From a virus: a DNA stretch of 46,666 bases. The stretch is taken from positions 1-46,666 of IMG/VR virus record IMGVR_UViG_3300045539_000124; one strand, written 5' to 3'. The notes under the pieces were generated by a model. The model had not been told where the DNA came from and ran no database searches. It saw only the letters and a list, made by a program, of their open reading frames with translations. The position numbers and the translations under genes were made by a program. This document shows positions 1 through 46,666 of the stretch, piece after piece (position 1 is the first letter of the stretch; each line of letters begins with the position of its first letter).

Positions 1-150
1 GTGAACTACTCCGACCCTAAAGGGTACGGAGCTTCGGGTTTCATCGACTCACCTAATGGCAACGCCTCACACCGTTTTTGTTTTATGTCCGACTTAGTCC
101 CTAATCCAGACAATATTATTAAACCTTGTTTTTTTATATTTATTGCAGCA
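1..150 (-). ncRNA. Candidate omega (guide) RNA region at tnpB 3' end
   Basis: The last part of tnpB and the DNA beyond its stop are much richer in G and C than the rest of the element and form a stable hairpin at 9-31 (CTCCG/CGGAG plus CCC/GGG, loop TTTA on the minus strand). In IS605 systems the omega RNA covers this region and its guide is the DNA just outside the element. The guide itself would lie left of this window. The extent given is approximate and inferred from family knowledge. Confidence 0.45.
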
Positions 151-1202
151 TTCAAATCTCTGTCATGCTTCACCCCACAACCAACACAAACCCACTCCCT
201 GTCTTTCAATGTTAAGTCTTGGTTGATATAATTACAACACGAACATGTTTTACTACTTGGAAAGAATCTACCAATCTTTACAACGGTTTTATCATTCCAA
301 CCTGCTTTGTATTCAAGCATATTGTAAAATGTACCTAACGCTACATCACTAAATGTTTGGGCTAATTTATGATTTTTCATCATATTTTTCACTGCTAAGT
401 CCTCTATACAAATCACATCGTGGTTTTTGACGATTTCTGTACTAACTTTATGTAAATAATCTCTTCTAATATTTTTTACTTTTTCATGTACTTTCGATAA
501 CTTATTTTTTTGTTTTTTATTACCAACACTACCTTTTTTCTTTTTAGATAACTGTCTTTGCTCGTATTTTAATTTTTTTAAATTAACTTTAAGTGTTTTT
601 TTATTCTCATAAACCTTTCCATCCGAAAGGATTGCCAAATCCTTTATACCTGTATCAATCCCAATCTCCGAATTTGTTTTATCAAATTCAATATAGTCAA
701 CCTCACATGTAATACTAACATAATATTTGTTTGTACTTGATTTGGATATTGTTGCAAACAATATCTTTCCATCAATTTCTCTATGAAGATTAATTTTTAT
801 TCCACCTTTAAATTTTGGTATAATTAATTTATTGTTTTCGACAATAATTGATTGAGGAATAGAAAAACTTTGTTCATTATATTTTGATTTAAACTTAGGA
901 AATTTAGCTTGTTTTTTAAAAAAATTATTGTAAGCTACATCTAAGTTTCTTAGAGATGATTGCAAACTTTGACTATTAATTTCTTTTAACCAACTTAAAT
1001 TTTCATCTTTTTTTAAATTTGTCAAATCATTTGCGTTATCATAATAACTTAAAGATGTTTTATTTTCAAGATAAGTTTCTTTTCTTTTGTTTAGATAATG
1101 GTTAAATACAAATCTAGTTGCCCCAAAATGTTTTGCCAACAAGATTTGTTGGTTTTTATTTGGTGATAGCAAGAATTTATATGATTTGTAAATTTGTTTC
1201 AT
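6..1202 (-). CDS. tnpB: TnpB RNA-guided nuclease of IS200/IS605 element
   Basis: This is a 398-residue TnpB (OrfB), the family of RNA-guided DNA nucleases ancestral to Cas12. All catalytic elements are visible: RuvC-I Asp183 in EIGIDTGIKDLA, RuvC-II Glu267 in CIEDLAVKNMM, a CxxC...CxxC zinc finger (Cys320, 323, 339, 342) and RuvC-III Asp in HDRDLNAAINI (347-349). The N-terminus is the usual OrfB helix-turn-helix region starting MKQIYKSYKF. The last 25 or so residues, rich in Pro, Glu and Gly, are read from GC-rich DNA that also forms the terminal hairpin, so coding sequence and element end overlap, as is common where the guide RNA is made. An ACTATTTA motif lies 17 bases upstream of the ATG. 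Confidence 0.93.
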   Translation of the reverse strand: MKQIYKSYKFLLSPNKNQQILLAKHFGATRFVFNHYLNKRKETYLENKTSLSYYDNANDLTNLKKDENLSWLKEINSQSLQSSLRNLDVAYNNFFKKQAKFPKFKSKYNEQSFSIPQSIIVENNKLIIPKFKGGIKINLHREIDGKILFATISKSSTNKYYVSITCEVDYIEFDKTNSEIGIDTGIKDLAILSDGKVYENKKTLKVNLKKLKYEQRQLSKKKKGSVGNKKQKNKLSKVHEKVKNIRRDYLHKVSTEIVKNHDVICIEDLAVKNMMKNHKLAQTFSDVALGTFYNMLEYKAGWNDKTVVKIGRFFPSSKTCSCCNYINQDLTLKDREWVCVGCGVKHDRDLNAAINIKKQGLIILSGLGTKSDIKQKRCEALPLGESMKPEAPYPLGSE

Positions 1203-1219
1203 GTATGTAAATGTACTAA

Positions 1220-1227
1220 TAAATAGT
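1220..1227 (-). promoter_or_regulatory. ACTATTTA promoter-like motif before tnpB
   Basis: The minus strand reads AACTATTTATTAG, ending 17 bases before the tnpB ATG. It matches the motif found before many phage genes in this window. It lies inside the insertion element. Confidence 0.4.
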
Positions 1228-1282
1228 TAAAAAACAAATAAAGTTTACAATTTTTTTAATATTTTTGTAAAAAATATTAAAA

Positions 1283-1684
1283 ATGGATAAATACCATAAA
1301 AAATCACACTGTAAGTATTTGATTAAGATACATTTAGTCTTTGTGACTAAATATAGAAAAAATATTATTAAAGGTAATTTTAGATGTGATTTGTTAAATA
1401 TATTATATAATATATCATTGGAGAAGGGGTTTATAATTGATGTGATGGAAAGTGATGTGAATCATGTTCACATTTTAGTTGACATACCACCACAAGTGTC
1501 GGTACAACAAGTTGTACACCAATTAAAACAATTATCAACATATATGTTATATCAAATACATAAAGAATATTTAAAAAAATATTATTGGAAAGAGAATACA
1601 TTATTTAGTGATGGATATTTTAGTTGTTCGACAGGTGATGCATCAAGTGAAATGGTAAGAAAATATATAGAAGAACAAGGGTAG
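1283..1684 (+). CDS. tnpA: TnpA, Y1 HUH transposase of IS200/IS605 element
   Basis: This 133-residue protein has the normal length and layout of IS200-type transposases, which move single-stranded DNA by nicking and rejoining at hairpin ends. The N-terminal KYLIKIHLVFVTKYRK and the HUH metal-binding motif in NHVHILVDIPP (about residues 61-71) are typical. The nucleophilic Tyr is in MVRKYIEEQG near the C-terminus. It is transcribed away from tnpB; the 80-base AT-rich gap between the two genes shows no Shine-Dalgarno sequence. The stop codon lies 10 bases before the terminal hairpin, as expected when the 3' end of tnpA abuts the left end of an IS605 element. Confidence 0.93.
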   Translation: MDKYHKKSHCKYLIKIHLVFVTKYRKNIIKGNFRCDLLNILYNISLEKGFIIDVMESDVNHVHILVDIPPQVSVQQVVHQLKQLSTYMLYQIHKEYLKKYYWKENTLFSDGYFSCSTGDASSEMVRKYIEEQG

Positions 1685-1693
1685 TGCTTACAT

Positions 1694-1716
1694 CCCCAAC
1701 CCTAAAGGGATAGGGG
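1694..1716. repeat. IS605 subterminal hairpin on tnpA side
   Basis: CCCC-AA-CCC-TAAA-GGG-ATA-GGGG folds into a bulged hairpin. It matches the hairpin at 9-31 in loop and core stem and lies just past tnpA, so it is the probable TnpA recognition structure. Confidence 0.7.
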
Positions 1717-4035
1717 TTTTACGCACAAAACCGATAAATCTTCTTTATTATTGATTAATAATTTTAAACATTCACTAATATCTTCATAAATATGTGGTAC
1801 ACAATCTAATTCTTTAATTTCATTTGCTGTACACCATTTATATTCACTGTGTTCTTTATTTATTTTAATATCATTAGGTGTTTTTGTAATTGCAACAAAT
1901 AATGCCACTTCACAATCACCATCATGTTTATTGTAACAATATTTAATGAAGTCTAAATCTAAATTAGTTTCTTCTTTGACCTCTCTAATAAAAGCATCTT
2001 TAAATTCTTCATCACCATCAACCTTTCCACCAACTAATGCCCATTTACCTGGAAACCATTTAGTATCTACACCACGTTTAACTAATAATATACTTTTTTC
2101 TGGATTTAAGATAACCCCACAAGAAGCTTTCTTAGTTGGTATATAGTTTTCAATTAATTCAATATGTTCTTTTAAAGCCATAGGATTGCGTGTTAAACCG
2201 ATAGTTGATTTATCGTGTGATTTTAAATGTGTATTATTTAATATTGTCATATTTTTTCTAATATCTTTACCAGTAGATATTGAATCTCTTTTCATCGCTA
2301 ATATTAGATTAATATAATTTTTTAATTTAATACCACCATGTAATTGGTATTCTTCTGATGTATTATTTCCTTTGAAATTATCAAAATAATTTTTTATTTT
2401 CTTTGCATACTCGTATGTTAATGAATATTCAGGTTTGTCATCAATAGCTGATACAATATGTTTTATTATTTCAGCTTTATCACCATATTGTTTTATTAAA
2501 TCATCCAAATGTTTTTGTATGTTTGGTGAAACTATTTTTAATATAGTACCTTTTAAATCTGAATTTTCTTCATTAAGTGTATTTTTTATTAATCTTTCTT
2601 GAATATATTTTACTAGTGTTTTAATATCTTTTACTGAATTAAATTCACCAATAAGTTTTCCATCAGCATATAATAAATATGTTTTTTTCTTGTCTCTTAT
2701 TAATCCTTCGGCTATTCTAAGGTTTACACCATTTATATCTGCTTGTGCAAGTGGATGTTCATAATTAAACATGTTTTGTCTAATATCATTACGTTTATTA
2801 AATATATTCTGACCAGGCACTACATCATTATAATTGCTTTCAATTTCTTTTTGTAAATCTTCAATTTCTTTTTTAGTAACCTTTCCTTCAATACCTAAAT
2901 AATTTAATATATTTGGTTTTAATGAATTAGATAATGCAGTATTATTTTCATTTAAAGTGTAATAATTATTTAATTTCATTTTATCTCCAAGTAAATTTTC
3001 TCTATTCATTCTAAGAATTAAATCTTTGACCCATTGTTTTTTAAATGAATCTTTTAAATTATTAAAAACAATATTTAAAGTTGGTGTTAAATTAAATAAA
3101 TCTCTTAAACTTAATTCGTTCCAATTTTCTTTATATTTATTATATACTTGTTTAATATTATGTATTTGTCCTTGTATTTCCATTTTTGTTGAATCTACTG
3201 GTACATTATTAATATCTCTTGTACCTAATTTTGATGCAATTTCAGTACGTTTATAAATATGTTGATTATTATTTGTATCATCAATCCAGTGTGCTAATTC
3301 ATGGTGTATTGAACCTTTTATTCTTTCTTCTGTAAATTCCATTTTAAAAGAATTATATTGATTACCACCTTTTAAACTATCTAACGCATCATTATAATCA
3401 CCATTAAATTCATTTAATACATAATTAATAGCATTACGATTAGCAGATAAAAAAATAGTTTTTGTACTAGGTCTATAAGCGTTACCAAGTCTATTGTTAA
3501 TAATTAATTCACATATATTTGTTTCATTTGCTTTAATAGAATCTTCTGAATTAAGTATATTAGTATTATCACCTTGATATTCTTCAAACATCTCTTTTCT
3601 AATAATACCTGTTTTATTTAACTCATCTATATCAGTTTTAAAATATTTATTATATAATAAATCAACATCGCTGTCAACATTTGTTAATTTTTCAGTTAAT
3701 AAAGATTCATTTAAATTGTTATTAACTACCCAAAACCATTCAAAACCATTTGTACCACTGGTTTTAATAAAATAAATATTATTAGTTTTGAAAAAATTAT
3801 ATGTATCACTTAAATTATTTAAAAAATCATCAAAACTTTCATCTGAATCTAAAATTTCATGTGGATTTACATTTAATAAAAAATCTTTTTTACTAATTTC
3901 ACTCGAATTTTTTAATGTATCTTCCCACCATTTTTCAGTATCAATATTTTTAAAAAAATCTATATTATTTTTATTGAACCTACAACTTCTAATGTTATCA
4001 CATTGACCTATGTATTTACTATCTTCATTTAACAT
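1702..4035 (-). CDS. HExxH metallopeptidase-like protein with C-terminal Nudix hydrolase domain
   Basis: The 777-residue protein has two recognisable parts. Around residues 243-247 HHELAHWIDD fits a zinc-peptidase HExxH motif. Residues about 645-770 form a Nudix hydrolase domain with a near-perfect Nudix box (GKVDGDEE...REVKEETNL; the usual Gly before the final hydrophobic is Asn). Nudix enzymes cleave nucleoside diphosphate-linked compounds. The middle is Asn/Lys-rich and unrecognised. The final eight or so residues and the stop codon come from the IS605 end, so the original C-terminus was replaced, but the Nudix fold looks essentially complete. An ACTATTTA motif lies 17 bases before the ATG. 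The combination of domains has no function I can name; a virion-carried or early effector is possible. Confidence 0.72.
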   Translation of the reverse strand: MLNEDSKYIGQCDNIRSCRFNKNNIDFFKNIDTEKWWEDTLKNSSEISKKDFLLNVNPHEILDSDESFDDFLNNLSDTYNFFKTNNIYFIKTSGTNGFEWFWVVNNNLNESLLTEKLTNVDSDVDLLYNKYFKTDIDELNKTGIIRKEMFEEYQGDNTNILNSEDSIKANETNICELIINNRLGNAYRPSTKTIFLSANRNAINYVLNEFNGDYNDALDSLKGGNQYNSFKMEFTEERIKGSIHHELAHWIDDTNNNQHIYKRTEIASKLGTRDINNVPVDSTKMEIQGQIHNIKQVYNKYKENWNELSLRDLFNLTPTLNIVFNNLKDSFKKQWVKDLILRMNRENLLGDKMKLNNYYTLNENNTALSNSLKPNILNYLGIEGKVTKKEIEDLQKEIESNYNDVVPGQNIFNKRNDIRQNMFNYEHPLAQADINGVNLRIAEGLIRDKKKTYLLYADGKLIGEFNSVKDIKTLVKYIQERLIKNTLNEENSDLKGTILKIVSPNIQKHLDDLIKQYGDKAEIIKHIVSAIDDKPEYSLTYEYAKKIKNYFDNFKGNNTSEEYQLHGGIKLKNYINLILAMKRDSISTGKDIRKNMTILNNTHLKSHDKSTIGLTRNPMALKEHIELIENYIPTKKASCGVILNPEKSILLVKRGVDTKWFPGKWALVGGKVDGDEEFKDAFIREVKEETNLDLDFIKYCYNKHDGDCEVALFVAITKTPNDIKINKEHSEYKWCTANEIKELDCVPHIYEDISECLKLLINNKEDLSVLCVKPLSL

Positions 4036-4052
4036 ATTATTAAACTTTATTA

Positions 4053-4060
4053 TAAATAGT
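4053..4060 (-). promoter_or_regulatory. ACTATTTA promoter-like motif before Nudix gene
   Basis: The minus strand reads ACTATTTATAATAAAG. The motif ends 17 bases before the ATG of the 777-residue gene. Confidence 0.5.
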
Positions 4061-4133
4061 AAAGAAATTAATTGGTTGTTTTAATATTTAATAAATCTAA
4101 AAATTATCGATAAAATATATCACTTTATTGGTT

Positions 4134-4233
4134 TTATTTATTTATATCTGGAAATGTTTTTATAATACAATCCAATAACTTACCAAATGTTGAATTTATT
4201 TTCCCATCCCATTCTGGTATATATTCATATTTT
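4134..4233 (-). pseudogene. Possible C-terminal remnant of an unidentified gene
   Basis: An open minus-strand frame of about 31 codons ends at a TAA at 4134-4136. It begins YEYIPEWDGK and ends IIKTFPDINK, a composition that looks coding. It has no suitable start codon and begins in a run of A just after the disrupted endonuclease gene. It may be what is left of a gene displaced by that endonuclease. The evidence is only the open frame and its residue content. Confidence 0.25.
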
Positions 4234-4247
4234 TTTTTTATTTTAAT

Positions 4248-5498
4248 TTATAATCCTATTTTATAAACAAATACACCACAATCATGTATTGTATTTTCTG
4301 AATAAGATATATCGTATTCGTGAAATCGTTTATCACCTTTATAATAACTAATTCTTGGTTCTTCTTCTGAATGAAGAATAAAACCTAAGTTTTCAAAATC
4401 TTTTAAATGTTTTTTACCAAACCAACGTTTATCAAATTTAATTGTAAGGTTATTTGAATTATATTCTTTAATATAATCATTAAAAATAGTAATATTTAAA
4501 TTTTTTAAATTATATTTATCTTCAATGTGAAAATTTTCTATAACATTATTACTATTAATTGATATATAACCAATTTGTGTATTATTTTCTTTTGTAAAAA
4601 TACCGTAATTAATATTATTTGTTTCATCAAAATATTTCACAACCCCATAACTAATATAAAATTGATTTTGTTTTATATCAGAGTCTATTTTTGTTATGTA
4701 ACAATTATTAAAATTAATATCAATTGTATTTCTTTTGATGATTTCGATATGTTTGTCATTTAATATATTTTCCTTTAAAAATAATAAATCATCATAATTA
4801 ATATAATTTTCATTACCAACAAGTTTTAATATTTTATTTATAATTATTAATGTATTATTTTGAAATTCATCTTCAAAAACTTGTATTAAGTGATAATCTT
4901 TTTGCTTTGCTAAATTAGTTTTATTAATATGATAATTTTTACCTTTTTTATCTGTACTATGATAATATACACCATTATATTCGATACCACTTTTGTAATC
5001 ACTAAGTAATATATCTATTTCATGCCCAGTGCCTAGTAAAATTCTATTACCTTTATCAGGTACATTATTTAAATATTTTTTTAATATATTTCTTAATAAT
5101 CTTTCACCAGTAGATGTATTATAAGTATCATGTATTTCAATATTATTGTCATATAAAATTTTATAAATACTAAATGCTGATACATCAAATTCATCTTTTA
5201 ATTCAACAACAAATTTATTTTTATTACTATAATTAGTACATATATATTTTATTTCTTCTTCTGTGAAATCAATAATATTTTTATCTTTAATTTCAACACT
5301 ATTTTCATTTAAAAGGCGATATATAGTATCCGTTGAACAATTATAATCAATAGATAATTCTTTAACACTTTTATTTCTTTTAATATAATTATTAGTTATT
5401 TCTTTAATATCTTCATCTGAAAATACTATATGTCTACAATCTTTTATCTCAATATTATTTTCAACTAATAATCTATTAATAATATTTGATGAAGTATA
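4248..5498 (-). pseudogene. C-terminal part of Vsr-like homing endonuclease split by IS607 element
   Basis: The frame is open from the IS607 junction to the stop at 4248 (416 codons) and has no in-frame ATG near its beginning. It starts inside a helix-turn-helix repeat (YTSSNIINRLL), continues with further repeats such as KSVKELSIDYNCSTDTIYRL, then a nuclease core with GHEIDILLSDY, GIEYNGVYYHS and HLIQVFEDEF. The C-terminal region is GNAT-like and ends DCGVFVYKIGL. The intact 879-residue endonuclease at 42568-45207 matches it throughout (GQEIDILSEKH, AIEYNGLYYHS, HIFEDEY, DCGLFRYKLSL). Joining it directly to 7889-8305 restores one 555-residue frame. No other stop or frameshift was found, so the disruption is probably recent. 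Confidence 0.85.
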
Positions 5499-5561
5499 AT
5501 CTAACTTTATACAAATATAAGAAAAATAATGTAATTACAATGTAATTTTTCTTTTATTTTT

Positions 5562-5569
5562 ACTATTTA
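5562..5569 (+). promoter_or_regulatory. ACTATTTA promoter-like motif before IS607 tnpA
   Basis: The motif TACTATTTAAT ends 15 bases before the tnpA ATG. It lies inside the element. Confidence 0.4.
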
Positions 5570-5584
5570 ATATAAAGAATTAAT

Positions 5585-6157
5585 ATGAAATATAAAATAT
5601 CTCAATATGCTAAACTTAATCACGTAACAATCAGGACTATATGGAATTGGATTGCGGATGGACGTTTGACAATTGAAAAAACTAAAACTAATAGAACTTT
5701 AATTATTGAAGATAATAATCCAATCAAACAACGTGTTGTTGTTTATGCAAGAGTATCTTCTTCGGAAAATAAATCAAATCTTGAATCTCAAAAACAACGT
5801 CTATTAGATTTTGCTTCGGCAAAAGGTTATATTGTAGAGGATGTTATAACCGAAATCGGTTCTGGTCTTAATGACCAACGACCTAAATTAGAAAAAATTC
5901 TCGTAGATAGGTCAATAACACATATAATTGTGGAACATAAAGATAGACTTGCTAGGTTTGGATTAAACTATATACAAAAACTACTTGAACTTGATAATCG
6001 TAAAATTGAAATCATCAACAACGTTGATGATAATAAACAAGATGACCTTATGCAAGATTTTGTTTCAATTATTACTTCTTTCTGTGCAAGACTGTATGGT
6101 CAACGTAGAACAAAAAGAAATACTGAAAAATTAATAACGCAACTAAACCAAGAATAA
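5585..6157 (+). CDS. tnpA: IS607-family serine recombinase (TnpA)
   Basis: This 190-residue protein is a typical IS607 OrfA. Residues 1-40 form a MerR-like helix-turn-helix (KISQYAKLNHVTIRTIWNWI). The rest is a serine resolvase catalytic domain with the nucleophile motif VVYARVSSSENKSNLESQ (about 51-68) and the arginine motif EHKDRLARFG (about 119-128). It would catalyse integration and excision through a covalent serine-DNA intermediate, with little target specificity and no target duplication. The length is normal (about 190-220 residues). tnpB follows after 21 bases, so the two are probably co-transcribed from the ACTATTTA motif upstream. Confidence 0.94.
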   Translation: MKYKISQYAKLNHVTIRTIWNWIADGRLTIEKTKTNRTLIIEDNNPIKQRVVVYARVSSSENKSNLESQKQRLLDFASAKGYIVEDVITEIGSGLNDQRPKLEKILVDRSITHIIVEHKDRLARFGLNYIQKLLELDNRKIEIINNVDDNKQDDLMQDFVSIITSFCARLYGQRRTKRNTEKLITQLNQE

Positions 6158-6178
6158 TAATTAACTTAGATTTACCTA

Positions 6179-7822
6179 ATGATAATAGATTCTCAATTCT
6201 CAAAAGACTTCCACTCTTTTAACTTAAATAACGTTAAATACGATGCTATGCACCGTAAAGCAACGCTTTTAAGAGAATTTAGAAATAATTTATCAACCAA
6301 AATTAACCAAAACCTTTTCTTTTATTTACAATCACAAACGTTTGACGTAGTCAAACTTCTTAATACTCAAATTGACCACCTTACTGGTCAAGATATACAA
6401 CACGCTATCGCAAACGTTCACACAACTTATATTAATAAATTTGAAAGTGTTTTAAAAAAATTAACGTTTAAAATACAAACAACAAATAAAATTAATGTAA
6501 CCAAATATAAGGTTAAAACAAAAAATAATGTTGCTGGTGATATTAAAAGTTTTTCAATAACTTTAAAATCAACACCTTTATCAAAAATTTTACTTTATAT
6601 ATCAAAATTTGATTCAATAAATCAATGTCTTGATTTTATTCAAAATAAATTAAATGAAAAAGATTTAGATGAAAATAAATTATTATTCTATGTAAAAATC
6701 CTTGAAACAACAATAAAATTTGGTGAAAATAGGTTATTTGATTTACTTAATAATAAACGTTTACGTTTAATTAAAAATTATAATAATGAACCAATAATTT
6801 TTAAAGAGTTAACATATAGTTCATTAAGTAGGTTAACAACAGATTTTGTTGGTGAAAATGTTAATAAAAAATCAATAATTAATTGTTTTTTAAATATTGG
6901 TGGTATTGAAAGTATTGATGGAAAAGAAAACAAGGTTGTAGTTCCATGTAATTTTTCAAAGAAATATCATGGTAGTCCAAGTGATTATAATAAAAATAAT
7001 GTTGGTCAAAAATGCGTAAGTTATACTGTTTGTTTTTTAGAAGATAAACAAATAAGAGTTATTTTATCAAAACCTGGTAAACGTTTAATAAATGTAGGTG
7101 GAACAGATTATTTAGGGGTTGACGTTAACGTCAAACATAATATGTTTGCTTTGCCAGATGGAAAAACATTTGATTATGATAGAAATATAATAAATAAGTT
7201 TGTTAACTTACTTAAACACGTTGACCGTGTAAAAGAACATAAAAACAAACTTGGTTTATCCAAGAAACAAGTTAATGTTGTTGGAAGACAATATAATAAA
7301 CATCTTAAAAGTTATAGATTAAAGATTCGTGGTATGTTACAAAGTTCATGTAGTGAACTTGTAAAATATACTAAACAAATTGGTAAAAACCATTTGGTTT
7401 TGGAGGACTTAAAGTTAAGTTCGAAGATGTTTAGTAAGTCGGATGAATTTGATGAATTTAATTACGCTAGGTTGTTTAGGTTGTTAAATTTAGTTGACAT
7501 AAAAAATATTGTAAAGGGAATTGCGTATAAGCAAGGTGTGTCGGTTAGTTTTGTCCACCCACATTATACTAGTCAACAATGTGATTGTTGTGGTCACATT
7601 AGTAGGGAAAATAGAGTTTTACAAGAGGAATTTAAATGTATTGAATGTGGAAACGGCATGAATGCCGATACACATGCAGCAATTAATATAGAAAACAGAT
7701 GCTCGATAGATGTTCTACGAGATAGTCTTTTAACTAAAAATAAGTTGGGAGAATATGTTCCGAAGGTTTTGTCGAAGGACAGAATAAAGGAAACGTTGTT
7801 AGAGTGTAGTTACAGGTCTTAG
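6179..7822 (+). CDS. tnpB: TnpB-like RNA-guided nuclease, long form (547 residues)
   Basis: The C-terminal half is clearly TnpB: RuvC-I Asp315 in LGVDVNVKHN, RuvC-II Glu409 in LVLEDLKLSSKMF, a zinc finger (Cys468, 471, 487, 490) and RuvC-III Asp497 in MNADTHAAINI. The protein is about 140 residues longer than common TnpB proteins (about 370-410), and the extra length is in the first 300 residues, which I do not recognise. All catalytic residues are present. The last third of the gene has noticeably more G and C than the first two thirds, consistent with a structured guide RNA overlapping the 3' end. It follows tnpA in the same element. The partner RNA would be transcribed from 7700-7888. Confidence 0.88.
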   Translation: MIIDSQFSKDFHSFNLNNVKYDAMHRKATLLREFRNNLSTKINQNLFFYLQSQTFDVVKLLNTQIDHLTGQDIQHAIANVHTTYINKFESVLKKLTFKIQTTNKINVTKYKVKTKNNVAGDIKSFSITLKSTPLSKILLYISKFDSINQCLDFIQNKLNEKDLDENKLLFYVKILETTIKFGENRLFDLLNNKRLRLIKNYNNEPIIFKELTYSSLSRLTTDFVGENVNKKSIINCFLNIGGIESIDGKENKVVVPCNFSKKYHGSPSDYNKNNVGQKCVSYTVCFLEDKQIRVILSKPGKRLINVGGTDYLGVDVNVKHNMFALPDGKTFDYDRNIINKFVNLLKHVDRVKEHKNKLGLSKKQVNVVGRQYNKHLKSYRLKIRGMLQSSCSELVKYTKQIGKNHLVLEDLKLSSKMFSKSDEFDEFNYARLFRLLNLVDIKNIVKGIAYKQGVSVSFVHPHYTSQQCDCCGHISRENRVLQEEFKCIECGNGMNADTHAAINIENRCSIDVLRDSLLTKNKLGEYVPKVLSKDRIKETLLECSYRS

Positions 7823-7888
7823 GATTGTGAGTAATGCGTAGCTTGTCTGCGTGGGTAATTTCATTAAATTACATTACTTTCTGTAACT
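7700..7888 (+). ncRNA. Candidate omega (guide) RNA of IS607 element
   Basis: The tnpB 3' end and the following 66 non-coding bases are GC-richer than their surroundings. They contain hairpins CGTAG/CTGCG (about 7838-7852) and GTAATTT/AAATTAC (7855-7872). By analogy with known TnpB systems the RNA would run to the element end and take its guide from the flank starting at 7889 (ATTATATATTTTAGCA), which is the interrupted endonuclease gene. The 5' limit is arbitrary. Confidence 0.45.
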
Positions 7889-8305
7889 ATTATATATTTT
7901 AGCAATAGTAATTGTACTATTATTATTTTTATATAAATTAATAATATTAGTTTTTTCTATATCTGTGAAATTTCTTATTCTTCTATTTGTAATTAATATA
8001 TTATTTTCTTTTAATATTCTATATAATACAATAGAAGTTATATTAAAAGTATTTGATATAATATCAATTGGAATTGTGGTATTTTGATATTGATATATTA
8101 AATTAGTAATTTGTTCATGTGGTAAGTTGATTTTATTATAAGATGGTGTTCTTTTATATATTTCAATATTATTTTTATCTAAAATTCTTTTAATAACAGA
8201 TTGATTAACATTATACAATAAACCAATTTCTTTAACTGTTTTATTGTTATTTATATAATTATAAATAATATCTTTTACTTCTGTTTCACTAAAATTAAAT
8301 GCCAT
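7889..8305 (-). pseudogene. N-terminal part of the IS607-split homing endonuclease
   Basis: Codons 1-139 of the interrupted gene begin MAFNFSETEVKDIIYN. They consist of roughly three short helix-turn-helix repeats of the form T-x-KEIGLLYNVNQSVIKRILDKNNIEI. The open frame runs on into the element as four foreign residues (SYRK) and stops at 7874. A truncated DNA-binding product could still be made. The gene starts 70 bases after the terminase stop on the same strand, the type of intergenic position favoured by phage homing endonucleases. No ACTATTTA motif precedes it. Confidence 0.8.
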
Positions 8306-8375
8306 AATATTTTATTTTTTACAATGTTATATTTTACGTAAAGATTACATAAAGGTTACAAATATATATCATTTT

Positions 8376-10043
8376 TTAGAATAAAAAAAATGTTTCTGGT
8401 AATATTTTTTTATTTGTATTATCTTGTCCATTATTTTCATAACGACTTTTTAATTCTCTTTCATAATATTCTGCATTATTATTGCTCACAACCCATGCAC
8501 TAACCATAGCTTTTGTTTTTTCTAGTGCTTTGGAAATTGATGTACCATTAGTATCGCAAACATATAAAGCTATTGATAATGAGAAGATTAAGTCACTAGT
8601 ACCACCTCGTTTATGGTCTGGACGACCTTTGTTATCGACAAAGCCTCTTAACTCTTCTAGTAATCTACTAGAACGAACAATAATTTCATCACGAAAACCT
8701 CTTGACATTGCATCCAGTATTTCATTTCTATTATTTTTAGTAATAACGATACCTGGTCTCAAATCATTATTTCCTTCATTTTCTAATCTATCTTTAATAT
8801 ATCTATCTTTTATTTCTGTATAGTGAATATTTTTATATTCATAAGTGTTAATTAATTTTTGTGCAACAGGAATACCATAAGACCCTGTTAAATCAATAGC
8901 AACATAAGCATTATTATAGATAACTGCATATTTATATACAATATCTGCTAATAAATCTGGTGGTATTTTACCTCGATACTCAGCAACCATCTCCTTAGTA
9001 AATAAGTTAATAATGGTAATTGTTGAATAATCTTCTGCAACACCTGATGATACATCTGAGCCAAGTACATATTTCTCATCAGGTGAAGAAGGGAACTTCC
9101 AAATATGAAAACAATTATTAAAGTCATAGAAATTAGGTTTAATAATATTTTCAACTTCTTGTTTAATTAAATATTCTTCATCAATAAAAGCACCCCCTGA
9201 ATTATTAAATGAACATTCTAATTCCTGAGCAATCTTCTTCTTGTCGAAATTGAACCCAGCACATTCTCGTTCATACCAACTAGAAGTTGGCTTATAACCT
9301 CTGATTATCAATTCTTTCTGTTTATCTTCGTCAAATTCAATAATTTCATCATTACCAGAAACCCATTTTAGGTCAGAAATTAATCTTACATCACGATACC
9401 ATTTTAATTCTTGACATACAAATGAACTTTTACCTTGTGATGCTAAATCAAAAATTTTAAAAAATACATTATTACACCCTGATGGTGTACTAATTATACG
9501 AACATTACCCCCCATAGAGAATACACTTTTACTACTCTCCCAAAACTCTTCATCGTGTTCAAAGTGTGCAAATTCATCGATAATTAGGTTGTTTATTTGT
9601 ATACCCCTCAACGAATTTCCTTGTCCTGCCTTTGCTATTATTTCAGAACCATTAGCATATGTTTTAAATTTTTGTGAATCAATAATAGTTTCAACTCTTA
9701 AAAAATCTGGTAAATTTTGTATAAAATCTGATATTCTTTTTAATAATTCAATTCTTGCATGTTCTAAATTATTACCTACCACGCCCAATTTTATATTTTG
9801 ATTAAAACATATTTTCCAAGCGTAATATGCTGAGGTAAAGGAAGTTATACCACTCTGTCTGTACTTATTTGTGATAAAATGCTCGTTGTTCTCATACAAT
9901 TTAAAAGTATCCTTTTGGTGTGGAAGCAATTTAAATGGTATTACACCTATTTTTTTATCTTCAATTTTAAGGTAAGTTTCTGCAAAGTATTCAAAATCCA
10001 TTGCACATTTTATCCATTCTAGTTCTAATTCCTGTTTTGTCAT
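8376..10043 (-). CDS. terL: Large terminase subunit (T4 gp17-like)
   Basis: This 555-residue protein is the DNA-packaging motor ATPase and nuclease. The ATPase half shows the Walker A region KYRQSGITSFTS (60-70), the GNSLRG motif (141-146) and Walker B NLIIDEFAHF (151-160). The nuclease half has GSDVSSGVAEDYS with Asp329, a second acidic site VAIDLTGSYG (Asp383) and GGTSDLIFSLSIAL near the C-terminus. The usual Walker A lysine before the Ser/Thr is replaced by Ile (GIT instead of GKT). It is slightly shorter than T4 gp17 (610). It is transcribed divergently from the gene at 10099. On its strand GGTATTTATAA lies about 25 bases before the ATG, a variant of the motif seen elsewhere. Confidence 0.95.
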   Translation of the reverse strand: MTKQELELEWIKCAMDFEYFAETYLKIEDKKIGVIPFKLLPHQKDTFKLYENNEHFITNKYRQSGITSFTSAYYAWKICFNQNIKLGVVGNNLEHARIELLKRISDFIQNLPDFLRVETIIDSQKFKTYANGSEIIAKAGQGNSLRGIQINNLIIDEFAHFEHDEEFWESSKSVFSMGGNVRIISTPSGCNNVFFKIFDLASQGKSSFVCQELKWYRDVRLISDLKWVSGNDEIIEFDEDKQKELIIRGYKPTSSWYERECAGFNFDKKKIAQELECSFNNSGGAFIDEEYLIKQEVENIIKPNFYDFNNCFHIWKFPSSPDEKYVLGSDVSSGVAEDYSTITIINLFTKEMVAEYRGKIPPDLLADIVYKYAVIYNNAYVAIDLTGSYGIPVAQKLINTYEYKNIHYTEIKDRYIKDRLENEGNNDLRPGIVITKNNRNEILDAMSRGFRDEIIVRSSRLLEELRGFVDNKGRPDHKRGGTSDLIFSLSIALYVCDTNGTSISKALEKTKAMVSAWVVSNNNAEYYERELKSRYENNGQDNTNKKILPETFFLF

Positions 10044-10085
10044 TTTATAAAAAAATTATATTCTTAATTATAAATACCTTATTTA

Positions 10086-10093
10086 ACTATTTA
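10086..10093 (+). promoter_or_regulatory. ACTATTTA promoter-like motif at 10.09 kb
   Basis: AACTATTTATATAT ends 5 bases before the ATG at 10099. The spacing is the shortest in the window, so the transcript would have almost no leader. Confidence 0.4.
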
Positions 10094-10098
10094 TATAT

Positions 10099-10890
10099 AT
10101 GAATACAATTAAAATATCGAATCAGGGGTCTGTAATAGATAATCATTTAATGGTTAATTTATCATCTATGTTTGATATTGATAAGAGTAGAGATATAGAT
10201 AATTTTATTAATAAAACAACGATTAAATCTATTAATACTATTATAGATGTTGAAAAGACTGTATTTCGTTCAAGCACTAGTTTATCAATTATACCAAATA
10301 TTATTACCACTTCAACTACTGCTGGTGTTACAACAAATGTTTATAGTAGTACTTTTTTAAATACTTTATTTACTGTTGAAGATGTTTCGAATTATAGTGA
10401 AGGTTTTATTAAATCATTTTATTTATTAGAATTTTATGATTCAGATGATATTGCAAATCAAACTTTAATTTTTGATAAGAGGTTATATTTAAGACCAGTA
10501 ATGACAAAAGATATTAATGGTTATAATACTATTGAGAGTGCTGATACAGATATTTCTTTTAATAATTTTAATATTTTAGTTGCAAATAATTTGTTATTAA
10601 ATATAAATTCATTATATTTAAAAGTTAGATTTTTTTCAGCAAAAACAGGTTTACTTTATTTATTTAAAAACAATAATGATTTACAATTTGATAATAAATC
10701 ATTATTTTTAAAAATAAGTTTAAATAAAGTAGATAATTATTGGAGTTTTAATATTGTAAGTAATTTGTTATATCAATATAATAATCCATTTGTACAAGCT
10801 GCTGTTGATAATGAATCTATTAATAAACAAAAAACTAATTCAAATTCTGATAAGGGTGATTTTATAAATAAATCAGGTAATTATCAGTAA
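10099..10890 (+). CDS. Hypothetical virion-region protein, 263 residues
   Basis: I do not recognise this protein. It is rich in Asn, Ser, Ile and Thr, with a central part (FIKSFYLLEFYDSDDIANQT, about 110-129) that alternates hydrophobic and polar residues as in beta-rich structural proteins. The C-terminal 30 residues are hydrophilic. It has no signal peptide or membrane segment. It lies between the terminase (divergent) and a tail-completion protein, where T4-like phages encode neck and tail-completion proteins, so a neck or tail structural role is a guess from position. Confidence 0.65.
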   Translation: MNTIKISNQGSVIDNHLMVNLSSMFDIDKSRDIDNFINKTTIKSINTIIDVEKTVFRSSTSLSIIPNIITTSTTAGVTTNVYSSTFLNTLFTVEDVSNYSEGFIKSFYLLEFYDSDDIANQTLIFDKRLYLRPVMTKDINGYNTIESADTDISFNNFNILVANNLLLNINSLYLKVRFFSAKTGLLYLFKNNNDLQFDNKSLFLKISLNKVDNYWSFNIVSNLLYQYNNPFVQAAVDNESINKQKTNSNSDKGDFINKSGNYQ

Positions 10891-10920
10891 CTAATTAATA
10901 CTTAACTTAAAATATATATT

Positions 10921-11082
10921 ATGTTTCTATTTATCTTGAATGCATCAATTATTTACCTTTTATTTGTAATAGGTAAATCTATTAAATCTTATATGTCAAA
11001 CACTATATTAAATTTAAATGATAAAGAATTACAAATTCTATGGTTTTCTTTATCATATATTGTAACATATATTTTTATTTAA
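10921..11082 (+). CDS. Small membrane protein, 53 residues
   Basis: ATG at 10921 opens a 53-codon frame ending TAA at 11080-11082. The translation has two hydrophobic stretches, FLFILNASIIYLLFVIG near the N-terminus and WFSLSYIVTYIFI at the C-terminus, joined by a polar loop. This would give a two-pass membrane protein. It sits tightly between two plus-strand structural genes (30 bases either side), which supports it being real. Function unknown. Confidence 0.5.
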   Translation: MFLFILNASIIYLLFVIGKSIKSYMSNTILNLNDKELQILWFSLSYIVTYIFI

Positions 11083-11112
11083 AAACTAATAATTACTTTA
11101 ACATTTACTTCA

Positions 11113-11853
11113 TTGAATAAGAAATTAAAAAATAATATTAAAATTGATAAGATTAATGATAGTTCTCTTAGACAATATGAAATAATTGAAGCTAGTGACC
11201 CAAAAACTAGTTATTTACCACAACCAATTAGTATTGATGATATTGATGGTGTTGTTATATCTACATTTAAGGAAGGTGGTTTTAAATTGAATATAGATAA
11301 TGTTGATGTACCTGCTATTTTTTTAACGAATGAAAGGTGGGCAGAATTTAGTAAGACTTGGGAATTGATGGATGGTGATAAGAATGTTATACCACCTTAT
11401 GTTACAATTAAGCGTAATGCTATTAAGCGTGGTGAGTATTCTGGTGTAAAATATAATATACCAAATAAAAATTTTACTTATGTAAAAGTACCTACATTTG
11501 AGAATGGTGAATATGGTTATGATTTATATTCTATACCACAACCTACACCAATCGATATTGAATATGAGATTACGTTTTTTACTAGATATATTAGTGATGC
11601 TAACCATTTTATTACACTATTTTTAAAGAATTTTACATCTAAACAATATTATATTTCATTGTATGGTCATTATTTTAGATTTGAAGATAATGATATTATA
11701 GAGAATAACGATACTTATGATAATATTGATAATGATAGATTTTCAGTACAATCATACAAGATGACATTGAAAGCTTATTTAGTTGATGAAAAAGATTTTA
11801 AAATAACGAAATCATTTAATAGAGTTGGTAATAATTTTAATGTAGAAAAATAA
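11113..11853 (+). CDS. Tail completion / sheath stabiliser protein (T4 gp15-like)
   Basis: The 246-residue protein resembles T4 gp15, which caps the tail tube and sheath and joins the tail to the head. The best match is the segment QPTPIDIEYEITFFTRYISD (about 146-165), equivalent to the gp15 segment with PSPIKMIYELSIFTRY, followed by an aromatic-rich region and a closing beta segment YKMTLKAYLVDEKDF. Length is close to gp15 (272). No ATG is available near the 5' end; the frame begins at TTG 11113 after an in-frame stop at 11080, and the next ATG is deep in the conserved region. The assignment comes from remembered family features, not an alignment. Confidence 0.6.
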   Translation: MNKKLKNNIKIDKINDSSLRQYEIIEASDPKTSYLPQPISIDDIDGVVISTFKEGGFKLNIDNVDVPAIFLTNERWAEFSKTWELMDGDKNVIPPYVTIKRNAIKRGEYSGVKYNIPNKNFTYVKVPTFENGEYGYDLYSIPQPTPIDIEYEITFFTRYISDANHFITLFLKNFTSKQYYISLYGHYFRFEDNDIIENNDTYDNIDNDRFSVQSYKMTLKAYLVDEKDFKITKSFNRVGNNFNVEK

Positions 11854-11867
11854 ATAATATTAAAGTT

Positions 11868-11875
11868 ACTATTTA
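11868..11875 (+). promoter_or_regulatory. ACTATTTA promoter-like motif before fibre gene
   Basis: TTACTATTTATATATAAAAT ends 20 bases before the ATG of the beta-helix protein and lies entirely between genes. Confidence 0.5.
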
Positions 11876-11895
11876 TATATAAAATAAATATAATA

Positions 11896-13989
11896 ATGGC
11901 TGATATTCAAAAAGTAATTGAAGGTGTTGATAAAGTAGGTACTTTTGCTAATAAATATAATGGTAGTATTAAGGAACATATTGTTTCAGCTACATTAGAT
12001 AGTACAACTGGTATGTTAACATTGGGTAAATATGATACTGACCCTTTGTTGGTTAGTTTATCATCTTTAAATGTAATTACTGGTTTAACTTTTTCACAAA
12101 TTAACACACTTAAAACTAATAATACATTACAAATTGGTAAATATTATGAATTATTTTTTAATACCATAGATTGTATTGATTATACTAATACGGTTTATAC
12201 TGGTGCAACGGAAACATTATATTTATTAGCGACTAGTGTTAATACTTTTCATCATCAGGTTTTTTCTAAACAATATCCACAAGATATAATTTATTTTGAT
12301 TTTAATAATCAATGGTTTGATACGCATATATCATCTATAAGATATAATCGTTATGGATATATTTATTATAGAAAAGATACAATTAAAAATTTAGAAGTTG
12401 ATGGATATGATTTTAGGACACATATCATGAAACGTTATTTAGTTGATACCACTACATATAATCAATATTCTGTTGGTTTAACGTATTACATTGGTAGTTA
12501 TGCTTGGTATAGTGGTGAATTATATGTATGTACATTTCAACATACTAGTACATCTACTTTTAATAATTTTTATTGGATTAAAATATTAAATAATTATTAT
12601 TATAATTTACCAAAAACTGGTTCTACAACATATGGTAATGTAACTATATATGCATCATCAACAGGTATGACTGGATATACATTCTCAACAACATCGGTAA
12701 TTCCTTCAACTGTTTATAATATTAGTATTTCTTGTTATAAAAATTATGATAATAGTTTAAGTGTTTATACTAGTTCAAATTATACTCATAAACCTAATAT
12801 TGTTATTTGGGGTGGTTATTGTTTTAATTTAAAATTTGACCAGAATTGTTATGATATTAGAATTGATGATGTTAATTATGAAAATAATTTTATAGGTTCT
12901 GGTAATATACATATGATAGGTAATAATTATGAGTATAATATTGTTAATACAAACGGAATATTAGTGTATGGTAGTTATACTGGTATAAATAATTTATCAA
13001 ATAATTATAATTTATTTATATCAAATGGGTCATATAGTAATAATATCCACTTTTCTAGTATTATATATATAAATTTAAATAATAGCATTATTGATAATTG
13101 TAGTTTTTTAAATTTATTGGATAGTGGTGGTAGTAATAATATTAGTTATAGTAGTTTCCTTTATTTATATATGTCTTATGGTAATAATATAATCAAGTCA
13201 TCAGGAATTAAATTAATTGGTGATTCTAATACAATTAATGATTGTTCTGATTTATATTTAAGTTATAATACTACTGGTGGTACTATGAATAGTACAATAA
13301 ATAGTACATTTATTAATAGTAATTTTTTATATGTAACAGGTACAGGTGGTACAAATAGTTATAATGAATTTACTGAATGTTCTACTATTAATTTTAATGG
13401 TAGTAATAATGAATTAAAATCTTGTGGAACAATTGGGTTTTCATTTAATATCAATGGTAGTGGTAATACTTTATCAAATTGTAATGTTATCAATTTGACT
13501 GGTAGTACGAATACTTTATCAACTTGTACTTATATAAATTTAACTGGTAGTCAAAATAATTTTTATTATTGTAATGCTTTTGGTCAAAGGAGTGGAAATT
13601 TTAATAGTACACAATCTACTTATGGTGGTAATTGTCATACTTTTGATACTGTTGGTACAGGTAGTTTTAATAATGTTAGTTTTACTAATGGTAGTGTAAA
13701 TGTGTGGGTATTATCGGCACAAACATTAAGTTATAGTAATTTTAATGGATATGTACAAAATATTTGTTTTTCAGGTTCAACAACACAAATATTTAATTAT
13801 ATTACATCGAGTACAGTATTTTATGGTAATACTATTGGTGGTATATTATATAATAGTGCAGGTGTAATTACAAATACAACTATAAATAGTAGAACTTTTA
13901 CTGCTGTTAATGATAGTGGTCAACCAATTTCAATTGGTTTCAGTGGTGGTACTACACCATATTATACTAATTTAACTGCTTTTGCATAA
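11896..13989 (+). CDS. Beta-helix tail fibre or spike protein
   Basis: The 697-residue protein has a non-repetitive N-terminal part (1-about 290, starting MADIQKVIEGVDKVG), which probably attaches to the virion. A long region (about 290-610) follows that is built of short Asn/Ser/Thr/Gly-rich units such as NLTGSTNTLSTCTYINLTGS, with regular hydrophobic positions and Cys/Asn ladders. This is typical of right-handed parallel beta-helices in phage tailspikes and adhesins. The C-terminal 80 residues are less repetitive and may form the trimer tip. No polysaccharide-lyase active site was recognised, so it may bind rather than cleave. A glycosyltransferase gene follows after 7 bases. Confidence 0.7.
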   Translation: MADIQKVIEGVDKVGTFANKYNGSIKEHIVSATLDSTTGMLTLGKYDTDPLLVSLSSLNVITGLTFSQINTLKTNNTLQIGKYYELFFNTIDCIDYTNTVYTGATETLYLLATSVNTFHHQVFSKQYPQDIIYFDFNNQWFDTHISSIRYNRYGYIYYRKDTIKNLEVDGYDFRTHIMKRYLVDTTTYNQYSVGLTYYIGSYAWYSGELYVCTFQHTSTSTFNNFYWIKILNNYYYNLPKTGSTTYGNVTIYASSTGMTGYTFSTTSVIPSTVYNISISCYKNYDNSLSVYTSSNYTHKPNIVIWGGYCFNLKFDQNCYDIRIDDVNYENNFIGSGNIHMIGNNYEYNIVNTNGILVYGSYTGINNLSNNYNLFISNGSYSNNIHFSSIIYINLNNSIIDNCSFLNLLDSGGSNNISYSSFLYLYMSYGNNIIKSSGIKLIGDSNTINDCSDLYLSYNTTGGTMNSTINSTFINSNFLYVTGTGGTNSYNEFTECSTINFNGSNNELKSCGTIGFSFNINGSGNTLSNCNVINLTGSTNTLSTCTYINLTGSQNNFYYCNAFGQRSGNFNSTQSTYGGNCHTFDTVGTGSFNNVSFTNGSVNVWVLSAQTLSYSNFNGYVQNICFSGSTTQIFNYITSSTVFYGNTIGGILYNSAGVITNTTINSRTFTAVNDSGQPISIGFSGGTTPYYTNLTAFA

Positions 13990-13996
13990 AAATAAC

Positions 13997-14623
13997 ATGA
14001 TAAATAAATATTTTGATAATACATATCTAATTAATTTAGATAGAAGAACTGATAGGTTAGAGAGAGCAAATCTTTTAAAAGATAAATATGATTTTGAATT
14101 TGAAAGATTTCAAGCGATTGATGGTTTATTATTTGAAGGTGAATTTGAAAATAATGATAATTTGCGTTATAATAAATTTGCTTCTGCATTGAATAAAACT
14201 GTTATTAAAGTATTGGAAGATGCTATTGATAAAAAATATAGCTCTATTTTAATTTGTGAAGATGATATTGAATTTAACCCAGATTATTTAGAAATTATTA
14301 AGAAAGGTAATATAATATTTCCTGAGAATTGGGATTTATTTTATTTTGGTTGTACACATATTAGTCCATTTAAATTTTTAACAAATAATATTGGTGTCAT
14401 TAGAGAAGCTAATGCTTGTCATTCTGTTGGAATAAATTCAAAAAACTTTCAATTATTAATTGATGAATTAAAAAAGGATGATAAATCTTTTGATTTAATA
14501 CTAAGGAAAGTTTTACAAAAAAAGAATAATTCTTTTTGTATTTTTCCAAATGTTACTTATCAATATTCTGGAATTAGTGATATTGAGGGCGGTTATTTAG
14601 ATGCAGAAAAAATAACAAAATAA
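13997..14623 (+). CDS. Glycosyltransferase family 25 (LPS-type) protein
   Basis: This 208-residue protein matches GT25 enzymes, which transfer sugars such as galactose onto lipooligosaccharide or protein. Diagnostic features are the N-terminal TYLINLDRRTDRLERA, the QAIDG segment and the acidic motif ILICEDDIEFNPDYL, where the DD pair would bind metal and sugar nucleotide. I chose ATG 13997 over an in-frame TTG at 13982, which lies inside the preceding gene. Its position directly after the beta-helix fibre suggests co-transcription. It could modify a virion protein or the host surface; the sequence does not say which. Confidence 0.8.
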   Translation: MINKYFDNTYLINLDRRTDRLERANLLKDKYDFEFERFQAIDGLLFEGEFENNDNLRYNKFASALNKTVIKVLEDAIDKKYSSILICEDDIEFNPDYLEIIKKGNIIFPENWDLFYFGCTHISPFKFLTNNIGVIREANACHSVGINSKNFQLLIDELKKDDKSFDLILRKVLQKKNNSFCIFPNVTYQYSGISDIEGGYLDAEKITK

Positions 14624-14675
14624 AAATTATAATTTTTTATAAAAAATTAGTATTTAAAATAAAGAAATAAATACT

Positions 14676-15452
14676 ATGGAAGAAAGCATAAATATGAGTA
14701 GTCTGGGTGGTCAACCAAAAGCAGATTATGTAATTTTAACAGATATTGTAGATTTACCATCTAAGGGTATTTTTTATAAAAATAAAAAATCGCAGGTTGA
14801 AGTTGAAATGATGACAGCTAAGGATGAGGCTATTTTATTATCACCTAATTTGGTAAAGAAAGGTGAGGCGTTTAATAAATTGATTAGTTTAAAAGTTAAG
14901 GGGTTAGATGGTATCACACCGAAAGATTTATTAGTTTGTGATAAGAATGCTATCTTAATGTTTTTAAGGGCATCAGCATACGGTCCTTTGTATGAAACAT
15001 CTATTATATCACCATTTAATAATGAAGAATTTACTGCTAGTGTTGATATTACTTCATTAAAAGAAAAAGAATTAACTGTTTATCCTGATGGTGATGGTCA
15101 TTTTACTAAAATGATTGGTGGTAAGAAAATTGTTTTTAGATTATTATCTTCTGGTCAATTAGAAACTGTTGTTACAATTGTTGATAATAAGATGAAACAA
15201 AATGGTGGTATTAATTATATTCTAACAGAAAAATTAGTTCACCAAATTGTTTCTATTGATGGTGATACTGATTTAATTAACATTAGAAATTATGTTGATA
15301 GAATGAGACCATTTGAAGCAAAAGAACTAAGAAATTATATTAATGAGGTAGAACCTGGGTTGGATATGTCGTATGATTTTACGTGTCCATTCACAGGTAA
15401 TGATTTTCGTAGTGAATTTTCAATCCTGTCAGACTTTTTTTATCCTCAGTAA
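14676..15452 (+). CDS. Baseplate protein (T4 gp26-like)
   Basis: The 258-residue protein resembles the T4 baseplate protein family of gp26, acting in baseplate hub/tail assembly. Typical features are DLPSKGIFY near residue 28-36, the motif VEMMTAKDEAILLSPNL, and a C-terminal FTCPFTGNDFRSEFSILSDFFYP ending, the same kind of ending as remembered members. It is somewhat longer than T4 gp26 (208). A second coding frame begins directly at the stop codon, shifted by +1, and continues for 54 codons (see next entry). GTATTTAAAAT about 20 bases upstream is a possible variant promoter. Confidence 0.72.
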   Translation: MEESINMSSLGGQPKADYVILTDIVDLPSKGIFYKNKKSQVEVEMMTAKDEAILLSPNLVKKGEAFNKLISLKVKGLDGITPKDLLVCDKNAILMFLRASAYGPLYETSIISPFNNEEFTASVDITSLKEKELTVYPDGDGHFTKMIGGKKIVFRLLSSGQLETVVTIVDNKMKQNGGINYILTEKLVHQIVSIDGDTDLINIRNYVDRMRPFEAKELRNYINEVEPGLDMSYDFTCPFTGNDFRSEFSILSDFFYPQ

Positions 15453-15615
15453 TGAATACGAAAGAATACTAGAAGAAGAAAAACGAGTATTAGTTAAACA
15501 TGGTGGTATGACTTATAATGATGCTAATAGTATGACAACTTATCAAAGAAAAATACAATTAGAATTATTAATGGAAGAAGTTGAAAGAATAAATGCTCAA
15601 AGAAATGCTAAATAA
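15451..15615 (+). CDS. Small tail-assembly frame, possibly joined to gp26-like gene by +1 frameshift
   Basis: From 15451 the +1 frame reads NEYERILEEEKRVLVKHGG, then MTYNDANSMTTYQRKIQLEL and onward to a TAA at 15613-15615. It is Glu/Arg-rich and helical, resembling the short partner that follows gp26-like genes in other phages. The upstream in-frame ATGs (15373, 15400) lie inside the conserved C-terminus of the gp26-like gene, and the first internal ATG (15508) would discard half the frame. A +1 step at CAG-TAA-T (15447-15453) would join the two frames as FFYPQ-NEYERIL. A T7 run at 15435-15441 is a second possible slip site. Independent initiation is the alternative. Confidence 0.55.
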   Translation, partial: NEYERILEEEKRVLVKHGGMTYNDANSMTTYQRKIQLELLMEEVERINAQRNAK

Positions 15616-15618
15616 AAT

Positions 15619-15660
15619 AATAGCAACTATTTATAAAAAAGATAAGTAGTTGCTATTTTT
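15619..15660 (+). terminator. Bidirectional-type hairpin with T run
   Basis: AATAGCAACTA (15619-15629) pairs perfectly with TAGTTGCTATT (15647-15657) and is followed by T residues. It starts 3 bases after the small tail-assembly frame. The left arm overlaps an ACTATTTA motif (15626-15633), so termination and a promoter may be combined here. Confidence 0.65.
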
Positions 15661-15682
15661 CTTTAAATTAAAAAATAATATC

Positions 15683-16192
15683 ATGCGTAAACCAACAAAA
15701 AAAGCACCAATAAGATTTAAGAGTTATGGTGAAAAAGATTTCCAATATGAGTTAGCTATGGTTAGAGCATATTCAGATGCAGATGCAATTGCAAATATAA
15801 TATTATATAGAGTTGATACTATTAAAAGTAGAGTGCATAATGTATATGGTGAAGCTAAGGCTAGTGAAAAGAAATTTTTAACCCCAATTGAATTAAATAT
15901 TACATTAGAAATTGGTGATAATAAAACAGATTTTATCGCATCTAATGGTATTTTTAGAGAGTCTTTTGGAAATATTAAGTTTGGTGTTTATAAGGATGAA
16001 TTAGAAGAAAAATCATGTGTAATTAATAGAGGTGATTTTTGTACTTATTTTGATGGTGATAAAGATAGAACATTTGAAATAACAAAAGTAACTAATATGG
16101 ATTCAAATAATTCATCATTAGGTTATAAAGCTACTTATATTTTAGTAGAAGCTGTTCATGTAACTAAAAATGTAATTGATATACTAAATTAA
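15683..16192 (+). CDS. Structural protein, possibly neck/head-completion type
   Basis: This 169-residue protein starts at ATG 15683 (MRKPTKKAPIRFKSYGEKDF); an upstream in-frame TTG is inside the terminator hairpin. The segment VDTIKSRVHNVYGEAKASEK, followed by FLTPIELNITLEI, a Gly/Phe region and LEEKSCVINRGDFCTYFDG with DRTFEITKV, has the order of elements I associate with phage neck proteins such as T4 gp14, but the similarity is weak. Its position beside gp26-like and lysozyme-like genes also allows a baseplate role. The gene ends 3 bases before the next ATG, so the two are probably translated together. Confidence 0.62.
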   Translation: MRKPTKKAPIRFKSYGEKDFQYELAMVRAYSDADAIANIILYRVDTIKSRVHNVYGEAKASEKKFLTPIELNITLEIGDNKTDFIASNGIFRESFGNIKFGVYKDELEEKSCVINRGDFCTYFDGDKDRTFEITKVTNMDSNNSSLGYKATYILVEAVHVTKNVIDILN

Positions 16193-16195
16193 TAT

Positions 16196-17041
16196 ATGAG
16201 TGTTATTATTATTGGTGGTAAAAAAGTAGGTATTGTTAATTCAACAGTTTCTGGTGTTAAAACATTTCAAGGTTTTAAAAGAAGTGGTGATATTAAATTT
16301 AGTCTTAGTGGTAATAAATATGTACAAGAAGCTATTGATGCATTTAATTTATATTCAAAATATGGTAGTAATAAAGTTAGTGATAGTAAATTAGTTACTG
16401 AACATTTAACATATTTTCTTCACGCTTTTGATATAGTTTCAGGTCATGAAGGTGGTTTTGATTCTTATAATACATATGATGCAGGTGGATTATCATTAGG
16501 TACAATACAATTTGCTTTAACTAGTGGTTATATTGGTGATATGTTAAATGAAATGCAAAGTGGTTTGGGTGATGAAGTAGATAAACTTTTTACAAATAAA
16601 GGACCTTTTGTTGAAGATATTGATTTAACTAATAGATTGAATAAAGATATATGTGAAAAAATATTAAATGTATCTAGTATTAGTAATTCTATTAAAATAC
16701 AATTAAAATATGTTATACAAAAATTTTATGATGAAAGTTATGGTTTATTTTTAAAATTAGTTAAACCAAAAATAAAGATTGAAAATAATAATAATTTGTT
16801 TGTATATGCAAATGCATTTATGTTTGATATGAATGTTAATAGAGGTAATTTAGGTCCTTTTAAAGAAGAAGTTTTAGCTACAATACCAAAAGATGTTTTT
16901 ACAGAAGGTACATTTATCTATAAGATGTCTGCTGGTGGTAAAGTAAAATTAAATCTACCTGAAAGAGATGCATATTGGAATGGTGTTAATCCTGGTGGTC
17001 CTTTTGGTAAGAATTTTATAGAAGGTACTTTACCAAGTTAA
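16196..17041 (+). CDS. Lysozyme/transglycosylase-like baseplate enzyme
   Basis: The 281-residue protein contains FDIVSGHEGGFDSYNTYDAG followed by GLSLGTIQF (about 78-106). A Glu (Glu85) in a Gly-rich context followed by a GxxxGxxQ segment is typical of lysozyme-fold and soluble transglycosylase active sites that cut peptidoglycan. The rest is helical, with an aromatic, Gly-rich C-terminus (RDAYWNGVNPGGPFGKNF). No signal peptide or holin is present beside it, which fits a virion enzyme used during entry better than a lysis enzyme. The exact glycosidase family is uncertain. Confidence 0.6.
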   Translation: MSVIIIGGKKVGIVNSTVSGVKTFQGFKRSGDIKFSLSGNKYVQEAIDAFNLYSKYGSNKVSDSKLVTEHLTYFLHAFDIVSGHEGGFDSYNTYDAGGLSLGTIQFALTSGYIGDMLNEMQSGLGDEVDKLFTNKGPFVEDIDLTNRLNKDICEKILNVSSISNSIKIQLKYVIQKFYDESYGLFLKLVKPKIKIENNNNLFVYANAFMFDMNVNRGNLGPFKEEVLATIPKDVFTEGTFIYKMSAGGKVKLNLPERDAYWNGVNPGGPFGKNFIEGTLPS

Positions 17042-17042
17042 A

Positions 17043-17882
17043 TTAACGTATAATATACCAATCAGTGAATTTTTTTACATGTGTGAATGTTTTACCAAAA
17101 TCATAGGTAACATAACCATTTCTTTGGCAATCACCTGCGTATAATGTTTTTTCATCACTTTGATAAAACACACTCATTGCTTTATGGAAATGTTTAAAAT
17201 CAATATTTACATATACGGTTTTTTCATTTTCACCATATATCTTTTTAACCCTTAAATCCATAATAACTTTTGATTCGTTCCATGTTTTTCCACCATCTTC
17301 TGTATATAATGTTATCGCATATCTATTAGGAATGTAACCTTTTCCATCAACAATATTACCTTGAACATTTTCATTCCAATAACTAAAACTTATCACACCT
17401 CTATTTTTATCAAAAAAATGTATACCAAAATTATCTGAATTTAGGTTCATCGCAACCATTAAATAGTCTTTATCATTTATAACATATTTTTTTAATTCTT
17501 CTGTAAACCATGTTGGTTTTGATTCATAAATATCATTTAAAACTTTTATTTCTTTTACTAAGTCACAAACAAATTTTAATGTATCTGAGCCATCATAAAT
17601 ATAAAGATTATGTTTAGTTGTAATAAAACCATAATCTTTATTTAAGAAGAAACTTTCATTACTAATATAATAACCTTCTTTTTTTGGAAAATATACTGTT
17701 TTTTTTGTTGTTACACCATTTTGTGTTGTTGTTATAATATTTTTATAACCTGCGTTTATAAATAATGTTGAATCATTTGTACGTGCATACCTTTGTGTCC
17801 AACATGTGTTTACTTTTTCAATTTGTGAATAACAATTAATTGTTATTAATAATGTTACGAGTACTAATGTTACGTTTTTCAT
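17043..17882 (-). CDS. Secreted BNR/beta-propeller-like protein
   Basis: The 279-residue protein begins with a clear signal peptide, MKNVTLVLVTLLITINCYSQ, whose end CYSQ is typical of Bacteroidota exported proteins. The mature part has sialidase-type Asp-box motifs: LYTEDGGKTWNES (about 190-202) and YVTYDFGKTFTHV near the C-terminus. Aromatic beta-strands between them suggest an incomplete beta-propeller. No catalytic residues of sialidases are evident. It is a single minus-strand gene between two structural units, with no ACTATTTA motif before it, so it looks like a host-derived cargo gene that could act in the envelope of the infected cell. Confidence 0.7.
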   Translation of the reverse strand: MKNVTLVLVTLLITINCYSQIEKVNTCWTQRYARTNDSTLFINAGYKNIITTTQNGVTTKKTVYFPKKEGYYISNESFFLNKDYGFITTKHNLYIYDGSDTLKFVCDLVKEIKVLNDIYESKPTWFTEELKKYVINDKDYLMVAMNLNSDNFGIHFFDKNRGVISFSYWNENVQGNIVDGKGYIPNRYAITLYTEDGGKTWNESKVIMDLRVKKIYGENEKTVYVNIDFKHFHKAMSVFYQSDEKTLYAGDCQRNGYVTYDFGKTFTHVKKFTDWYIIR

Positions 17883-17915
17883 ATAGTTTTTATTTATTTT
17901 CTTATATAAACGTAA

Positions 17916-17958
17916 ATTTAGAAAAAAGGTTGTATAAAATATAACCTTTTTTCTAAAT
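17916..17958 (-). terminator. Perfect 16-bp hairpin terminator after 926-residue gene
   Basis: ATTTAGAAAAAAGGTT (17916-17931) pairs perfectly with AACCTTTTTTCTAAAT (17943-17958). It begins right after the stop of the minus-strand gene at 17960. Confidence 0.7.
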
Positions 17959-17959
17959 A

Positions 17960-20740
17960 TTATTTATTATCTATAAATCCCCTGTATTTATTACTTTGAT
18001 TTATACCAACTTGTATTGTCTCTTTATTTTGTGCTTCTGTTAACCCTTTACTATTAAATGAATCTTTTGTTAATTCATTTTTAAATGTACTATTAGCATA
18101 GAAATTAGTATCAACAGCTCTTTGTAATACATCAACAGCTGTTTGCATTGATTGTCCACCTAGTACATGGAAGTTCATTGAAACATTTGCAATCATTGGT
18201 TGTACACCATGCCCTTCTGGGTTTAAATCATAAGTTTGTTCATATGTAATATCAATACTAGTTATTGCTATTTTTGTATGTAAGAAATCACCTAATCTTA
18301 AAACACATATTGGCATTTTACCAAATATACTATTTTTTCCATAATTTTCACCACCAACAATAGTTTTACCTGGTCTAACTAATTGATTTAAAAATGTTAA
18401 TCTATTATGAAAATCATATGGTGTTTGTGAATGATATGCTGGTCTAAATGAATCTCTGTATTCAAATCCTTCTAATATACTATTATCAATTTCTGAAATA
18501 CTTTTTTTGAAAGGTATCTCCCATTCTTGATAATTTTTATCATCACTTTCTTTTATAGTGTCATTTCCATTATCTGAATCCTTTTTATTTTTTATTTCAG
18601 TAACAGTTGTCGTAACATCTATTGAAGTTTCACTTGTATCACCTGCTGTTTTTATTATATCAACTAGTGCTGCGTTTCTAGAATCAATAGCATCAGATGT
18701 TGTAATTTCATTATCATTACCAGTTGCATTTTCTTCACCATTAGATGATATAGTGAATTTTATATTTCTATCACTATTAGTAAATGTAAACTTAGTATTT
18801 TTATTATCTGTTGTTGTTATAGCAACAGCTGTACTACCAACTTTTTTATTTACAAAAGTTGAATCATAAAAGTTATTACTTTCTTTAAAAACTAAACTAC
18901 TTAAAGAACTGTTTTTAATAATATATTGTACATAATTATATGCTCTTTTAAAACCTAATGTAGTATTATAATTAGAACCATATTTTTTTGATGCATTACC
19001 TTCAATAACAATTTCTAAATCTTTTGTTTCATCTTTATTTGATAAGAAATCAACAAGTACTGAATTAAATTTATCATTAAAATCAGTATTTTTACCAGTA
19101 CTTTCATAACTTGGGTCAACTTCATATAAATCATTACCAAAATAAATAATTAATTTTGCTTTTAATGGATTAACAAAATTAGTTGTAATTACTGATGATT
19201 GTGTACTCTTAATTATATTTTTTTTATTAGGTAATGGACCTTTACCTGTATTAACATTATTAAATACATTATTACAATTATCATAATAATTACTTAAATC
19301 TTGATTATTTTTAATTATAGGTGAATTAGTACCTAATGGATAATCCATTATTAATGTAAAAGATAAAGTTACATTTCTTGATGCACCTGCATAAGAAAAT
19401 ACTGGTTCTATTCTACCAATAAATCTTTGTTCATCTAATTTAGCAGCTAATTGTTCAGAAAATTTAACACCATAAAAAGGAAACCACATAACACGTCCAC
19501 CATAAGCACCTTGTTCTGAATAAGGTAAATTATCATATGATTCATGGTCAAATGCTAGGTTTTCAAATGAAAACATAAACCTTTTAAAATCTTTATGTGT
19601 ATCACCTTTTTCAGGGAACATTTTTGGTACAACGCTTTTAAATAAAACTGAATCTTTATTACCATTACCAACACTTCTTAATGCTCTTGCAAAACCTTTT
19701 GTTAAATATTCATCATTTTTAACAAAACTTCTACAATCATTTTTACCTTTCCATGTAACACCTTTTTTACTACTATCATTAAATAAAACAGTTCTATTAT
19801 CTATATTAGCACCTGCATCAGTATCTGTTTTAGTTATTTGGTGTGTATAATATAATAAACCTCTTCTAATATTATTTTCTACTGGTAATTCTTCACCCCA
19901 TACAATATTTTCATTAGAACCAAAACCATCAAATTTAATTGCATTGGTAATAGCTTTGTCATTACCTAATGTTTCAGCTAATGTAATTTCATGTACATTT
20001 TTATTTTCATCAATAAATTTTGAAACATTTGCTGTACCATTATCTATTATACTATATTTATCTGAGCTATATGAATTTCCTTTGTTATAATCATATGTTA
20101 TTCTATTTCCTAATACATTTTCACTAGTACTATCAGTAAAATTACCTAATCTACTTTTATTAATAGCAGTATCACCATAAATTCTATAAAAATTATTATT
20201 ACTTTGTGTATTAATTTCATTTTTTGTAAATTCACCTGATATATCATAATAATCTTTTGACCCAGGTATTTTTCCTACAAATGTACCTTGTACAAATTCA
20301 GCAGTATATCCAACATTTAAACCTTTTTTAATACCGTTTAATATTGTTTCAAAACTATTATCACCTCTTGTACTAATATTTGTAATAGTATAATCTTTAA
20401 ATCTATAATTACCACCTTTCCCTAATAAACCAAAACTTAATTTACTTAAAATTCCACCATTTACTATTGTATTTTTTTGTAATGCTAAATGACTATAATT
20501 ATAAAAAGCTGATATTGCTAATCTTTCTGCACCTATTTGTACAATAGCTGTATTATCTATAATAGCTTCGGCAGCACTTACTAAAAAATTTTGTCTTAAA
20601 TCAAATGAAGTATATTTTTGTACGAGATTAATTGATTTTGTTAATTCATCATTATTTAAATCATAAACTGATTGTGGTTTATAATCATTCTGTAATTCAA
20701 GAAAATCTCTGTATTTTTTACTATTAGTTAAAAGACCCAT
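17960..20740 (-). CDS. Large baseplate/tail structural protein with OmpA-like segment
   Basis: The 926-residue protein is acidic and Asn/Ser-rich. Residues about 525-640 resemble an OmpA C-terminal peptidoglycan-binding domain: LIIYFGNDLYEVD, then LEIVIEGNASKKYGSNYNTT and LGFKRAYNYVQYII, where the Arg aligns with the diaminopimelate-binding Arg. A structural region near the C-terminus (IAITSIDITYEQTYDLNPEG, then VQPMIANVSMNFHVLGGQS) has the look of a phage baseplate or tail-tube-linked domain. A Ser/Thr/Asp-rich linker separates the two. It is followed by a strong terminator and preceded by a CCTATTTA promoter variant. A hub or spike role with cell-wall binding is plausible; no T4 equivalent is assigned. 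Confidence 0.6.
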   Translation of the reverse strand: MGLLTNSKKYRDFLELQNDYKPQSVYDLNNDELTKSINLVQKYTSFDLRQNFLVSAAEAIIDNTAIVQIGAERLAISAFYNYSHLALQKNTIVNGGILSKLSFGLLGKGGNYRFKDYTITNISTRGDNSFETILNGIKKGLNVGYTAEFVQGTFVGKIPGSKDYYDISGEFTKNEINTQSNNNFYRIYGDTAINKSRLGNFTDSTSENVLGNRITYDYNKGNSYSSDKYSIIDNGTANVSKFIDENKNVHEITLAETLGNDKAITNAIKFDGFGSNENIVWGEELPVENNIRRGLLYYTHQITKTDTDAGANIDNRTVLFNDSSKKGVTWKGKNDCRSFVKNDEYLTKGFARALRSVGNGNKDSVLFKSVVPKMFPEKGDTHKDFKRFMFSFENLAFDHESYDNLPYSEQGAYGGRVMWFPFYGVKFSEQLAAKLDEQRFIGRIEPVFSYAGASRNVTLSFTLIMDYPLGTNSPIIKNNQDLSNYYDNCNNVFNNVNTGKGPLPNKKNIIKSTQSSVITTNFVNPLKAKLIIYFGNDLYEVDPSYESTGKNTDFNDKFNSVLVDFLSNKDETKDLEIVIEGNASKKYGSNYNTTLGFKRAYNYVQYIIKNSSLSSLVFKESNNFYDSTFVNKKVGSTAVAITTTDNKNTKFTFTNSDRNIKFTISSNGEENATGNDNEITTSDAIDSRNAALVDIIKTAGDTSETSIDVTTTVTEIKNKKDSDNGNDTIKESDDKNYQEWEIPFKKSISEIDNSILEGFEYRDSFRPAYHSQTPYDFHNRLTFLNQLVRPGKTIVGGENYGKNSIFGKMPICVLRLGDFLHTKIAITSIDITYEQTYDLNPEGHGVQPMIANVSMNFHVLGGQSMQTAVDVLQRAVDTNFYANSTFKNELTKDSFNSKGLTEAQNKETIQVGINQSNKYRGFIDNK

Positions 20741-20754
20741 TTTATTGTTTATTT

Positions 20755-20762
20755 TAAATAGG
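20755..20762 (-). promoter_or_regulatory. CCTATTTA variant promoter-like motif
   Basis: The minus strand reads ACCCTATTTAAAAT, ending 14 bases before the ATG of the 926-residue gene. First base differs from the ACTATTTA form. Confidence 0.4.
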
Positions 20763-20770
20763 GTAAATAA

Positions 20771-20802
20771 AAAAAACCTGAATTTTGAAGTTCAGGTTTT
20801 TA
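20771..20802 (-). terminator. Hairpin terminator after portal gene
   Basis: AAAAACCTGAA (20772-20782) pairs with TTCAGGTTTTT (20791-20801). On the minus strand the hairpin is followed by a run of T. It lies between the portal stop and the next gene's promoter-like motif. Confidence 0.72.
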
Positions 20803-20823
20803 GTAAATTAGTTATATTTATTT

Positions 20824-22587
20824 TTATTCATTCGCAAGTAAATCACCAATCATATTTTCTAACTCTACATTAAGTTTTTTACTTTTCCTAATATAATTTT
20901 CTTGAATATTTCCAGGTCCAGGTCCTATCGGTGGTTCTGGATTACCCATGTCTGGTGCATTGTCAACATTCATACCTTCTGTATTATCCATACCTGGTAT
21001 TTCATTATTATTAGCTGATTCTTCACCATTTTCATTTGGTTTATTTAATAAACTATCTGCTGAAATGATACCTTTTCTTAAATATATTTCTAATTCGTCA
21101 AATACACCTGAACGTTTAATAATTAGTGGTGCATTTTTAATTTCATCACCAACAATATTTTCAACCATTTGTTTTTTAATATCATCCATAATTTCATCAT
21201 CTGACATATTGAATAATAGTCTTTTTGCATTGGTTTCAGACATTGGTTTAATACCAGTTTCATTTGATGTTGTTAATTTTTGATATAAATCTACTTTACT
21301 AGTCCATGTTTCTACTTTTAACATATCAGATTGTGTAGAAGGATTAGTAAGAGATAATTTAAAATCTTTAATATCATTATCATCATATCCTAATAGACAA
21401 AGATGAATAATAGCTATTTTATTTAATTCTTGTATTGCTGATTGTTGTATTCTATTTACTTTTCTAGCAAATCTAACATCTAGTTGTGATAAATTTTTAC
21501 CACCACCATCTGATGCACCATCTTCTGAAAATGAAAGAAATGCTTTTGGTACACCTAATCCACAGAATAAATTATCTCTTAAATAAGTTATATCTGCAAT
21601 ATCTGACATATTATTAGCACCAGGTAATGTTTCAATTGGGTTTGGTGAACTTTCAGTTCTAGTTGCAATAAAAATATCTTGTTCAACAGTTGCTGGATTA
21701 AATTTATAATTTATTTGACCAGTAGCAGGGTCAACAATCATTGATTTTTTAAATTTAGATGCAGCTTGTTGTACCATCATAGGTATATCAGCAGGGTCTG
21801 CATTACCAACGTTTACTTTAATAACTCTTCTGTCAGCAGCTCTTGTTGCTCTGTAAATTAACATAGCATCTTCACACATTCTTAACATTCTCCATATAGT
21901 TCTTACTGGATTTAAAACAGATGAACCGTATGGTAACATTTTATCATCACCTAGTAATCTAAAATGTCCTACATTCCATAGTGCATATTCTTCATTAATA
22001 GTTTTATTAATAAATTTTGTTACAACTTTATTGTCAACAACTTTTTCTTCTCTATCAATTTCTAATGTTGTTAATTGTTTACAACCAACAACGCCTCTAT
22101 CTTTTTGTGTTAATAAGTAAATAAAATTATCACCATATTTACACATATTTCTTATCCAAAATGGTAAATTAGAATTTATATCTAATATATTGTAATATAA
22201 ATTTTCTAAATCTTTTTTAATCGTATGATTATCTGAATAAACAGTTAACATTTTACCGTTATCACCAATTGTTGTACTTTCTTCTGCATATAAATTTAAG
22301 GCTTGTGCAATTATTGGATAAGTTTCCATTAATTGATAATCTATATTTGCTGGATAACGTAATGATTGTGCTTGTAATTGTTTTGTATCAGAATCTTTGA
22401 TTAATTTATCAAATTGACTTTGAAAAAAGAAATCTTGTTGAAGTTCTAGTTTTTTTACTTCAAATTCTTCACTAGAATTTGCTGTTAATAATCCTTTTGA
22501 ATATTGTGTGTTATCTACAAAATCATTTGCATTAGCAAAACCTAATGTTTTACTTAATTTTTGATAGACTGATGTTTTATTTTCCAT
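20824..22587 (-). CDS. Portal vertex protein (T4 gp20-like)
   Basis: The 587-residue protein forms the dodecameric portal through which DNA is packaged and ejected. Characteristic T4 gp20 features are YPIIAQALNLYAEESTTIGD (about 89-108), IWRMLRMCEDAMLIYRATRA with RRVIKVNVG, the ETLPGANNMSDIADITYLR segment, and GLGVPKAFLSFSEDG with the following long helix (RFARKVNRIQQSAIQELNKI). It is a little longer than T4 gp20 (524), with the extra length in a Pro/Gly/Asn-rich C-terminal tail. The gp25-like gene is directly upstream (15 bases), so the two are probably one transcript. Confidence 0.95.
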   Translation of the reverse strand: MENKTSVYQKLSKTLGFANANDFVDNTQYSKGLLTANSSEEFEVKKLELQQDFFFQSQFDKLIKDSDTKQLQAQSLRYPANIDYQLMETYPIIAQALNLYAEESTTIGDNGKMLTVYSDNHTIKKDLENLYYNILDINSNLPFWIRNMCKYGDNFIYLLTQKDRGVVGCKQLTTLEIDREEKVVDNKVVTKFINKTINEEYALWNVGHFRLLGDDKMLPYGSSVLNPVRTIWRMLRMCEDAMLIYRATRAADRRVIKVNVGNADPADIPMMVQQAASKFKKSMIVDPATGQINYKFNPATVEQDIFIATRTESSPNPIETLPGANNMSDIADITYLRDNLFCGLGVPKAFLSFSEDGASDGGGKNLSQLDVRFARKVNRIQQSAIQELNKIAIIHLCLLGYDDNDIKDFKLSLTNPSTQSDMLKVETWTSKVDLYQKLTTSNETGIKPMSETNAKRLLFNMSDDEIMDDIKKQMVENIVGDEIKNAPLIIKRSGVFDELEIYLRKGIISADSLLNKPNENGEESANNNEIPGMDNTEGMNVDNAPDMGNPEPPIGPGPGNIQENYIRKSKKLNVELENMIGDLLANE

Positions 22588-22602
22588 TTATTAATTAAAA
22601 AA

Positions 22603-22977
22603 TTAAAATGATATTGTTAGTTGACTAGTTTCACTATAAAAATCATCTGAATATACAAAATTAATTGTTATAATCATAATATTTTCATCAGTTTTTTCAA
22701 AAACTACATTATTAATTGTAAGTTTAGGTATATATTTATTTACTGTGTTCTTTATTTCTGTTTCAATATCTGATTCAGTTAATGTATCATTTGGGTCAAA
22801 CAAGAATTTTTCTAGATTTGTTCCATAATCCCTTAACATGTATCTACTACCCTTTTTTGTTAAAATTAAAAGCATTAGATTACTTTTAATTGCATCCATT
22901 GTAATTTCATTCCTCTTTAAAAAGAAATTATTTTCAACATCATCAGTTAAAGGAAATTTAATATTTATATAAGACAT
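22603..22977 (-). CDS. Baseplate wedge protein gp25-like
   Basis: The 124-residue protein belongs to the gp25/GPW family, a conserved wedge component of contractile tails that contacts the sheath. It shows MSYINIKFPLTDD at the start, then LMLLILTKKGSRYMLRDYGTNLEKFLFDP, the highly conserved core (gp25 proteins have G-x-R-x-x-P/DFG-x-x-L), and an alternating beta C-terminus. Length is near T4 gp25 (132). It heads a minus-strand transcript that continues into the portal gene and shares a compact back-to-back promoter region with the divergent 1141-residue gene. Confidence 0.9.
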   Translation of the reverse strand: MSYINIKFPLTDDVENNFFLKRNEITMDAIKSNLMLLILTKKGSRYMLRDYGTNLEKFLFDPNDTLTESDIETEIKNTVNKYIPKLTINNVVFEKTDENIMIITINFVYSDDFYSETSQLTISF

Positions 22978-22984
22978 TATTTTT

Positions 22985-23003
22985 ACTATTTACATTAAAT
23001 AGT
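22985..23003. promoter_or_regulatory. Divergent pair of ACTATTTA motifs (palindromic)
   Basis: ACTATTTA on the plus strand (22985-22992) and on the minus strand (22996-23003) face outward in a near-perfect palindrome. Each ends 18 bases before its own start codon: 23011 plus, 22977 minus. The whole intergenic region is only 33 bases, so these are the only candidates for both promoters. Confidence 0.65.
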
Positions 23004-23010
23004 ATAACTT

Positions 23011-26000
23011 ATGTCTTTAAATAAAAATAATATTTCTTTAACTACGGTTCTTGTTAAATTAATAAAAGAAGAATTAAATAACTCTTTTATTAATGAAAAT
23101 AAATTATATCCAACAAATATAATTAATAATTTAACCAAAAAATTAGGTGATTCGTCTAACGAAACTATTAATAAGTTAGCTATTTTTGGTTTATTTAGAC
23201 AAGCACCACCTTTCAATACAATTAAAGATATTAATCAACTTCAATCACTTGAACAACTTAATGTACTTTTTAACAAATGGAAAGAATTAGCTTTAACACA
23301 CTTAATTTCAACTGATGGTCCTTTAAAAGGAAATAAAACAGCATCAATAAGTTATCTTGATGCTTATATTAATAATATAGTTTCACTAGGTAATGAAGCA
23401 AAACCATTTTCATATAGAGACACTGAAAAGACATTAATTGATGTAGCAAACAATAAAGGATGGATTAAGTCTAATGATAAATCAACTCAAACTAGTAATA
23501 TAGAATCACCAGATAAACAGGATATATTATTTGAAGATAATACTGTATTAATTGTTAAAGCACCAAGTAAAGCTAAATGTATTATGTACGGTCAAGGAAA
23601 AACTTGGTGTATATCTCAAACAGGTTTAAATATGTATAATACATATCGTATAAAAAATGGTGCTAGTATCTATTTTGTTTTAAATAAAACAAAATCAAAA
23701 GAAGATAAAGAAAGAGTGTGTGTTATACTTAGGTATAGTGGTGATAAATATGGTATAGCAGATGCAACAAATAGTGGTCAAAGGTCAGGTGGACCAGAGG
23801 TTGCTGGTCAAGGTTTTAGTTATGTTGAAAGTGAATTGCCTTGGTTGACTGGAAAAGGGCAATATTTTCCTGAAAGTAAAGTAACTAAAAGTGAAAAAGA
23901 TTATGCAAAATTTACTGACCAAAAATATATTGGTGATGATTTAGGTGATTATATAATAAATATAGCTAAAAATATGCGATTCAATAAAGAAGAAGTTGAC
24001 CCTGTTGATTTATTGAGAGATTATGTAATTAATAATGGTGTAACCTTGTCTCAATTTAAATCATTACCAGAGCCGATGAAGGTTCAGTATATTGAGATGG
24101 GTTATGGGTTAGGTGGTGAAATGGTTGAGTTGTTAAATGATACTTTAAAGGTTAGGTACGCTGTAATAGCACTAAAAAAAGATAATTATATTAATTTAAA
24201 TTGGTTTACTAATGAACAAAGAGATAGAATTTTTAATAATGTTAAAGATGTATTATCAGGTGGTATTATTAAAAAATTTATTAGTTTTGCTCCGCTTGAA
24301 CAAAGATACGATTTAGTGCAAAAAATATTCCCATTAATTAAAAATAAGTTGGATGCTGGTATAGTTGGTGAACTATTAATTCATACCCCAGAAGACCAAA
24401 AAAATAATTTATTAAATCAGGTGTTACCATTAATAAAAGATAATTTAGATACTAATATGTTTTTTAATTTACTTTTAGGTATACCATATAAACAAAGAAA
24501 TAAATTTGTTGAAGATATCTCACCATTAGTTAATTTTAATGTTGATAATATTTTTATTATTTCTAAATTATTAACATATACACCAGAAGAACAAAGAAAT
24601 ATTTTAGCCAATAGAATATTTACTTCTAATAAAGATAGTTTGAATGGTAATATGATTGGTAGATTATTAGAAAATACACCAGAAGAAAATAGATATGATT
24701 TAGTACAAGTAATATTGTCAATTGTTAAAGATAGTTTAGATTATATTTTAGTTGGTAGTTTAATAAGTTATACACCAGAAGAAGAAAAAAATAATTTAAT
24801 ACAACAAATATTTCCGTTGGTTAAAAATAAATTGGATAGTAATATGGTTGTTAATTTATTAGGTTACACATCAAAAGAAAAAAGATATGATTTAATACTA
24901 AAAATATTTCCGTTAGTTAAAGATGTATTGGATATTAGAATGATAAATATATTGTTACGTAATACACCAGAAGAAAACAAACAAGAAATTGAATCATTAA
25001 TAGATAAATATAAACAACCAGTCAATGAAAATATAGTTATTAATGAAACGATTGATGAAGCTACATATCCTGAAAATTTTGATTTAAATAAATTTAAAAA
25101 ACTTAAATCTTTTAAAGAAAGGGTAGATTATTGTAATTCAACATTAACGAAATTGGGTGCTGGTAGTTCTAGAATAGTTTATTTGGTTGATGATAAAACT
25201 GTTTTAAAACTAGCTAAGAATCAAAAAGGTATTGCACAAAATAAAGTTGAAATAGGTGCTTCGGATAAATATTATAGTAATGTTACAGCAGAAGTTTATG
25301 AATCCGATGATAATTCATTGTGGTTGGAAATGGAACTAGCTAAACCTATTAATAAAACTAGATTTAAAGAAATATTGGGTTATAGTGTTGAAGATTTTGG
25401 TAAATGGGTTACTAACTTTTGGAATGTTAATAATAGAAAGAAACCTTATTATATATTAGATAAACAAGTTGAAGAAATTATTAATGAATCGGAATTTGCT
25501 AATTCAGTTTTTTCTTTCATACAAGATTATGGTTTGTCGGTTGGTGATTTAGGTAGAATATCAACTTATGGTGAGTTTGATGGTGAAGTTAAAATTATTG
25601 ATTATGGTTTAGATGATGATGTTTTATCTAATTATTATAGAAAATTAAGTGAAGAATTTAATAATATTAATAATGAAAATAAAGAAATATTAGTAGAAAT
25701 TGAGCCAGAAGAAGTTCCAACTAAAACAATAAAATTTAGTAATCAATTAAATTCAAAACTTTGGGATAAAGATGAATTACTTAAACCAGAAGTAAGAATA
25801 GCAATTTTAAAAATAAGTAAAAAATATATTAATTCAATTGATAAAGATATTAAATTTAAAGATATTGTTTTAACTGGTTCAATTGCAAATTATAATTATA
25901 ATGAACAATCTGATTTAGATATACATATTGTTGTTGATTATAAAAATATTGGTGATGATGAAAACTTATTATTAAAATATTTCAAAGGAATTAAAGATGA

Positions 26001-26436
26001 TTGGTCAAATAAATATAAATTAACTATATATGGTTATCCTGTTGAAATTTTTATACAAAATGAAAGAACGCCAATAGAATCAGCAGCAGTTTATTCAGTA
26101 TTAAATAATAAATGGATACAAAAACCTGAAAATGATAAACCAGACTTTAATATTAAAGAAATTAAAAATATTGCAGCAAAGTTTATTAATAAATTTGATG
26201 ATTTACAAAAATATTTTAAAGTTAATAAAGATTATGATAAAGCATTATCTGATATTGAAACTATAAAAAAAGAAATATCTGATATGCGTAAAGTAGGTTT
26301 AGATAAAGAAGGAGAATTTTCTACTGAAAATCTATCATTCAAATTATTAAGAAATCTAGGTACATTAAATAAAATAAATACATTTAAAGAGAAATTAATT
26401 AATAAACAACTAACATTAAAAGAAGAAACTAAATAA
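23011..26436 (+). CDS. Multidomain protein: helical repeats, kinase-like and nucleotidyltransferase-like domains
   Basis: The 1141-residue protein has four parts. (1) Residues 1-400 include IMYGQGKTWCIS (about 191-202), a Cys/Trp motif also seen in other phage proteins, of unknown role. (2) About 410-675 has some eight helical repeats of 37-40 residues with the signature TPEE(Q/N)R-x-DLVQ-x-IFPLVKN-x-LD. (3) About 690-890 is protein-kinase-like: glycine loop LGAGSSRIVYLV, lysine in TVLKLAKN, and VKIIDYGLD in place of a DFG motif. (4) About 945-1060 resembles the nucleotidyltransferase fold: VLTGSIANY...QSDLDIHIVVDY (GS...DxD). The gene stands alone between gp25 and an acidic head-like gene. 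A virion-packaged effector or assembly factor is inference. Confidence 0.75.
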   Translation: MSLNKNNISLTTVLVKLIKEELNNSFINENKLYPTNIINNLTKKLGDSSNETINKLAIFGLFRQAPPFNTIKDINQLQSLEQLNVLFNKWKELALTHLISTDGPLKGNKTASISYLDAYINNIVSLGNEAKPFSYRDTEKTLIDVANNKGWIKSNDKSTQTSNIESPDKQDILFEDNTVLIVKAPSKAKCIMYGQGKTWCISQTGLNMYNTYRIKNGASIYFVLNKTKSKEDKERVCVILRYSGDKYGIADATNSGQRSGGPEVAGQGFSYVESELPWLTGKGQYFPESKVTKSEKDYAKFTDQKYIGDDLGDYIINIAKNMRFNKEEVDPVDLLRDYVINNGVTLSQFKSLPEPMKVQYIEMGYGLGGEMVELLNDTLKVRYAVIALKKDNYINLNWFTNEQRDRIFNNVKDVLSGGIIKKFISFAPLEQRYDLVQKIFPLIKNKLDAGIVGELLIHTPEDQKNNLLNQVLPLIKDNLDTNMFFNLLLGIPYKQRNKFVEDISPLVNFNVDNIFIISKLLTYTPEEQRNILANRIFTSNKDSLNGNMIGRLLENTPEENRYDLVQVILSIVKDSLDYILVGSLISYTPEEEKNNLIQQIFPLVKNKLDSNMVVNLLGYTSKEKRYDLILKIFPLVKDVLDIRMINILLRNTPEENKQEIESLIDKYKQPVNENIVINETIDEATYPENFDLNKFKKLKSFKERVDYCNSTLTKLGAGSSRIVYLVDDKTVLKLAKNQKGIAQNKVEIGASDKYYSNVTAEVYESDDNSLWLEMELAKPINKTRFKEILGYSVEDFGKWVTNFWNVNNRKKPYYILDKQVEEIINESEFANSVFSFIQDYGLSVGDLGRISTYGEFDGEVKIIDYGLDDDVLSNYYRKLSEEFNNINNENKEILVEIEPEEVPTKTIKFSNQLNSKLWDKDELLKPEVRIAILKISKKYINSIDKDIKFKDIVLTGSIANYNYNEQSDLDIHIVVDYKNIGDDENLLLKYFKGIKDDWSNKYKLTIYGYPVEIFIQNERTPIESAAVYSVLNNKWIQKPENDKPDFNIKEIKNIAAKFINKFDDLQKYFKVNKDYDKALSDIETIKKEISDMRKVGLDKEGEFSTENLSFKLLRNLGTLNKINTFKEKLINKQLTLKEETK

Positions 26437-26439
26437 AAT

Positions 26440-26447
26440 ACTATTTA
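26440..26447 (+). promoter_or_regulatory. ACTATTTA promoter-like motif at 26.44 kb
   Basis: ATACTATTTATAATT lies in the short gap after the 1141-residue gene and ends 23 bases before the ATG at 26471. Confidence 0.5.
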
Positions 26448-26470
26448 TAATTAAATAAAATATTAAAAAT

Positions 26471-28945
26471 ATGTCTAATAGAAAACTTACATCAGAAGAG
26501 CTTAAACAAAAAATGATGTTTTTAGCTGGTACTACAAATATTAATGAATCAGTATCAAAAATAACTAACAAAAATTCTAAATTATTGTATCACAAAAAAC
26601 TTGCTGATGGTAGAGTTTATGGTATTATACAAGAATGTCAACATTATTTTGTAAAAGTTAATTCTAATCCATCTGAAAATATTAGTGTTAATGATTTCGC
26701 TTTTATTGGTGGTGTTAATAATGCTTTACATGAAAAATTTAATTCTTATTTTGATGCAAAAAATAGAATTAATGGTAAATCAATTTCACTTAATGAAGCT
26801 TATGGTACATATAATGTATTGAATGAAGAATGTGATAAATGTAAAGAAGAAAAAGAGGAAGAAGAAGAAGAAGAAGTTTTAGATGAAGGTAAAAGTAATA
26901 AATTTATTGGTAATGAACTAAAATATAATGGTAAGGTTATTACTCAATTAAAACCAAGTGGTTATTTTGAAGTTTATTCAGATGATGAAGGTAAATTTTT
27001 AAAATTTGACAATCTTGAAGATGCAAAATCTAAAATTGATAGTGAATCTGTTTTAGATGAAAATATTCCTTTAAATAAAGATATTGATACAAAAAAAGTT
27101 GAAGCACCTGTTGAAGCACCAAGTGAAGTGCCAGTTGATGCTTCAAGTGAAGAACCAGTTGAAGCACCAAGCGAAGAACCAGTTGATGCACCAGTTGATG
27201 CTCTAAGCGATATGCCAATGGTTGATGCAACTGACTTAAAAGATTACAATCCTGAATCTGGTGAATCTACTCCATCAGATGCATCATCAGATGATGAAGA
27301 AAGTGGTGATACTATTACAGATATTCAATCATTAATCGGTAAATTAACACAAAAATTATCAACTATTGATAATATTGAACCATCTTTGGCAAAAACAACT
27401 TTGAATAGTGTTATTTCAGCAACTAAAACTGGTATTGCACAATTCACTGATAAAGAAAAAGAAGATTTCAAAAAAAGAATTGAAACTGGTGGAGAAAAAT
27501 TAGATGAAGAAATTGCTAATTTAATGGAATCTAATTTTGGTAAGAGATTATTGAAAAAACTTATCAAAGAAGAAGTTAGTCTTTTAAAAAAAAAGTCTAA
27601 TTTAAATGAAGTTGTAGGTTTAGGTACATATGCAGCATTATTAGATGGTGTGAAGTTATCAGGTAATATTATTGTTACAGGTAGGAAGATTGGTGATGAT
27701 GCATCAATATTAACTATAAACAAAGATGATAAACCATCGGGTTATACTATAAAATATATAGATTCTAATAATATAGGTATTGTTGATGAAAATGATAATA
27801 TTATAAATAAATATAATCCAGATAATGCTTCTATTGATGAAATTAAAAATGATATAATAAACTTATTTAATACTAATTTAAACGAATCTGACGATAAAGT
27901 AAGTGTAAAAGGTGGTTATTATAGATTTAATCCTTCAACAAAAACTTTTCAAACTACATTAGTTAATAAAGAAGGTGAACCTTATCCTGGTGAGGAATTT
28001 AATAAAGAAGAAGAAGCTGTTAGTTTTTTATCAGCTTCTTCTTTAAATGAATCTGATGAAGATGTTCTTAAAGATAGTAATGGTAAAATTATTGGTATTG
28101 GTGATATCGTTAGAACAAGTCAAGAAGGTGGTGGTGTATTAGCACCTAGTGAACCAACTGTTGGTGAAGTTGTTATGAGGAATGGTAAATTATGTGTAAA
28201 ATACCGTAAAGAAGGTAGAGATTTTGACCAATATATTTCATTGTTAGGTCAAAATAATAAAATTGTTATTAAAAAATTAAATGAAGATGATACTAATACT
28301 GAATCTGATGAAGATTTAGTTTCAAAAGCTGAAAGAAGTATTTCTGAATATAAAAATAAAGCTAAATTGTCTAATGGTAAAGAATATTATAATAGAGCAT
28401 TTTCAAATGTAAAAGCTTTAAGAGATATTAATCGTTCTCAATTTGATATTTTATTAAGAAAATTGAATTCAATTTTATCTGATAATCGTGATTCTTTAAA
28501 TGAAGATAATTCTATCGATAATACTTATACACATTTTGCTGTTAGAAAATCTGATAACAAAATTGTTAATGGTTGGGAATATAAAGATATTGATAATGAA
28601 TCAATTAAAGAATATGTTAAAATTGATTTAAAAAATGATTTTCCTAATAATAAATTAAGTGATTTTAAAATTGTAACAAAAAAATCATTAGAAAATACTG
28701 GTATGAATCCTTTTGATACAAAAAATTGGTATAAAATTGAAGAATTATCAGAAGAAGAAAATATTGAATCTGTACCAAACATTAGAAAAAATATTAAAGT
28801 TACTTTTAATAATGGTGATTCATTATCAACTGAAATTAATGGTTCAGAAGATGAAATAAAAAAATATTACATCGGTAAGGATTTTAATTTAGGTATTGGT
28901 GGTAAAGATAAAATGGTAAAAGCTACTAACGTAGAATTTTTATAA
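26471..28945 (+). CDS. Acidic multi-module protein, probable prohead core or internal virion protein
   Basis: The 824-residue protein is strongly acidic and modular. A small domain (about 20-100, LYHKKLADGRVYGIIQECQH) is followed by a Glu run and a Pro/Glu/Ala repeat tract (about 215-255, units like VEAPSEEPVDA). Further small beta modules include YYRFNPSTKTFQTTL and DIVRTSQEGGGVLAP. Short motifs LNE, INE or LDE recur at least ten times, mostly between modules (for example KKSNLNEVVG, NTNLNESDD, DSLNEDNS). This is the Leu/Ile-x-Glu pattern cut by T4 gp21. I infer a precursor cut into pieces in the prohead, as for T4 core and internal proteins. No specific homologue is named. Confidence 0.6.
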   Translation: MSNRKLTSEELKQKMMFLAGTTNINESVSKITNKNSKLLYHKKLADGRVYGIIQECQHYFVKVNSNPSENISVNDFAFIGGVNNALHEKFNSYFDAKNRINGKSISLNEAYGTYNVLNEECDKCKEEKEEEEEEEVLDEGKSNKFIGNELKYNGKVITQLKPSGYFEVYSDDEGKFLKFDNLEDAKSKIDSESVLDENIPLNKDIDTKKVEAPVEAPSEVPVDASSEEPVEAPSEEPVDAPVDALSDMPMVDATDLKDYNPESGESTPSDASSDDEESGDTITDIQSLIGKLTQKLSTIDNIEPSLAKTTLNSVISATKTGIAQFTDKEKEDFKKRIETGGEKLDEEIANLMESNFGKRLLKKLIKEEVSLLKKKSNLNEVVGLGTYAALLDGVKLSGNIIVTGRKIGDDASILTINKDDKPSGYTIKYIDSNNIGIVDENDNIINKYNPDNASIDEIKNDIINLFNTNLNESDDKVSVKGGYYRFNPSTKTFQTTLVNKEGEPYPGEEFNKEEEAVSFLSASSLNESDEDVLKDSNGKIIGIGDIVRTSQEGGGVLAPSEPTVGEVVMRNGKLCVKYRKEGRDFDQYISLLGQNNKIVIKKLNEDDTNTESDEDLVSKAERSISEYKNKAKLSNGKEYYNRAFSNVKALRDINRSQFDILLRKLNSILSDNRDSLNEDNSIDNTYTHFAVRKSDNKIVNGWEYKDIDNESIKEYVKIDLKNDFPNNKLSDFKIVTKKSLENTGMNPFDTKNWYKIEELSEEENIESVPNIRKNIKVTFNNGDSLSTEINGSEDEIKKYYIGKDFNLGIGGKDKMVKATNVEFL

Positions 28946-28970
28946 TAAAATAAATTGTAGTTAATAAAAA

Positions 28971-29005
28971 AACTCTTACTGATTAATTTTAGTAAGAGTT
29001 TTTTT
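28971..29005. terminator. Bidirectional terminator between convergent genes
   Basis: AACTCTTACT (28971-28980) pairs with AGTAAGAGTT (28991-29000), with A and T runs outside. It separates the acidic protein gene (plus) from the 479-residue gene (minus). A near-copy occurs at 33371-33408. Confidence 0.82.
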
Positions 29006-29023
29006 GTTATAGATATTTGTTAG

Positions 29024-30463
29024 TTAACAATTTTTACCGAAGTTATTATTTAAATTATTTTTAACATCGTCAAATCCAAATGTGAATTTATTATATAATG
29101 ATGCTGTATCATTATCTAATAGATTTGGTCTACATATTAATTTTATATTTTCATATATATAATGAGAACCATTTACAAAAGGATAGTTAACACCAATATT
29201 ATTTAATGTATCAACATTTCCATTACCTAATATATCTCTCCAAATATAGTTTTCACCAGTAAAATAATCAACTATAACAATATCGTTTAAATTAAAATTA
29301 TCATATTTAAAAAATATTTTTTTATTTGTATTGTCACTAAAATAATAATGTGTATAATATTCTAATTCAGTAACTTTATCATCTTTTATAACAGACACAC
29401 TTAATCTATTAATATCATATATAGGAAAATCTAAATAATATTCATAACTATTAATTGTAGTATTATAAATATATTTTCTAGGTTTCATGAATAATGGGTC
29501 ATTAATAGTTAACCTACTTGTACCTGAAAATATTGGATATTCTGTTATAGATAATAATTCTTTTTGATGTGAATTAAAATTATTTGTTTCATCATCTATA
29601 ATTGAAGCGTAAGTTGGTATATTTGATTCAGTAACAATATTGCCAACTTCGTATTCGCTATTATAATCTTTTAATTTAATTTTATAAAATGGATTATATA
29701 AATATTCTATATTTAATGTAGATGTATTAGTTAATACTGGTAATTTAATATTGTAATCATTAACACTATTATCAGTAAATGAAAATTGATTAATATCAAA
29801 TATTATAGTACCATATAATAAATTATTTAAATTAATATTATTATATGTTGTTGTAAAATTATCTATTCTAGTAAAAGTATTGTTATTATATTTAAATTTA
29901 AAAAATATATATAATTCAGTTATAGGTACATTAATTTTTTTATCATTAGAACTAATGATAATATTACTTAAATCAAATGATTTATTATTAATAAATTGAT
30001 ATATTTTTTCTTCAAAAATATTAACACTAAAACCAGCTTGTTCAATTATAATATCATTTAATATTGTCAAGGTTTTTAAATATAAATTATAATTATCACT
30101 TGTACCTGTAACTAATTCGTATCTATCAGGTTGCATTAAATATATATCAAAAAAATCTGTAAAATTATAGAAAGTTGATGTATTATCATCACCACTTTTT
30201 AAATCAAATAAATCATTTAATGTTAATGGATTTGTTTTTATAGAACTAAATGGTGATAAAAAATCTATACTACCTGATATTCTATATTTTTTTGATTCTT
30301 CTCGTTCTAAATTAAATTGGTCACTTAAATTTATTATTGATATTAAATCTTGATTGGGCATTGATTTTGTTTCAGTATTAATTTGAATATTTAAATTAAT
30401 ATCCTCATCAATACTTAACATTTTTTTCTTTATAGGCAAAATATTTTTAATGTAACTATCCAT
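29024..30463 (-). CDS. Hypothetical structural protein, 479 residues
   Basis: I do not recognise this protein. It is rich in Asn, Tyr, Phe, Asp and Ile, with many beta-strand-like stretches and no membrane segment or signal peptide. Segments such as FPIYDINRLSVSVIKDDK followed by LEYYTHYYF, and a final region with ENIKLICRPN, resemble beta-sandwich modules of tail or baseplate proteins. It is translated from an ATG that overlaps the stop of the upstream 41-residue gene, so the two are coupled. Position next to the tail sheath suggests a tail role. Confidence 0.65.
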   Translation of the reverse strand: MDSYIKNILPIKKKMLSIDEDINLNIQINTETKSMPNQDLISIINLSDQFNLEREESKKYRISGSIDFLSPFSSIKTNPLTLNDLFDLKSGDDNTSTFYNFTDFFDIYLMQPDRYELVTGTSDNYNLYLKTLTILNDIIIEQAGFSVNIFEEKIYQFINNKSFDLSNIIISSNDKKINVPITELYIFFKFKYNNNTFTRIDNFTTTYNNINLNNLLYGTIIFDINQFSFTDNSVNDYNIKLPVLTNTSTLNIEYLYNPFYKIKLKDYNSEYEVGNIVTESNIPTYASIIDDETNNFNSHQKELLSITEYPIFSGTSRLTINDPLFMKPRKYIYNTTINSYEYYLDFPIYDINRLSVSVIKDDKVTELEYYTHYYFSDNTNKKIFFKYDNFNLNDIVIVDYFTGENYIWRDILGNGNVDTLNNIGVNYPFVNGSHYIYENIKLICRPNLLDNDTASLYNKFTFGFDDVKNNLNNNFGKNC

Positions 30464-30581
30464 TCAACTTTTTTTTACCCCCACCACAACAAGATTTTTT
30501 ATTTTTATCTACATTATTATTATGTATAATTAATAAAACAGAAATACATACTATAAAAATTAATCCTAAATATGGTAGCAT
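30456..30581 (-). CDS. Small single-pass membrane protein with CCGGG tail
   Basis: The 41-residue frame starts at 30581 with MLPYLGLIFIVCISVLLIIH, a single hydrophobic helix, followed by a polar tail with SCCGGGKKK. Its stop overlaps the start of the 479-residue gene by 8 bases (ATG inside the last codons), a typical translational coupling. An ACTATTTA motif ends 13 bases before its ATG. These two points make it a probable real gene. Function unknown; spanin, holin or membrane-anchor roles are all possible. Confidence 0.6.
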   Translation of the reverse strand: MLPYLGLIFIVCISVLLIIHNNNVDKNKKSCCGGGKKKLNG

Positions 30582-30594
30582 AATAATTTTATTT

Positions 30595-30602
30595 TAAATA
30601 GT
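30595..30602 (-). promoter_or_regulatory. ACTATTTA promoter-like motif, minus strand
   Basis: The minus strand reads AACTATTTAAAAT, 13 bases before the small membrane protein gene. It would drive that gene and the 479-residue gene. Confidence 0.55.
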
Positions 30603-30622
30603 TAACTTTTGGTTTTAAAAAA

Positions 30623-30630
30623 ACTATTTA
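30623..30630 (+). promoter_or_regulatory. ACTATTTA promoter-like motif before tail sheath
   Basis: AAACTATTTAATTAAAAAC lies 42 bases before the sheath ATG, a longer leader than elsewhere. It faces away from the minus-strand copy at 30595. Confidence 0.5.
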
Positions 30631-30672
30631 ATTAAAAACAACCTAATAATTAATAAAAATTAAACAAACTCA

Positions 30673-33348
30673 ATGGCAGATTTCATTTTCGTCTCTCCTT
30701 CCGTAAAAACGAAGGAAATTGATTTAACCCCAACAACAACAACTGTCGGTTTAACGACAGCAGGTTTAGTGGGTGAAACAGTTAAAGGACCAGCTTTTCA
30801 AGCAATCCCTATTAGTAACAAATCTCAATTCAGAAACCTTTTTGGAGGTAAAAGTGTTGAAAAAATTGGTGATAATTATAAATATATATTACCTTATTAT
30901 GCAGATAGTTACTTATCAGAATCTAATCAATTATTTGTAACAAGAGTCCTTGGATTATCAGGATATGTTGCTGGTAAAGCTTGGGGTGTAAAAATACTTG
31001 CATCTTATGACCCAACAACTATTGCTAATGGTTCTAGTTCTACTGGTTCTACAACTTATGTTGGTACTTTTAGTGGTGTAACAATCGCAGCTTCACAAGT
31101 TGGTGTAACTTCTACAATTTCTCCTTCTTTTGTTAGAAGTGTTGATACTTTTACAGGTACAGAAGTTAAATATATTATTGGAACAGCTGTTTCAACTGTT
31201 AGTGGTTTAACTGGTACAGTTACTTATACTGCTACTACACAAACTGCTACACCTTATACTGCTTATGATAAACAAGTTGTTGCTACACTTAGAACAAGAG
31301 GTTCTTATTCTATTGATACTTTAACTTACAATACAAGTGGTTTAACAATGACTGTTGGTGGTGCAGCAACTTCACCATTTAGTACATTTACACTTACTGC
31401 AAGTGGTGCTGTATCAAATGAATCTTATACAGTTTCTATTGACCCAACTTCTACTTCTTATTTAAGTAAAGTTTTAGGTTCAAAACCAAAAGATAAAGCA
31501 ACAGGTTTGTTTGTTCAAACTGATTATCCTGATTTGATTAGTTACTTACAATATAATAATTTAATTTATGGTATTTCTAGTGAATTAGTTGTATTAGATG
31601 ATAATGTTAAAGTTAGTTTTGCTTCTTCTTATAGAAGTGCTGAAACTCCTTGGATTGTTTCTGAAATAAGAGGTTCTGTAATCGATAGATTATTTAAATT
31701 TATTACTATTTCTGATGGTGATACTGCGAATACTGAAATTAAAATTTCTATTCAAAATATTGCACCTGAAACTGGTGAATTTGATGTAATTATTAGAGAT
31801 TTTAATGATACAGATAATAACTTAATTATTCTTGAATCATTCTCTAAATGTAATTTAGATAAATCTAGTACATCTTTCATTGGTAATAGAATTGGTGATA
31901 ACGGTAATAATTATAATAACTTGTCAAATTATGTTTACTTAGAATTTGATGATTTAGATAATTTACCTTCTGATGCATTCCCTGCTGGTTTTGAAGGTTA
32001 TAATTTAAGGTCTTTTGCTAGTGGTAATACTAATGGTCAAGTAGGTTTAACACCTTCTATGTTATTTAAAACTTCATACTTAGCAACTGATAAACTTTCT
32101 AGAACATATTTAGGTATTTCTGAAAGAGCTTATGATACTTCAAGTAATGGTACTGGTATTAACCCATCTTTCTTTACTTATAGTGGTGGTTTATCTGCTA
32201 GTGGTACAACAAAAACAAAAGGTTTCCACTTAGATTCAGGTGCAACTTTAACTTATGTTGATGGTACTTACTCAATTGGACAATTCTATACTGGTCTTGG
32301 TCAATTCCAAACTGCTGTTGATACTAATAATGTTAGTAATCCTTATTACAGTAAAGCTACAAGAAAGTTCACAGTAGCACCTTATGGTGGTTTTGATGGA
32401 TGGGATATTTATAGAACAACTAGAACAATTGCAAATAAATATGCTCTTGGTGGTTCAGCTTATTCAGCTACTGCTGATTATACTGCATGGACACAAGCTA
32501 TCAATACATTTGATAATCCAGAAGAAACTGCAATCAATTTAATTGCAACACCTGGTATTAACTGGGCTGACAATCTTGGTTTAGTTAATTATACTATCGA
32601 TATGGTTGAAACTAGGTCTGATGTTCTTTATATTGCTGATGCACCTGATTTAACTAATGAAGCTGATAGTGCTACTTATGCTAACGATATTAGTGATTTA
32701 ATGTTAAGTACTGGTATTGATTCAACTTATGTTTGTTCTTATGGTCCACATTGTCAAATATTCGACCAGGATAATAATGTTAACGTGTATATTGCACCTA
32801 CTGGTATGGTTTTAAAATCAATGGCTTACACTGATAATAAATCATTCCCTTGGTTTGCTCCTGCTGGTTTAACAAGAGGTGTTACTGATGTTAAGAAAAC
32901 TAGATATAAACTAAAAGAAACCGATAGAGATATTTTGTATTCAGTAGGTATCAATCCATTAGCTACAAATAATCAAATTGTAACTATTATGGGTCAAAAA
33001 GTTTTATCTCCAACAGCTTCATCTTTAATGTCTAGAATTAATGTTAGAAGATTATTACTTTATTTGAAAAGAACTATTTCTAATATTTCTCAACAATTAT
33101 TGTTTGAGCAAAATGATGATGTAGTTGTACAACAATTTATGGATAAAGTTAAACCTGTATTTGCTGCTGTAAAAGCTGAAAGAGGTATTAACCAATTCAT
33201 TGTTAAGCTTTCTGATAGTAATACACCTGAATCAAGAGATAGAAACGAACTCTATTTTGATATGTATATATATCCAACTAGTTCAGTTGAATTTATTGGT
33301 TTATCGTTTATTGTTACACCTAATGGTGCAGCATTTCAAGGTGCTTAA
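30673..33348 (+). CDS. Tail sheath protein (T4 gp18-like)
   Basis: The 891-residue protein is the contractile tail sheath subunit. Its N-terminus MADFIFVSPSVKTKEIDLTP, followed by GLVGETVKGPAF and a PISNKSQFRNLFGG segment, is characteristic. The conserved C-terminal domain is clear: YSVGINPLATNNQIVTIMGQ, SRINVRRLLLYLKRTI, and a final NELYFDMYIYPTSSVEFIGL region. It is longer than T4 gp18 (659). The extra length lies mostly in the Ser/Thr/Gly-rich protruding region at about residues 115-260. No tail-tube (gp19) gene follows; a terminator does, so tube and sheath are not adjacent here. Confidence 0.95.
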   Translation: MADFIFVSPSVKTKEIDLTPTTTTVGLTTAGLVGETVKGPAFQAIPISNKSQFRNLFGGKSVEKIGDNYKYILPYYADSYLSESNQLFVTRVLGLSGYVAGKAWGVKILASYDPTTIANGSSSTGSTTYVGTFSGVTIAASQVGVTSTISPSFVRSVDTFTGTEVKYIIGTAVSTVSGLTGTVTYTATTQTATPYTAYDKQVVATLRTRGSYSIDTLTYNTSGLTMTVGGAATSPFSTFTLTASGAVSNESYTVSIDPTSTSYLSKVLGSKPKDKATGLFVQTDYPDLISYLQYNNLIYGISSELVVLDDNVKVSFASSYRSAETPWIVSEIRGSVIDRLFKFITISDGDTANTEIKISIQNIAPETGEFDVIIRDFNDTDNNLIILESFSKCNLDKSSTSFIGNRIGDNGNNYNNLSNYVYLEFDDLDNLPSDAFPAGFEGYNLRSFASGNTNGQVGLTPSMLFKTSYLATDKLSRTYLGISERAYDTSSNGTGINPSFFTYSGGLSASGTTKTKGFHLDSGATLTYVDGTYSIGQFYTGLGQFQTAVDTNNVSNPYYSKATRKFTVAPYGGFDGWDIYRTTRTIANKYALGGSAYSATADYTAWTQAINTFDNPEETAINLIATPGINWADNLGLVNYTIDMVETRSDVLYIADAPDLTNEADSATYANDISDLMLSTGIDSTYVCSYGPHCQIFDQDNNVNVYIAPTGMVLKSMAYTDNKSFPWFAPAGLTRGVTDVKKTRYKLKETDRDILYSVGINPLATNNQIVTIMGQKVLSPTASSLMSRINVRRLLLYLKRTISNISQQLLFEQNDDVVVQQFMDKVKPVFAAVKAERGINQFIVKLSDSNTPESRDRNELYFDMYIYPTSSVEFIGLSFIVTPNGAAFQGA

Positions 33349-33370
33349 TCAATAGTTGATTTACAAAACA

Positions 33371-33408
33371 AAAAAACCCTTACTAATTAATTTTAGTAAG
33401 GGTTTTTT
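33371..33408. terminator. Bidirectional terminator after tail sheath
   Basis: AAAAAACCCTTACTAA (33371-33386) pairs with TTAGTAAGGGTTTTTT (33393-33408). It separates the convergent sheath and leucine-rich-repeat-like genes. It is the same element as at 28971 with a paired T-to-C / A-to-G change in the stem. Confidence 0.85.
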
Positions 33409-33411
33409 TGT

Positions 33412-34437
33412 TCAATTAAAATAATTTTTAAATGTTTCACTTCTATAACAACCAATTGTTTTTTCAATTATTGTTTCTATACTATAATTATTTTCAACCT
33501 TTATTAATTTATTCTTTACAAAATCCTTCACACCAAAACTACACGCACCTGTAATAACTCTATAACAAACCACCGCTTCTTCAAAACTTAAAACAGAACT
33601 TTTAGTTAAGTTTTTGTAATCATCTTTCGTCTTATTCGTTACCTTATAAACCAAATCTTCCTTCGCTTCTTTCAAGGTGTCACCATGTGACCACCTTTCA
33701 CCATCGGTGATTAAATAAAAAACTTTATCGTTATTTAATTGTTTTACATGGTAAACATTTCCTTTTTGTTTTACAACCTCTGTAAAAATTCCATCAACTT
33801 TTATATATTTACCATCTTGCCATGAAAACTTATAGTTTGATGGTAATTTTGTGTAGTTGCAAGTTAAACCTTTTGGTAAATATAAGTTACCACCAACAGT
33901 TGGATTAAATCCTTCTGGAATTGACATTAGTGAACGTAAATCTAAATCACCCCCAACAGTTGGATTAAACCCTTCGGGAATTGATGTTAGTGAATGTAAA
34001 TCTAAACTATACCCAACAGTTGGATTAAATCCTTCGGGAATTGATGTTAAAGAAGATAAATCTAAGTTATATCCAACGGTTGGATTAAATCCTTCGGGAA
34101 TTGATGTTAAATTACGTAAATCTAAGTGACCTTGAATAGTTGGATTAAAACCTTTGGGAATTGATGTTAAATTATTTAAGAATAAGTTTAATCCAACGAT
34201 TGGGTTAAACCATTCGGGAATTGATGTTAAAGATTCCAAATATAAGCTACACCCAACAGTTGGGTTGAACCCTTCGGGAATTGATGTTAAATATTCTAAA
34301 TCTAAGTAACCCCCAACAGTTGGATTAAATCCTTCGGGAATTGATGTTAAATATTCTAAATCTAAGTGACCTTCAATTTTATCAATACCTTTAAATTGAT
34401 TTTCGGTGATGTTATATTTTTTACAAAAGTCTTTCAT
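33412..34437 (-). CDS. Leucine-rich-repeat-like protein with C-terminal unknown domain
   Basis: The 341-residue protein opens with a short unique region (MKDFCKKYNITENQFKGID). Eight 20-residue repeats follow, of the form LTSIPEGFNPTVGGxLDLxx (about 20-185). This is a leucine-rich-repeat-type solenoid. The remaining 155 residues (KGLTCNYTKLPSNYKFSW onward, including YLITDGERWSHGDTLKEA) form a separate domain seen behind such repeats in other phage proteins but without known function. The role is unknown; binding of a protein partner is the usual role of such solenoids. Confidence 0.7.
   Translation of the reverse strand: MKDFCKKYNITENQFKGIDKIEGHLDLEYLTSIPEGFNPTVGGYLDLEYLTSIPEGFNPTVGCSLYLESLTSIPEWFNPIVGLNLFLNNLTSIPKGFNPTIQGHLDLRNLTSIPEGFNPTVGYNLDLSSLTSIPEGFNPTVGYSLDLHSLTSIPEGFNPTVGGDLDLRSLMSIPEGFNPTVGGNLYLPKGLTCNYTKLPSNYKFSWQDGKYIKVDGIFTEVVKQKGNVYHVKQLNNDKVFYLITDGERWSHGDTLKEAKEDLVYKVTNKTKDDYKNLTKSSVLSFEEAVVCYRVITGACSFGVKDFVKNKLIKVENNYSIETIIEKTIGCYRSETFKNYFN
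33901..34380. repeat. Eight tandem 60-bp direct repeats
   Basis: The repeat unit, containing TTGGATTAAA and CCTTCGGGAATTGATGTTA, recurs exactly every 60 bases eight times and encodes the 20-residue solenoid units. Outer copies are nearly identical, and central ones (34141-34260) are more diverged. The spacing never shifts, so it stays in frame. Confidence 0.9.
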
Positions 34438-34513
34438 AATTATTATTTTTTTTTTGTTACAATGATGTTTACGTTAATATTTCAATAAGGTTACAGTTTT
34501 TATTAAAAAAAAT

Positions 34514-34714
34514 TCAATTTTCACCTTTTTGAACAACGTATTCACTATCATCAATATAATCATTTAAAAATAATAAAGCTTTGTAAGCTGATAGGTTATC
34601 ATTATAACAATTTTTATAATAATCTTTATATTTAAAAAGAATATCATCAGGATAATCGAATTCTAAACTTCTTATTCCAATCATTATTAAATAATTTTCA
34701 AAACTACGTATCAT
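34514..34714 (-). CDS. Small hypothetical protein, 66 residues
   Basis: The frame begins MIRSFENYLIMIGIRSLEFD and is acidic with many Tyr residues (YKDYYKNCYNDN). Its ATG overlaps the stop of the upstream 49-residue frame by the sequence ATGA, which suggests translational coupling and supports both genes. No domain is recognised. Confidence 0.5.
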   Translation of the reverse strand: MIRSFENYLIMIGIRSLEFDYPDDILFKYKDYYKNCYNDNLSAYKALLFLNDYIDDSEYVVQKGEN

Positions 34715-34860
34715 TTTTTAATAACATTTAAATTACTTTTTACCTTTTCTTTAATTACTTTTTCTTTTTTAATTGTATAAAATTTTTCCCAATCTTTTAA
34801 TACATTATTTTCATTACAAAATAAATCCTCATCAAACCCAATTTCTAAACTATAATTCAT
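34711..34860 (-). CDS. Small hypothetical protein, 49 residues
   Basis: ATG at 34858-34860 opens a frame ending TGA at 34711-34713. It begins MNYSLEIGFDEDLFCNENN and ends in a Lys/Val-rich helix (KKEKVIKEKVKSNLNVIKK). The start lies within the last codons of the KTSC gene upstream and the stop overlaps the next start, so it belongs to a tightly packed series. Function unknown. Confidence 0.45.
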   Translation of the reverse strand: MNYSLEIGFDEDLFCNENNVLKDWEKFYTIKKEKVIKEKVKSNLNVIKK

Positions 34861-35119
34861 TTTTATTCAGTTTGTTTAAATGTTCAAATATAATTTCTTT
34901 ATTGGATTGAATTTCGCTTCTAAAAAACTTACCTTGTGATTCAGCTGTTTTGAAATGTAAATATAATGATTCATTAACTGGTGTATATGAATATTCACCA
35001 CCTTTACCAAACTTAACAATTAGTTTTTCTTCACTTATACTATACATTGATTTAACTATGTTTGTAGATTCATATACACAAATCTCATAACCATCTATAT
35101 TTTCTTCTGATAAAATCAT
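34850..35119 (-). CDS. KTSC domain protein
   Basis: This 89-residue protein fits the KTSC family: SMYSISEEKLIVKFGKGGEY followed by SYTPVNESLYLHFKTAESQGKFF is the usual sequence of a beta-strand pair, a YxY-type motif and a helix ending in a G(K/x)FF turn. KTSC domains are common in phage and are often linked to nucleic-acid enzymes, but the biochemical role is not established. It is the second gene of a minus-strand series after the ClpP-like gene, from which it is separated by 5 bases. Confidence 0.68.
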   Translation of the reverse strand: MILSEENIDGYEICVYESTNIVKSMYSISEEKLIVKFGKGGEYSYTPVNESLYLHFKTAESQGKFFRSEIQSNKEIIFEHLNKLNKNEL

Positions 35120-35124
35120 TTTTA

Positions 35125-35751
35125 TTATTTGTTAAATTTAATTTCTACATTTACATTTATATCAAATGAAGGTGTTCCGATTTTATCTGCTATACCATAT
35201 TTAATACATTCTTCTGCTGTTAAAAATAAATTTTGTGATTTATTTTTTTCAAACATTTCTTTCCAAAAACCTTTTGGTTTTTCTGTATTATTATCTAATA
35301 GTTCAAATATAATATTATTTAATCTATCAGCTTCATTAATATCATTTTTTAAATTTTCAATTGAACCAATAGCCATATTAGATACTGAATGAATCATTAC
35401 AGTCGTATTTGGTTGTACATATCGATAACCTTTTGTACCTGATGAACAAAATATAGCACCACAACTCATTTGTTTACCTGTACCTATTGTACATATAATT
35501 TTATCGTTATTATTTTTTATAGTATCTAACATAGATAATAAACTATAAACTTCACCTCCAAATGAATCAACATATATTGGTATAATATTTTGTTTTTTAT
35601 TTAAAATATTATAATAATTTTCACGAAAATCTTTACTACTATTTTCGTTAAAATTATTAACTAAAATAAATTCTGGTACATATTCAGATTTAAATAAATC
35701 TTTACCTTCTTTATAATTAATCTCTTCTGTTATATTATATTTAATATTCAT
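35125..35751 (-). CDS. ClpP-like serine protease
   Basis: The 208-residue protein has the ClpP/SppA crotonase-type fold markers: IYVDSFGGEVYSLLSMLDTI (about 59-78, the oxyanion-strand region with its Gly-Gly), the nucleophile region GKQMSCGAIFCSSGTKGYRY with Ser96, and His121 in TTVMIHSV. The third catalytic residue is less certain. In many phages ClpP-like proteases mature the capsid, but this phage has its own gp21-type protease. The enzyme may therefore serve another job, such as degrading host proteins. No ClpX-type ATPase is in the window. Confidence 0.85.
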   Translation of the reverse strand: MNIKYNITEEINYKEGKDLFKSEYVPEFILVNNFNENSSKDFRENYYNILNKKQNIIPIYVDSFGGEVYSLLSMLDTIKNNNDKIICTIGTGKQMSCGAIFCSSGTKGYRYVQPNTTVMIHSVSNMAIGSIENLKNDINEADRLNNIIFELLDNNTEKPKGFWKEMFEKNKSQNLFLTAEECIKYGIADKIGTPSFDINVNVEIKFNK

Positions 35752-35764
35752 TAAATGTTTTTGT

Positions 35765-36106
35765 TTAAGGTTTTATAATATTTGTTCTAGTAATATATCT
35801 ATTATTGTCTTCATCTATTTTTTGTTGTTTTTCAACTAATTTATTATATAATAGTTCTGCATCTGAAATATTTTCAAATCCTATAATTCTACTATTGTTA
35901 TTATGTTTTATAACAATACATTTATATTCACCATAAAACATATTATTTATTGGATAGCGGTCTAAATCACCATTTGAATATTTATAATATTCAAATATAG
36001 AGTAAATATTTTTATTATCCGTAAATATAATTTCTTCTATGGTGTAGAATTTTTTTATTAGAAAAAATTTCACTTGTATTTTTTTCTTTTTAAATAAGTT
36101 AAACAT
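35765..36106 (-). CDS. Hypothetical protein, 113 residues
   Basis: The frame starts MFNLFKKKKIQVKFFLIKKF and is rich in Lys, Ile, Tyr and Asn. It has no obvious domain and no membrane segment of sufficient length. It lies 13 bases upstream of the ClpP-like gene on the same strand. The stretch GFENISDAELLYNKLVEKQQKIDE near the C-terminus is probably helical. Function unknown. Confidence 0.55.
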   Translation of the reverse strand: MFNLFKKKKIQVKFFLIKKFYTIEEIIFTDNKNIYSIFEYYKYSNGDLDRYPINNMFYGEYKCIVIKHNNNSRIIGFENISDAELLYNKLVEKQQKIDEDNNRYITRTNIIKP

Positions 36107-36180
36107 ATATATCTTTTTATTTTGTTAATAAACAAAAGTAATATTATATTTTTACATATCCAAACTTTTTAAAATAAATA

Positions 36181-36265
36181 AAAAAAAAACCACACCGAGG
36201 AGCGATTTCGATGTGGCAACATATTGCCGTAACAGCAATTCGGTCCTAAGTCCGTATCAGTTGAT
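36181..36265 (-). ncRNA. GC-rich structured RNA candidate ending in a terminator
   Basis: This 85-base stretch is far richer in G and C than its surroundings and has no open frame. On the minus strand, CAAC/GTTG (36260-36263 with 36217-36220) closes a three-way junction holding the hairpins CGG/CCG (36241-36254) and ATTGC/GCAAT (36223-36239). Next comes the hairpin CCACA-T-CGA/TCG-G-TGTGG (36190-36216) with a run of nine T, a canonical intrinsic terminator. It begins 10 bases after the stop of the metallopeptidase gene. A small RNA or a structured 3' end are both possible. No tRNA fold could be made. Confidence 0.55.
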
Positions 36266-36273
36266 TGTAAATT

Positions 36274-36681
36274 TTATATTTTATATATCCATTTACAATC
36301 AAATTTCTTAGTAAATAATTTACACATAATACCTGCAATAGTATTTGCTCTATATTCAGGGATTGAATAAATTGTATCATATTTACTCCAATCTATATTT
36401 TCATTTTCATTATCATATAAATGTACCATTTCATGGAATATACTTCTAATTATATCCATAATTATTCTACCATTAACTCTTGTATATATATCATTATTTA
36501 TTGGATTATAACAAGCTAATGTCATTTCAAAATCTAGTTCATCATTACTATCAGTTAAGAATACTTTAAAGTCAGATTTGATTTTTAAATAATTAACCCC
36601 AAATGATATTGCACAATCAATTATTTCTTCTTTTTGTTTATTAAAATCATTTAATAATGGGGATACTGTTATTGAATACAT
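36274..36681 (-). CDS. HExxH zinc metallopeptidase-like protein
   Basis: The 135-residue protein carries FHEMVHLYDNENENIDWSKY with an HExxH zinc motif (about 83-87). The helix that carries it (MDIIRSIFHEMVHLYDNE) and a downstream acidic/aromatic stretch resemble SprT-type and other small phage metallopeptidases. A YNPINNDIYTRVNG strand region precedes it. It is too short to be a full SprT protein with a zinc ribbon. It is followed closely by the GC-rich structured RNA candidate. Its gene starts 2 bases after the membrane-protein gene. Confidence 0.62.
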   Translation of the reverse strand: MYSITVSPLLNDFNKQKEEIIDCAISFGVNYLKIKSDFKVFLTDSNDELDFEMTLACYNPINNDIYTRVNGRIIMDIIRSIFHEMVHLYDNENENIDWSKYDTIYSIPEYRANTIAGIMCKLFTKKFDCKWIYKI

Positions 36682-36683
36682 AT

Positions 36684-37004
36684 TTATAATAATTTAGCTT
36701 TTAAATTTAAGTATAATGAAGTTATAACTGAAAAACCTATATAAGGAATAAAATATATAACTTTAACATTTATCATAAAAAAATAAATAACAAAAATAAA
36801 TAATGATACCCAAAAGTTTAAACATATATTGCAACCACCTAATATTTTAAATAACCATTTATATCTTGGTTCTATATATGTTAATAAAAATAAGTAATAT
36901 TTTTCAAATATATTACCTTCACCAAAACAAAAGTCAATAAAATAACTAATAAATGCTGAACACATACCTAACATACAAAATATAATTAATATTTCTAATA
37001 TCAT
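36684..37004 (-). CDS. Membrane protein with CxxC motif, 106 residues
   Basis: Three hydrophobic segments are visible: LEILIIFCMLGMCSAFISYF, a central FWVSLFIFVIYFFMI and VIYFIPYIGFSVITSLYL. A short loop GGCNICLNFW lies between the first two, with a CxxC pair. Phage membrane proteins of this layout with a Cys-containing loop occur in several large phages, but their role is unknown. Its start codon overlaps the stop of the 25-residue frame upstream. Confidence 0.6.
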   Translation of the reverse strand: MILEILIIFCMLGMCSAFISYFIDFCFGEGNIFEKYYLFLLTYIEPRYKWLFKILGGCNICLNFWVSLFIFVIYFFMINVKVIYFIPYIGFSVITSLYLNLKAKLL

Positions 37005-37078
37005 CTTCTTATTTTAACAACCCTAGGTTTATTAGTTGAACAACCGCATTTCTTTCTATTTTTCATGTAGTTATACAT
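37001..37078 (-). CDS. Tiny basic protein, 25 residues
   Basis: ATG at 37076-37078 opens a 25-codon frame, MYNYMKNRKKCGCSTNKPRV and five more residues, ending TGA at 37001-37003. The stop overlaps the ATG of the membrane protein gene (ATGA). An ACTATTTA motif ends 8 bases before its ATG on this strand. A second in-frame ATG would give 21 residues. The context supports expression, but a leader peptide or a chance frame remain possible. Confidence 0.35.
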   Translation of the reverse strand: MYNYMKNRKKCGCSTNKPRVVKIRR

Positions 37079-37086
37079 TATAATAG

Positions 37087-37123
37087 TAAATAGTAATTAT
37101 TTTTATATAATATTTACTATTTA
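37087..37123. promoter_or_regulatory. Divergent ACTATTTA motifs
   Basis: A minus-strand copy at 37087-37094 faces the small basic/membrane protein genes, and a plus-strand copy at 37116-37123 ends 14 bases before the ATG at 37138. Confidence 0.6.
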
Positions 37124-37137
37124 ATAATAAAAATAAT

Positions 37138-37914
37138 ATGGAACTTAATTTCGGAATTTTAAAAGAAAACATTAATACATTATTATTAACAGAGAATTTT
37201 GATAATACAAATTCTTATAAAAGTTATCTTGATTTATTAAAATCATCTAATATTCTTAAAAATGAATTTTTTATTTATAATACATTAGAAAATACTAATT
37301 TTAATAATAAAGAAATTGCTATCGTTTATTTAAATAAATTGTTAGACCCTTTTAAAGTTTATACATATAATGAAGTTTGTGAAGAAAATAAAAAATTAGC
37401 AAATGTAGTTACAAATGTTACACCGATTACTGATGAAAGTAAAAAAATATTTTTTGAAGCTATTAATAATTTAATATTAGCATCAACACAAGATGGTATA
37501 TATAAAATTAAAGATTTTGAAAAAAGTATGGAAGTTGTTTTAACAAAAATAACTCAACCAGAAGTTTTAGAAAGTGAAATTAATGATGAAACTGATATTG
37601 ATATGGGTTATATTAAATCAGATGAATTATATGAAACTTCACTAAAAATTTATGAAGAAACATTTTTCGAATCTTTAAATGTAAAACAAAAAGAAATTAT
37701 TTCTGAAATATTTTCAAAAGATGAAAATGAATATAATCTTATTTTTGAAGAAGTTAAAAAACATGTTATTAATTCTTTAACTGATGATATTGAAAATGAT
37801 GAAGAAACTATTAATGAATGTATTGTTAAAATAACTAGAACAAAATATAATCCAGGTAATTTTTATAATGATATTACAGATTTCTTAGGATTAATCGGTG
37901 ATGATAATGAATAA
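37138..37914 (+). CDS. Hypothetical acidic protein of head-assembly block, 258 residues
   Basis: The protein starts MELNFGILKENINTLLLTEN and is acidic and mostly helical, with many Glu, Asn and Ile residues and a DEETINECIVKITRTKY segment at the end. A Leu-Thr-Glu site (LLLTENFDN) near residue 16-19 fits the gp21 cleavage pattern. It opens the block that continues with a second small protein, the prohead protease and the scaffold, where T4 encodes small core proteins (gp67, gp68). A prohead-core role is inferred from this position; no homologue is recognised. Confidence 0.6.
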   Translation: MELNFGILKENINTLLLTENFDNTNSYKSYLDLLKSSNILKNEFFIYNTLENTNFNNKEIAIVYLNKLLDPFKVYTYNEVCEENKKLANVVTNVTPITDESKKIFFEAINNLILASTQDGIYKIKDFEKSMEVVLTKITQPEVLESEINDETDIDMGYIKSDELYETSLKIYEETFFESLNVKQKEIISEIFSKDENEYNLIFEEVKKHVINSLTDDIENDEETINECIVKITRTKYNPGNFYNDITDFLGLIGDDNE

Positions 37915-37919
37915 TTAAT

Positions 37920-37973
37920 CTGAAAAGTCACGAAATAATGGAGGGAGAGTAATATTTTTCTTTATTATTTCAG
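37920..37973 (+). promoter_or_regulatory. Leader stem-loop with G-rich loop
   Basis: CTGAAA (37920-37925) pairs with TTTCAG (37968-37973), and GAAATAAT (37932-37939) with ATTATTTC (37964-37971), as alternative stems sharing bases. The loop includes GGAGGGAG, rare in this AT-rich genome and too far (over 50 bases) from the ATG at 37999 to act as an ordinary ribosome site. It is not a terminator (no T run after it). Confidence 0.3.
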
Positions 37974-37998
37974 GAAAAATATAAAAAATATAATTAAT

Positions 37999-38409
37999 AT
38001 GAAAATTTTAACAGAATCAAAAATTAAAACATTTAATTTATTAATAGAATCATTCATTAATAATGATTTATATTCAGAAATAAAAGATGCACCTAAAAGT
38101 GATAAAATTATTATGATTAATAAATATATTGATGATAAAGGTGAACATATAACTACCGATGAATTAGGTGATTTAATAGGTGCATTCTTAGAAGATAACC
38201 CTAATAAAGGTACATATGAAGATATTACACAATTTATTGAAAAAGTAATTAGCTATAAAGGTAAAAAATTAACAGTTAAAGAAATTCAATATCTTTTAAT
38301 GAAAACACCTTATGAAGATAGATTAAGATTAATTGATTTAATTACAAAATTAAAAAATAATATATTATCTCAGCCTGAACAAAATGTTCTTGATTATTAT
38401 AAAAAGTAA
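37999..38409 (+). CDS. Small head-assembly-block protein, 136 residues
   Basis: The protein begins MKILTESKIKTFNLLIESFI, giving two possible gp21-type sites (ILTE, LIES) within the first 20 residues. The rest is helical and charged, with DRLRLIDLITKLKNNILSQP near the end. It lies 41 bases before the prohead protease gene on the same strand. A prohead core component (analogous to T4 gp67/gp68) is likely from location and composition only. Confidence 0.58.
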   Translation: MKILTESKIKTFNLLIESFINNDLYSEIKDAPKSDKIIMINKYIDDKGEHITTDELGDLIGAFLEDNPNKGTYEDITQFIEKVISYKGKKLTVKEIQYLLMKTPYEDRLRLIDLITKLKNNILSQPEQNVLDYYKK

Positions 38410-38426
38410 TAAATAATTATTTTTAA

Positions 38427-38434
38427 ACTATTTA
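38427..38434 (+). promoter_or_regulatory. ACTATTTA promoter-like motif before prohead protease
   Basis: AAACTATTTACTTTC ends 16 bases before the ATG of the protease gene. Confidence 0.5.
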
Positions 38435-38450
38435 CTTTCAAACAATAAAA

Positions 38451-39128
38451 ATGAAATTACTAGAAGCAAAAGAGGTTGGACATGGTATATTAATTGAACA
38501 TGATGGTAATACTAATAGAGTATTAGATTCAAATACAATTAATGAGAATGTACATTTAGTAAGAGATAAAAATAGATTATATATAGAATGTATTCTCCAA
38601 AAAGCTAATACAAAAAATAGAAATGGTAGAATTTATCCTAGACAAATTTTAGAACAAGAATTAGCAAAATATATTAATTTAATTAAAGAAAGAAATAGTT
38701 ATGGTGAAGCTGACCACCCTGAAACACCTGTAATCTCTTTAAGAAAAGAAGCATTATCACATTTAGTTACAGAAGTTTGGTGGGTTGGTGATACTTTATG
38801 GGGTGTAATTGAAATTTTAACAAGTGAAAAATATGAAGCTGATGGTTCTGTTTTTACAGCAGGTGATTTTATTGCCAATCTTTTAAAGAAAGGGTGTAAA
38901 CTAGGTATTTCTTCAAGAGGTTTAGGTTCAGTTAAAAAACAAGGTGATACACTTATTGTACAAAATGATTTTGAATTAGTTGGTTGGGATATTGTTAGTT
39001 CACCATCTACACCAGATGCTTATTTGTTTAGAGAAGTTAAAGGTGAAAATGTTAAAGATATGAATGAAAATACAATTATTAATACAAATAAAAAAACAAA
39101 TAAACTAACTAATTATTTAAAAAAATAA
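38451..39128 (+). CDS. Prohead core protease (T4 gp21-like)
   Basis: The 225-residue protein is the serine protease that matures the capsid after assembly. Conserved features are KNRNGRIYPRQILEQEL (about 55-71), SYGEADHPETP with His89, GISSRGLGSVKKQGD with the Ser in SSRG (about 154-157), and the C-terminal FELVGWDIVSSPSTPDAYL. Length matches T4 gp21 (212). Its own N-terminal part and tail contain INE and MNE sites, so self-cleavage is plausible. It precedes the scaffold and major capsid protein in the T4 order. Confidence 0.95.
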   Translation: MKLLEAKEVGHGILIEHDGNTNRVLDSNTINENVHLVRDKNRLYIECILQKANTKNRNGRIYPRQILEQELAKYINLIKERNSYGEADHPETPVISLRKEALSHLVTEVWWVGDTLWGVIEILTSEKYEADGSVFTAGDFIANLLKKGCKLGISSRGLGSVKKQGDTLIVQNDFELVGWDIVSSPSTPDAYLFREVKGENVKDMNENTIINTNKKTNKLTNYLKK

Positions 39129-39166
39129 ATATTTTATAAAAAATATTTGGTTTTTAAATATTTTTT

Positions 39167-39174
39167 ACTATTTA
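39167..39174 (+). promoter_or_regulatory. ACTATTTA promoter-like motif before scaffold gene
   Basis: TTACTATTTAATTTAA ends 20 bases before the scaffold ATG at 39195 and lies in the gap after the protease gene. Confidence 0.5.
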
Positions 39175-39194
39175 ATTTAAAATTACATATAAAT

Positions 39195-40763
39195 ATGTCT
39201 GATATTCTAAAAAAAGCTGTTAATGAAATTGAAAACATCAAAAAAGGTGTTAAAAAACAATTAGCAAAAGAAATTATTGCAGAAAATAAAAAAGAAATAG
39301 ATAGTAAAATTTCTAAATTATTAGAAAATGATATTGATGCTACTGAAACACCTATTGAAAATACAGATGAAAAAGAATTTAATGTTGATTTTATTGACAC
39401 TATTTTAGATGATATTGATATTGAAAGTATTTTAACAGATACAGAAGGTGATGATGAAATTATTGATACTACCGATGTTGTAGAACCAATTGAAGATAAA
39501 CTAACAGATGAAATTAAATTAGATGAAGAAATGGCTGATGAAGTTATTGATGCACAAAATAAAAAAGAACCAATGTCTGATGATGTAATTCTAGCTAAAA
39601 TTAAAGAATTAGTTAATAGTGCTGAAATTGAAACAGAAGATGATTCTATTGAAGTTCCAGAAATGGAAGATGATGAACTAGAATCTTTAATTAAAGAAAT
39701 GGTAGCTGAAATGGAAATGGAAGAACCAATTATCTCACCTATCGCTGAAAATGGTGATGAAGAATTAGAATTTTCTGATGAAGATGAAACTAGTGAAGAT
39801 GATGAATTAGAAATTCCAGATATGGAAGATGAAGAATTAGAATCATTAATTAAAGAAATGGTAGCTGATGAATCAATGGAAGATATGTCATTAACTGATG
39901 AAGAAATGGATGAAGCTATTAGAACATTAGAAGAAGAATTAGTTGTTGATGAAGATGATGAATATAAAGTTGTAGATAAAGAGTTTAATGATGAAGTTGA
40001 AACAGAAGAACCAGTTGCAATTGATAGTAGAAAAGCATCTGTATTCACTGAATATTTATTAAATCACGAATCAGAAGAATTTATTAATAGTAATGGTGAA
40101 ATTGATAGTAATAAATTAATTGATTCTGTTTTAGATAGAATGAAATTAGATGATAACGTTGATATTGAACCTTTATATGATATCGTTCAAAAAGTTATTT
40201 CAAAATTTGAAGAAGAAGCTAATAGAGATGATGAAGATTTAGATGAAAATAGAAATCATCAAAGTCCAAGTACTAGTACTTCTAATGACCATATTCCAAG
40301 TGATTATTATAAATCTGTTAATGAAGATTTTAAAACATTAAAATCATTAGTTAGCACATTAATCAATGAAAATAAAGAATTAAAAAATATTAATGTAGAA
40401 AGCGGAAAAAGACTTGATGAAATCAAGAATAAATTGTATGAGGCTACTATTGCAAGCCGTAAGACTGCTTCTGTTAATGAGTTGTTTTTGAATCACAATA
40501 ATCTTAATAGTAAAGATAAACAAAGGATTCTTGAAAACTTCATAAAATTAGATACTGTTAAAGATATTAAAAATACCTTTGATAATCTAAATGAAGAATT
40601 TTCAAAAAAATCAATTGTGAACGAATCTATTAGTGATAAAATTACAACAACAACAATGCTTTCAACACCAAGTGAATTAAAAACTCCTATGTTGAATGAA
40701 TCAACTAAACTTACTGGTCTTAATAGAATGTTAGAGTTGTCTGGTTTATTACCAAAACAATAA
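39195..40763 (+). CDS. Prohead scaffold/core protein (T4 gp22-like)
   Basis: Starting at ATG 39195 (MSDILKKAVNEIENIKKG) the product has 522 residues; a longer in-frame start at 39147 reads through the promoter-like motif and is unlikely. The first 300 residues are extremely acidic, with tandem modules around EIPDMEDEELESLIKEMVA (two copies at about 150-230). The C-terminal third is a helical region with several cleavable sites (SVNEL, ILENF, LNEEF, VNESI, MLNES). Size, charge and position between gp21-like protease and gp23-like capsid protein match the major scaffold, which is degraded during maturation. The extra length over T4 gp22 (269) comes from the acidic modules. Confidence 0.82.
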   Translation: MSDILKKAVNEIENIKKGVKKQLAKEIIAENKKEIDSKISKLLENDIDATETPIENTDEKEFNVDFIDTILDDIDIESILTDTEGDDEIIDTTDVVEPIEDKLTDEIKLDEEMADEVIDAQNKKEPMSDDVILAKIKELVNSAEIETEDDSIEVPEMEDDELESLIKEMVAEMEMEEPIISPIAENGDEELEFSDEDETSEDDELEIPDMEDEELESLIKEMVADESMEDMSLTDEEMDEAIRTLEEELVVDEDDEYKVVDKEFNDEVETEEPVAIDSRKASVFTEYLLNHESEEFINSNGEIDSNKLIDSVLDRMKLDDNVDIEPLYDIVQKVISKFEEEANRDDEDLDENRNHQSPSTSTSNDHIPSDYYKSVNEDFKTLKSLVSTLINENKELKNINVESGKRLDEIKNKLYEATIASRKTASVNELFLNHNNLNSKDKQRILENFIKLDTVKDIKNTFDNLNEEFSKKSIVNESISDKITTTTMLSTPSELKTPMLNESTKLTGLNRMLELSGLLPKQ

Positions 40764-40807
40764 TATTCATTTTTACCAAAATAAAAAAAAAATAATAAAT
40801 TTAAATT

Positions 40808-42508
40808 ATGTCTTTTACAAGAGAATTATTATCTGGTGGTAACGTAGGTAACATCGGATTAAAACAATTATCAGAACAACGTGAAGTTATCTCAAACAGA
40901 TGGGATTCATTAGGTCTTCTTGAAGGTCTTAAAGGTTATGATAAAGAAAATATGGCTGTGTTACTTGAAAACCAAGCTTCATATTTGATTAATGAAAATA
41001 CAAGTTCTGATTCAAGTGGTTCATTTGAAACAGTAGCTTTCCCAGTAATTAGAAGAATTTTCTCTAAATTACTTGCAAATGAATTAGTTTCTGTACAAGC
41101 TTTGTCTTTACCAGTTGGACGTATTTATTTCTACAACCCTAAAATTTCTCAAAGAGTAAACAATGCTCATACATCTATTGATGGTGCATTCTCTAACTCT
41201 GCTAGTAACTATTCATTAGATGCTGACGGTAGACGTGTTTCTAAAACAGGTGGAACTACTTTTGAATCTTATTCTTTATATGATGGTTTCTATGCAACTG
41301 AAAATAACGAATATGGTGATGCTTTATTCGATAGAACTTCTGGTAAAATCTTTGTTAAAAATGTAACTCTTTCTGGTGCTACATTTACTAACGGTACTAC
41401 TAAACAATATACTGTATTCTTAACAGGTTTCTCAACTACAAATGCTGGTAAATTAGTTGGTCCAGTTGGTGTTCCTCTTGATACAGAAGAATTCTTATCT
41501 TCTCTTAAAGTAACTTCTAACGTAGCATTCGTAGGTTCTTCTACTTCTGCATATGATGTTGCTGCTGGTAAAGAAATTACATTCAATGTTGCTGCACAAT
41601 CTTATGCAAAAGGTATTGTTGATTCAACTGGTAAATTAAAATTAGTTCTTGATTTAACTTATCCAGGTGCTGCTGATGGTTCTTATATCGCTCTTTCTGG
41701 TGCTACTACTGGTACTCCTGTATTTACTGCTTCTTACTCTGTTTACTCAGATACTGAGGATGATTCAGAAATGGCTGAGGTTTCTTTCGACCTTGAACAC
41801 ACAACTGTTGATGTTGGAATGCCTAAAAAGTTGAGAGCAACTTTCACTCCTGAAATCGCACAAGATGCTGCTGCTTTCCATTCTTTTAACGTGGAAGCCG
41901 AGTTGGTTTCTTTGATGTCTGAAACGGTTGGACATGAAATTGATAGAACAATTCTTAAAGATTTAAGAGCTGGTGCTGCTTGGATTGCTAGATGGGATTA
42001 CAATGGTTTCGCTAAGAGAACAGGTATTACTCGTCAAGATTATAACCAAGAATTGTTGATTAAAATTAACCAAGTTTCTGCTCAAATTCAAAAATCTACT
42101 TTAAGAGGTGGTGCTACTTGGATTGTTGTTTCTTCTGAAATTGGTGCAATTTTCAACGCTCTTGAATACTTCCACGTAACTGATGCTGACCCAGAATCAT
42201 TGAAATACTCAATGGGTATTGAAAAAATTGGTTCATTACAAAATAGATACTCTGTATTTGTTGATATGTATGCACCAGCTAACACAATCCTTTTAGGTCA
42301 CAAAGGTGATGGTATCTTCAACACTGGTTATATCTATGCTCCGTACACACCAATTATGATGTTACCTGCAATGAGAGACCCTAAAACTGGTAAATCTGTA
42401 CATATCTTAATGTCAAGATTTGCAACTAAAATGATTAACAACAAATTCTATGGTAAAATCATAGTTGATGGTGTTGTTACTTTTGGTAACGGTTCTGATT
42501 TCAGATAG
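40808..42508 (+). CDS. Major capsid protein (T4 gp23-like)
   Basis: The 566-residue precursor forms the head lattice. The N-terminal pro-region (1-63) ends at SYLINE-NTSSD, a Leu/Ile-x-Glu site at nearly the same residue as the T4 gp23 cut (65), leaving a mature protein of about 503 residues. The sequence FETVAFPVIRRIFSKLLANE directly after it is the conserved HK97-fold start. The C-terminal half contains further gp23 hallmarks: HSFNVEAELVSLMSETVGHE, DRTILKDLRAGA, YSVFVDMYAPANTILLGHKG and RFATKMINNKFYGKI. Codon use favours C and G more than in neighbours, as expected for a highly expressed gene. Confidence 0.96.
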   Translation: MSFTRELLSGGNVGNIGLKQLSEQREVISNRWDSLGLLEGLKGYDKENMAVLLENQASYLINENTSSDSSGSFETVAFPVIRRIFSKLLANELVSVQALSLPVGRIYFYNPKISQRVNNAHTSIDGAFSNSASNYSLDADGRRVSKTGGTTFESYSLYDGFYATENNEYGDALFDRTSGKIFVKNVTLSGATFTNGTTKQYTVFLTGFSTTNAGKLVGPVGVPLDTEEFLSSLKVTSNVAFVGSSTSAYDVAAGKEITFNVAAQSYAKGIVDSTGKLKLVLDLTYPGAADGSYIALSGATTGTPVFTASYSVYSDTEDDSEMAEVSFDLEHTTVDVGMPKKLRATFTPEIAQDAAAFHSFNVEAELVSLMSETVGHEIDRTILKDLRAGAAWIARWDYNGFAKRTGITRQDYNQELLIKINQVSAQIQKSTLRGGATWIVVSSEIGAIFNALEYFHVTDADPESLKYSMGIEKIGSLQNRYSVFVDMYAPANTILLGHKGDGIFNTGYIYAPYTPIMMLPAMRDPKTGKSVHILMSRFATKMINNKFYGKIIVDGVVTFGNGSDFR

Positions 42509-42530
42509 TTTTAAAACGTTTGAATAATTA

Positions 42531-42562
42531 AAAAGACTAGTAGAAATACTAGTCTTTTTTTT
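42531..42562. terminator. Strong bidirectional terminator after major capsid protein
   Basis: AAAAGACTAGTA (42531-42542) pairs with TACTAGTCTTTT (42547-42558) around the loop GAAA, followed by a long T run. It lies between the convergent capsid and endonuclease genes. Confidence 0.88.
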
Positions 42563-42567
42563 TTTTG

Positions 42568-45207
42568 TTATAAACTTAATTTATATCTAAATAACCCACA
42601 ATCATAAACTCTAACATATCCAGCTTCATTCATCATTTGTATTTCAGTTTTTTCTGGTGAATAAATATCTTTAAATTCTTCTTTTTTAGATATTTTTGTT
42701 TTAATAAAATTATAGGATTTGTATCTATTTTGTTTTTTGCACCAAAAATAATTTGGGTTACCAATATTATCTAATTTAAAATTTAAATTAATATAAAGAT
42801 TATTGTCTTTATTTAATGTCCATCTTCTATCAGCAAATGATATAATTTCAATAGGGTTATAATCTTTAATAAATTGTTTTAATAATCTATTTGCAATCCC
42901 ATTAATATTATAACTATTATCAACACAAAATCTACTTAATTCATATTTATTTTTATTATCACTATTTTTATAGAACATAGTATTGTTATCGAATAACATT
43001 ACTGAAACTAAAATATTATTATAATATGCACCATATTTAATAGTTGATTTTGAAGAACCTTGAATATGATTTTTATTTAAGAAATTATTAGTTTCATTAG
43101 TTGTTTTAATTTCTTTTATAATACATTTTCTAGCATGTATATTTTCTTTATTTTGAATGTTAAATAAATGTAATAATTTATTTAAAACTAAATCTTTATT
43201 TTTTAAATATTCATCTTCAAATATATGAATTAATTTGTATCCTTTTTCATTTGCTAATGTTGTTTTATTTAAATGATAATTTTTATCTTTACCAGATTCA
43301 ATAGAATGATAATATAAACCATTATATTCAATAGCAATTTTATGTTTTTCAGATAAAATATCAATTTCTTGTCCATTCAATATTTTTTTATTATTATATT
43401 CTAAATCATTAATATAACTTGATAAGAAATCTCTAATCTCCATTTCTGGACCAGAAATCGCACAACTATAACTATTATTTAATTCACCACCGTTTTTAAT
43501 AATTAAATTTCTAGACCAACAACTACTTTTACCAAATTCTTTACCAATTTTTATTGTTGATAAATTTTTATCATAATACATATTAAATATTTTTTTCGTT
43601 AAATCTTTATTATAATAATATTTAAAATTACTATCTATAATTTTGATACAACATTTTATTGTACTATTATTTAATTTTATATTATTGGTTAATTTTAATT
43701 CTTCCACATAATCTTTACCATGATTAATATTTTCTTTATTTTCTATATAATCATTGTATATTAATTTAAATATATTAGAATGATTAATTAATTTTTCAAT
43801 TATTAATTCTTTTGATAAATCATTATATTTTTCATGTCCTGATAATTTTTTATTAATAGTTGGTATTGACATATTTATTAAATCAGATAATTGACTTATA
43901 TTCAATAATTCTTTATTTAAAAGATTATAATATACTGCTAGTGTATTATAATCTATCTCAATGATATGTTTATTACATTCACCACCATTCTTTCTAATTA
44001 AATCCCTACTCCAACCACTACTTTTACCAAATTCCTTACCAATTTTAATTGTTGATAAATTTTTGTCATAATACATATTATTTATTTTTTGTATTAATTC
44101 TTTATCATGATAATAATCAAAATTTTCATCAATAATTTCAATACAAGATTTTATTGTACTAACATTTAAATTTAAATTATTTATTGTTTTTAATTCTTCT
44201 ATATAATCTTTACCACAATTAATATCTTCTTTATTATGTACATAATTATCATATATTAATTTAAAGGTATCAGAATAACTAATTAATTTCTCTATTAATG
44301 TTTCTTTTGGTAATATTCCATATTTTCCATGTTCAGATAGTTTTTTATTTATGGTTGGTATTGATATATTTATTAAGTCAGCTAATTGATTAGTATTTAA
44401 CCATTGATTTCTTAATATATTATCAAATACTGTTAATGTTTCTATATCTAATATTACAATAGTTTTATTAATAACATTAATATTATTTTCTTTTATAATT
44501 TTACTGATTCTACTTCTTGAAGATTTATATTTTTTTCTTATTTCATCTAATGTTAATATTTTATAAGATTCAATAATATTTTTTACATCTTCTTCATTAA
44601 ATGTTGGATTGTAAGAAACTTCTATATTATTTTCTTTAATAAAAGAACTAACTCTTCTGTTATCTATATTTAATATACTACTAATATCTTTAATACTTTT
44701 ATTTGGGTAGTTATTTAATATATAATTTTTTTGTTCATCTGTCATAATTCTTTCAGTATTACATCCAGATTCTCTTAAAAAATTACCAATATATCTTCTA
44801 TTGACATTTGTTTTTTCAGCCATTTCTAATATAGAGATAATATCAAAATTATTTAAATAAAAATCTTTTTGTTCATCTGTTAGGGTTACTTTATTTCCTT
44901 TTACTTCAATACCTTCTCTAAGTACATAACCTTTAAGTCTTTTTCCGTCTATACCTAATTTTTCTGCCAGGGCATTAACGGTCATATTATTACAGTTTTC
45001 TATAATAAAATTATGTTGTTCAGGAGATATTGGTTTAATTTTAATATTAATACCTTTATCATTAAAAAGAAAACCAATTAATCTTTTATTGATTCCTGTT
45101 TCAGATTCTAAATCAATAAGAGTTTTTCCTGAATAATTATTTAGTAAATATTCTTGTTGTTCTAATGATATTGATTCGTAAGATTTATTTTGAATTCTTT
45201 TTCCCAT
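42568..45207 (-). CDS. Vsr-like homing endonuclease with repeated helix-turn-helix arrays
   Basis: The 879-residue protein has three regions. Residues 1-245 hold about five short helix-turn-helix repeats (for example SIKDISSILNIDNRRVSSFI). Residues about 246-580 hold two copies of a 165-residue module. Residues about 585-700 carry a nuclease with GPEMEIRDFL, GQEIDILSEKH, AIEYNGLYYHS, YHLNKTTLANEKG and HIFEDEYLKN, the pattern of Vsr-like (EDxHD-type, as in I-Bth0305I) homing endonucleases. A GNAT-like C-terminal part follows (NHIQGSSKST, YELSRFCVDNS, SFADRRW) and ends DCGLFRYKLSL. It lies next to the capsid gene, as homing nucleases often do. The nuclease looks intact. Confidence 0.82.
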   Translation of the reverse strand: MGKRIQNKSYESISLEQQEYLLNNYSGKTLIDLESETGINKRLIGFLFNDKGINIKIKPISPEQHNFIIENCNNMTVNALAEKLGIDGKRLKGYVLREGIEVKGNKVTLTDEQKDFYLNNFDIISILEMAEKTNVNRRYIGNFLRESGCNTERIMTDEQKNYILNNYPNKSIKDISSILNIDNRRVSSFIKENNIEVSYNPTFNEEDVKNIIESYKILTLDEIRKKYKSSRSRISKIIKENNINVINKTIVILDIETLTVFDNILRNQWLNTNQLADLINISIPTINKKLSEHGKYGILPKETLIEKLISYSDTFKLIYDNYVHNKEDINCGKDYIEELKTINNLNLNVSTIKSCIEIIDENFDYYHDKELIQKINNMYYDKNLSTIKIGKEFGKSSGWSRDLIRKNGGECNKHIIEIDYNTLAVYYNLLNKELLNISQLSDLINMSIPTINKKLSGHEKYNDLSKELIIEKLINHSNIFKLIYNDYIENKENINHGKDYVEELKLTNNIKLNNSTIKCCIKIIDSNFKYYYNKDLTKKIFNMYYDKNLSTIKIGKEFGKSSCWSRNLIIKNGGELNNSYSCAISGPEMEIRDFLSSYINDLEYNNKKILNGQEIDILSEKHKIAIEYNGLYYHSIESGKDKNYHLNKTTLANEKGYKLIHIFEDEYLKNKDLVLNKLLHLFNIQNKENIHARKCIIKEIKTTNETNNFLNKNHIQGSSKSTIKYGAYYNNILVSVMLFDNNTMFYKNSDNKNKYELSRFCVDNSYNINGIANRLLKQFIKDYNPIEIISFADRRWTLNKDNNLYINLNFKLDNIGNPNYFWCKKQNRYKSYNFIKTKISKKEEFKDIYSPEKTEIQMMNEAGYVRVYDCGLFRYKLSL
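43465..44475 (-). repeat. Tandem duplication of about 500 bp inside the endonuclease gene
   Basis: Two adjacent coding modules of about 165 residues share long blocks: INISIPTINKKLSEH / INMSIPTINKKLSGH, then MYYDKNLSTIKIGKEFGKSS in both, followed by a WSR(D/N)LI(R/I)KNGGE ending. Copy one is about 44475-43975, copy two about 43975-43465. Copies have diverged but remain in frame. Confidence 0.8.
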
Positions 45208-45245
45208 AATTTTATTTGTTTTTTATTATAATACGTAAAGTTAGT

Positions 45246-45253
45246 TAAATAGT
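45246..45253 (-). promoter_or_regulatory. ACTATTTA promoter-like motif before endonuclease
   Basis: The minus strand reads ACTATTTAACTAAC, 38 bases before the endonuclease ATG. Confidence 0.4.
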
Positions 45254-45301
45254 TTCATTTTATCTAAATATTTTTTATAATATATGTAATTATATTTTTT
45301 T

Positions 45302-45309
45302 ACTATTTA
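45302..45309 (+). promoter_or_regulatory. ACTATTTA promoter-like motif at 45.3 kb
   Basis: TTACTATTTATATATAAAG ends 19 bases before the ATG at 45329 and shares its extended form with the copy at 11868. Confidence 0.5.
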
Positions 45310-45328
45310 TATATAAAGAAATATTAAC

Positions 45329-45643
45329 ATGGGAGATTTTAAAATAAATGATACAACTGGTTGGTTACAAGAAGCTGCACCAGCACCAATAATTCACCAA
45401 ATTAATAGTGGTTCTACTAGTTCAACGTATTATTATGGTTTTGCATTAACTAATGTACCAACTGCAAATGCTGAATGGAAGATTGTTAAACAAACTATTG
45501 TTAGTGATGGTAGTGGTGGTACAATTACAACTATGTCTGCACCTATTCAAACTAATTCAGGTGATACTATTAATTATTTGAGAGCTGACTATGGTTATAA
45601 ATTTGTTTGGGATAATAGATTATCGTATACATATAAAAGATAA
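45329..45643 (+). CDS. Small tail/fibre-region structural protein, 104 residues
   Basis: The protein starts MGDFKINDTTGWLQEAAPAP and is Ser/Thr/Tyr-rich with beta-strand content (SSTYYYGFALTNVPTANAEW), ending YKFVWDNRLSYTYKR. It has no signal peptide or membrane segment. It lies before a papain-like enzyme and a fibre-like protein and is likely a small tail or fibre-associated protein. No family is recognised. Confidence 0.6.
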   Translation: MGDFKINDTTGWLQEAAPAPIIHQINSGSTSSTYYYGFALTNVPTANAEWKIVKQTIVSDGSGGTITTMSAPIQTNSGDTINYLRADYGYKFVWDNRLSYTYKR

Positions 45644-45691
45644 ATAGTATAACATTTTAACTAAAAGTTTAATAAACATTAAAATATAACC

Positions 45692-46204
45692 ATGAGTAAT
45701 TATAAATTAACCATTTTATTGGTACATAACCCATTTCATTTTGATAATTTATTATCTTGGGTATCAACTATTCAAAGAAATTTTTGTGATAGTTTTTTTA
45801 ATCATGGTGCTATATTATATGAAGATTTATTGACAGGTGAAAAATTTGTTATTGAAGCTGTATCACATGGTGTACATAAAATTACTTTGGAGAAATATTT
45901 ATCTTATTCAAAAGATAGAATATTGTATAGTTTTGAAACAAATAATGGTGATATAGATTTTTTATTAGCACAAGTTGGTAAAAAATATCAATTTTCTATT
46001 TGGTGGTCACATATTGGTTATGCTTTATTTAAAAAAATGTTTGGTAAAGATAATTTTTTAACTAATTGGTTTAATACATATAATAATCCAAATAAATGGT
46101 TTTGTTTTGAATTAATTGATAAAACATTTAATTTAAATTTAGGACCAGGATTAACAGGTAAAGATTTTGAAGATAATTTTAATTTAATTAGAATTAATTT
46201 ATAG
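45692..46204 (+). CDS. Permuted papain-like (YiiX/NlpC-P60-type) enzyme
   Basis: The 170-residue protein has His38 in DSFFNHGAILYEDLLTGEKF, followed by VIEAVSHG, and a Cys in NKWFCFELIDKTF (Cys138). A His-containing strand first and a Cys at the start of a helix later is the order in circularly permuted NlpC/P60-like hydrolases such as YiiX, which act on peptides or acyl bonds. The catalytic residues appear present. Position beside fibre genes suggests a virion-linked or cell-wall role, but this is uncertain. Confidence 0.55.
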   Translation: MSNYKLTILLVHNPFHFDNLLSWVSTIQRNFCDSFFNHGAILYEDLLTGEKFVIEAVSHGVHKITLEKYLSYSKDRILYSFETNNGDIDFLLAQVGKKYQFSIWWSHIGYALFKKMFGKDNFLTNWFNTYNNPNKWFCFELIDKTFNLNLGPGLTGKDFEDNFNLIRINL

Positions 46205-46222
46205 TTTAAATATAAATTTTAA

Positions 46223-46230
46223 ACTATTTA
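46223..46230 (+). promoter_or_regulatory. ACTATTTA promoter-like motif at 46.22 kb
   Basis: AAACTATTTACAATAAAACC ends 11 bases before the ATG at 46242. Confidence 0.5.
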
Positions 46231-46241
46231 CAATAAAACCT

Positions 46242-46666
46242 ATGGGTATCCTTCGTTATACATATAATTTTCTTAGAGCATATAATTTAGATATAGTTGA
46301 CGATGGATATAATAGTAATGATGGAGATGGAGGTGGTACAACATTTGTAACTGTAAATACATATAATGATTTGCCATCACCAACAGGTTTAACAGATACT
46401 TTTTATGTTGTATTAAATTCAATTGGTACAGCTTGGTTACTAGGTACTATTGGTGGTACATTTTATTCAAAAGGATTTTATTATTCAAATGGTATTGAGT
46501 GGTCTTTTTTAGGTGATGTACCTTATCAAGCTACACAACTACAAACAGATGAAGGTATTTTAAATACGGTTTTTGTAACACCAAGTACATTAACAAATTT
46601 TAGTGGGTTAACCAAAAACACATTAGTTAATTTTGTATTTGTCGGAACTAAGTCTGACTTTCCAGC
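46242..46666 (+). CDS. Tail fibre-like protein, cut by window end
   Basis: The frame is open from ATG 46242 to the end of the window (141 codons). It begins MGILRYTYNFLRAYNLDIVD and contains FVTVNTYNDLPSPTGLTDTF, then GVEW-type aromatic strands (FYYSNGIEWSFLGD) and QTDEGILNTVFVTPSTLTNF. This module of short beta repeats (NTYNDLP..TG..DTFYVV) is typical of phage tail-fibre and receptor-binding proteins. The C-terminus lies outside the window. Confidence 0.68.
   Translation, partial: MGILRYTYNFLRAYNLDIVDDGYNSNDGDGGGTTFVTVNTYNDLPSPTGLTDTFYVVLNSIGTAWLLGTIGGTFYSKGFYYSNGIEWSFLGDVPYQATQLQTDEGILNTVFVTPSTLTNFSGLTKNTLVNFVFVGTKSDFP

Follow-up and report, generated by a model that had tools for sequence, protein, structure and literature searches.

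The window analyzed here is the whole of an IMG/VR record of 46,666 bases, which is linear, is probably a fragment, and has a G+C content of 24.6%. Its T4-type large terminase gene is covered at ≥80% in 1698 phage records, and a contractile tail sheath gene lies farther along (Table 1). Between the terminase gene and a gene for a 777-amino-acid (aa) NUDIX-containing protein sits a minus-strand homing endonuclease gene in two pieces; between these pieces, antisense to them on the plus strand, are tnpA and tnpB of an IS607-family element.

Table 1. Features of the split endonuclease locus and other genes of the window
Feature	Positions	Strand	Basis or remark
C-terminal piece of the homing endonuclease: rest of HTH repeat 3, repeats 4 and 5, nuclease, C-terminal domain	4248-5495	minus	
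Hef-type nuclease region of the split gene	4827-5354	minus	phrog_3339, E = 5.8e-18
IS607-family element, 2393 bp, most likely ends	5496-7888	plus	Right end AACT/AT, left flank GT/AT, HTH repeat register
IS607 element, 2390 bp, alternative ends from the earlier note	5499-7888	plus	
Left end with AATGTAAT-type repeats (candidate TnpA-binding motifs) and tnpA upstream region	5496-5584	plus	Sequence
Promoter-like motif ACTATTTAATATAAA before tnpA	5562-5576	plus	
tnpA, IS607 serine transposase, 190 aa	5585-6157	plus	Catalytic motif YARVSS intact (alignment)
tnpB, long divergent TnpB/Cas12f-like predicted RNA-guided nuclease, 547 aa	6179-7822	plus	PF07282
Putative guide RNA scaffold, overlapping the tnpB 3' end	7806-7890	plus	RNA fold; putative
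Predicted guide: host DNA just past the right end, matching the uninterrupted endonuclease allele	7891-7910	plus	By analogy with the TnpB mechanism (PMC11061315, PMC11870625)
N-terminal piece of the homing endonuclease, 139 codons: HTH repeats 1, 2, and half of 3	7889-8305	minus	
Large terminase gene, T4-type	8376-10043	minus	PF03237; upstream of the split endonuclease gene
Contractile tail sheath	30673-33348		
Intact Hef-like homing endonuclease paralogue, 879 aa	42568-45207	minus	phrog_3339, E = 2.8e-79; phrog_559

In the restored protein, five helix-turn-helix (HTH) repeats form an array, the third of which is interrupted by the insertion and completed when the pieces are joined. Judged by its domains, the split gene is that of a free-standing homing endonuclease of the Hef-like kind, adjacent to the terminase gene, and in its HTH array, its Hef-type nuclease (phrog_3339, phrog_559) and its position beside an essential gene it resembles the Hef-like endonucleases of T4-type and jumbo phages. 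The C-terminal half matches phrog_3339 with an E value of 2.2e-16. It had been proposed in an earlier note on this DNA that both halves match the intact paralogue. This holds for the C-terminal half, where residues 229 to 555 of the joined protein match specifically (E = 3e-30; 30% identity in this half), whereas the N-terminal half matches only through generic HTH repeats (E = 1e-5). Unjoined, the N-terminal open reading frame runs from 7874 to 8305 and encodes 143 aa. On the C-terminal side, the first ATG, GTG, or TTG codon is found only at 4640, past the nuclease domain, leaving ∼285 codons with no standard start; thus, production of the nuclease is very improbable, and the split endonuclease is almost certainly dead. 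Unlike other Hef-like endonucleases, this copy is interrupted and has no start codon before its nuclease.

TnpA scores 180.7 bits against NF033518, the curated IS607 equivalog (cutoff, 110), and matches phrog_6620 (E = 6e-54). Its best PDB matches are IS607-type TnpA structures (6dgb, the IS1535 TnpA, E = 1.5e-29; 6dgc; and 3ilx), and its closest solved relatives are the TnpA proteins of IS1535 and ISC1926. On this sequence evidence, the element at 5496 to 7888 is an IS607-family transposon with an IS607-type serine recombinase. Like other members of the family (IS607, IS1535, ISC1904, and the phage members in Thermus phage TMA, Campylobacter phage CP21, and Nodularia phages), it combines a serine recombinase that has an N-terminal DNA-binding domain with the gene order tnpA-tnpB. 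Short direct motifs are known at IS607 ends (PMC6188088), and the repeats at the left end of this element are candidates for such a role in TnpA binding.

TnpB is more divergent. It matches the Cas12f1-like TNB domain (PF07282; 55 bits, cutoff 26.3), and a profile search with it recovered Cas12f and TnpB structures in the PDB. The RuvC residues D315, E409, and D497 and the zinc-binding cysteines 468, 471, 487, and 490 are intact and invariant in five relatives. However, it falls below the cutoffs of the curated TnpB and IS607_TnpB models (NF040570, 53 bits versus 100; NF038280, 24 bits versus 350). An AlphaFold model of low confidence (pLDDT 68, pTM 0.39) was used for superfamily placement only. 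Judging from these matches, the protein is a divergent member of the TnpB/Cas12f superfamily outside the curated subfamily. At 547 aa, it is also longer than the TnpB proteins of the IS607 family (about 390 to 430 aa). It shares the RuvC triad and the zinc ribbon with Cas12f and with TnpB/OMEGA nucleases (ISDra2, ISFba1), and, as with them, a structured RNA is expected at the right end; it differs from both in its much greater length and its scores under the curated TnpB cutoffs, and its guide RNA and TAM are predictions. The putative scaffold folds at −22 kcal/mol (z ≈ −1.9), only mildly better than shuffled sequences, and its hairpin has a basal stem that closes where the element ends on the right. 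Full-length relatives of the 547-aa TnpB were found only on viral contigs, with tnpA at two loci (L030 and L073) and without it at two others (L007 and L008). A genome scan with TnpB found no relatives; the scan with TnpA found bacterial IS607 matches of up to 65% identity, and none of the 80 matches listed for it is a bacterial IS607 element with a long TnpB.

The right end of the element could be placed by evidence independent of the reading frame. Conservation of TAACT/AT (the slash marks the boundary) extends to 14 related phage elements, and 46 of 59 bacterial relatives show a less strict version, RRCTAT; the right boundary is thereby fixed at 7888/7889 with AT as the core. On the left, 18 of 46 relatives have the flank GGTAT (300 shuffles averaged 3.9 and never exceeded 10), and the window has AAGT/AT, with the core at 5496-5497 and its second copy at 7889-7890. 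We scored all in-frame, AT-cored joins with the family right end at 7889. The best alignment of repeat 3 came from a join that removes 2393 bases, so that the left host DNA ends at 5495 and the protein has 554 aa: summed over the other four repeats, it scored 264, versus 236 for a 2390-base join, and no other join preserves the recognition-helix spacing YN..RLL. Taken together, the right end, the GT/AT flank, and the repeat 3 alignment favor a join one codon from that of the earlier note, which had connected codons 5498 and 7889 for 2390 bases removed and 555 aa.

An insertion identical in kind but with these 2390-bp ends (AT core at 5499-5500) is unlikely. Such a join is likewise in frame and AT-cored, it makes repeat 3 exactly 52 residues long, as are repeats 2, 4, and 5, and AT/CTAA is also present near the left ends of the related elements L036 and L030. 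On the other hand, its repeat 3 aligns worse to every one of the other four repeats, the conserved distance between the YN pair and the R-L-L of the recognition helix is broken, and the family flank (G)GT/AT is mismatched. The 52-aa periodicity at first seemed to support this junction and was overturned by the residue-level alignment. L030, the closest element of the same type, lacks GTAT.

We conclude that the insert is probably 2393 bp and the restored protein 554 aa, with a left end that is set by pattern and uncertain by 3 bp. The open frame reported before stands, on the minus strand, and the left end that had been called exact is most likely 3 bp off. The absence of a target duplication was confirmed, since a single AT restores the frame under either placement; the core shared by the two junctions is AT (or TAT) whichever left end is taken. 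IS607 elements are known to share a dinucleotide, GG, and to produce no target duplication (PMC6188088, PMC4058570). The present element agrees with them in both respects and differs in having AT (or TAT) as its core, with a (G)GT flank. The predicted uninterrupted site for the 2393-bp element reads ..GATGAAGT-AT-TATATATT..; with 2390 bp it would be three bases longer.

The insertion had also been described as recent. The open frame and the absence of indels agree with this, but the bound is loose: a random substitution in the restored gene has a 5.9% chance of creating a stop, so that at most ∼49 neutral substitutions, or 3% (95%), have accumulated since insertion, with no indels. "Recent" is thus a fair but loose description. 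The earlier note proposed a search for an uninterrupted allele in related genomes. Neither such an allele nor any relative of the split gene turned up when IMG/VR and phage records were scanned with the terminase, the joined protein, and both junction peptides. Two candidate empty alleles were rejected: L009 is a chance match, antisense to phage structural/packaging genes, whereas a related gene is absent from L087.

It is highly probable that an IS607 element with tnpA and a long tnpB inserted over a 2-bp AT core into a Hef-like endonuclease gene of a T4-type phage, where it would persist by a drive. Insertion would have proceeded by serine-recombinase strand exchange at a target of the form (A/G)GTAT. 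By analogy with other IS607 elements, TnpA would excise and insert the element through a circle, over the AT core (PMC4058570). The guide RNA scaffold would be built from the right end together with the 3' end of tnpB, and the host sequence that follows would serve as guide. TnpB with such an RNA would then cut uninterrupted copies of the endonuclease gene, and repair of the cut copies would copy the element back, so that it is retained or driven. A gene drive role of TnpB has been shown for IS200/IS605-type elements in plasmids (PMC11870625). As proposed here, the old endonuclease would have lost its own homing, an RNA-guided selfish nuclease displacing a protein-guided one. Nested phage elements and collaborative homing (PMC10448857) also place two mobile elements at one locus; in contrast to the latter, the newcomer here destroys the older nuclease rather than cooperating with it. 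The endonuclease gene probably tolerated the insertion because it is dispensable, and the event is what survival of transposons in dispensable genes would predict: a selfish element inserted into a selfish gene that can be spared, of a kind already known. The locus captures, cleanly and with a bound on its age, the displacement of one selfish nuclease element by another in a phage, with junctions exact enough for testing excision and guide targeting.

IS607 elements also interrupt nuclease genes in other phages. Scanning with the aligned TnpA proteins yielded 65 viral loci. At L036, an IS607 element splits a GIY-YIG endonuclease gene, of which the N-terminal piece matches PF01541; joins made with ends of this type keep the frame, and uninterrupted homologues exist elsewhere. 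At L043, the split gene lies within a RecA intein and encodes a Vsr-like nuclease, a type judged by motifs, with no Pfam match; its uninterrupted homologues elsewhere align across the junction. Thus, at least two more nuclease genes are split in the same manner, and the group-wide ends, (G)GT/AT .. AACT/AT, allow other such insertions to be mapped. A NAMPT gene at L021/L024 looks split, but its pieces fail to join in frame. In the literature searched, we found no IS607 element described within a homing endonuclease gene; the accessible parts of Campylobacter phage papers describe genomes that contain IS elements as well as homing endonucleases and report no interruption there.

The recurrence of IS607 in nuclease genes is real. 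A broader reading would have a phage IS607 lineage with a long, phage-restricted TnpB repeatedly take over homing endonuclease loci, kill the resident nuclease, and swap in an RNA-guided drive against uninterrupted alleles during coinfection; this we regard as quite unlikely. It is more doubtful still that the IS607 elements of this group actively favor homing endonuclease genes as landing sites. Consistent with a preference are the three cleanly split nuclease genes (in the window, L036, and L043), a truncated DUF723/DUF4379 gene abutting the right end of the element at L010, and the IS607 elements beside inteins at L045 and L047. Random placement, however, predicts 0.54 elements in Hef and GIY-YIG genes, an expectation that covers only records holding such genes, and one was observed with the window's own excluded. 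By this count, neither family shows enrichment beyond chance, and survival of insertions only in dispensable genes suffices to explain the pattern, so that no target preference is needed.

In place of a single interrupted gene, the halves could already have been separate genes, or a frame-split pair, with the element between them. No empty allele contradicts this, and the N-terminal open reading frame begins with a start codon of its own, from which a short HTH protein might be made. However, both halves break midway in the same HTH repeat, and the C-terminal half lacks a standard start throughout the nuclease domain; we saw no genome in which the halves are separate genes without the element, the finding that the earlier note had named as refuting an insertion. 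Separate genes are therefore very improbable. Splicing of the insert from RNA, as in an IStron, would leave the endonuclease still made. The locus resembles IStrons (a group I intron with an IS607/IS605 tnpB) in having two selfish elements at one site; clean removal of the insert restores the frame, and IS607-type tnpB occurs in some IStrons, according to the accessible part of PMC4227781. Unlike IStrons, it has no intron ribozyme, its tnpA and tnpB lie on the strand opposite the split gene, and the host gene is not rescued. Searches of both strands against Rfam found no group I intron, at the gathering threshold in the window or in a relaxed scan of the region, and no placement along the AT slide pairs a 5' exon ending in U with an intron ending in G; we rejected splicing as extremely improbable. 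A chimeric assembly is scarcely credible even for a metagenomic IMG/VR contig, since a random join would not be expected to coincide with conserved family ends and restore a protein repeat in register.

Returning to the IS607 element itself, a perfect copy of the promoter-like motif ACTATTTAATATAAA precedes tnpA. The motif also precedes many genes of the same phage, with 15 matches versus 5.8 expected (none of 100 shuffles reached 15), suggesting that the element may be expressed as part of the phage programme.

IS607 elements recur in or near endonucleases and inteins at other loci. The element that splits a viral GIY-YIG endonuclease gene (L036) has the same type of ends as the one in the window, and Lak megaphages carry uninterrupted homologues of the Vsr-like nuclease split in L043. 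At L045 and L047, IS607 elements adjoin a DnaK intein and intein-bearing terminase genes. In Campylobacter phage CP21 (L081, 34.2-38.9 kb), IS607 adjoins a PhoH gene annotated in pieces, between which sit TnsA-like, possibly Hef-like, fragments.

Two viral contigs, of 168 kb and 339 kb (L007, L008), also encode relatives of the window's long TnpB, in both cases unaccompanied by tnpA; the hairpin and T-run 5' of these genes may represent a separate guide-like RNA. Another TnpB in the window (9-1202, minus strand; 398 aa) is of the canonical IS200/IS605 type and scores above the cut-off of NF038281; no IS200-type tnpA was noticed near it.

The motif ACTATTTANNNTAAA, a candidate phage promoter, lies ∼15 to 40 nt 5' of many genes in the window (15 copies versus 5.8 expected) and also precedes tnpA of the IS607 element. 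The 777-aa protein encoded at 1702-4035 (minus strand) fuses a long unknown N-terminal part to a C-terminal NUDIX domain.

Positions of features in the window and related loci
Feature	Locus	Position (strand)
GIY-YIG endonuclease gene split by IS607	L036	5003-8182
RecA gene with intein, its Vsr-like nuclease split by IS607	L043	4784-8803
GAGGT..ACCTC hairpin and T-run, 5' of TnpB relative	L007	about 3880-3990
Same	L008	about 3900-3990
ACTATTTANNNTAAA, example copies	Window	4046-4060 (-), 5562-5576 (+), 22985-22999 (+), 26440-26454 (+)
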